In this document: in pieces, positions 1 through 40,863 of the stretch
How the letters are laid out: each line of letters opens with the position of its first letter
Position numbering within the stretch: the first letter of the stretch is position 1
NCBI GenBank assembly: GCA_030536655.1
Contig: JAUNPN010000011.1
Coordinates: 1 to 40,863, forward strand
Direction of reading: 5' to 3'
Source: a bacterium
GTDB taxonomy: Bacteria > Bacillota > Clostridia > UBA1381
Length of the DNA: 40,863 nucleotides
The notes under the pieces: model-generated
What the model was told of the DNA's origin: nothing
What the model saw: only the letters and a program-made list of their open reading frames with translations
Databases searched by the model: none
Position numbers and translations under genes: made by a program

Positions 1-484
1 ATCATAATAAAAGACGAAATCTGTGATGCGCTTAAGTTGTGGATAGTGATTATTTATCTTGACCTTTTTCTCTAATTCAATAGTGTTAACATCAAGAGGA
101 TGCACCTTACTTTCATCTTTTGCTATTTTTACAGCTTTATCATAAGAACTAATCATCTGCGTATTATCTGATGATTTAATAACTCTTCCGTTGAATAATT
201 TCATTATCTCCATGTAGTTTCAAATTGTAATCTGTACCCTCTATAGTAATAACTGCATCGTAAGAGGCGTAATTTTTTCCTTTACTTGATTTAATATCAA
301 GTTCATTCGTAATAAAAGCTAATGCTTCTATCACCTTACTTTCAAACATATCACTAAATCTATTATTGTGTTCGATTCTACATACGTTATTATTAAAAAT
401 TCGTGCATTTGTCAATGCATCAGGAATTATATCTGATTCAGATAAATCGTGATTTTTCCCACAATATATACATTTTTGTTCCAT
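1..484 (-). pseudogene. HNH-like zinc-motif protein, frameshifted and cut by the window edge
   Basis: Reading starts at the ATG at 484. The N-terminus has a CIYCG zinc knuckle (C5, C8), followed by SESDIIPDAL, which resembles the EHIIPxAL segment of HNH endonucleases, and a second half-motif NNVCRIEHNNRF. The usual histidine of EHIIP is replaced by Asp, so nuclease activity is doubtful. The first frame stops at 176 after 102 codons. An adjacent frame is open from 219 to the left edge of the window and continues with a lysine-rich sequence (KLFNGRVIKSSDNTQ, then TIELEKKVKINNHYPQL). The two frames overlap between 179 and 219, as expected from a single frameshift in one longer gene. The alternative is two separate overlapping ORFs. 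The family assignment rests on motif resemblance only. The gene lies downstream of the serine recombinase and may be element cargo or flanking DNA. Confidence 0.5.
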
Positions 485-760
485 CTACCAACAGTCCTCT
501 CCACAACATCTAATCCACTGCCCGAAAATGCCTTTAGTATCGAGTTGCTGGATTTGTTGTCAGTTTTCAGCACTTGCTCAAAATCCCTGACATCTAATCC
601 ACTAACTCAATTTGCGTTATCTAATCCGAGGTCACAACCTGACACACATTTTCACAGTAGATATGTTTCCATATAAAATAATCGAGCTTTTTCAGAAGTC
701 GGGCTTCTTGTCCCAACTTCCGAAAAAGACTGTAAATACGCCACTTTCGGTCATGTGATT
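485..760. other. Gene-free stretch with short direct repeats beside the recombinase gene
   Basis: No credible gene is visible. The 13-mer CATCTAATCCACT occurs at 507-519 and 591-603, and a 9-base partial copy (ATCTAATCC) at 619-627. A long imperfect hairpin follows at 687-728. The position next to the 3' end of a large serine recombinase gene makes this a plausible place for an element end or attachment site, but no partner site could be recognised elsewhere in the window. Confidence 0.5.
681..728 (-). terminator. Hairpin terminator after the serine recombinase
   Basis: The arms CTTTTTCAGAAGTCGGG (687-703) and TCCCAACTTCCGAAAAAG (711-728) pair with two mismatches around a 7-base loop. Read on the minus strand, the stem is followed by a T-rich run (ATTATTTTATAT). 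It lies 33 bases past the recombinase stop codon, so it probably ends that transcript. Confidence 0.6.
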
Positions 761-2449
761 TTATTTTCTTGACATCAAACAAACCGTCTCAACGTGTTGT
801 TCATTAGTTCTGATAAATAACGCTCCACTTTCGCCGTCATAGGTTACCGGGAATGTGAAGTGTATTGATTTAATCATATTACCGTCAGCGCGTTTGAGGG
901 TATACAGCTCAATATATGATACCATCGCCTGCAAAAGAGACTTTCTGTCCTCCGGAGACATCATATCGTAGTATTTGCTAAACCCCTCCAGCATTTCAAA
1001 TATCGATTGCTTTGTCATGCATGATTTTTCCGCCATAGCAATCTCGCTGTTCACTTCATCAAGTCTGCTTTGCGTATTATCCAGATTATCATATATTTCA
1101 TCCATAATTCGATTCAAGCTTTCAACGCGTTTTTCATAGTGCTTGTCACTGGCATCAAGCTCCGCAAGTCTTTTTTCGGTCTGAACAAGATTACCGCCGT
1201 ATTTATTCAGTTCATTTTCAATGGATTCACGCTTATTCCTGAGAGTATCTATATCCGTTTCACAATCTATTTTCTTAGTCACCAGCTCGGCAAATTCGGG
1301 TATTGTCACCATTGATGAAATGACCTCTTTTACTTCTTTTTCAAGTTTTGCGCCACTGTAATACTTGTTTGCGAGAGAGCAGCTTATTCCGTTTCTGTCT
1401 CTTCCCGAAATGCAGCGATAGGAAATATATCGCGGATAAAAACCCTCTTTTCCGTTTTTCCTCGGTCTGGGTGGAGCGGTGTACCCATAAATGTTTTTGC
1501 CGCAATCAGGACATCTGATAAGTCCCGTCAACGGATATACCGTTGTGCTGTCGCTCCTTGTCTTTCTGTGGGCAACATTTTCCTTTAATTGAGCCTCCGC
1601 TTTGGAAAACACTTCTTCGGAAACAATGGCTTCATGCACTCCGTTTACGACAATTATTTTGCTCTCGTCATCCTGTTTTACGACCTTGGTTTCGTTGTTC
1701 GTCCCCTCAACCTTGACCGTATGGCGGCGACCGTAGGCTATCTTCCCCGCATAAACAGGGTTTTTCAGAATTGCTCTGACGTTTCGTTCGGTGAACAACG
1801 AAAACCGAGTGTTTCCCCGCTGTTCTCTTTGCACATTCTCGTCATTCAGCTTTTTTGTAATATATCGAATGCTCTGTCCCTCGTTCGCATAGAGATGAAA
1901 GATTTCTTTGACAATCTCCGCTTCCGGTGGGTTTATTTTCAGCTCCTTGTTTTCGAGCATATATCCGTAAGGAGCCTGCGCACCGTTCCAAAGACCGCTC
2001 CTTGCTTTCTGCTGTCTGCCCGCAAGCGTCTGTTCGTGAATGTTTTCAAGCTCCATTTCAGCAACCGCGCCCATGATATTGGCAATCATCTTTCCGGTTG
2101 CCGTTGACGTATCAATACCGTCCTTTACTCCGATAAGTCCGACGCCAAAATTGGCAAGCTCCTGTAGGTATTTAGCCGTATCGCTTGTATTTCGCGCAAA
2201 ACGAGACAGTTTGAAAACAAGAACATATTTTACATTATCCTTTTTGCTTTTTATATCATCCATCATCCGAATAAATGCGGGTCTGTGCTCCACATTCTTG
2301 CCCGACTTGCCCTCATCGGAATATTTGCCGATAATGTTGATGCCTCGCATCTTGGCAAACGTTCTGATTTCCTCCTCCTGGGCATCAAGAGAAAATCCGT
2401 CAACCTGGATGACGGTTGAAACTCGCGTATAAATATAGGCATTATCCAT
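761..2449 (-). CDS. Large serine recombinase (integrase/transposase)
   Basis: This protein catalyses site-specific excision and integration of a mobile element through a phosphoserine-DNA intermediate. The N-terminal resolvase domain (about residues 1-150) has YTRVS with the catalytic serine at about residue 11 and the typical LSRFARN segment. A recombinase domain follows (about 160-270, with APYGYMLENK and NPVYAGKIAYGR). Next comes a zinc ribbon (CPDCGKNIYG, then YRCISG and a further Cys) and a coiled-coil segment (about 390-470), the layout of TnpX-like enzymes. The length of 562 residues is normal. I chose the ATG at 2449 because AGGAG lies 8 bases upstream; the GTG at 2458 overlaps that site. 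A MobV-type relaxase gene lies upstream on the same strand, an arrangement that recalls Tn4451-like mobilisable transposons. The gene is intact. Confidence 0.95.
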   Translation of the reverse strand: MDNAYIYTRVSTVIQVDGFSLDAQEEEIRTFAKMRGINIIGKYSDEGKSGKNVEHRPAFIRMMDDIKSKKDNVKYVLVFKLSRFARNTSDTAKYLQELANFGVGLIGVKDGIDTSTATGKMIANIMGAVAEMELENIHEQTLAGRQQKARSGLWNGAQAPYGYMLENKELKINPPEAEIVKEIFHLYANEGQSIRYITKKLNDENVQREQRGNTRFSLFTERNVRAILKNPVYAGKIAYGRRHTVKVEGTNNETKVVKQDDESKIIVVNGVHEAIVSEEVFSKAEAQLKENVAHRKTRSDSTTVYPLTGLIRCPDCGKNIYGYTAPPRPRKNGKEGFYPRYISYRCISGRDRNGISCSLANKYYSGAKLEKEVKEVISSMVTIPEFAELVTKKIDCETDIDTLRNKRESIENELNKYGGNLVQTEKRLAELDASDKHYEKRVESLNRIMDEIYDNLDNTQSRLDEVNSEIAMAEKSCMTKQSIFEMLEGFSKYYDMMSPEDRKSLLQAMVSYIELYTLKRADGNMIKSIHFTFPVTYDGESGALFIRTNEQHVETVCLMSRK

Positions 2450-2497
2450 ATTGTTCACTCCTATATATCGTTAATTTATCAGTAGGACACATCTATA

Positions 2498-2692
2498 TTA
2501 TCTATTATATACGATGATAAGAGAAAATGCAAGCCTAAATACAAAATTTATATAAAAAATATGTATGTCGGAGTCCTTGTCGGACTCCTCGGAATTATTA
2601 AATTCCTCTTTACTCTTATACTTAATCAGAAGCTCCGCAATAACAACGGAACAACGAATAAAGTCTTTGTTAAGCATTAATTCCTTGTTCAT
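2498..2692 (-). CDS. Small hypothetical protein coupled to the relaxase gene
   Basis: This is a 64-residue ORF whose ATG overlaps the relaxase stop codon (ATGA), which suggests translational coupling. The N-terminal half (MNKELMLNKDFIRCSVVIAE) is amphipathic. The middle is acidic (NNSEESDKDSD) and the C-terminus is hydrophobic (FVFRLAFSLIIVYNR). I do not recognise the family. Its place between relaxase and recombinase suggests a small accessory protein of the element, but expression and function are unknown. The AT-rich tail could also be a chance extension of a shorter protein. Confidence 0.45.
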   Translation of the reverse strand: MNKELMLNKDFIRCSVVIAELLIKYKSKEEFNNSEESDKDSDIHIFYINFVFRLAFSLIIVYNR

Positions 2693-3516
2693 AGGCGTTC
2701 CTCGACTTTCCGAACCGCAGGCGGCTCTCTTTTGTACTCCATAAGCACCTCCGGCGGTATCCGCCCGATAAGTTCTGTCGCGGCGGCGTAATCTCGTTCA
2801 AGCTGTGCGATTTCAAGTTTACGTAAAAGGCTCTCCTTTGACTTGTCAGAAAGAGCCTTATTTTTCTTTGAGAGTTCCGTATTTTCGGCTTCCAATTCCT
2901 TAAACGCGGATTGATACCGCTTTATGTCTCCGCGCATTTTCTCCGCTGCGGGAATGAATTTATCAAGAACCTTTGCAATATCGCCAATCCGTGATTTCTT
3001 GTTCAATGGATTGATGCCGCCGATAAGCGTTTCAAGTTTTTCTCTCTGCTTGTTAAGGTGTGCCATTTCCTTGAACACTCTTGGCGGGATATGATCACGT
3101 CCGGTTTTTGATGCACTCTCGCCGCGTTCCAAATCCGGATATTTCTTTACCATGTGCTTCCAAAATTCATCCTGCCACCATGTCAGTTTTTTCTTGTTTC
3201 CGACAATATCTTTCGCCGACAGTCTGCCGTCCTCGGTGATCGGGATAAAACAAAGGTGCATATGCGGCGTTTTCTCGTCCATATGCACCACGGCAGAGAT
3301 TATTGTGCTTTCGTTTTGATGTGCCTTGATAAATTCAAGGGCATAGCTGAAATACTCATTTACTTCGGCTCGTTTTTTGCCCTCGAAAAACTCCGGGCTT
3401 GCGGTAATGAGGGCTTCAACCACCCGAACACTGTCGGAGCGCGTACGGCAGCCTGCGGCGGCTATCTGCTGTTCAGCTTCCGCGCGGTATTTACGCTTTG
3501 AGAATGATAGTGACAC
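2689..3516 (-). CDS. MobV-type relaxase (plasmid recombination/mobilisation protein), N-terminally truncated
   Basis: Relaxases nick DNA at an origin of transfer and pilot the strand into a recipient. The segment VVHMDEKTPHMHLCFIPI (about residues 77-94) is the MobV/Pre metal-binding motif HxDExxPHxH. It is preceded by RSDSVRVVEALITASPEFF and followed by a charged coiled coil (about 165-250). The visible product of 275 residues starts at a GTG with a weak ribosome site. Family members usually carry a further 50-90 N-terminal residues with the first conserved motif. The frame stays open upstream, but the added residues do not look like a relaxase and run into the divergent regulator gene. The N-terminus therefore seems to have been lost or replaced, and mobilisation activity is doubtful. 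Confidence 0.8.
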   Translation of the reverse strand: MSLSFSKRKYRAEAEQQIAAAGCRTRSDSVRVVEALITASPEFFEGKKRAEVNEYFSYALEFIKAHQNESTIISAVVHMDEKTPHMHLCFIPITEDGRLSAKDIVGNKKKLTWWQDEFWKHMVKKYPDLERGESASKTGRDHIPPRVFKEMAHLNKQREKLETLIGGINPLNKKSRIGDIAKVLDKFIPAAEKMRGDIKRYQSAFKELEAENTELSKKNKALSDKSKESLLRKLEIAQLERDYAAATELIGRIPPEVLMEYKREPPAVRKVEERL

Positions 3517-3575
3517 CCTATCTTTCTTTTGCTGTGTGTGGCGTTTTTTATTTGCCGTAAAACAGGAAAGGACTG

Positions 3576-4127
3576 ATGAAAATGAAACAAACCTATTTGC
3601 CGGGTACAGTTAGGGAACGATTGCAAGATTTAATGAAACAGCACAAGCTGACGCAATCGGAGCTTGCCCAAAAAATTGATGTCGCCGAAAGTACACTGAG
3701 TAGATTTATCAGCGGCAGAACAGATAAGCTCGGAGACGAGAGCGTGATACGAATTGCGGAGATATTCAATGTATCGACCGACTTTCTGCTCGGAGCTGTT
3801 GATGAACCCGACCGCAAGAATTACGATATTTCGGAGCTTGGCTTATCAGTGGATGCCGCAAGAAATCTTTATGCCGGCAGGGTCAACGCCGATGTTATGA
3901 ACCGGCTTCTAGTAAACCCACACTTTGCCGAAGCTACATATTTAATCTCCCGCTACTTAAACGATGAACTCGCCAAAGGCTTTGCGGCGCAAAATCAGTT
4001 ATATGATGCTGTTGTTTCGCTGATGAGCGGGGACAAACACATTGCCCATGATGTATCAACGTTGAAAATCCCTGTGTATCAGGCCGATTTGTCCGCGATA
4101 CAGCCGGCTACTTATGACAGCCGTTAA
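3576..4127 (+). CDS. XRE-family DNA-binding regulator (probable N-terminal part of a frameshifted gene)
   Basis: A helix-turn-helix of the Cro/CI type spans about residues 10-65 (VRERLQDLMKQHKLTQSEL, then STLSRFISGRTDKL and IAEIFNVSTDFLLG). It probably represses element genes and sits divergent to the relaxase, so the short spacer may hold operators for both. The start at 3576 has GGAAAGG upstream. The C-terminal region (about 90-175) is helical and ends abruptly in PATYDSR. The next ORF begins inside it, 14 bases before the stop, in another frame and with a sequence that reads as a natural continuation. I infer a +1 frameshift near 4105-4115, although two overlapping cistrons remain possible. 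Confidence 0.85.
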   Translation: MKMKQTYLPGTVRERLQDLMKQHKLTQSELAQKIDVAESTLSRFISGRTDKLGDESVIRIAEIFNVSTDFLLGAVDEPDRKNYDISELGLSVDAARNLYAGRVNADVMNRLLVNPHFAEATYLISRYLNDELAKGFAAQNQLYDAVVSLMSGDKHIAHDVSTLKIPVYQADLSAIQPATYDSR

Positions 4128-4368
4128 GGAAATAAAAAAAGGCGCCGGTTCGGAAATTGAACAGGCGCAGAAAATGCAAAAAGATATTTTCGATAAAATG
4201 GTATTGGAGCTTACTCGCGGTCAAAATGTCCCCGAGTGCAAAATCACGGTTGAAGATATTGCCGAACAGGTCGCAAACGCTGTTTTGGGAATTGATGAGC
4301 AGACACAGGAGCAAATAAAGAGGCTCTTTATACGGATGGCAGGCGGTGATTTAAGTGAAACTGCTTGA
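4114..4368 (+). CDS. Helical small protein, likely the frameshifted C-terminus of the XRE regulator
   Basis: This 84-residue ORF is rich in charged helices (TAVKEIKKGAGSEIEQ, MQKDIFDKMVLELTRG, VEDIAEQVANAVLGIDEQT). It overlaps the end of the regulator gene by 14 bases and has no convincing ribosome site of its own. Joining the two frames would give a regulator of about 260 residues. Its own stop overlaps the start of the sigma-like gene (4355), so regulator, helical tail and sigma factor form one transcription unit. No independent function can be assigned. Confidence 0.6.
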   Translation: MTAVKEIKKGAGSEIEQAQKMQKDIFDKMVLELTRGQNVPECKITVEDIAEQVANAVLGIDEQTQEQIKRLFIRMAGGDLSETA

Positions 4369-4975
4369 TTTAACAAACGAGGAGCTTTGCCGGCTAGCCA
4401 AAAGCGGAGACAGCGAAGCCGGGAATAGATTGACAGAGAACAATATCGGATTTATTAAGACGATTGCAACAGAAGCGTTTCAAAATTTCGGGAACGTTTC
4501 GGGAATTGAATTTGACGACTTTGTTCAAGAAGGTATGATTGCATTTTGGAAATGTATCGGCAAGTACGATGAAAACTCCGGCGTGACATTCCTTACTTAC
4601 GCAAAGCCAGCAATTAAAAATGTAATGACGGACTTGGTGCGAAAACACTTGACATTAACGCAGACGGAAAGCATTAGTTTAGATGAATATATCGGGAACG
4701 TCGAACGGCAGTTACTATCGGTATTAAAGAAAGGCTTTTATTCAAAATCGCCTGAACAACTCGTGATAACCGCTGAGACAATTCGTGAAATGTATGCCGC
4801 TCTTAATAGCTTGGAAAACAGGGAGCGTACATATCTTCTTTATCGGTTCGGCTTTAAAGACGGCAGAGAGCATACTGTTGCGGACACGGCTTTTCAATTT
4901 TCTTTAAGCGTGAGCCGCGCTAAATCTATAGAAAAGGTGGCGATAAACAAAATGCGAAAGCTGATGCTTTTATGA
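4355..4975 (+). CDS. Sigma-70-like RNA polymerase sigma factor of the mobile element
   Basis: The protein has 206 residues. Region 2 is visible at about residues 25-100 (DDFVQEGMIAFWKCIGKYD, then GVTFLTYAKPAIKNVMTDL). Region 4 is at about 145-205 (NSLENRERTYLLYRFGF, then FSLSVSRAKSIEKVAINKM). Region 1 and most of region 3 are absent, as in small element-borne sigma factors of Clostridia. The start is a GTG overlapping the previous ORF by 14 bases, which points to coupling. The linker between regions 2 and 4 (TESISLDEYIGNVERQLLSV) matches the SLD-type linker of group 3 factors. It probably directs transcription of element genes; its target promoters are unknown. Confidence 0.85.
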   Translation: MKLLDLTNEELCRLAKSGDSEAGNRLTENNIGFIKTIATEAFQNFGNVSGIEFDDFVQEGMIAFWKCIGKYDENSGVTFLTYAKPAIKNVMTDLVRKHLTLTQTESISLDEYIGNVERQLLSVLKKGFYSKSPEQLVITAETIREMYAALNSLENRERTYLLYRFGFKDGREHTVADTAFQFSLSVSRAKSIEKVAINKMRKLMLL

Positions 4976-5575
4976 AAGTGACTTCTCCTGCGGAGGGCTG
5001 TATATACCTTTGCTTCCTTTTCCGGTCAGGCGGATTTATCACTGAAAAACCCAACTTTTGTGTCACCGCCGCTGTCACAAAATCCGCCCACCCTACTGCC
5101 GCCCGAAAGTGTCCGTCTGCCGCAATCTACCCACACAGCGCAGATGCCGCAACCGCCCCCTTGCCGGCGTCAGCTGGAAGCAAAGGTATAACACACTAGA
5201 CTTTGCAAGCAAAATCGTGTGCCAAAATGGAACGCTGTCCCCTTTGGAAACTCCTGCCAAGGGCAACTCAGTTTCCCTTTGGATGCCCTTTGCCAATAGG
5301 GCTGCTCTCGCCCCTATTGGATGACCCCGAGCCAAAGAGGGCAGTCCTCTTTGGAAACTCCCGTATTTTCTTCGTCGGTGAGTACCCAAACTGTAAAAGC
5401 GCAGTTTGACACCTATGCTCCGAAAATATAAAACTGCTGCAATTTTCACACCTATACGTGGTAAAGATTGCAGCGGTTTATTTCTCGTTAGCGATTGTAT
5501 TTCTTTGCTATATTGTGAAATAGTCTCCAACACTCCCAGTAAAGCCGAGAATATATAATTACGCACTCAGAAAAT
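4976..5575. other. 600-bp gene-free region dense in inverted repeats; possible structured RNA
   Basis: Open frames exist on both strands but lack ribosome sites and recognisable protein features. The sequence instead holds a series of inverted repeats: GGCGGATTT/AAATCCGCC (5029-5037 with 5080-5088), enclosing TTGTG/CACAA (5058-5080); GGAAACT/AGTTTCC (5246-5252 with 5270-5276), with an inner TGCC/GGCA; CCAATAGGGC/GCCCCTATTGG (5293-5320); CCAAAGAGG/CCTCTTTGG (5332-5354, perfect 9-bp stem); and AAACTGCTGCAAT paired imperfectly with ATTGCAGCGGTTT (5431-5478). The region is more GC-rich than its flanks. It lies between convergent genes (the sigma factor and the 390-residue protein), so one of the stems may be a terminator. 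The number and regularity of the stems suggest a folded RNA. Confidence 0.45.
5431..5480. terminator. Possible terminator between convergent genes
   Basis: AAACTGCTGCAATTT (5431-5445) pairs with AAAGATTGCAGCGGTTT (5462-5478) with one mismatch and one bulge. The stem is flanked by T-rich bases on the plus-strand side (TTTATTTCTCG) and by A/T-rich bases on the other. The 16-base loop is longer than usual. It lies between the ends of the sigma factor gene and the minus-strand 390-residue gene. Confidence 0.35.
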
Positions 5576-6748
5576 CTATTTTACTGTAGCTATATAAAGG
5601 TTTTCCTTATCGACAAATAGCCGAACAGGTTTATTATATAATTCATTCACAGTATCAATATTCTCTATAAACGGTCTGATTGAATTGCTTTGATGTTCAA
5701 TTAAAGCACCCATTTGCTTTTTAAGTTTTTCATCGCTTATTTTTTCTAATTTACCGCCTGCAGCAATAAGCGCTTCATCAGCCTGACCTTTGATTATGAC
5801 CGGTATTTTTTCTAAGAATTTTCCGACCGCAGTGTTTGCTTTGGCAATTCCCTTTAATACTGATGACTGAACCGAAGTTGATGAATATCCTTCGATTTCG
5901 TTATAGCATTTCGTATATAGCTCTCTGTATTTCAAGGAATAATCGGCTAATTTTACAGAAATGCCCGACAGATAACAGGCACCGTAATTTTCCAAAAGCA
6001 CTACTTCCAAGAAAGATGAGAAGCCCAATAGATACAACGCAAGCTGATAGTCCTTGAATTGGTCTTGCACAGCTTGAAGCTGTCTGTTTACCGTTTGGTC
6101 GCTGTGAATAAAAGATTTTTTATTGACCTTTGCGATAATCTGCTCACGGTAGAAAGCTATTTTCTTTTCCGCTTCCTGCCTTATGTCAAGAACCTTAATA
6201 TGGTTACTGTTCTTAAACATTGCATTATTCCAGTTGTACTTGTAGTTGTTGAACACATCAAACAAAAAATTCAGATCGCCTTTTAGTTCCGCTTTCTCTT
6301 TTTGTATAAGAAAATCCATCATCTCTTGCTGCATATCCTGAATTGCACTGAGTTTCTTGTCAATATTAGCCAACACCGCCGCCATAAACAGCATTGTCGG
6401 GTCAAAGGCAATAGGGGTCATCTGCGCCTGTCCGCCTCCGACCATACCGGTAGGAGTCTGCAATGAGCCGATGTAGTTCTTTGTTCCTTTCATTTGAAAC
6501 ATTGTTTTCCCTGCGGTATTGACATAGTATATTCCGCTTCCGCCGGCTGCTGTCTGAACCGCTGCAGCAAGCGGTTGAAATGCGGTCCCGTATGCCGCAA
6601 GCCGTGAAAGCGGTAACGGTGTGTAGTTTGAAATACCAACCTCCGACTCCTGCAACATAGGGCATAGAGATGTGTCATTCATCATTTGCAGTATTTCATT
6701 ATCCCTATTGTTATGTACGCTGTTGTTAGTACTATTAATTTTACTCAT
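5576..6748 (-). CDS. Hypothetical protein, 390 residues, with a hydrophobic central helix
   Basis: I do not recognise the family. The start at 6748 follows AGAGGATAAACC. Residues 1-60 are polar and Asn-rich. About 55-110 contain small and glycine-rich stretches (LAAAVQTAAGGSGIYYVNTA, TGMVGGGQAQM). About 112-130 form an apolar helix (FDPTMLFMAAVLANI), followed by long charged helices (about 130-240), an aromatic segment (LALYLLGFSSFLEVVLL, about 245-265) and a basic, Ala/Lys-rich C-terminus. There is no signal peptide. The long helices flanking an apolar stretch resemble the layout of membrane-active helical proteins, but that is inference. The gene stands alone between two gene-free structured regions, downstream of the defence operon on the same strand, and may be part of the element's cargo. 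Confidence 0.75.
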   Translation of the reverse strand: MSKINSTNNSVHNNRDNEILQMMNDTSLCPMLQESEVGISNYTPLPLSRLAAYGTAFQPLAAAVQTAAGGSGIYYVNTAGKTMFQMKGTKNYIGSLQTPTGMVGGGQAQMTPIAFDPTMLFMAAVLANIDKKLSAIQDMQQEMMDFLIQKEKAELKGDLNFLFDVFNNYKYNWNNAMFKNSNHIKVLDIRQEAEKKIAFYREQIIAKVNKKSFIHSDQTVNRQLQAVQDQFKDYQLALYLLGFSSFLEVVLLENYGACYLSGISVKLADYSLKYRELYTKCYNEIEGYSSTSVQSSVLKGIAKANTAVGKFLEKIPVIIKGQADEALIAAGGKLEKISDEKLKKQMGALIEHQSNSIRPFIENIDTVNELYNKPVRLFVDKENLYIATVK

Positions 6749-7050
6749 GGTTTATCCTCTTTCTATACTGAATTTGAACGGTAAGCATCCTTAACAGTGC
6801 TTGAAAACGACGCGAATGTTGCTGTAACCTAAGCGCAGATACACTCCGCCGTATGGGCGGCGGGTTCCATTTTGGAATTTCAGCGGGAATTATAATCTTT
6901 CGCTGAAATTCTAAGGAGCTAACTCCCACCTGCGCTTACTTGAAATCTGTCGCAAGCTTAGCAGGAGCATTACTCCTATTTAAACGCTTTTAAACTAACC
7001 CTATGTTTTCAATTGAAATAGTACACAAAGTATAACCTGTATTAAAAGGT
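6749..7050 (-). ncRNA. Structured leader upstream of the 390-residue gene, possible four-way junction
   Basis: This 302-bp interval has no gene. Nested inverted repeats fit a closed multibranch fold: an outer stem TAAGCGCAG/CTGCGCTTA (6830-6838 with 6930-6938), enclosing CCGCCG/CGGCGG (6846-6851 with 6858-6863), GAATTTCAGCG/CGCTGAAATTC (6875-6885 with 6901-6911, perfect 11 bp) and GGAG/CTCC (6915-6918 with 6923-6926). A further hairpin AGGAG/CTCCT lies at 6963-6977 and repeats the GGAGT..GCTCC theme. On the minus strand this precedes the ribosome site of the 390-residue gene by about 70 bases. It could be a regulatory leader, a free RNA, or an operator array. No known RNA family was recognised. 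Confidence 0.45.
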
Positions 7051-8800
7051 TTAATCGGCACTCCATCTTGATTCAAACTCATCATTAGACATTTTGAGCC
7101 CATTATTCAATTTATCAAGCATTTCCTTGCCGCCCGGCATCATTCTTGCTGACATTAAGTATTGCTTTACAGCAGTACGGATATCCCGCAGGGATGCTTT
7201 TGCCTTAGTCCAATTCGGAGGACTGAATACTTTATTATTTTGATTAGCATCATCAAGGGCAATTTCAAATCCCATATTCAAGCACTGCCCTGCAAGCTCA
7301 ATAACTGTGTCAAGCAAATCGTTATCCTTTAGTTTTTGCATCGCAACCGCTGGATTCGGAACAAGATCCTGCATTTTATTTATTTCGCAGAACAGAACCG
7401 AAACCGCAAAAAGATGGTGGTAAGGAGCATAGGCCTTAAGAGCTATCAAAGCCTCGTTCAATCCGAGCGGATTATCATTGCCCCAGTTTTTATAAACCTC
7501 TTTGTACAAGTCAGAAAGAGCTTGAATCTTTTCAGAGCTATACTCCCTGTGGAACAACTGCTCGAAACATTTATCGAATATTCTGCTCTCACTATAGGAA
7601 ATGGTAGGCCTCTGAGAATGCCAAGCGATCAGCTGCTTTCCGAGTGACGTCAAGTCAACAATATGAGCTGTGTTGTACTTGACCAGGTCAGCATTCTCTC
7701 CACGTTTCGTAATAAAGTATCCATCTGTAAAGTGTTGTTCGTAAGCCTTCTTCATTGCCAGAACATACTTTTCATTGCTCCGCAGATCACGAGCCTTTAC
7801 AGCGCTCTGGGAGTTCGTGCAGGTGCTGATTTCATCTGCACGCTCTGCATTGCTGATTTCATAGAATCGGAACATTATATAAGCGTCACTGACATTACGG
7901 ACAGATTCACTACAGTTGAAAATTGTGCTCAGAGACTGGCAGCCATTTACGACATTCAATTCCTTTACACTCATGGTTCCGTTGGCAATCTTGATAGACG
8001 AACATATTGCTGTTATGCCGTTGTGTAGGAAGAAAAACTCCTCCGGATTGTTCCTCAATGTGCGTGCGATTCCCTTATTAATCTTGTTTCCGGTACCAAG
8101 CGACTGACGCACATTTCTCCGGAAAAGCGTCCCGTCCTTGATTCCGGGAATCTTTATGCACTCCTTCAGCGGAATTGCCGCAATAACCGCTCTGGTAGCG
8201 CCGATCTGCATCTCCATATACTTCCCTTGCTCGATGGAAAACTCATAATTGATATAAGGACGATTGCGATTCAGCGCCTCATCATACCGTGCCTGAAGCA
8301 TCCCATTGTCAACAAGTACAAGGTTTGCGCTCAACGTATCGCTTTCCGCAAGCTCAGCCTGAAAAGCAGCCAAATCGGACTTTGCAGAATCCGTTAAACC
8401 AGATGTAGTAATCAGTTCAAAACAAACCTCGTAGTCATCCTCCAAGGCTGTGGCAATTTCGTTGATTTTTGCCTGCAGTTTTTCATTAGCTGCCTCCTGT
8501 AACTTCGCAAGATTCTTAATTTGAATCCACGACGATGTGACCTCACGAAGAGGCTCCGCATCTACAGTTTCTCCCTTGTAAAACTTGCCTTGAATAATGT
8601 ATATGGTTGAAGATTGGTCATCAATATAAACAGCATCAATCTGCTTATCACCGGCTCCATCGGTAATGCAAGCCTTGGCCTCAAAAGTATCAAGGTTATG
8701 TATGTTACGCAGATACCAAAGCGACAAACCTCTGTCCGTCGTTAGGATAGTTCTTTACATAGTATTCCTGTGCTATGTCCTTTTTAATCTTCTCGTACAT
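7051..8800 (-). pseudogene. AIPR-family abortive-infection protein, frame broken near the N-terminus
   Basis: AIPR (abortive infection phage resistance) proteins accompany restriction-modification genes; their mechanism is poorly known. Family features are visible: YLRNIHNL, ITDGAGDKQIDAVYIDD, IIQGKFYKG, then FFLHNGITAICSSI and VVNGCQSLSTIF (a conserved N-G-C-Q core). The best start is the ATG at 8800, with AAGGAG 7 bases upstream and 11 bases after the Res stop. From there the frame encodes MYEKIKKDIAQEYYVKNYP and ends 31 codons later. The long frame (7051-8727) has only a TTG start without a ribosome site. Removing one base from the run AAA at 8718-8720 joins QRFVA to WYLRNIHNL and gives a 582-residue protein, close to what the family expects. 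I read this as a one-base insertion, either a real mutation or a sequence error. Confidence 0.85.
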
Positions 8801-8811
8801 GGTGCTTCTCC

Positions 8812-11688
8812 TTACTCAATAACTCCGTCCGTATCAAAGATATGGTCGAGCTCGTCTGTGTTTATTGCATAAGAGACCTTGTCTCGGATTGCTGTCCGGT
8901 TCATATCGAGTCTCTTGAACTGGTTCTTTCCTGCCGCGTCCTTGCTCATGCGAATAAGCTGAATCCTGCCAACACCCGGATTTTGGCGTGCATATTCTGC
9001 AAGACCCTTAGCCTTGCCAAGATTATCTTTGAAATCAGGACTATGTGGCTCAAGAATATCAATCACATATCCAACACGCTCGTCTTTACGGACTATAATA
9101 AAATCCGGATATGTAGGTTTAATTTCTCCATCGATTTCATAGGGGATACAAAGTGCCCACGATCCTCTGGAGGGATTGCGAATCCAGCAGACAAAATCAG
9201 AACGCTTTTCTTCTGTCTCAATAAGATTGGCCTCCCAACCATTTAATTTCAACTTTGCGGTTCCTGTCGCTTCGCTGACAAATAGATGGTCTCGATATTC
9301 CTTACCGCCTGTTTCATGAGGAACCTGTATAGTTTCCGGCAAACGGAAATTATGTTTGCTGACAGGATCACCGTCAGAAACAATACTGTCGTATTCCTTA
9401 CGGATTTTTTCTGAATCGATAGTTGCGATGTATCTTCTGTAATCATCATTCAAGCCATGGAAACGATCCTCAGCATAGGAATGCAGGCGATTCATGCATT
9501 CGTCATCAGCAACAAAGAGAATGACATCGACCTTAAAAGCTGTCAGGTCAGCCATATCCATGTATTTGTTTCCATAAGCCATGCCAATGCCTTCTCTACC
9601 GAGCTTAATGTCTGCAACCTGGAACTGACGCTCGATATCGGTATCAGTTGTCGTGAACATATCGTGCACTGAATAATTGTCCACAGTCTCCCCAAAGGCA
9701 TCAAAAATCTGAGTTGCCAGCTTGAACTGCTTGACCTGCTGAACAAGGTCATCATACTTACCAGCTACCTTCAGACTCTCCACATAACTGTGAATCATCT
9801 CAACAATCTCGTCCTGCACCTCGCGGATCGCTTTCCGATGCAGTTTGGACATTGTAAGCAGATGAGCCATTCTGTACAGTGATTTCAGATAATCATTGAT
9901 ACGAAGAGCCCTGACATTATAAGAAAGCAGGCCTGCATCGTTTATAAATTTCATAACGGCTTCGCGGTCAAACAGATCTTCCTCTTCAGAGACCTCCGGT
10001 TGATTTTCCGGCGCACCGGACATATTGCCGCCACCGGAGGACGGTGTTGCTTCCGGTGTCTGAGTCGTGGCAGCTGTACTCGGCGCTGACGCTGTATTTT
10101 CAGCTCCCGGCTGCTGGTCATGTTCGGTTGATTCAGAGAAATTTGTCTGCTCTACGACGCTTTGAGGTTGAGCCGTAAAACTATCAGCGCCGTCTGTCTC
10201 TGTAGGCACACTTGCTATCTGTGGATCAGATGTCTGCCCAGAGAAAACATCAAACAAGGTCATCTGTCCCTGAATTGGCTGTTCCTCTTTTTTCTTTTTC
10301 GGCCTAACAGTCAATGTTTCAAAATGTCTGCCGGAAAGAGACTCTCCATAAATATCGGTTGGAATGTCCCCGCCTTCTGTGCTCTGAAGGGCTTCTACAA
10401 CGTCCTTGACAGTGTTTTCATTAAAGTACGGCAAATAGAGATGGACATCGTTCAAGACATCGTCCACCTGAATATGCATCTGCATAGGCGTCCGGATCAT
10501 TCGACCGAGAAGCTGCGCAATGTATGTAGCATCACTGGCATGCTTGAAAGACATCATAGTTTCTGCACGCGGACAATCCCATCCCGTGGATAGATTCTCT
10601 TTGAATAACACCACACGAATATTTCTGTCTTCTGCAATATTGGATGGCTCCTCATAACGAACTTCGAGTCCGTTAACTGTCAACGTCGCAGTTGTACCAC
10701 CAAAGGTATGTACCACTTGACCACTCTCCAGCTTGAAGCCTGTCCGCTCCTTGATCTTGGAAATGCAGTCGTCAAGATTTGTATCTGTCAGAGCGTCTCC
10801 GGTCCCATTCAAAACCTGAATGATCAGTATCGGATTTACATAGGCATAATGCTGCTCAAAGCAATACTGCGTCCAGTGCTCCCATTTTTCCTTCCAGTCA
10901 TCTGCAGCAGCCTGCAGAATGGCCATATCGTTATTAACTGTGCCTTCTTCCGGATAAGTGATAACGATCCTATCTTTCAAAAGTCCGGAGGCGCGCACCT
11001 CATCAGTAGTAACGATTGATTTGTGGATTGTGGAAGACGTGCCCTCAACCAGAGCATTGAATCTCTGAGTGGTAGCAGACATGCCGATGACTACCGGCAT
11101 AGGCGGGATACCGTCTGAATCGCTGCCTTTAATGAACTTCTGCATAATAGTCGTGGCTTTGCTTGCTTCACGGCCCTGCATGCCACGGTGCGCCTCGTCG
11201 ATAATGAAATACAGCCGGTCGCTTTTTTCGCGGACGGTATTAGCAAGTGTCTGCCATATAGTATAAGTGCGGCCATCGCCGTTTTTTGTGAGTTTAGACG
11301 TGACTGACAGTTTCTGTGTATTCAGGAAATAGACGTGTCCGTCCTCGAACATTTCCTTGTCGAATGAGTCCTCTGAAACCGTGACGCACTGCGAAAGGCG
11401 GATCTTGTCAGCCTTGGAATCAATCTTCTGTTTTGATTGCTCATTCAGTTGAGGTGAATCCGAAAGCCAGATGATAATGGCATCCGGTTGCTCCACATAT
11501 TGCTCATCACCGAAGAGAATGTCCTCAATCAGTGCAGACATAATGATGGTTTTTCCTGCTCCAGTCGGCGCAGTGAAGGAAACCACCTGCGGCGCGTGTG
11601 TTCTATGATAGCTGCCCATTGCCTCCGCAGTCTTCATGCGAATATCAGCAAGTGCTCTTTTCTGGAATGGGAATAATTCTACTTTCAT
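8812..11688 (-). CDS. res: Type III-like restriction subunit Res (DEAD/DEAH helicase with C-terminal nuclease motif)
   Basis: This 958-residue protein would translocate on DNA using ATP and cleave unmodified DNA together with Mod. Superfamily 2 motifs are in order: Walker A PTGAGKT (41-47), DEAH (164-167), SAT (204-206), STGWDCPRAE (367-376) and QLLGRMIRTP (392-401). Residues about 463-585 are a low-complexity linker rich in Pro, Ser, Thr and Gln, with QMTLFD at 475-480. The C-terminus holds a PD-(D/E)xK-like site, PDFIIVR then DILEPH (D862, D877, E880), in which the usual Lys is His. The start at 11688 has a GGAGGTAA ribosome site that includes the Mod stop codon, so translation is coupled. 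AIPR begins 11 bases downstream. The gene is intact. Confidence 0.93.
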   Translation of the reverse strand: MKVELFPFQKRALADIRMKTAEAMGSYHRTHAPQVVSFTAPTGAGKTIIMSALIEDILFGDEQYVEQPDAIIIWLSDSPQLNEQSKQKIDSKADKIRLSQCVTVSEDSFDKEMFEDGHVYFLNTQKLSVTSKLTKNGDGRTYTIWQTLANTVREKSDRLYFIIDEAHRGMQGREASKATTIMQKFIKGSDSDGIPPMPVVIGMSATTQRFNALVEGTSSTIHKSIVTTDEVRASGLLKDRIVITYPEEGTVNNDMAILQAAADDWKEKWEHWTQYCFEQHYAYVNPILIIQVLNGTGDALTDTNLDDCISKIKERTGFKLESGQVVHTFGGTTATLTVNGLEVRYEEPSNIAEDRNIRVVLFKENLSTGWDCPRAETMMSFKHASDATYIAQLLGRMIRTPMQMHIQVDDVLNDVHLYLPYFNENTVKDVVEALQSTEGGDIPTDIYGESLSGRHFETLTVRPKKKKEEQPIQGQMTLFDVFSGQTSDPQIASVPTETDGADSFTAQPQSVVEQTNFSESTEHDQQPGAENTASAPSTAATTQTPEATPSSGGGNMSGAPENQPEVSEEEDLFDREAVMKFINDAGLLSYNVRALRINDYLKSLYRMAHLLTMSKLHRKAIREVQDEIVEMIHSYVESLKVAGKYDDLVQQVKQFKLATQIFDAFGETVDNYSVHDMFTTTDTDIERQFQVADIKLGREGIGMAYGNKYMDMADLTAFKVDVILFVADDECMNRLHSYAEDRFHGLNDDYRRYIATIDSEKIRKEYDSIVSDGDPVSKHNFRLPETIQVPHETGGKEYRDHLFVSEATGTAKLKLNGWEANLIETEEKRSDFVCWIRNPSRGSWALCIPYEIDGEIKPTYPDFIIVRKDERVGYVIDILEPHSPDFKDNLGKAKGLAEYARQNPGVGRIQLIRMSKDAAGKNQFKRLDMNRTAIRDKVSYAINTDELDHIFDTDGVIE

Positions 11689-11690
11689 GG

Positions 11691-13820
11691 TTACCTCCCT
11701 GTATTGATTCTGAAATTATCCAGATAATCTCTGTAAAGCTGATAGCAGGCCTTACCCTCATACGTTCGGATCATTGTTCGATAAGCCGACTCTGAATCCG
11801 TCACAATAAACACGGTCTGAATTTCCGGATGCTGATCTAATTGCGTATCAAACTCGGAATAATATATCTCGTCGATAAGGATTGCCATCTTATTCTCTGG
11901 CAAGATAAGCATATCTGGAAGCGTGTCACTTTCAAGAGTCGGATATTTTCCAATAGCTCCGGCCTTCATCCAAAGCACCGGAAGTAACTCCTTGAACTGT
12001 CTGCCAAGGGCAACCGAGGTTTTGTCAAGAAAGCTCAGTTTGAAGAAGGCGGCGTTTGTCGGGAAGCCAGCAGACATAGGCCTTTCTATACCGAGATAAT
12101 CACCTTTTAGTGGCACATTATTCGTGTCATGGCCTTCAATTGTACATACAGTTCGTGGCCATGTGATATATCGGGCAATTCCGAATCTCTCCCATTCTTC
12201 GTCTCCCGGATGTAATCCTTTCTTTGTTAGTGATTTAATTTCAGTTTCGGAAACCTCATTATTAGTAACCATAACACATCTACGGTGCCCACCATCTTCA
12301 ATATTCAGAAGATTTAAAGCATGTAAGGTTGTTCCTGAACCAGAAAAGAAGTCAACTACAAGAGCATCCTTCTTATTTCCTACATAAAAGCGTAATGTAT
12401 CCTCAACAGCATATAGCGACTTAGGAAACGGGAAGTTTCTTTTCGGAATAATCTTATCAATGAGATTCGTTCCATACGTACTGGCATCGTGCCAATCCCG
12501 TACCCACATTGTTTTTGGTTCCCTATCCTGTTCAGCATCCTCATTCCACTCTAATATCAGAGAGCCGTCTGAATCCCTTCCTGTTGCGATTAGAATTCCA
12601 TCACGCAGCTGTTCTTTTTGCTTCTTTTTTAGAAAGACAACTGCCCACTGATCTCTTTTCTTGTTATAGGCACCTAATTTTGCAATACCCTGCTCCAAAT
12701 AGGCTCGTAATGTTTCATGACCGAGTTGCCATCTGCCCTCGCTATCATCAGTTCTAATTGGCCACACCGCTTTTAATCCCGCAGCAGGCGGTCTTTTTTC
12801 CACATCATGTCTATCCGTTTCAAGTGGAAGCGGTTCTCCGACGAATTCTATTTTTTTCTTTTTCACGTCAATCCAGACTGGATAAAACAAATTCGGCGAC
12901 TCTCTCCGCGAAGAACCTTTTGAGCCTCGCCGCAACATACTATTCCATATAGTATCCGTCTTCGATTCCTTAGCGTCAGGATTACTATTATCCGTAACGT
13001 CTAACATGGAATACTTTGACTTTTGTATGTTCATACTGCCAAACTGTAACAAGAATAAATATTCATCACATCTGGCGAACTGGCCAACTCTGGTAGATGC
13101 CTTTTTGTTAATTCGAGAGGTTATCATTTGCATACGTGCTTCTGGAAAAATTTCCTCCAGTAAGCAACCCAAGTGTAAATATTCCTTTTCATCAATAGTT
13201 ACAATAAGGACAGAATCATTCGGATTCAACAGTTTCTTCGCAATTTTAAGGCGTTTTTCCATCATGGAAAGCCACTTGCTGTGACGATAAGCATCAGAGC
13301 TATCCACATAGTCGTTATTGTATTTCCAGTCCTTTGCACCAGTGTTATACGGCGGATCGATGTAGATGCAATCCACCTTCTCCGCATACAGATACTCCAG
13401 AAGCTGCAGCGCATGGTAATTGTCTGCCTCGATCAGCGTATGCCAAAGGCCGCTGTCCGGAGCGTTCTCCACAATATCAATCGGTTTCAGTGTCGGATAG
13501 ATCGGCTCACCAAATTCAGCTACAGCAACGATCTCATCCAATTTGAAAGTTTTCTGCTCATGCGTTTCGCGGCGATCACAGAGTACCTCATCGTCGTCAA
13601 TTTTTATGACAGTATATATATCACTTACATATCCGGTCTTCAGTGCGACCTTTGAGCCGGCACGAATCGGTACATCATAAAGCGGTGTGCATTCCGGTAA
13701 GTGCTCTTCAAACACCAATCCGAACTTCTTCTGTTTGAGCAATTTATTTGTCTCCTGCAGTATTCTCTCCTTAAGCGCAGGATCGTCAATCTGCTGGATC
13801 AGGTCTTGTAACAATGCCAT
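11691..13820 (-). CDS. mod: Type III-like DNA methyltransferase (Mod), beta class
   Basis: This 709-residue adenine or cytosine-N4 DNA methyltransferase is the modification and recognition partner of Res. The catalytic DPPYNTG motif is at 155-161 and the SAM-binding FFSGSGTT at about 491-498. That order (catalytic motif first) defines the beta class used by type III enzymes. The region in between (about 230-470) should hold the target recognition domain. About 110 residues precede the usual Mod core and form a small beta-rich N-terminal extension (IRAGSKVALKTGYVSDIYTV). The ATG at 13820 is preceded by GAGGTGG, 9 bases after the radical SAM stop. The recognition sequence cannot be read from the protein. 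Confidence 0.94.
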   Translation of the reverse strand: MALLQDLIQQIDDPALKERILQETNKLLKQKKFGLVFEEHLPECTPLYDVPIRAGSKVALKTGYVSDIYTVIKIDDDEVLCDRRETHEQKTFKLDEIVAVAEFGEPIYPTLKPIDIVENAPDSGLWHTLIEADNYHALQLLEYLYAEKVDCIYIDPPYNTGAKDWKYNNDYVDSSDAYRHSKWLSMMEKRLKIAKKLLNPNDSVLIVTIDEKEYLHLGCLLEEIFPEARMQMITSRINKKASTRVGQFARCDEYLFLLQFGSMNIQKSKYSMLDVTDNSNPDAKESKTDTIWNSMLRRGSKGSSRRESPNLFYPVWIDVKKKKIEFVGEPLPLETDRHDVEKRPPAAGLKAVWPIRTDDSEGRWQLGHETLRAYLEQGIAKLGAYNKKRDQWAVVFLKKKQKEQLRDGILIATGRDSDGSLILEWNEDAEQDREPKTMWVRDWHDASTYGTNLIDKIIPKRNFPFPKSLYAVEDTLRFYVGNKKDALVVDFFSGSGTTLHALNLLNIEDGGHRRCVMVTNNEVSETEIKSLTKKGLHPGDEEWERFGIARYITWPRTVCTIEGHDTNNVPLKGDYLGIERPMSAGFPTNAAFFKLSFLDKTSVALGRQFKELLPVLWMKAGAIGKYPTLESDTLPDMLILPENKMAILIDEIYYSEFDTQLDQHPEIQTVFIVTDSESAYRTMIRTYEGKACYQLYRDYLDNFRINTGR

Positions 13821-13829
13821 AATGCCACC

Positions 13830-14594
13830 TCATTCTTCCGTTATCGTTTTTTCTTTGATATGATAATCAATTCCATGCTCTTGGCAGAATTTGATCACCT
13901 CTGCCGCACTCTCATTGTAAAAATGCTTATGTCCTTCATAGGCATTCGCTACCTTGCTGTAGTTTGTCCTCCCAAAAACAATCCAGTCTACAAAAGATAC
14001 AGCTTCCAATATTTCATGTAGATCCTGTTCGACCATATTCGGCGTTGGGTAAGGCTCAATGCTCACCCACGTCCTGCAACCTGCATCATGTAATGCTCTC
14101 AAGGCTGCCAATCGTTCCGCACAAGGAACAGCTCCCGGCTCCATTTGCTCTCGGTAAGTCTCATCAAGCGTAATCAATGTGATGCCATATTCATTCTTCT
14201 TGGAAAGCTCTGCAAGCTCTATTGGCAACAGACCTTTTGTAAGTGTTGTGCATTTTATACCTGCGTCATTCAGTTTTCGGATAGCCGCTATGCTCATAGT
14301 AGCGACTTCCGGATATCCATTCATGAATGGATCTGTTGTAAAGCAAAGGTGTACCGACTGAATTTTATCTCTCAGCTTAGGTATTTCTTTGTTGAGCAAT
14401 TCAAGCGTATTTGAGACCAGCACCGGCTCAAGCCAAGTGTCATAGTCTTTTATTTTGCCGAACCGCTTTTTCATCAGAAATGCATAACATGGATATCGAC
14501 ATCCATGCGCACATCCCTGCACATGATTCATTGTGTAGTCACCATACTCTACGCCTGTTTGGTAAAGCATGGATTTTCGTGTTATAGTTTTCAA
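13830..14594 (-). CDS. Radical SAM protein with a CxxxCxxxC motif, partner of TcmP
   Basis: The protein has 254 residues. The iron-sulfur segment GCAHGCRYPCYAF places cysteines at 28, 32 and 36. The spacing CxxxCxxxC differs from the standard radical SAM CxxxCxxC by one residue and matches the three-Cys motif for which the neighbouring TcmP family is named. The following sequence keeps a partial TIM-barrel pattern (VHLCFTTDPF, CTTLTKGLL, YGITLITLDE, WVSIEPYP, DWIVFGRTN), like spore photolyase-related and DUF5131-type proteins. The start is probably the TTG at 14594, since GGAGG lies 11 bases upstream and no ATG is available. It lies 18 bases after TcmP1 and 9 before Mod, so it is co-transcribed with both. 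It may modify a nucleic acid or nucleotide; the substrate is unknown. Confidence 0.85.
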   Translation of the reverse strand: MKTITRKSMLYQTGVEYGDYTMNHVQGCAHGCRYPCYAFLMKKRFGKIKDYDTWLEPVLVSNTLELLNKEIPKLRDKIQSVHLCFTTDPFMNGYPEVATMSIAAIRKLNDAGIKCTTLTKGLLPIELAELSKKNEYGITLITLDETYREQMEPGAVPCAERLAALRALHDAGCRTWVSIEPYPTPNMVEQDLHEILEAVSFVDWIVFGRTNYSKVANAYEGHKHFYNESAAEVIKFCQEHGIDYHIKEKTITEE

Positions 14595-14612
14595 GCCTAT
14601 TTCATCCTCCGC

Positions 14613-15476
14613 CTATTTGTTCTTTAAAATATGATCTGCTATTCGTAGAGCGAGTCCTTGCGCTTTTGGGCTCTCGCTCGAAATGGCAAAGCAGAATAGG
14701 AACATCGGCGAGTTCCTGCTATTTCTGAAAATCCGAGCGTGTTTGGAAACACAGGGAAAGATAGTCTTGAGTCGGGAGAGGATGTATTCTTTTATATGAT
14801 CCGGATTAGCGTCCTTAATTTTGCGCTCACCATCGTTCTGACCAGATTCATCCGGAAACAGATCGAAAAGTGTCATCTGTGGATCTTTTTTGTAAAACTC
14901 CTCACGCCATCCGGTATCTCCGAGTAAGCGGTCTATGCAGTCCTCCCATTTTTCATATTTCCCATTCTTCGGCAACATTCGTTCAAGAGCAGAAAACGGA
15001 AACAGATACCAAACGTCAATAGACTTCGTTTTTGCTACTGTTTCAAGCGTGGTCCAATTGACCTGAGTTGCATATGGATCTAAAAACAGAAGCCCTCTAT
15101 TATACCGCCAGTCCTGCTCACGAATGATCTGCTCAAGTTTCTCATTGGCGTCACCACAGTAAACGCTGACGTTCCATTTCAATTCTGGAAACTCTGATTT
15201 CACCATTGCCCATAGTTCTGCCGCTTTGTCCTCATCTTTTTCGATAAAGAAGTAATGGTCAAATTTTTTATCCGCCGACAATGCTCTCTTGGCAGAACCC
15301 ACAAGATACTGCCCACCATCACTGGTTTCTATCTCACCTGTTCCAGCGAAGGCGTCAATATAAATCTTCTTGAACTTCTTGTTTTGTAAAGCGATAAGAT
15401 ACGCATCCAAATAGCTCGCGAAGATATTCAGTTTCTCCTCTGTCCAGTTACCGCCGAATTTCTGTGACGCCGTCAT
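14613..15476 (-). CDS. tcmP: Three-Cys-motif partner protein TcmP (copy 1, next to the radical SAM gene)
   Basis: TcmP proteins occur beside three-Cys-motif radical SAM proteins; their role is not established. This 287-residue copy has methyltransferase-like features: IYIDAFAGTGEI (38-49, like the SAM-binding DxFxGxG), FFIEKDED (76-83, acidic end of a second strand), CGDAN (107-111) and LLFLDPYA (129-136, like a D-P-x-Y catalytic loop). The N-terminus WTEEKLNIFASYLDAYLIAL is typical of the family. PQMTLFDLF at 199-207 resembles a sliding-clamp binding peptide and recurs in Res. The ATG at 15476 has AGGA 5 bases upstream. It is the second gene of the operon. Confidence 0.85.
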   Translation of the reverse strand: MTASQKFGGNWTEEKLNIFASYLDAYLIALQNKKFKKIYIDAFAGTGEIETSDGGQYLVGSAKRALSADKKFDHYFFIEKDEDKAAELWAMVKSEFPELKWNVSVYCGDANEKLEQIIREQDWRYNRGLLFLDPYATQVNWTTLETVAKTKSIDVWYLFPFSALERMLPKNGKYEKWEDCIDRLLGDTGWREEFYKKDPQMTLFDLFPDESGQNDGERKIKDANPDHIKEYILSRLKTIFPCVSKHARIFRNSRNSPMFLFCFAISSESPKAQGLALRIADHILKNK

Positions 15477-15510
15477 TAATTCCTACACCTCTTCTATATA
15501 AAACTCAGTC

Positions 15511-16635
15511 TCATGAAGAGAAAGAGATTACTGTTTCCTTATTCCCAGTTATATCATTTACAATCTGCTCAATCTTTGCTCCAAAGCAACTTGTTAGATC
15601 GTGTTTTATTTCATTCCGAAATCCCTCAGATGGAAAGATTGGATGGTTGTCCAGAAGTTTCCACATTTCATCCAGAGGCACCTGCTTATGACCTTTCAAA
15701 GACCGACTCAAATACCTTGCGATATCAATCACATGAAGACATGACTCATCCTCGTCTATCGTAATCTCGCCAAAAAAGTCAAAGGACAGCTGCCGGTTTT
15801 CAGCTGATCGTTTGGTAGAGGACTGTGCACCGAATACTTTCCACGCACTTTTCTTACATAACTTGAAACCTTCTTTATTGCTTGTGCAATGGATCAGGTT
15901 ATATACAAGTGTGTTCTGTGTGTTGTAGAAAGGAACTGCAGAAACGTAATATCTGCGAGAACCCTTGAGGGAATCAATAATTTCCTCCACCCTTGCTTCA
16001 TAAGCTGATTTATCGCTTCCGTAAGGCACCAGCTTCTCAAAATCCTCCAGATAGGTATTCTCATACTTTGCCTTCGTCGTCTTTCTCTTGGTGCTCGTAA
16101 TTGCTCGAACTGGATCAGAAACCATATGATTTATCATGACCTCTCCCCAGTTACGGAAAAACGGTAGAAGCGCCTCCCAATCAATGTTTGCATCGTATGG
16201 ATCATAGAGCAGAAAATAATGCAGGTGCCCAGTCCCATACAACTGTGGTCCGATAGTCCGGAGAAGTTCATGTGCATCGCTGCATGATGTGACGATCTTG
16301 AAATTTCTCTCATCCAGCGGGAGGTGCTTTTTGAGTTCATCCACTCTGGCCTTGTCTTTATCGTTCAGATAAATATGAATGTTTTTATCTGTATAGGTCC
16401 TTGCTGCTTCTTGAAGTGCCTCGGATACTCGTACTGCTGTGCCTTTCACCGATTGTCCGGCACCGTCTGTATACATTCCGCTGTTACACATGCAATCGAT
16501 AAAGATCAGCCCGTTGCAGGATTCATTCAGCAATAATTTCTGTGCCCACGATTTTATATATTCCTCAATCAGTTCAAACTTTTTAATCGTATGAGGACTG
16601 GCCTTATCGATTACATTTTTCCTTCTACCGGGCAT
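15511..16635 (-). CDS. Divergent TcmP-like protein (copy 2, first gene of the defence operon)
   Basis: The reading frame is open from 16743, but the ATG at 16635 is the better start: AAAGGAG lies 11 bases upstream, and the 374-residue product then begins MPGRRKNVIDKASPHTIKKF, matching where TcmP proteins normally begin. Core motifs parallel copy 1: LIFIDCMCNSGMY (two cysteines where copy 1 has AFAGTG), IYLNDKDKARVDEL, CSDAHEL and FLLYDPYDANIDW. The C-terminal part is longer than in copy 1 and contains NRQLSFDFFGE, another clamp-like peptide. The two copies are too different to be a recent duplication and may act as a heterodimer; that is inference. Annotation as TcmP is likely but less sure than for copy 1. 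Confidence 0.75.
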   Translation of the reverse strand: MPGRRKNVIDKASPHTIKKFELIEEYIKSWAQKLLLNESCNGLIFIDCMCNSGMYTDGAGQSVKGTAVRVSEALQEAARTYTDKNIHIYLNDKDKARVDELKKHLPLDERNFKIVTSCSDAHELLRTIGPQLYGTGHLHYFLLYDPYDANIDWEALLPFFRNWGEVMINHMVSDPVRAITSTKRKTTKAKYENTYLEDFEKLVPYGSDKSAYEARVEEIIDSLKGSRRYYVSAVPFYNTQNTLVYNLIHCTSNKEGFKLCKKSAWKVFGAQSSTKRSAENRQLSFDFFGEITIDEDESCLHVIDIARYLSRSLKGHKQVPLDEMWKLLDNHPIFPSEGFRNEIKHDLTSCFGAKIEQIVNDITGNKETVISFSS

Positions 16636-16779
16636 CTTATCGCTCACTCCTTTAGTCTCGTCATTTTCCTCTGTAGGAATTAGTTCCATAATATTGCCAA
16701 TATCATAGTTCGGTATTTTACATATCTTTATAAGGACTTCCATACTTACGATTTCTCGAGAGAGTTTTGTAACGGAAGC

Positions 16780-16878
16780 TCAACTGATACCGGTCTCTAT
16801 CTGTAAGTTCTTTTCTTCACATCTTTGTCTATCAGTATTTTCCATAATTTTTGTAACCAACTTCCATAGCAGTCCCAT
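16780..16878 (-). CDS. Possible 32-codon leader ORF of the defence operon
   Basis: A short frame starts with MGLLWKLVTKIMENTD at 16878 (or at the internal ATG at 16845) and ends ITGIS-like at 16780, inside the leader between the operon promoter and the first gene. There is no strong ribosome site. It may be a regulatory upstream ORF or chance. Nothing in it is recognised. Confidence 0.2.
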   Translation of the reverse strand: MGLLWKLVTKIMENTDRQRCEEKNLQIETGIS

Positions 16879-16922
16879 TGTCTTCGTTAGTAGGTTACTT
16901 CCAATAATATTTACACGAACAT

Positions 16923-16951
16923 ATTTTATCATAATCGCGACAAAAATACAA
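16923..16951 (-). promoter_or_regulatory. Promoter of the six-gene defence operon
   Basis: On the minus strand, TTGTAT (16946-16951) is followed after exactly 17 bases by TAAAAT (16923-16928). Transcription would begin near 16916, leaving a leader of about 280 bases before the preferred first start codon at 16635. No other comparably good promoter was seen inside the operon. Confidence 0.65.
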
Positions 16952-17089
16952 GGTTATTCTTCATGTTCACTCAAATTATTTGCTCGGATTTACCTCTCAT
17001 TTTCATGAAAATCGTATAAATTTAAACCGAGAAAATCTCCCCTTAAGGAAAATGTGCCTTACAAATATATTTTTAGACAATGAATGCAA

Positions 17090-18721
17090 TTATACCATAT
17101 GAAAGTGTTTCAATGCTTCCATAATCGCCGCTTCTTTCTCTGGAGAGCATTGCGGCTGCTTCGCGTCCTCCGATTTCGGCTTATTATAATTTTCCCGTTC
17201 AATTATCCCACACTTGCGTTTAATCTGCGCAATATAAAGACTGCTGACTTTTAATCCGTTGTGTTTCAACACATAATCCTTAATCTGCTCATATGTTGCC
17301 TGACCTCGTTTATCCTGCACTAATTCTTCCACGTCCACATCAATATTGATATGCACCTGACTTGTTCTCAGAACTAACTGACATACCGTCTCCACATGGC
17401 AGGTATCCGGGAACATATCACAGCCGGCGGTTCTTGTTATCTTATATCCACCGCTGCACAGCATTTTTGTATCTCTTGCGAGCGTTGCCGGGTTACATGA
17501 TACATACACAATTCGTTCCGGCGCCGCCGCAAGCACCGCTTCCAGCATTTTCGTGTCCGAACCTTTTCGCGGAGGATCAAGAATCACCACGTTCGGACGT
17601 TCACCGTGCTTTATCAGCTTCGGCACTATATCCTCCGCGTTTGCCGCATAAAATTCTGCATTTTCTATTCCGTTTGCTGCCGCATTATCCCGAGCGTCCT
17701 CAATCGCTTTTTCCACTGCTTCGACTCCGGTTACACGCTTAGCCCGCTTTGCGGCGAGAAGCGAGATCGTACCTATTCCACAGTAAATATCCATTACCGT
17801 ATCCGTTTCATCCAAATCGGCATACTCCATTGCTTTGCCGTAAAGCTGCTCTGTCATCACAGGGTTTACCTGAAAAAAGCTGTTAGGTGAAATTTTAAAG
17901 CTTATTCCGCTTATTTCGTCCTCAATATAATCCGCTCCGTACAGAGTTATATTCTTTGTTCCAAGACCATGACTGCGCTTTGCGGTATTTACGTTCAATA
18001 TGATGCTCTGCAGCTCCGGCACTGCCATCCTAAGCTTCTCGACAAGCAGTTCCGGCTTTGGCAGACGGTTTCCGTTTACCGACAGCACAGCCATCATATT
18101 TCCGCTTACGCGAGACACTCTTGTAAACAGCATTCTCACTGCACCCTTGTGCGTGCGCTCATCATAAGGCTTAAGCCCTGCTTCCTCCATATATCCCGTA
18201 ACTGCGGCGATTATTTTGTTGTTTCTTACGTCACCCGTCAGACAGTCACCGAGCGGAATAACCCTATGTGTTTTCGGTGCGTAAAAGCCAAAGACCGTTT
18301 TTCCGTCCTGCTCAGCTGCATGGAATACCATTTTGTTCCTGTATCTCTCAGGCTTATCCATTCCGAGCATTTCATTAATCTTAAAATCCCGGAAACCGCC
18401 TATACGCCTCATCGCATTTTCGATTACCGCCTTCTTTGCCGCAAGCTGCGCTTCATAGCTCATATGCATCAGCGCACAGCCTCCGCATACAAAAAAAAGG
18501 GGGCATTTAGGCTCGATGCGCATAGGCGACGCTTCGAGAAGCTCAGCCGCTTCAGCTGCGGCATAGCTCTTCCTTACCGTCGTTACGCGCACACGTACTC
18601 TGTCCCCGGCAGCGGTAAACGGAACAAAAACAGCCATTGAACCAATATGACCAATGCCGTTTCCGTCCGATGAAACGCTCTCTATTGTAAGCTCGTACTC
18701 GTTTCCCGCTTCTATTTTCAT
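17090..18721 (-). CDS. rlmD: 23S rRNA (uracil-5-)-methyltransferase, RlmD/RlmCD type, with C-terminal extension
   Basis: This 543-residue SAM-dependent enzyme methylates uridine C5 in 23S rRNA. It has an N-terminal TRAM domain (about 1-60), an iron-sulfur cluster site CPLFFVCGGC (C73, C79, C82, with C160 as fourth ligand), the SAM motif DIYCGIGT, ILDPPRKGS and the catalytic SCNPATLARD. Residues about 456-543 are an added domain (TYEQIKDYVLKHNGLKVSSL, then PQCSPEKEAAIMEALKHF) that I associate with Clostridia members of this family; its role is unknown. The target uridine cannot be inferred, so the symbol is provisional. The gene follows the GH43 gene by 15 bases and is probably co-transcribed with it. 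The start has TTGAGG about 8 bases upstream. Confidence 0.9.
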   Translation of the reverse strand: MKIEAGNEYELTIESVSSDGNGIGHIGSMAVFVPFTAAGDRVRVRVTTVRKSYAAAEAAELLEASPMRIEPKCPLFFVCGGCALMHMSYEAQLAAKKAVIENAMRRIGGFRDFKINEMLGMDKPERYRNKMVFHAAEQDGKTVFGFYAPKTHRVIPLGDCLTGDVRNNKIIAAVTGYMEEAGLKPYDERTHKGAVRMLFTRVSRVSGNMMAVLSVNGNRLPKPELLVEKLRMAVPELQSIILNVNTAKRSHGLGTKNITLYGADYIEDEISGISFKISPNSFFQVNPVMTEQLYGKAMEYADLDETDTVMDIYCGIGTISLLAAKRAKRVTGVEAVEKAIEDARDNAAANGIENAEFYAANAEDIVPKLIKHGERPNVVILDPPRKGSDTKMLEAVLAAAPERIVYVSCNPATLARDTKMLCSGGYKITRTAGCDMFPDTCHVETVCQLVLRTSQVHINIDVDVEELVQDKRGQATYEQIKDYVLKHNGLKVSSLYIAQIKRKCGIIERENYNKPKSEDAKQPQCSPEKEAAIMEALKHFHMV

Positions 18722-18736
18722 ATATCTATCCTCAAA

Positions 18737-19681
18737 TTATCTTTCGCCCTCAGGCTCGCCGAATACCGGCAGACCGTTTTCATCATACTCAAATATCTGT
18801 GCCCTTGCATGACGGTTCGGATCGTATAACGGGTCTCCGTCAATTTCCTTATAGCTTCTGCAATGGTAGATTAAAACGTCTCTGCCGTTCTCTGTTGTAA
18901 AGCAATTGTGTCCCGGTCCGAACATTTCCTGTCCCGCACTGCTCTTGAATACCGGGTGGCTGATTTTATGCCAGCTTTTTGCATCAAGCCAGTCTGAATC
19001 CTTATAAGCCCAGAGCATTCCCATGCAATAACGCCAGCCCGTATCCGATGCGGAAAATGTCATTATTACTTTGTCGCCGTGCATGAGAACTGCCGGCCCT
19101 TCGTTTACTGCAAAACCCTGCTTTTCCCATAAGTATTCCGGCTTTGTAATCATAACGGCATTACTGTCAAGAGTCCATGGATTTTTCATCCTTGCCACAT
19201 AAATACATGAACCTATCTCCTCATTCGGCTTCTGCGCCCAGAATACATACTGCATGCCGTTGTGTACAACACTCGTCATATCAAGCGAAAAGCTGTCCTC
19301 CGGAAGAATTATTCTTCCCTTCTCAGTCCATGCTCCGGTAATCGGATCCTCGTCCGTGCATTCAAGCACATACGGACGTATATTCCACTTATCATCCTTC
19401 GGAGCCGACGTAAAGTATATATACCACTTTTCGTTAATCCTGTGAAGCTCCGGAGCCCAGATATGCTCGCTCATTTCACCCTCTTTGTGCGCTCTCCAGA
19501 TAACTGTGCGGGGTGCGTCGCGGAGACTGTCAAGCGTATCGGCACATCTTAACTCAATGCAGTCATACTGAGGAACAGAACCTGTAAAATAATACTTTCC
19601 GTTATGATTATATACCCACGGATCCGCGCGTCTTAACACGAGCGGATTGCGGAAATTTGTTTCATCACTATACATATTCAT
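18737..19681 (-). CDS. Glycoside hydrolase family 43 enzyme (arabinosidase/xylosidase type), cytoplasmic
   Basis: GH43 enzymes remove arabinose, xylose or galactose from plant polysaccharides. The five-bladed propeller pattern is clear, and the three acidic catalytic residues are visible in their contexts: RRADPWVY (about D20 from the chosen start), SFSLDMTS (about D134) and VNEGPAVL (about E194). HIWAPELH is also typical. There is no signal peptide, so it probably acts on imported oligosaccharides. I chose the ATG at 19681 because AAAAGGA precedes it by 7 bases, and the upstream ATG at 19717 falls in the -10 region of the likely promoter. The product has 314 residues. Together with the PL11 lyase at 34 kb it suggests pectin side-chain use. 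Confidence 0.87.
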   Translation of the reverse strand: MNMYSDETNFRNPLVLRRADPWVYNHNGKYYFTGSVPQYDCIELRCADTLDSLRDAPRTVIWRAHKEGEMSEHIWAPELHRINEKWYIYFTSAPKDDKWNIRPYVLECTDEDPITGAWTEKGRIILPEDSFSLDMTSVVHNGMQYVFWAQKPNEEIGSCIYVARMKNPWTLDSNAVMITKPEYLWEKQGFAVNEGPAVLMHGDKVIMTFSASDTGWRYCMGMLWAYKDSDWLDAKSWHKISHPVFKSSAGQEMFGPGHNCFTTENGRDVLIYHCRSYKEIDGDPLYDPNRHARAQIFEYDENGLPVFGEPEGER

Positions 19682-19717
19682 AATACATTCCTTTTCCCTA
19701 TAAAGATATTCTTTCAT

Positions 19718-19745
19718 ATTCTATCACGAAATTTAATCATTGTAA
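19718..19745 (-). promoter_or_regulatory. Promoter of the GH43-rlmD operon
   Basis: On the minus strand TTACAA (19740-19745) and TAGAAT (19718-19723) are separated by 16 bases. Transcription would start about 30 bases before the GH43 start at 19681, which supports that start. Confidence 0.5.
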
Positions 19746-19855
19746 ATGGTTTTCATAACAAAAATATCATTTTGTAATATTATTAAAAAATGAAGTCGTT
19801 CACAAGCCAAAATACTGTTAAAAATGCGAAAATCCCAATCTGTAAAAAGTATCTA

Positions 19856-19884
19856 TTGACATTTTCCTTTAATTCTGTTAAAAT
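19856..19884 (+). promoter_or_regulatory. Promoter of ilvBN
   Basis: TTGACA (19856-19861) and TAAAAT (19879-19884) are separated by 17 bases, a near-consensus housekeeping promoter. Transcription should begin near 19891, leaving a leader of about 43 bases. That is too short for a T-box or peptide attenuator. Confidence 0.85.
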
Positions 19885-19933
19885 ATAATAGTATATTAGT
19901 AAATCAAGATAATTATATAAGGGGGAATCACAC

Positions 19934-21607
19934 TTGAAAATGACCGGCGCCGAAATGGCAGTCAGAACACTGGAAAAGAACGGTGTAAGCGTAATCTTCG
20001 GTTATCCGGGTGCGTCAAACGCTCCGTTTATCGACAAGCTTTCATTTTCATCGATACAGCATTGCCTCACCCGTAACGAGCAGGGAGCGGCACACATGGC
20101 GTCCGGCTATTCAAAGGCGACAGGCCGTGTAGGCGTATGCACCGCAACCTCCGGTCCGGGAGCGACAAATCTTATCACAGGTATCGCAACCGCTTACATG
20201 GATTCGGTTCCGATGGTTGCGATAACGGGTCAGGTTTCCACAAACCTTGTCGGTAAGGATGCGTTTCAGGAGGTTGATATTACGGGAGCTACTCTGCCGT
20301 TCACAAAGTACAGCTATCTCGTAAAGGATGTTTCACAGATTCAACGGGTTATTGATGAAGCGTTCTACATTGCTTCAACAGGCAGACCGGGTCCGGTTCT
20401 TATTGATATTCCGGTTGATGTTCAGCTTCAGGAATATAATTATCCCGAAAGAGATGTAAAGGCGGACGCAAGAGGCTATAAGCTTATCGGAAAAGCAAAC
20501 GAATCACAGCTCAGAAAAGTTGCGGAAGCACTCAAGGCTTCCAAAAAGCCTGTTATCCTCGCGGGCGGCGGTATTGTTGTTTCAGACGCGGTTGAGGATT
20601 TCAGACGTCTTATCAGAATGACGGATATTCCATCGGTACATACTCTCATGGGGCTCGGAGTGCTGCCGTCAGATTCCGAAAAGAATTTCGGAATGATTGG
20701 CTCTCACGGTGCAAAATGGGCGAATAAAATATTCAACAGTTCTGATCTTGTGATTGTTATGGGATCGCGTCTCGGCGACAGAACAATCGCAAATGCACAG
20801 GGACTTGAAGCAGCACAGAAGGTTATTCATATAGATATTGATCCGGCAGAAATCGGTAAAAATATTCAGCCGCTTATCCCGGTTGTCGGTGACATTAAGG
20901 ATGTTATCGCACAGCTTATCCCGCTACTCCGCGGATACAAGGCTGACAGCGCATGGGTCAAGGAGGCAAAGGATATACGTTCGAAATTTACGATGACAGC
21001 CGTTTCGGATGACAAGGGCGCAGTCAATCCGCGTTACTTCCTTGAAATGCTTTCAAAGAAAATCGGCTCGGAATGTATACTTACCACAGAGGTTGGTCAG
21101 AATCAGATTTGGTGTGCGCAGCATTTCACCGTTAAGGAGCCGCGCCGTTTCCTCACAAGCGGCGGCTTCGGCACAATGGGATACGGACTTCCGGCAGCAA
21201 TCGGCGCGTCAAAGGCAGTTAAAGACGGAGTTGCTCCGAAGCTCCCGGTTATTGCGGTGGCGGGTGACGGCTCATTCCAAATGGATCTTCCTGAGCTTGG
21301 CACAATGTGCCAGCATGGAACACCGGTTAAAATTATCATTTTTAAGAATGATCGTCTAGGCATGGTTCATGAGCTGCAGCATAACCTTTATAAGTCAAAT
21401 TATCAGGCAGTACATATTGACGGAAGTCCGAACTTTAATATACTTGCGGACGCATACGGCGTCAGAAACGGACATGCCTGCAAAAACAGTGAGGTTGACG
21501 CGGCAATTGATGAGATGATGGCTGACGACAAGGCATATATTCTTGTCGTTGAGGTTGACCCGTTCGAGCCTACGCTCGAAAAATTTGACGAAAGCAGAAA
21601 GGCTTGA
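19934..21607 (+). CDS. ilvB: Acetolactate synthase, catalytic subunit
   Basis: This enzyme condenses two pyruvate molecules (or pyruvate with 2-ketobutyrate) to acetohydroxy acids, the first common step of branched-chain amino acid synthesis. The three domains of thiamine diphosphate enzymes are present: the pyrimidine-binding part with the catalytic glutamate in RNEQGAAHMA (about E49), the central domain, and the cofactor motif GDGSFQMDLPEL at about 443-454. The length of 557 residues is typical. A TTG at 19934 is the likely start because GGGGGA lies 7 bases upstream; the ATG at 19940 is the alternative. ilvN follows after 16 bases. Its own promoter is strong. Confidence 0.96.
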   Translation: MKMTGAEMAVRTLEKNGVSVIFGYPGASNAPFIDKLSFSSIQHCLTRNEQGAAHMASGYSKATGRVGVCTATSGPGATNLITGIATAYMDSVPMVAITGQVSTNLVGKDAFQEVDITGATLPFTKYSYLVKDVSQIQRVIDEAFYIASTGRPGPVLIDIPVDVQLQEYNYPERDVKADARGYKLIGKANESQLRKVAEALKASKKPVILAGGGIVVSDAVEDFRRLIRMTDIPSVHTLMGLGVLPSDSEKNFGMIGSHGAKWANKIFNSSDLVIVMGSRLGDRTIANAQGLEAAQKVIHIDIDPAEIGKNIQPLIPVVGDIKDVIAQLIPLLRGYKADSAWVKEAKDIRSKFTMTAVSDDKGAVNPRYFLEMLSKKIGSECILTTEVGQNQIWCAQHFTVKEPRRFLTSGGFGTMGYGLPAAIGASKAVKDGVAPKLPVIAVAGDGSFQMDLPELGTMCQHGTPVKIIIFKNDRLGMVHELQHNLYKSNYQAVHIDGSPNFNILADAYGVRNGHACKNSEVDAAIDEMMADDKAYILVVEVDPFEPTLEKFDESRKA

Positions 21608-21623
21608 CACAGGAGGTTCAGTA

Positions 21624-22127
21624 ATGGAAGGAAATTATATTTTATCCGTACTGGTTGAAAACCATGCCGGTGTACTTTCAAGAGTTGTCGGACTTTTCAC
21701 CAGACGAGGCTATAATATCAACTCGCTTTCGGTTGGAACAACCCAGGACGAAAGCATATCTAGAATAACAATTGCGGTTAAGGGTGACGAGCAGATTATC
21801 GAGCAGATTTCAAAGCAGGTTTCAAAGATGGTTGAGGTTCTCAAGATCAAGGTTCTCAGAGAGGACGAGCTTGTATGCCGTGAGCTTGCTTTAATCAAGG
21901 TTAAGTCAACCCCTAAGACACGAGGCGAAATCATGGAAATAACATCCATATTCCGCTCCAACATAGTTGACGTTTCTCAAAATACTCTTACAATAGAGCT
22001 GAGCGGAAACAGAAAGAAGCTTAACGCGTTTCTGTCAATGGTGGAGCCGTACGGTATTGAAGAAATTTCACGTACGGGCGTTACAGCCATAGAAAGAGGC
22101 ACGAATACGTTAAAGCTTGACAAATAA
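21624..22127 (+). CDS. ilvN: Acetolactate synthase, regulatory subunit
   Basis: This small subunit activates the catalytic subunit and gives valine feedback control. The N-terminal ACT domain is plain (YILSVLVENHAGVLSRVVGL, then RRGYNINSLSVG), and the C-terminal ALS_ss domain follows (RELALIKVKSTPKTRGEIME). The length of 167 residues is normal. The ATG at 21624 has AGGAGG 8 bases upstream. The frame is open further upstream, but those residues lie inside ilvB and are not conserved. It is co-transcribed with ilvB. Confidence 0.96.
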   Translation: MEGNYILSVLVENHAGVLSRVVGLFTRRGYNINSLSVGTTQDESISRITIAVKGDEQIIEQISKQVSKMVEVLKIKVLREDELVCRELALIKVKSTPKTRGEIMEITSIFRSNIVDVSQNTLTIELSGNRKKLNAFLSMVEPYGIEEISRTGVTAIERGTNTLKLDK

Positions 22128-23244
<1,117 letters not shown>

Positions 23245-23269
23245 TTGCTGAATGGTTTCAGAAAATAAC

Positions 23270-23332
23270 AGCAGCAGTAAAACAAGGGAAAGGTTAGAAC
23301 CTTTCCCGAGCTTTTGCGGCTGCTGCTTTTTA
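23270..23332 (+). terminator. Terminator of the ilv operon
   Basis: A two-level stem: the outer arms AGCAGCAG (23270-23277) and CTGCTGCT (23320-23327) enclose a near-perfect inner hairpin GGGAAAGGT/ACCTTTCCC (23286-23307), and the whole is followed by TTTTTATT. The inner hairpin has no T-run of its own, so the outer stem is probably the terminating one. Confidence 0.8.
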
Positions 23333-23354
23333 TTACAAAAAGGGAGCCCGATAC

Positions 23355-24320
23355 ATGAGGATAGGAAACTTTGAAACAAAAAACAACATATTTCTTGCGC
23401 CGATGGCAGGCGTAACAGATTTGTCATTTCGCCGGATATGTGCGCGTTACGGCGCGGGCATGACCTACTCGGAAATGGTAAGCGCAAAGGGACTTTGGTA
23501 CAAGGACAAGAAAACAGCTTCGCTTATGCGGATTGCTCCCGACGAGCGTCCGACGGCAATCCAGATTTTCGGCTCCGAGCCTGATATAATGGCTGCTGTG
23601 ATTCCGCAGGTCATGGAATTTAATCCTGATATAATTGACGTCAATATGGGATGTCCCGCCCCGAAAATCGTAAATAACGGCGACGGGAGCGCACTCATGA
23701 AAAATCCCAAGCTGATGGGCAGGATTGTCCGTGCGGTATCAGATGTTTCGCCCGTTCCGGTCACGGTTAAATTCCGCAAGGGCTGGGACAGTGACAGCGT
23801 GAATGCGCTTGAATGCGCAAAGATTCTTGAAGCTAACGGCGCCTCGGCTGTTACCGTCCATGGACGAACGCGCCAACAGTTTTACAGCGGCAATGCGGAT
23901 TGGGAAATAATAAAAGAAATCAAGAAGGCGCTCTCAATACCGGTTATCGGAAACGGAGATATTTGGAGCGCTGAGGATGCCGGGGCAATGCTTGACTACA
24001 CCGGCTGTGACGCGGTAATGATTGCGCGCGGCGCGGAAGGCAATCCGTTCATCTTCCGGCAGACGCTTGAGCTTCTGGAAACCGGCACGGTAAGCTTTAG
24101 CCCTTCGCCTGCCGACAAGGCAAAACAGGCATTGGAGCATACGCGTATGCTTGTATCTGAAAAGGGGGAAAGCCGCGGAATAAAAGAAGCGAGAAAGCAC
24201 ATTGCATGGTATATCAAGGGTCTGAAGGGCGCCTCGGCTTTAAAAAGCAAAATTTTTACAATCAGCGAATTTGATATATTGGAACGGCTTTTAAATGACT
24301 ATGTTGAGCAATTACAATAA
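23355..24320 (+). CDS. dusB: tRNA-dihydrouridine synthase, DusB type
   Basis: This flavoenzyme reduces uridine to dihydrouridine in tRNA. The N-terminal TIM barrel starts IFLAPMAGVTDLSFRRI and contains the catalytic cysteine in DVNMGCPAPKI (C100), the FMN phosphate site VIGNGDIWS, and DAVMIARGAEGNPFIF. A C-terminal helical domain follows. The length of 321 residues is normal. The ATG at 23355 has AAGGGAG upstream. It lies 23 bases after the ilv terminator with no clear promoter of its own, so it may depend on read-through. Which uridine it modifies cannot be read from the sequence. Confidence 0.93.
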   Translation: MRIGNFETKNNIFLAPMAGVTDLSFRRICARYGAGMTYSEMVSAKGLWYKDKKTASLMRIAPDERPTAIQIFGSEPDIMAAVIPQVMEFNPDIIDVNMGCPAPKIVNNGDGSALMKNPKLMGRIVRAVSDVSPVPVTVKFRKGWDSDSVNALECAKILEANGASAVTVHGRTRQQFYSGNADWEIIKEIKKALSIPVIGNGDIWSAEDAGAMLDYTGCDAVMIARGAEGNPFIFRQTLELLETGTVSFSPSPADKAKQALEHTRMLVSEKGESRGIKEARKHIAWYIKGLKGASALKSKIFTISEFDILERLLNDYVEQLQ

Positions 24321-24344
24321 ATTTAATTTTATTTTTTAAATCAC

Positions 24345-25873
<1,529 letters not shown>

Positions 25874-25894
25874 TGAAAAATAAATAAAAACCTC

Positions 25895-25923
25895 TTGCAA
25901 ATCGGGACACATTGTAGTATAAT
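25895..25923 (+). promoter_or_regulatory. Promoter of the iron-type alcohol dehydrogenase gene
   Basis: TTGCAA (25895-25900) and TATAAT (25918-25923) with a 17-base spacer lie in the 80-base gap after guaB. The -10 is a perfect consensus. Confidence 0.75.
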
Positions 25924-25953
25924 AGAGGTAATAATATTATCAGGAGGCACATA

Positions 25954-27096
25954 ATGAAAAGCTTTGACATCCGCACAAAAATATATTTCGGCGAGAATTC
26001 ACTTGATCGTCTTGCCGATATTCCATATAAAAAAGCTCTTATAATAACAGATCCGTTCGTAGAAAAAAGCGGTATGCTGCTTATGATTACATCGCGTTTG
26101 CAGGAGGGCTTCACAGAATATCAGGTATTCAGCGATGTTGTACCGGATCCTCCGCTTGATAAGATTGCAAAGGGCGTTAAGGTTCTTCTTGAATATGATC
26201 CGGACGTGGTTATTGCAATCGGCGGCGGAAGTGCGATTGACTCTGCAAAGTCTATCCGCGAATTTTCAGCACGTTCATCTCAGAAGGAGATTGCGCTGAT
26301 TGCTATCCCGACAACGTCAGGAACCGGATCGGAGGTAACAAGCTTCGCGGTTGTTACCGATAAGGAAAACGATGTTAAATATCCGCTTGTTTCGGAGTCG
26401 ATGCTTCCGACAGAAGCAATTCTTGACGCGGCGCTTGTAAAAAGTGTTCCTGCCAATGTAACGGCAGACACGGGAATGGACGTTCTTACGCATGCTATCG
26501 AGGCATATGTAAGCATAAACAATAACGAATTCAGTGCCGCGCTTGCAGAAAAAGCGATTGAAATCTGTTCAGGTTTCCTGCTTCGTTCATATCTCGACAA
26601 CAATGATACGCACGCAAGGCAGAAAATGCACGTTGCATCATGCTTGGCGGGACTGGCATTTAACTCGGCGTCATTGGGACTGAATCATGGTATTGCTCAT
26701 GCGCTGGGCGCGAAATTCCATATTCCGCACGGACGCGCCAATGCTATGGTGCTTCCTCATGTAATTGAGTATAATTCGGACATTTCAAAGCATTCCAAGA
26801 GCAAGAAGGAGTACCCGAAATGCGTTGAGAAGTACTGCAATGTTGCAAAGCTGCTCGGAGTAAACAATTTCAATGAGATTACAACAATCCGCGCTTTGGT
26901 AGGCTGGATTCAGTTTATGATGAAAGAAATGAATATTCCGCTTTCAATCTCGCAGCTTGGTATTGACAAGAGTACATATATGAACGCTGTTGAGGGCATG
27001 GCTGAAAAAGCCATTGCGGACGGATGCACGGCGACAAATCCGAGAGTTCCGTCAAAAGCTGAGGTTTGCCTCATTCTCGAGCATATGTATGATTAA
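25954..27096 (+). CDS. Iron-containing alcohol dehydrogenase
   Basis: A group III NAD(P)-dependent alcohol dehydrogenase of 380 residues. The cofactor motif is AIGGGSAIDSAK and the substrate/metal region begins PTTSGTGSEVT. Metal ligands are visible in GMDVLTHAIEAY (Asp and His), LNHGIAHALG (His) and HIPHGRANA (His). Its sequence is of the type annotated 1-propanol dehydrogenase or PduQ/EutG-like, but no microcompartment genes are nearby, so the substrate is open; a role in disposing of excess reductant by making alcohols is likely in an anaerobe. It has its own promoter and a hairpin after it. The ATG has a good AGGAGG site. Confidence 0.93.
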   Translation: MKSFDIRTKIYFGENSLDRLADIPYKKALIITDPFVEKSGMLLMITSRLQEGFTEYQVFSDVVPDPPLDKIAKGVKVLLEYDPDVVIAIGGGSAIDSAKSIREFSARSSQKEIALIAIPTTSGTGSEVTSFAVVTDKENDVKYPLVSESMLPTEAILDAALVKSVPANVTADTGMDVLTHAIEAYVSINNNEFSAALAEKAIEICSGFLLRSYLDNNDTHARQKMHVASCLAGLAFNSASLGLNHGIAHALGAKFHIPHGRANAMVLPHVIEYNSDISKHSKSKKEYPKCVEKYCNVAKLLGVNNFNEITTIRALVGWIQFMMKEMNIPLSISQLGIDKSTYMNAVEGMAEKAIADGCTATNPRVPSKAEVCLILEHMYD

Positions 27097-27105
27097 AATA
27101 AACGA

Positions 27106-27133
27106 GGCTGCAGCTTTGCTGCAGCCTTGTTCT
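27106..27133 (+). terminator. Hairpin after the alcohol dehydrogenase gene
   Basis: A perfect 9-bp stem GGCTGCAGC/GCTGCAGCC (27106-27126) with a TTT loop, followed by the weak T-run TTGTTCT. It may be a leaky terminator, since the next gene starts 21 bases later without a visible promoter. Confidence 0.65.
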
Positions 27134-27147
27134 ACAAGAGGTGACAA

Positions 27148-27681
27148 ATGATGATTCATCTTATACGTCATTTTATGACGATTACAAAACACCGCCATAT
27201 GGTTATCCGCCATTGCTTCAAGGCGGGAATTCTGTGGCGCGGACTGATGCATGATTTATCCAAATACAGTCCGATTGAATTTTTTAACGGCGCAAGATAT
27301 TACCTCGGCACGAAAAGTCCTACAGTCGCAGAGCGTCTTGACAAAGGCTATTCCGATGCATGGCTGCATCACAAGGGCAGAAACAGGCATCATTTTGAGT
27401 ACTGGACAGATTACTCAAATTCAACAAAAAAGCAGGAGCCTGTTAAAATGCCGTTGAAATATGTAAAGGAAATGTTTTGCGACAGAGTTGCCGCCGGTAA
27501 AATCTATAACGGAAAAAATTATACAAACGATAATCCCATTGATTACTACAGAAAGGGCTGTGCCAAGACGTCAATGCATCCGGAAACGGCGGCGTTGCTT
27601 GAGAGCTGGCTCTTAATGCTTCAACAGGAGGGTGAAACAAAAACCTTCAAACACATACGTAATATGAAAGGCGATTATTGA
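27148..27681 (+). CDS. DUF5662 family protein
   Basis: A 177-residue protein of unknown function. It is rich in histidine, with the pattern RHFMTITKHRHMVIRHCF, then LMHDLSKYSPIEF and WLHHKGRNRHHFEYW, recognised as the DUF5662 family. The HDLSKYS segment resembles the HD motif of metal-dependent phosphohydrolases, so a metal-dependent hydrolase is a fair guess, not a demonstration. AAGAGGTG precedes the ATG. Its stop overlaps the possible TTG start of the cardiolipin synthase gene, so the two are translationally linked. Confidence 0.75.
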   Translation: MMIHLIRHFMTITKHRHMVIRHCFKAGILWRGLMHDLSKYSPIEFFNGARYYLGTKSPTVAERLDKGYSDAWLHHKGRNRHHFEYWTDYSNSTKKQEPVKMPLKYVKEMFCDRVAAGKIYNGKNYTNDNPIDYYRKGCAKTSMHPETAALLESWLLMLQQEGETKTFKHIRNMKGDY

Positions 27682-29219
27682 TAATGAAACGTATCATACG
27701 TTTGATCTATTCAAACAAGCTGTTTGCAATACTGATGCTTGCAGTTCAGCTTGCAATACTCGTATTCGGTATATGGTGGCTGACAGATTATCAGATATAT
27801 TTTCATACAGTTTATATAATCTTTACAGCCGTACTGATTATTTATGAAATAAACAGAGCTGAAAACCCAACGTTCAAAATGACGTGGCTGCTGATTATAG
27901 CGCTTGTTCCGGTTTTCGGAGCGCTGCTGTATCTTTATACGCGGCTTGATATAAGCACAAAAGCAGTTCGCGATACGCTTGACAAGGCGCTGGAATACGT
28001 CCGCGCAGAAGCCCCTGATGATTCAGAGCTTATTGATACTCTTAATAAGGAACATTCAGAGGTTACCGGAATTGCAAATTTTCTGTCAAAATACGGTGCG
28101 TCCCCGGTTTTTAAGGATACGGCGGTTAAATATTATTCTCTCGGTGACTATATGTTTGAGGATATGCTGAAAGAGCTTAAAAAAGCCGAGCATTTTATAT
28201 TTCTCGAATTTTTCATAATTAACCGTGAAGGAAAGATATGGCCCGAAATACTTTCGGTTTTGAAGCAAAAAGTGCGCAGCGGAGTAGAGGTGCGGGTCAT
28301 TTATGACGGAATGGGCTGTCTTACGACTCTTCCTAAATATTACGAGGAGGAGCTGAATGCCGCAAATATAAAATGCAGAACATATCTCCCGGTTCAGCCG
28401 CTTTTATCCACCTACCAAAATAACCGTGACCATAGAAAAATTTTGGTGATTGACGGCAAAACGGCCTTTACCGGCGGTGTAAACCTTGCCGACGAATATG
28501 CAAATCTTATTGAACGCTTCGGACACTGGAAAGACACCGGCGTGCGTTTAAGGGGAAGTGCAGCGGCGGGCTTTACGGGGCTGTTTCTGCAAATGTGGAA
28601 TGGAATTGAAAAATATGACACGCCTGTGCAATGCCGCAGCTACATGGCGGCTGCGGAGCCTGTAAAGACAGAGGGAATAGTCATTCCGTATACCGATTCT
28701 CCGCTTGATGATACCAATGTGGGGCTGAGAGTATATATTGACATGATTAACCGCGCAAACAGGCATATTAATATAGCGACGCCCTATCTTGTGCTTGACG
28801 ATGAGCTTTACAACGCGCTTCGATACGCGGTTCAGCGCGGAGTTAAGGTAAAAATCATACTTCCGCATATACCTGATAAGAAATACGCATTTTGGCTGGC
28901 AAGGACTTACTATCCGCAGCTGATAAACAGCGGTGTAAAAATTTATGAATATACTCCGGGCTTTATACATGCTAAAATGCTTGAATGTGATGGGAAGAGT
29001 GCGGTTGTCGGAACTGTGAATTTTGATTACAGAAGCTTGTTCCTGCATCATGAATGTGCCGCATTTCTGTATAACGTTCCGGAAATCGCGGATATAACTG
29101 AGGATTTTTCGGATACACTCTATCTTTGTCAGAGAATTACGATGAGAGAATACAAGAAATTCAATATCGTTTCGAAATTTGTCGGGAAGTTAGTAAAGCT
29201 TGTTGCACCCTTGATTTAA
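27678..29219 (+). CDS. cls: Cardiolipin synthase (phospholipase D superfamily)
   Basis: This membrane enzyme joins two phosphatidylglycerol molecules into cardiolipin. Two N-terminal transmembrane helices (about 16-35 and 42-60, plus an apolar stretch near 70-88) are followed by two HKD phospholipase D motifs, HRKILVIDGKTAFTGG (from H252) and HAKMLECDGKSAVVG (from H431). The length of 513 residues is typical of ClsA-type proteins. The start may be the TTG at 27678 (GAAAGG 6 bases upstream, overlapping the previous stop) or the ATG at 27684. A terminator follows at 29228. Confidence 0.94.
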   Translation: MIMKRIIRLIYSNKLFAILMLAVQLAILVFGIWWLTDYQIYFHTVYIIFTAVLIIYEINRAENPTFKMTWLLIIALVPVFGALLYLYTRLDISTKAVRDTLDKALEYVRAEAPDDSELIDTLNKEHSEVTGIANFLSKYGASPVFKDTAVKYYSLGDYMFEDMLKELKKAEHFIFLEFFIINREGKIWPEILSVLKQKVRSGVEVRVIYDGMGCLTTLPKYYEEELNAANIKCRTYLPVQPLLSTYQNNRDHRKILVIDGKTAFTGGVNLADEYANLIERFGHWKDTGVRLRGSAAAGFTGLFLQMWNGIEKYDTPVQCRSYMAAAEPVKTEGIVIPYTDSPLDDTNVGLRVYIDMINRANRHINIATPYLVLDDELYNALRYAVQRGVKVKIILPHIPDKKYAFWLARTYYPQLINSGVKIYEYTPGFIHAKMLECDGKSAVVGTVNFDYRSLFLHHECAAFLYNVPEIADITEDFSDTLYLCQRITMREYKKFNIVSKFVGKLVKLVAPLI

Positions 29220-29227
29220 TATGGAAT

Positions 29228-29255
29228 ACGGAGGGCATTAACCCTCCGTTTCTTA
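29228..29255 (+). terminator. Terminator after cls
   Basis: The stem ACGGAGGG/CCCTCCGT (29228-29235 with 29242-29249), a 6-base loop, then TTTCTT. It is a good match to an intrinsic terminator. Confidence 0.8.
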
Positions 29256-29270
29256 TTTCAATAATATAAG

Positions 29271-29428
29271 AACCTATCCGTAAATGAAAATAAGAGCATC
29301 TTGCTTGAAGATTTTCCGTAATATTGCCCTAAAAATCTTCGGCATACGCCGGTATACATCGGATTTTGGGGATAATCTGACGAAAAATCCGACTTTGCAA
29401 TATGTGCTTCTTTAATTACGGATAGGTT
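29271..29428. repeat. 158-bp imperfect palindrome, MITE-like
   Basis: The ends are perfect inverted copies: AACCTATCCGTAA (29271-29283) and TTACGGATAGGTT (29416-29428). The similarity continues inward with many mismatches (for example ATCTTGC against GCAATAT, and GATTTT-type blocks facing AAAATC-type blocks) to a centre near CATACGCCGGTATAC. No ORF is present. Such a structure fits a non-autonomous mobile repeat or the relic of one, placed in the gap between the cls terminator and the convergent catalase gene. A large hairpin RNA is the alternative. No second copy was seen in this window. Confidence 0.65.
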
Positions 29429-29469
29429 TTAAGCGGTATTTCCTGATTTGAATTTAAAACAGCAGTATG

Positions 29470-30141
29470 TTAATCCTTAAATGAAGGATGGCTGAAATCG
29501 GATTTTTTGAATGGATTATCCTCCGGTGACGGCTCGGAAAGGCTGAAATACATTTTTGCAGCCTTGGTTGTGCCGAAATCACGGTTAGAGCCGGTATTCT
29601 GTACCTTGTTGAATGCCGCGCGGAACATTGCATTATGCGCTTCTTCGCGGTTAAGAAGAAAATCAATTGTTTCTCTTACATACTTGTCATTAATCTGACG
29701 ATATAAATACTCGTAAACAACCTTGGCGCGCTGCTCGGAGGCTATATTGGAAAGCAGATCGGCGCATAAGTCACCTGTCACGCTTACATAATCGGCAGTC
29801 CATGAATATCCTGAAGAATTGATAAGCCCCGGATTTAAGCCGGTTAATACGTGCGTTTCAATTTCTCCGGCGGTAACTCCCTCATAATCGACATCATGCC
29901 CGTTAAGCATATTTATGGCTGCGGAAACCATTTCCATATGGCTTAACTCCTCAGCGGCAATATCCTGAAATAAATCCTTGATTTCCGGGTCTTTGATTCG
30001 GAAGCTCTGTGAAAGATACTGCATTGCAGCCTTAAGCTCGCCGTTCGCACCTCCGAGCTGCTCCTGAAGCAGCACAGCATACTGTGGATTGGGCTTTTCT
30101 ATTCTCACAGGGTGAAATAAAATTTTTTCGTGTTTAAACAT
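29470..30141 (-). CDS. Manganese catalase family protein
   Basis: A ferritin-like di-manganese protein that dismutates hydrogen peroxide. The four-helix bundle carries metal-ligand motifs: EQLGGANGELKAAMQYL, IAAEELSHMEMV, IASEQRAKVVYEYL and NREEAHNAMFRAAF. The length of 223 residues fits the short type found in strict anaerobes; CotJC-like spore-coat relatives are similar, so a spore role is possible but no cotJ partners are near. The ATG at 30141 is preceded by AGGAG 8 bases upstream; the GTG at 30150 overlaps that site and is rejected. It is a single gene, convergent with cls. Confidence 0.92.
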   Translation of the reverse strand: MFKHEKILFHPVRIEKPNPQYAVLLQEQLGGANGELKAAMQYLSQSFRIKDPEIKDLFQDIAAEELSHMEMVSAAINMLNGHDVDYEGVTAGEIETHVLTGLNPGLINSSGYSWTADYVSVTGDLCADLLSNIASEQRAKVVYEYLYRQINDKYVRETIDFLLNREEAHNAMFRAAFNKVQNTGSNRDFGTTKAAKMYFSLSEPSPEDNPFKKSDFSHPSFKD

Positions 30142-30224
30142 GGCGTACACTCCTAATATATTATTTATTAGTATAATGTGCAGCTGCCGTAAAAATATAC
30201 GGAAAAAATTTATTGCTTGATTTA

Positions 30225-30253
30225 TTGACTGTTTGTCCTGTCTGTGATAAAAT
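30225..30253 (+). promoter_or_regulatory. Promoter of the tandem acetyltransferase genes
   Basis: TTGACT (30225-30230) and TAAAAT (30248-30253) with a 17-base spacer, about 40 bases upstream of the first acetyltransferase start. Confidence 0.75.
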
Positions 30254-30292
30254 AATATTAAAATATAAATCAGAGTTTAAAAAGGTGTTAAT

Positions 30293-30742
30293 ATGCAGAT
30301 AAGAGAAATGACAATAGATGATTATGATGATGTGTATGCATTGTGGATAAGTACAGACAATATGGGATTAAGAAGCCTCGACGACTCAAAAGAAGGTATT
30401 GATTATTTTCTGAAAAGAAACCCACATACAAATTTCATTGCTGTTATGGATAATAAGATAATAGGTGTAATCCTATGCGGAAATGATGGCAGACGGGGAT
30501 ATATTTATCATACGGTAGTTCGTAAAGATGTACGCAATCAAGGAATAGCAACACAACTCATAAACACAGCCGTTAAGGCTTTGCAAAAAGAAAATATAAC
30601 AAGGGTTTGCTTAAATGTTATGAAAACAAATGAAGACGGTAAAAACTTTTGGATAAATCGCGGCTGGAAGGAAAAAGAATTTTTGGGCTTTTACAGTAAG
30701 TCTATTACCGATAAGGAAAATAAGCCGCTGTTTGAATTATAA
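30293..30742 (+). CDS. GNAT family N-acetyltransferase (copy 1)
   Basis: A 149-residue acetyl-CoA-dependent acetyltransferase. The GNAT core is complete: MQIREMTIDDYDDVYALW at the start, IAVMDNKIIGVILCG, YIYHTVVRKDVRNQGIATQL (the pyrophosphate-binding R/Q-x-x-G-x-A signature) and the terminal FWINRGWKEKEF. The substrate is unknown; small proteins of this kind often acetylate amino acids, polyamines or aminoglycosides. It is the first gene of a pair with a close paralogue 29 bases downstream. Both are more AT-rich than their neighbours. Confidence 0.93.
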   Translation: MQIREMTIDDYDDVYALWISTDNMGLRSLDDSKEGIDYFLKRNPHTNFIAVMDNKIIGVILCGNDGRRGYIYHTVVRKDVRNQGIATQLINTAVKALQKENITRVCLNVMKTNEDGKNFWINRGWKEKEFLGFYSKSITDKENKPLFEL

Positions 30743-30771
30743 CATAAAAATTAGAATGAGGAAATAAGTAT

Positions 30772-31215
30772 ATGCTTAAAATAAGAAAAATGACATTATA
30801 CGATTATGATGATGTATATAATTTGTGGGTATCTTGTGTTGGTATGGGATTAAATAACATTGACGATTCAAAAGACGGAATTGGCAGGTTTTTGAAAAGA
30901 AATCCTGATACTTGTTTTGTATCGGAATATGAAAACAGGGTAGTTGGAGTAATAATGGCAGGAAATGACGGTCGCAGAGGTTACATATATCACACATCGG
31001 TAAATTCTAAATATCGAAATCAAGGTATTGGTTCAAAATTAGTTGATACTGCAATAAATGCGTTAAAAAATCAAGGCATAAATAAAGCTGCATTAGTTGT
31101 ATTTAACAAAAATGAAAACGGTAATGCTTTTTGGGAAAAACAAGGTTTTACTGTGCGGGAAGATTTAGTATACCGAAACAAATCTCTTGCAGAGATGATA
31201 AGAATTGATACATAA
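30772..31215 (+). CDS. GNAT family N-acetyltransferase (copy 2)
   Basis: A 147-residue paralogue of the preceding gene, with the same landmarks: MLKIRKMTLYDYDDVYNLW, GVIMAGNDGRRGYIYHTSV, KYRNQGIGSKLVDTAINAL and FWEKQGFTVRED. Roughly half or more of the residues appear identical, so the pair probably arose by local duplication followed by divergence. AGGAAATAAGTAT precedes the ATG. It is co-transcribed with copy 1 and followed by a terminator. Confidence 0.93.
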   Translation: MLKIRKMTLYDYDDVYNLWVSCVGMGLNNIDDSKDGIGRFLKRNPDTCFVSEYENRVVGVIMAGNDGRRGYIYHTSVNSKYRNQGIGSKLVDTAINALKNQGINKAALVVFNKNENGNAFWEKQGFTVREDLVYRNKSLAEMIRIDT

Positions 31216-31232
31216 AGTGTTGCATATAAAGC

Positions 31233-31270
31233 AAAAGGTATATCACAGTTAAATGCGATATACCTTTTAA
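31233..31270. terminator. Bidirectional terminator between the acetyltransferase and stalk-protein genes
   Basis: The arms AAAAGGTATATC (31233-31244) and GATATACCTTTT (31257-31268) form a perfect 12-bp stem with T-rich flanks on both strands. It can end the acetyltransferase transcript on the plus strand and the convergent stalk-protein transcript on the minus strand. Confidence 0.8.
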
Positions 31271-31307
31271 CTATATAATACCCTTTTATTCTATCAAGCT
31301 AAGCCGG

Positions 31308-32447
31308 TTATTTAACCGAAAAAGCGGTTATATGCTTTTTATACGGGTCATAACTGTATTTTATGCCGGAATTTGTATCATTACCGAAGTAATACTCATA
31401 TTCCGAAAGGGGAATATATTCCTCGGAATTGAATATGTCGGTGCTGACGTTGTTTACGGAGTAACCGTTTTTCCTAAGGTCAGACGCCTTTATGTAATCA
31501 GCCGAGCCGATGGAGTAAAGCGTAAGCGTTTTACCGTCAAGCGTAAATGTATAGTCGCTTCGTACAAAACGCGCAGCAGCTTGATTGTAGGCAGAGGCGT
31601 CAAGGGGCATAACGTGCATACTGTTCAGCTCCAGCTGCTTATAATCGCGGAAATTTCCCGAAATATCCGTGTTCTTGAAATACAGATAATTTCCGTTCTC
31701 GGAGAAAACCGGGTCGCTCATACAAATGTCATATCGGCGGGCGATGCTGTACGCATTATATATAAGCCCGTTGTCAAGGGTTACATAATATTCGTATGCT
31801 GTGCCGCCGTGAGAAAGTCCGCCGTACTGCCTTGCTGTAAGCATTTTGTTATTGCTGTGAATTATCCGGTTGTAATTTGGCTGCCATAAACGATAATCAA
31901 GAATAACTTTTTGCGCGTCCGCAGAGCTGCCGAACTGACGCTGCGATGTGTTCAGCGATAAGAGGCGCTTTGAATTATCATAATTAAAGCTCATGAGATA
32001 CGGGTATCTGCCGAAGTTCGAAAGACTTCCTGTCTGACCAAGCTCCTCAACCTTTGCAACCATTTTTCCGTTAATCGCATATGCGGTTACAGATTGACCG
32101 TTTACAACTGCCGTTATATCTGTATCGTAATAGTATCCTGCTGTTTCACCTACAGTGCCGCGGGAAACATAGGGATAAAATGAGCTTGACGGCTCGCCCG
32201 TTTTGGTTAAAAATACCGTTCTGATATTGTCGTTGTAATAGAGGGTAAAGCCGTACGGCTCTAAATCCTCCAATGCAATCAGGGTTTCGCCGTCAATGCT
32301 GTAGCTCGGAATTGCACGTCCGTCAATCTGTGTCAGTATGTCGGTGGTATAAATCGTTCCGGCAATGTCTCCGACTGCGGCTGAAACTGATGCCGCACTG
32401 AAAAGCATAACCGATGCTGCCGCTGTCGTGAATAATAATTTTTTCAT
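31308..32447 (-). CDS. Secreted stalk-domain protein (copper amine oxidase N-terminal-like repeats)
   Basis: A 379-residue exported protein. A signal peptide is clear (MKKLLFTTAAASVMLFSAAS, cleavage likely after SVSA at about 23). Three copies of a stalk-type unit follow: DGRAIPSYSIDGETLIALED with YNDNIRTVFL, NGQSVTAYAINGKMVAKVEE with NSKRLLSL, and DGKTLTLYSIGSADYIKASD. These match the copper-amine-oxidase N-terminal stalk fold that Clostridia use as a wall-associated module; no oxidase catalytic domain is present. The function is probably structural or adhesive. AAAGGAG precedes the ATG. The promoter and an unusual pair of upstream direct repeats are described separately. Confidence 0.8.
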   Translation of the reverse strand: MKKLLFTTAAASVMLFSAASVSAAVGDIAGTIYTTDILTQIDGRAIPSYSIDGETLIALEDLEPYGFTLYYNDNIRTVFLTKTGEPSSSFYPYVSRGTVGETAGYYYDTDITAVVNGQSVTAYAINGKMVAKVEELGQTGSLSNFGRYPYLMSFNYDNSKRLLSLNTSQRQFGSSADAQKVILDYRLWQPNYNRIIHSNNKMLTARQYGGLSHGGTAYEYYVTLDNGLIYNAYSIARRYDICMSDPVFSENGNYLYFKNTDISGNFRDYKQLELNSMHVMPLDASAYNQAAARFVRSDYTFTLDGKTLTLYSIGSADYIKASDLRKNGYSVNNVSTDIFNSEEYIPLSEYEYYFGNDTNSGIKYSYDPYKKHITAFSVK

Positions 32448-32485
32448 AGTGAAAAACTCCTTTCGTTTTTTTCTTTGTTGTAATT

Positions 32486-32513
32486 ATTATATCAAATCGC
32501 TGTAAAAAAACAA
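32486..32513 (-). promoter_or_regulatory. Promoter of the stalk-domain protein gene
   Basis: On the minus strand, TTGTTT (32508-32513) and TATAAT (32486-32491) are 16 bases apart. The -10 is perfect but the -35 is weak, consistent with the need for an activator. Confidence 0.6.
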
Positions 32514-32520
32514 GCTTTTC

Positions 32521-32554
32521 AGCATGAACTGCCAACAAAAGAGCATGAACTGCC
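32521..32554 (-). promoter_or_regulatory. Paired 13-bp direct repeats upstream of the stalk-gene promoter (LytTR-like site)
   Basis: On the minus strand GGCAGTTCATGCT occurs twice (32554-32542 and 32533-32521) with a start-to-start distance of 21 bases, two helical turns. The second copy ends 7 bases before the -35. CAGTT direct repeats spaced about 21 bases apart just upstream of a weak -35 are the hallmark of sites for LytTR-family regulators such as AgrA, ComE and VirR. No such regulator gene is in the window. Confidence 0.55.
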
Positions 32555-33789
32555 TATAGCAGCTTTTCAAGTTCCCGTTTTTCGCTCGGAGTCAGCTCCA
32601 CAATTCCGGCTATAATATCAATCAGCTGTTCAAGTCTGCCGTTTTCGAGGGTGTTGTCGAGCATACGCACAAGCAGCTTTTGCTGTAGTATGCTCAGCTT
32701 TGTAAATATCCTTGGCTCCGCATAGTAAAGCGCGGAAATCAGATTGTCAAGACGCCCGCGCCGTGACTCATCCTCCGGCGAATGTCCGAGCGGCGGGTAA
32801 GCTTTGTTTATGCGCAGCTCCGTAAGCAGCTTTTCGGTATTCTGCTTCACAAACGGCGCACGCTTTTCGATAAGCAGCTTTTCAACCTCATTTTTGATAA
32901 ACTTAAATTCCGGCGAGGATTTCGTATAGCTTTCAAGCGTCAGTTGGTTAGGCTCAGCGTCAAAATAAAACTGGTCAAACAGAGAACTCTTGATGTACAC
33001 GCTGTGGAAGAAGTCGTCGCTTTTGTTGTTCAGTGTTGTATTTTCCTTAAAAACTTCCTCGCCGAAGGAATCAATATAGTAAAACTTTGAAAACTCCTTG
33101 TTAAGCTTTTTTCTCCAGCGGCAGAAAATGACCGTAAAATTGATTCCGTTGTAGGAGTATTCGTGAATACTCTTTTCGGCAATGACCTCTTTGCAGTCGA
33201 AAAGCATGTTGTCGATGTAAAGTCCGCATCCCTGAAGGCTTTTCAGCTCGATATACCATGAAAATTCAGTTTCCAGATACGAGATAAAATCTTCAGCGCT
33301 GAATTTCGGAGAGATATTTGTAAATACAACGGTTGTACCGGGCTGAGCCTCGGTTAACTCACGTTTTGAAACAGTGTAGATTTCAAGCTGCTCAGCGTCA
33401 ATATCAATGCTGTATCGGAAATGCTTGCCGTTCCTGCGGTAGACCGTGATCCATTCCGCGTGCGAGGCAAAGGTGAAGAAGGTAAGTCTGCCTATCCCGT
33501 TTTTGCCGTGATATTTTGAGGTGTTGTTCTTATCGGAGCTGTATTTCTTCGATAAAAAGATGGGGCGGAATTTTTCCGGAAGCTCCTCCAGATCAATGCC
33601 GAAGCCGTTGTCACGGACTGTAATTTTTTCTATGGCGCCGAGTATATTTCTCTCAAATATGACTTCGGTTTTCGTTGCCTGAGCGTCAAAGCTGTTCCAT
33701 ATATATTCCGCCGCCGCGTCATAAAGCTTGTAACGCTTAAGTACTCTTTTTATACCCTGGGATTGTAATTGTATTCTATCGGTTGACAT
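32554..33789 (-). CDS. GHKL-type ATPase (histidine kinase/HSP90-like ATP-binding protein)
   Basis: The 411-residue protein starts at the ATG at 33789 (GAGGTG 6 bases upstream), not at the longer open-frame start. The Bergerat fold is clear: EYIWNSFDAQA (N32, N-box), RDNGFGID (about 59-66, G1) and GKNGIGRLTFF (about 95-105, G2 and lid). A second domain of the S5/transducer type follows (about 140-230), then a helical C-terminus with many Leu and Lys residues. No histidine kinase dimerisation domain or receiver partner is visible. Similar proteins occur in bacterial defence and DNA-repair contexts, usually with longer C-termini, so this may be a shortened form. It has its own strong promoter. 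Confidence 0.82.
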   Translation of the reverse strand: MSTDRIQLQSQGIKRVLKRYKLYDAAAEYIWNSFDAQATKTEVIFERNILGAIEKITVRDNGFGIDLEELPEKFRPIFLSKKYSSDKNNTSKYHGKNGIGRLTFFTFASHAEWITVYRRNGKHFRYSIDIDAEQLEIYTVSKRELTEAQPGTTVVFTNISPKFSAEDFISYLETEFSWYIELKSLQGCGLYIDNMLFDCKEVIAEKSIHEYSYNGINFTVIFCRWRKKLNKEFSKFYYIDSFGEEVFKENTTLNNKSDDFFHSVYIKSSLFDQFYFDAEPNQLTLESYTKSSPEFKFIKNEVEKLLIEKRAPFVKQNTEKLLTELRINKAYPPLGHSPEDESRRGRLDNLISALYYAEPRIFTKLSILQQKLLVRMLDNTLENGRLEQLIDIIAGIVELTPSEKRELEKLL

Positions 33790-33825
33790 AAAAAACACCT
33801 CGTTCTTCATAATATTTATATATTT

Positions 33826-33854
33826 AGTATAACATAAACTACGCAATTTTTCAA
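33826..33854 (-). promoter_or_regulatory. Promoter of the GHKL ATPase gene
   Basis: On the minus strand TTGAAA (33849-33854) and TATACT (33826-33831) are 17 bases apart, about 40 bases upstream of the start at 33789. Confidence 0.75.
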
Positions 33855-33899
33855 TAATAAAAAAATTTCTCTTTTTTTCAAATTACCTCTTTTAATTTA

Positions 33900-33985
33900 C
33901 GGTAAAATGTAGTATAATATATAATGAATACATATAAGGCAGCCTGAAAGATACTTTATGACTGCTTCAGGCAGAGAGTTCCCGA
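33900..33985 (+). promoter_or_regulatory. Likely promoter region of the rhamnogalacturonan lyase gene
   Basis: A perfect TATAAT lies near 33914-33919, in an AT-rich run, with only a weak -35 (TTTAAT) 16 bases upstream. The gene starts at 33998. A weak -35 could mean activator control by pectin breakdown products, but no operator was recognised. Confidence 0.4.
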
Positions 33986-33997
33986 AAGGAGAGAATT

Positions 33998-36808
33998 ATG
34001 AGAGAGGTTAGTTTTGATTTTGGAAAAAAGCCTGTTACAGAGGGCTATATAAAAATTACAGGGCAGATGCTGTTTAAGAATGATGCGGAGTACGGCTTGA
34101 TGCGTACTGCGGAGGCGGTCGAGCGGGAGGTCGGCGAAAAGGAACTGAACCGAGATTTCCTTCTGCTTCCTGATAATAAGTTTTTCGTTAAGCTGGAAAA
34201 CGGTAAGTACATAGTCCGCCTTTGCACAGGAGACTATGTGGACGAGGGTGACAATACGATTAAGTTTACGGTAAACGGCGTCAATGACCATGCATGGGTT
34301 TATGACGGAACGGTTATTGAAACCTATATGGAGGTTGAAGTAACGGACGGCATTATGGAATTTTCATTTAACAACAGCCGTCATACTGCGGTGAACAGCA
34401 TTAATATAGCCATGATTCAGGATCTTCCGGCGCCTGAGGTGACAGTTGATGTTACTGCGGAGAAAAAGGAGCAGCAGGTAAAGCTCAGCTGGAAACCGGT
34501 TGAAAACGTTTACGCTTATTATGTAAAGAGATATAACAAGCAGAACGGCGAGTTCGACAGACACGTTACCGTGCCGGCTGAGGAATATATTGATAAAGAT
34601 GTTGACCTTTCAGAAAAGTACACTTATTCGGTATACTGCCTGTATGCGCAGCATTTTACGGCAAAGCAGAGAACCGTAATTGACGTCACAATAGAGGACG
34701 GAACCGGAGAAACCGGAGAAATAACCGGGCTTGACGCGAAGGAAACGCCGAATACAGTCGCTCTTGTATGGAACGGCACGGATAAGGCGGCATGGTACAA
34801 TGTTTATCAGAAAGCGCCGTACGGTATTTACAAGCTTATAGCAAAAACTACAAAGACAGAATATATTCACGACAGAGTTGTTACAAACGTACCGTTTGTA
34901 TACGCAGTAGAGGCTGTTACTCCGGGCGGAGTATCGAATCGTGAAGAGGTTACGATTGACATGGAGGCAAAGCCGTTCAAGCGTAAAATGGAAACTCTCG
35001 GCAGGGGCGCGGTAGCGATGAAAACCGAAAACGGCGTATTCCTCAGCTGGCGCTTGAACGCATGGGAATATGAGGCCGATATAGACTTTATGCTTTACAG
35101 AAACGGTAAAAAGCTTGAGCTTGTAACGAATTCGACAAATTATCTTGATAAGGACGGTACAGCCGATGATGTGTATACAATCAAGGCTGTAAAGGACAGA
35201 AAGGCTGAAAAGAAGGGCACAGAGGTAAAGGTCGTTGATGCACCGTATCTTTCAATCCCGCTTGACAAGCCTGCGCCGGTTACCTTGAGAGACGGCAATA
35301 CTTATGAGTATACGGCTAATGACGCTTCGGTGGCAGACCTTGACGGTGACGGTGAGTATGAGATAATCCTCCGCTGGGACTGCAACGGAAAAGATAATTC
35401 TAAGAAGGGCTTTACGGGAAATGTTTATATTGACGCGTATAAGCTCAACGGAAAAAAGCTCTGGCGAATCGATATGGGCAGAAATATCCGCGCGGGTCAG
35501 CATTATACACAGCTGGTGGTATATGACTTTGACAGCGATGGAAAGGCTGAAATTATTCTGAAAACGGCTGACGGAACTGTTGACGGAGTGGGCAAGGTAA
35601 TCGGTGACGCAGCTGCGGATTATGTGAATAACGACGGCTTTATAATCGAAGGTCCGGAATTCCTTACGCTGTTTGACGGTGAAACCGGCGCCGCTGTTGA
35701 TACGGTGGATTATGACCCGCCGAGAGGCAATGTTGCTGACTGGGGAGATTCATGGGGAAACAGAGTTGACCGTTTCCTTGCCTGCGTGGCATATTTGGAC
35801 GGAGTAAATCCGAGCGCGGTAATGTGCAGAGGCTACTATGACCATGGCAGACCGACAAACCTTGTTGCTTACGATGTAATAGACAAGCGTCTTGTAAAGA
35901 GATGGAAGTTCCTTGCGGATAAGGATCAGAATATAGAATACACTTATCAGGGCAATCACAACCTCGGCGTCGGAGATGTTGACGGCGACGGCAAGGACGA
36001 GATTGTATACGGCGCAATGGCGGTCGATGACGACGGAACAGGCATTTATTCAACAAGACTTTGCCACGGCGATACGCTTAACCTCGGTAATTTCACGCCG
36101 GAAACGCCTAACCTCGATTTCTTCCAGATTCACGAGGAATATTTTGCAAAGTATGGCTTTGAATCGCGCGACCCGGCAACCGGAGAGATTATATGGGGAA
36201 GATGGACCGGACGCGACACAACAAGAGGTCTGTGCGCAAAGGTTGATCCGAGATACCCGGGAAACCAGTGCTGGGCAATGGACGACGGCATTTATACGAT
36301 GAAGGGTGAGTTAATCAATGAACACGGTCCTGAAAGCATTGACTTTGCAATTTGGTGGGACGGTGACCTTTTGAGAGAGCTGCTTGACCATGAATTTGAC
36401 GATGAAAAGGGATACGGCTACCCCAAAATTTATAAGTGGGATTACGAGAATAACAAACTCGTTACAATTCTTGACCCGGCAGGAACTCTGTCAAATAACT
36501 GGAAGAAGGGTCATCCATGTATCCAGGCGGACATCCTCGGCGACTGGCGCGAGGAGGCTGTATGGAGAAATGCTGATGATACTGAGCTTAGAATTTATAC
36601 AACAACAGATCTTACGGAGCATAAATTCTATACTCTGATGCATGACAGCTTATACCGCTGCTCGGTAGCATTCCAGAATACCGCGTATAACCAGTGCACT
36701 CAGACAAGCTTCTATATAGGACCGGATATGAAGGAAATGCCTCCGGTTCCGGCAAACGAGTATGTAAACGGTTCTCCGCTGCCGGATTTCACAGAGGATA
36801 TTGACTGA
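33998..36808 (+). CDS. Rhamnogalacturonan lyase, polysaccharide lyase family 11, no signal peptide
   Basis: PL11 enzymes cut rhamnogalacturonan I, the branched pectin backbone, by beta-elimination. The N-terminus (about 1-140) is a carbohydrate-binding-like beta domain. Two or three fibronectin type III-like domains follow (about 145-415). The eight-bladed propeller of PL11 starts near 430, with calcium-binding repeats ADLDGDGEYEIIL (about 447), YDFDSDGKAEIIL (about 510) and GDVDGDGKDEIVYG (about 658). Conserved PL11 segments such as NHNLGVGDVDGDGKD and DILGDWREEAVWR are visible. The length is 936 residues. There is no signal peptide, although AAAGGAG marks the start at 33998, so the enzyme is probably intracellular and acts on imported oligomers. 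Confidence 0.92.
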   Translation: MREVSFDFGKKPVTEGYIKITGQMLFKNDAEYGLMRTAEAVEREVGEKELNRDFLLLPDNKFFVKLENGKYIVRLCTGDYVDEGDNTIKFTVNGVNDHAWVYDGTVIETYMEVEVTDGIMEFSFNNSRHTAVNSINIAMIQDLPAPEVTVDVTAEKKEQQVKLSWKPVENVYAYYVKRYNKQNGEFDRHVTVPAEEYIDKDVDLSEKYTYSVYCLYAQHFTAKQRTVIDVTIEDGTGETGEITGLDAKETPNTVALVWNGTDKAAWYNVYQKAPYGIYKLIAKTTKTEYIHDRVVTNVPFVYAVEAVTPGGVSNREEVTIDMEAKPFKRKMETLGRGAVAMKTENGVFLSWRLNAWEYEADIDFMLYRNGKKLELVTNSTNYLDKDGTADDVYTIKAVKDRKAEKKGTEVKVVDAPYLSIPLDKPAPVTLRDGNTYEYTANDASVADLDGDGEYEIILRWDCNGKDNSKKGFTGNVYIDAYKLNGKKLWRIDMGRNIRAGQHYTQLVVYDFDSDGKAEIILKTADGTVDGVGKVIGDAAADYVNNDGFIIEGPEFLTLFDGETGAAVDTVDYDPPRGNVADWGDSWGNRVDRFLACVAYLDGVNPSAVMCRGYYDHGRPTNLVAYDVIDKRLVKRWKFLADKDQNIEYTYQGNHNLGVGDVDGDGKDEIVYGAMAVDDDGTGIYSTRLCHGDTLNLGNFTPETPNLDFFQIHEEYFAKYGFESRDPATGEIIWGRWTGRDTTRGLCAKVDPRYPGNQCWAMDDGIYTMKGELINEHGPESIDFAIWWDGDLLRELLDHEFDDEKGYGYPKIYKWDYENNKLVTILDPAGTLSNNWKKGHPCIQADILGDWREEAVWRNADDTELRIYTTTDLTEHKFYTLMHDSLYRCSVAFQNTAYNQCTQTSFYIGPDMKEMPPVPANEYVNGSPLPDFTEDID

Positions 36809-36929
36809 TTATTTTAGGAAAATTCGGCTCAGTACTTGTAAAATAACAGTAATATTAGGGCGAATATTACAAAATAGTTACGGGCATATTGATATTTTAT
36901 ACAATTTATGAGAAAAAATAAAAACATTA

Positions 36930-36958
36930 TTGACCTTTTGGCAATTTTACGATAGAAT
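36930..36958 (+). promoter_or_regulatory. Promoter of the rsmD-coaD unit
   Basis: TTGACC (36930-36935) and TAGAAT (36953-36958) with a 17-base spacer. Transcription would start near 36965, just before the hairpin-rich leader. Confidence 0.7.
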
Positions 36959-36964
36959 ATATGT

Positions 36965-37063
36965 GTAACAGTGTGTCGGACAAGGTGTGGTGTTGCCGAG
37001 CCTTGTCCGGACGCTTACCGGAGCTGCGCGGCTCCGGCAGACTGCCGGAAGAGAGGTCATTAA
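36965..37063 (+). promoter_or_regulatory. GC-rich structured leader of rsmD with alternative hairpins
   Basis: Three stems can form: CGGACAAGG/CCTTGTCCG (36977-36985 with 37001-37009), CCGGAGC/GCTCCGG (37018-37024 with 37031-37037) and CCGGCA/TGCCGG (37034-37039 with 37043-37048). The last two share bases 37034-37037 and exclude one another, and the third ends only a few bases before GAGAGG, the ribosome site. That layout is like an attenuator or translational switch. No known riboswitch was recognised. Confidence 0.45.
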
Positions 37064-37615
37064 ATGAGAATTATTTCAGGGTCAAGACGCGGACATAAGC
37101 TCCTTGAATTTTCGGGACAGGATGTGCGCCCGACAACAGACCGTGTGAAGGAATCGATATTTAATATAATACAGGGCTTTGTGCCGGAGGCAAGGGTTCT
37201 GGATATGTTCTGCGGAAGCGGCGCTTTGAGCTTTGAAGCATTATCCCGCGGAGCAGCCGGGGCGGTGTGCCTTGATATTGATGCACGGAGTATTGATATT
37301 ATAAGGAAAAACGCGGCGGCTTTGAAATTCGGTGACCGGTGTGAGATACTGAATATCTCGTGCTTTGATTATATCAGCCGGGAAAAGGGCAGGATTAAGT
37401 TTGATATAATTTTTCTCGATCCGCCGTATAATAAGGGCTTGATTGAGCCGGTGCTTGAAGCAATTGTAAAAAATGATGTGCTGAGTAACGATGGAATAGT
37501 AGTGCTTGAAAGCGACAGCACGGATTTTCGCGGTGAAGTTGAGGGACTGACGGTTTACCGGCAGCGCAGGTACGGACGTACGTATATAACAGTATACAAA
37601 AAGGATGAGCAATAA
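37064..37615 (+). CDS. rsmD: 16S rRNA (guanine966-N2)-methyltransferase
   Basis: This SAM-dependent enzyme methylates G966 of 16S rRNA during ribosome assembly. The N-terminus [13 protein letters not shown] and [15 protein letters not shown] are signature segments. The SAM-binding motif DMFCGSG is at 47-53 and the catalytic motif LDPPYNKG follows. The length of 183 residues is typical. Its stop overlaps the coaD start (TAATG), a very common gene order in Firmicutes. The ribosome site is GAGAGG. Confidence 0.97.
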
Positions 37616-38091
37616 TGAGAATTGCAGTTTATCCGGGAAGCTTTGACCCGGTAACCAACGGTCATCTTGATATAATACGACGTGCAAGCCGCATTTATGA
37701 CAGGCTTATTGTCGGTGTGCTTAATAATCCGAGCAAAAGGTCGCCTATGTTTTCTGTTGAGGAACGTATTGAACTTATACGCGGAGTAACGGATGATATT
37801 GAAAATGTCGAGGTAGACAGCTTTACAGGACTTTTAGTTGACTTTGCAAAGGCAAAGGGGGCGCAGGTGATTGTAAAGGGACTGAGGACAGTTGCGGATT
37901 TTGAGTACGAGTTTCAGATGGCGCTGTTAAACAAAGCATTAAATCCCGAGTATGAAACAGTATTTCTTATGACGGATACAAAGTATTCCTACATAAGCTC
38001 AAGCATGGTCAAGGAGCTTGCAGGCTTTAAAGGAGATCTTACGGGACTTGTACCCGAGGAAGTAATAGCAAAAATCAGAATGAAAGTCTGA
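37615..38091 (+). CDS. coaD: Phosphopantetheine adenylyltransferase
   Basis: It transfers AMP from ATP to 4'-phosphopantetheine, the penultimate step of coenzyme A synthesis. The nucleotidyltransferase motif [14 protein letters not shown] (8-21) contains the TxGH site. [19 protein letters not shown] and the C-terminal [13 protein letters not shown] are diagnostic. The length of 158 residues is standard. The start overlaps the rsmD stop by one base, so the two are translationally coupled. Confidence 0.98.
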
Positions 38092-38126
38092 TGAAAAATA
38101 TCAGTATATTGAAAGGAATTGATAAA

Positions 38127-38591
38127 ATGGACCAGCAGCAACAGGATATGGATATCATGGAAATATTGAACATGATGGAAGATACTATTGACAAGGCTTC
38201 AAGCGTTCCGTTAACCGGTAAAATTATGCTTGACAAGGACGAGCTTATGGATTATATCCAGGAAATAAGACTTGTTTACCCGGAGGAGCTTAAGGAAGCA
38301 AAGTGGGTTAAGTCGGAGAGAGCAAGAATTTTAAGCGAAGCAGAGGCGAGAGCGGAAACAATTCAGAAGAATGCCGCGGAAACTCAGATGCAGCTCATCA
38401 ATGAGCATGAAATCTATCGCTGCGCAGAGGAGCAGGCAAATGAAATGATTGAGCAGGTTCGTCAGGAAGCAATGGATACAAAGCAGAATGCAGATGAATA
38501 TGTGCTTGAAAGAATTGAAAGGCTTGAGGAATCAATAAGCCTAATTCTTCAGAAGGTAAGAGATGATAAGGCTTCGTTCCAGAACTCATAA
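38127..38591 (+). CDS. Coiled-coil protein of unknown function, downstream of coaD
   Basis: A 154-residue protein whose start I place at the ATG at 38127, where AAAGGAA lies about 7 bases upstream; the frame is open to 38091 but those residues add nothing conserved. The sequence is highly charged, with a long helix from about 60 to 145 (ERARILSEAEARAETIQKNA, then AEEQANEMIEQVRQEA), like the stalk of ATP synthase subunit b or a DivIVA-type protein. Similar coaD-linked proteins occur in Clostridia, but the function is not known. It has no signal peptide and no transmembrane segment. Confidence 0.75.
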   Translation: MDQQQQDMDIMEILNMMEDTIDKASSVPLTGKIMLDKDELMDYIQEIRLVYPEELKEAKWVKSERARILSEAEARAETIQKNAAETQMQLINEHEIYRCAEEQANEMIEQVRQEAMDTKQNADEYVLERIERLEESISLILQKVRDDKASFQNS

Positions 38592-38607
38592 ATAAAGATA
38601 GTACCGG

Positions 38608-38640
38608 GAGCTGGAAAAGAATGTATTTTCAGCTCTTATT
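38608..38640 (+). terminator. Probable terminator of the rsmD-coaD unit
   Basis: GAGCTGGAAAA (38608-38618) pairs with TTTTCAGCTC (38626-38635) with one bulged base, followed by TTATT. The T-run is short, so termination may be partial. Confidence 0.55.
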
Positions 38641-38677
38641 GATTTCTTAGGGGATACGGATATGGAGGGAATTACAA

Positions 38678-40351
38678 ATGTTATCAGATATTGAAATCGC
38701 TCAGAGCGCAGAAATGAAGCATATAAGAGATATTGCTGCGGTTTTGGGAATAGATGCGGATGAGCTTGAATATTACGGAAAATATAAGGCAAAGCTTGGC
38801 GCTGAGGTACAGCAGAGCTTTAAGGACGCAAAGGACGGAAAGCTTGTTCTTGTAACGGCAATCAATCCTACTCCGGCGGGGGAGGGAAAGACGACAACAA
38901 CAATCGGTCTTGGGGACGCCATGTCAAGACTGGGCAAGAAGTGCGTACTTGCGCTTCGCGAGCCGTCGCTCGGCCCGGTGATGGGTGTAAAGGGCGGCGC
39001 AGCGGGCGGCGGCTACAGCCAGGTAGTGCCTATGGAGGATATAAACCTTCATTTTACCGGCGATATGCACGCGATTACCGCTGCAAACAATCTGCTTTCG
39101 GCATTGATTGACAATCACATAAAGCAGGGCAATGCTCTTGATATTGATGTTACGAATATTGCCTGGAAGCGCGTTCTTGACATGAACGACCGCGCGTTGA
39201 GAGATGTTCTTGTCGGACTGGGAGGCAAGCTTAACGGTGTTCCTCGTCAGGACGGCTTTATGATTACGGTTGCATCGGAGATTATGGCGATTTTATGTCT
39301 TGCGAATGATATTTCGGATTTAAAAAAGCGTTTCGGAGAAATTATTGTTGCATACAACAGAAGCGGCGAGCCGGTTTATGCAAAGCAGCTTAACGCGCAG
39401 GGCGCAATGACGGCTCTTATGAAGGACGCGATAAAACCGAATCTTGTTCAGACCTTGGAGCATACTCCGGCGCTTATTCACGGCGGTCCGTTTGCAAATA
39501 TAGCGCATGGATGCAACAGTATTCAGGCAACAAGGCTTGCAATGAAGATGGGCGATTATGCCATAACCGAGGCGGGCTTCGGAGCGGATTTGGGCGCGGA
39601 GAAATTTATGGATATTAAGTGCCGTTTCGCCGGAATTAACCCGGACGCGGTTGTAATAGTTGCAACAGTAAGAGCGCTTAAATACAACGGCGGCATTGCA
39701 AAGGCTGATTTAAAGATTCCGAATGTTGAGGCGCTTAAGAGGGGTATTGTAAACCTTCGCAAGCATATTGAAAATATGCAGAGCTTCGGTGTGCCGGTCG
39801 TTGTGGCGGTAAACCGCTTTGATACTGATACTGACGAGGAGTTGCAGACTGTTATAGATTTGTGTAACGAATGGGGCGCGGAATGTTCGCTGAGTGAGGT
39901 GTTCGCAAAGGGCGGCGAAGGCGGAATTGATTTGGCGCATAAGGTTATCAAGGCGATTGAGATGCACCCGGTGACAGAGTACAAGCCTGCATATGATGTG
40001 AATGACAGCATAAAGAATAAGCTGAATGCAATTGTAACAAAGATTTACGGCGGTGACAGAGTTACATACTCAAAGAAAGCATTAAAGCAGATTGCAAATC
40101 TTGAAAAGTTCGGACTTGACAAGAAGCCGGTATGCGTTGCGAAAACGCAGTATTCGTTTTCAGACGACCCGGCGCTGCTGGGCAGACCGTCAGGCTTTAC
40201 TGTAAATATAAAAACAATAAGAGTTTCAAACGGCGCGGGCTTTATTGTTGCTGAGGCAGGCGACATCATGGTAATGCCGGGACTTCCGAAGCTTCCCGCA
40301 GCCGAAAGGATAGACGTGGACGAGAACGGAGTTATTTCCGGTCTGTTCTGA
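38678..40351 (+). CDS. fhs: Formate-tetrahydrofolate ligase
   Basis: It activates formate to 10-formyl-tetrahydrofolate with ATP, feeding one-carbon metabolism and, in acetogens, the methyl branch of the Wood-Ljungdahl pathway. The P-loop is [13 protein letters not shown] (63-75). Other conserved blocks are [50 protein letters not shown] and [10 protein letters not shown] at the C-terminus. The length of 557 residues is typical. AGGG-rich bases precede the ATG. No other Wood-Ljungdahl gene is in the window, so a biosynthetic role is the minimum claim. tsaE follows after 11 bases. Confidence 0.98.
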
Positions 40352-40362
40352 TTGGTAGAAAT

Positions 40363-40803
40363 ATGTTGGAAAATAAGCGATACATTTCTGAAAGTCCCGA
40401 TGAAACAAAGCGTATTGCACAGGAAATTGCTGAAAAGCTTGAGCCGGGTGATGTGCTGTGTATGTATGGTGATCTTGGCGTGGGGAAAACTGCTTTTGTG
40501 CAGGGACTGGCAAAGGGACTGGGCATTGAGGGACATATAACAAGCCCGACCTTTACGATTGTGAATGAATACTGCGGCAGGCTTCCTCTGTATCATTTTG
40601 ATGTATACAGGATTGCAGACCCGGACGAAATGTATGAGATAGGTTATGATGAGTATGTTTACGGGGACGGTGTGTGCGTCATTGAATGGCCGCAGCTGAT
40701 AGATGAGATTCTTCCCCGAAGTCATTACAGCATCACCATAACCAAGGATTATGAGAAGCATGACAGCTACAGAATAATAGAGGCAGAGAAGATTGAAATT
40801 TGA
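40363..40803 (+). CDS. tsaE: tRNA threonylcarbamoyladenosine biosynthesis ATPase TsaE
   Basis: It is the ATPase of the TsaB-TsaD-TsaE complex that places t6A at position 37 of ANN-decoding tRNAs. The P-loop GDLGVGKT is at 36-43, preceded by SPDETKRIAQEIAEKLEPGD. SPTFTIVNEY and HFDVYRI are family signatures, with VCVIEWPQLI near the C-terminus. The length of 146 residues is normal. The ribosome site is weak and the gene lies 11 bases after fhs. Confidence 0.96.
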   Translation: MLENKRYISESPDETKRIAQEIAEKLEPGDVLCMYGDLGVGKTAFVQGLAKGLGIEGHITSPTFTIVNEYCGRLPLYHFDVYRIADPDEMYEIGYDEYVYGDGVCVIEWPQLIDEILPRSHYSITITKDYEKHDSYRIIEAEKIEI

Positions 40804-40863
40804 AGTTTGGAAAAAGATAAGCAGCGCATCTTGCCGTCATTCGTGGCTTGAAGTACAGCGTAC
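40804..40863. other. Window end after tsaE, no gene start seen
   Basis: In many Firmicutes tsaB follows tsaE directly. The 60 bases available here show no ATG with a ribosome site and no TsaB-like N-terminus (which usually begins with an ILAIDTS-type strand). They end in CGTGGCTTGAAGTACAGCGTAC, which may be the edge of a repeat. Nothing firmer can be said. Confidence 0.3.

Follow-up and report, generated by a model that had tools for sequence, protein, structure and literature searches.

The folded stretch at positions 6823–6984 (+ strand) of the analyzed window, the whole 40,863-nucleotide stretch of DNA, is one copy of a dispersed mobile repeat and not a switch for a neighboring gene. Typical copies are ~175 bp long and gene-less, and together they form a dispersed multicopy family with sharp ends, a covarying structure, insertion adjacent to TATAA and an orientation linked to GC skew. 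It is fairly probable that the repeat is non-autonomous and moves, most likely, as single-stranded DNA with a Y1 transposase acting in trans, and that the window holds an old copy, probably immobile; the transposase type and the link to replication we infer. The repeat accounts for a recurring structured signal that is easily mistaken for a regulatory RNA, and adds a high-copy modular family for which a target is defined, empty sites are known and a strand bias is seen.

The folded interval and its repeat family

The window copy, 162 bp long including a 5-base target remnant at its left, was delimited by a covariance model and by alignment with 40 other copies. It is slightly wider than the four-way junction that a sequence-only reading had described within 6820–6985. 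The closing stem P1 pairs TAAGCGCAG (6830–6838) with CTGCGCTTA (6930–6938) over 9 bp and encloses three hairpins in a span of 109 nt: the G+C-rich P2 (6846–6863), the long P3 (6872–6914), whose perfect 11-bp core pairs GAATTTCAGCG with CGCTGAAATTC (6875–6885/6901–6911), and P4, GGAG(CTAA)CTCC (6915–6926). A further hairpin, AGGAG(CATTA)CTCCT, lies near the right end at 6963–6977. All these parts are on the + strand and are supported by the fold and by covariation, P1 by compensatory changes between genera. The features named in the earlier reading were all confirmed: the closing stem with its three hairpins in exactly 109 bases, the 11-bp stem and the additional GGAG/CTCC hairpin.

That reading had also held the nesting to be hard to explain by chance, and the folding energies agree: they are 5 to 6 standard deviations lower than those of dinucleotide shuffles, both as RNA (z=-4.98, 166 nt) and as DNA (z=-5.76, 162 nt), with 0 of 200 shuffles as low in either case. 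For the + strand, the lowest-energy fold is the four-way junction; the − strand, which is sense for the gene of the 390-residue protein (5576–6748), prefers another fold, and the closing stem appears in its centroid only. A search of the folded stretch and the repeat against Rfam gave nothing above the curated gathering threshold, and a tRNA search of the folded stretch gave no hit.

In a DNA search of 70 genomes of the host's family, 14 genomes matched, with matches confined to approximately 6817–6994 of the window, and several had at least 10 copies. A covariance model built from 41 copies, against which the window copy scores 118.8 bits (E 3.8e-27), detected the repeat in 25 of the 95 genomes searched from the order, all belonging to the host's family. 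A deeper search of the 14 carriers gave 133, 116, 56, 39 and 29 matches for the richest five, counts that include weak matches. Among 391 genomes sampled from the class, 18 outside the host's family matched too, six of them above 150 bits. Many genomes in the survey are incomplete MAGs, and genes were called from ORF length alone. The copies adjoin many unrelated genes. In the genome of the window itself, one copy is convincing; a weak second match (L109) lacks the family ends and was excluded from the count for that reason. The plasmid and phage records searched held no relatives, and IMG/VR yielded one contig only, a 94-kb viral contig with a full-length copy (L070:11235–11407, − strand) that is a possible interspecies vehicle. 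The open-access papers searched contained no description of such a repeat, and the end sequence TTGCTCCGATTTAAA was absent from them.

When 41 copies are aligned with MAFFT, 90.8% of alignment cells pair and 17 pairs have changed on both sides; double-change cells number 53 where 17.5 would be expected, a value reached in 0 of 500 shuffles. Double changes were seen in 41 of 48 pairs of a 102-copy alignment, which is biased towards the structure because it was fitted to the model. P1 varies by genus with its pairing kept (GCGCAG/CTGCGC, GCAAAG/CTTTGC, GTGCAG/CTGCAC, CCGCAG/TGCGG), and covariation extends to a right-end hairpin whose 5' arm has a 2-nt bulge. Such compensatory changes are what the sequence-only reading had proposed to look for in support of the fold, and both alignments contain them in strength. 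The pattern indicates that the structure of the repeat is kept under selection. On the + strand, G-U pairs outnumber A-C combinations by 214 to 136, an excess too modest for these pairs to decide between RNA and single-stranded DNA.

The folded interval sits in a 302-bp gap between the minus-strand ORFs 5576–6748 and 7051–8727, and had been taken for part of the leader of the 390-residue gene. The interval and the fold exist, but the + strand of the repeat is antisense to that gene. Nor does the suggested recurrent link with the 390-residue family hold: among carriers of the repeat in the host's family, relatives of the protein were found in the window's own genome and in G027 only, the latter 33% identical and on another contig than the listed copies of G027, and the repeat is absent from eight loci that encode relatives. 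A cis-regulatory leader was rejected in view of the antisense orientation and the association that is not conserved. Because those eight loci are copy-free and G027 is the sole other carrier with a relative, the readings as riboswitch, guide, decoy or toxin-inhibiting RNA are likewise unsupported; the genes next to the copies are unrelated, and the insertion sites are of a mobile type. The 390-residue protein had no family match in Pfam or PADLOC. Relatives with 58–85% identity occur in several other genomes (L024–L029), with differing neighbors.

Ends, insertion sites and orientation

The aligned copies have sharp boundaries, TATAA|CC at the left and GATTTAAA at the right, beyond which the sequence is unrelated, and no inverted repeats were found at the ends. 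The first five bases of 146 copies read TATAA in 98 and AATAA in 20. Copy length ranges from 35 to 250 bp, with 98-bp and 237–247-bp forms among the variants. What remains in copies of 76 bp is both ends plus two hairpins, a simple P1 and the right-end one, and copies of 35 and 41 bp are end-to-end deletions; the four-way junction is an interior module, since the 76-bp and shorter copies do without it. Tandem copies in G031 (L048, G031:C196) have a period of ~171 bp and exact end-to-end joins, and their joint, GATTTAAA|CCTAACC, has the same boundaries as elsewhere.

The target remnant of the window copy (6823–6827) reads TGTAA, and its right end (6977–6984) reads TATTTAAA, for which the family consensus is GATTTAAA. 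Alignment, hairpin covariation and DNA folding place a deletion of ~16 nt at 6959–6960, which took away the loop of the right-end hairpin together with its 5' arm; most other copies in the alignment retain this hairpin. Because the target reads TGTAA and the hairpin lacks one arm, the window copy is probably an old, immobile relic, its inactivity being suggested by the half-lost hairpin. It lies between two minus-strand genes, which is the minority, antisense arrangement.

At three loci where occupied sites could be set against empty ones, the insertion lies immediately 3' of TATAA. In the gap between phoU and a response-regulator gene, the occupied site of G025 reads GGTGTATAA, followed by the element (TCTAAGC...GATTTAAA) and TATGTG, and the empty sites of four close species, with flanks 92–97% identical, read GGTGTATAATATG or GGTGTATAATGTG. 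In G025 the element entered a −10 box (TTGAAA-17-TATAAT) and restores it with its own first base. A histidine-kinase/ABC-transporter locus is occupied in G046 and empty in three genomes, the closest of which reads TTTATTATAA|ATTTTTT, and a third locus is occupied in G054 and empty in G055 at TATAA|A. No target duplication is visible at the three loci, 1–2 A being ambiguous at the latter two, and a hidden duplication would be at most 2 bp. Some copies lie directly downstream of good promoters; general targeting of −10 boxes was rejected, since −35 boxes were not enriched at the appropriate distance, and G025 is the one clear case. In the phoU gap, species without the element have other insertions a few bases further on (L227–L230), bounded by the inverted ends AAATTATGATTTA and TAAATCATAATTT and with further G+C-rich repeats inside; these apparently belong to a second, unrelated repeat family.

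Of the copies between co-directional genes, 57 were sense and 18 antisense (p=7e-6; 128 copies, with the element sequence left in place); a smaller count on 54 copies gave 22 versus 14, which was not significant. The direction of the element agreed with the regional GC skew in 31 of 40 cases (p=0.0007), and also where neighbors are divergent or convergent, so that gene direction is no explanation (22 of 28, p=0.004). The regional gene balance does not share the orientation bias of the element. Of 24 pairs of successive copies on one contig, 19 were alike (p=0.003), as were 15 of the 20 more than 3 kb apart. GC skew served as a proxy for replication direction. The class presumably belongs to the Firmicutes, most of which have the leading-strand sequence on their G-rich strand; the lagging-strand template has this same sequence. 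The orientation of IS200/IS605 elements follows replication because they use, and favor, the lagging-strand template (PMC5371812).

Candidate mobilizers and alternative readings

In the proposed mechanism, a modular, hairpin-rich, gene-less element would insert directly 3' of TATAA. An IS200/IS605-type (HUH, Y1) transposase supplied in trans would recognize the top strand, folded and exposed as part of the lagging-strand template, and would paste the single-stranded element beside TATAA. Members of the IS200/IS605 family integrate on the 3' side of a tetra- or pentanucleotide; they have no inverted repeats and do not duplicate the target (PMC7290912). Like them and their ends-only derivatives, the PATEs, the repeat inserts 3' of a fixed short AT-rich motif, has neither inverted repeats nor a clear target duplication, and has hairpins near its ends that may correspond to their subterminal ones; its orientation tracks GC skew, as a proxy, where theirs is tied to the lagging-strand template. 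Unlike them, it has a covarying four-way-junction interior, a very high copy number and a class-wide spread, and no transposase gene or parent element with its ends was found. IS608 has a guide sequence between target and left hairpin; none is obvious in the repeat, whose left hairpin lies directly against the target, with the outer A-U pairs of P1 overlapping the AA of TATAA. The bulged hairpin at the right end is clear from DNA folding and covariation. No autonomous element with matching ends was present among the sampled Y1 loci, and because these were only a sample, the repeat is filed as working like IS200/IS605 and not as a proven member. Neither G046 (98% complete, 39 matches) nor G031 had a Y1 gene. 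Resident IS200 elements were rejected as the mobilizer, having different hairpins and ends and being located after T-runs. The responsible transposase may have died out, may be present only in passing on mobile DNA, or may be of a different kind. Around one IS200, 2,087 bp are 100% identical between G056 and G064 (L134, L200), which belong to different genera, reflecting either a recent transfer or a binning error.

The helper could also be a single-copy chromosomal gene and not an IS, which we consider unlikely but worth weighing: the family would be a REP/REPIN- or BOX-like repeat, now mostly inactive, that was moved by a domesticated RAYT (TnpAREP) or an unknown enzyme. The two genomes with the most copies, G056 and G054, contain RAYT-like genes (~250–280 aa), as do G055 and G048. 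The repeat shares with REPs and REPINs a high-copy, intergenic, palindromic and gene-less nature, and its genus-specific stems may resemble REPs paired with their own RAYT. However, no copy lies within ~1.5 kb of three RAYT-like genes (3-kb loci), although REPs usually flank RAYTs, and the lack of a Y1 gene in G046 and G031 weighs against this helper too. The repeat is also far longer, up to 250 bp, than REPs (21–65 nt; PMC6006769), and differs from them in having a TATAA target, not a GTAG-type foot, and no visible RAYT link. One RAYT-like gene (~260–280 aa, weak Y1 match; L135/L136) has the same context in G054 and G055 and is perhaps domesticated. BOX elements of Streptococcus pneumoniae span 67–637 bp and are 60.8% leading-strand (PMC3049150). 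They too are modular dispersed repeats of variable length with a predicted structured RNA, the leading-strand excess being that of BOX; their sequence and hosts differ as far as seen, and the repeat, unlike BOX, has a defined target, empty sites and boundaries. Because a genome with 39 copies has no Y1 transposase, we also give some small weight to class-wide structured elements that spread by an undescribed mechanism, with the four-way junction, as single-stranded DNA or RNA, forming part of the mobile machine; such an element could enter and rebuild a −10 box and become the 5' end of the transcript.

That the repeat is, or became, a functional structured RNA kept for the host, as a 5' leader or a small RNA, is very unlikely. 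The covarying branched fold, the G-U excess on the + strand, the predominance of sense copies where the flanking genes are co-directional, the copies just past good promoters and the one that restores the −10 box it entered would all fit such an RNA, but the interior is dispensable (as in the 35-, 41- and 76-bp copies), copy number varies hugely, neighbors are unrelated and many copies are antisense. Moreover, the orientation bias stays where local genes cannot account for it, and promoters at the right spacing are not generally enriched. It is barely credible that the repeat is left over from the omega RNA of a transposon with TnpB or IscB: the right end is structured and the TATAA on the left is TAM-like, but TnpB (PF07282) was absent from nine carrier genomes, with positive controls, and HEARO was excluded because there was no Rfam match. 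A MITE of a DDE transposon would likewise be short and multicopy with an AT-rich target, and is just as hard to credit, since inverted repeats are absent and the empty sites read TATAAA, contrary to the prediction of a TA duplication. Unlike the compact REPs, the repeat has a covarying branched interior, which makes both the purpose of the interior and the moving enzyme directly testable.

A sister family and the neighboring genes

A sister repeat family (L091, L218, L220, L221) has P2/P3 hairpins in common with the repeat, a different right half and an end near CTTATTGAA, and it occurs in several families of the class. In the window, the repeat copy is followed by a minus-strand defense-type cluster (7051–16743) with an AIPR/AbiU-like gene (7051–8727), type III Res (8812–11688) and Mod (11691–13820), a radical SAM gene (13830–14594) and two PDC-M41/M30-like proteins (14613–16743). 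The cluster adjoins a serine recombinase-like ORF (761–2458) and a mobilization-protein-like ORF (2689–3516).
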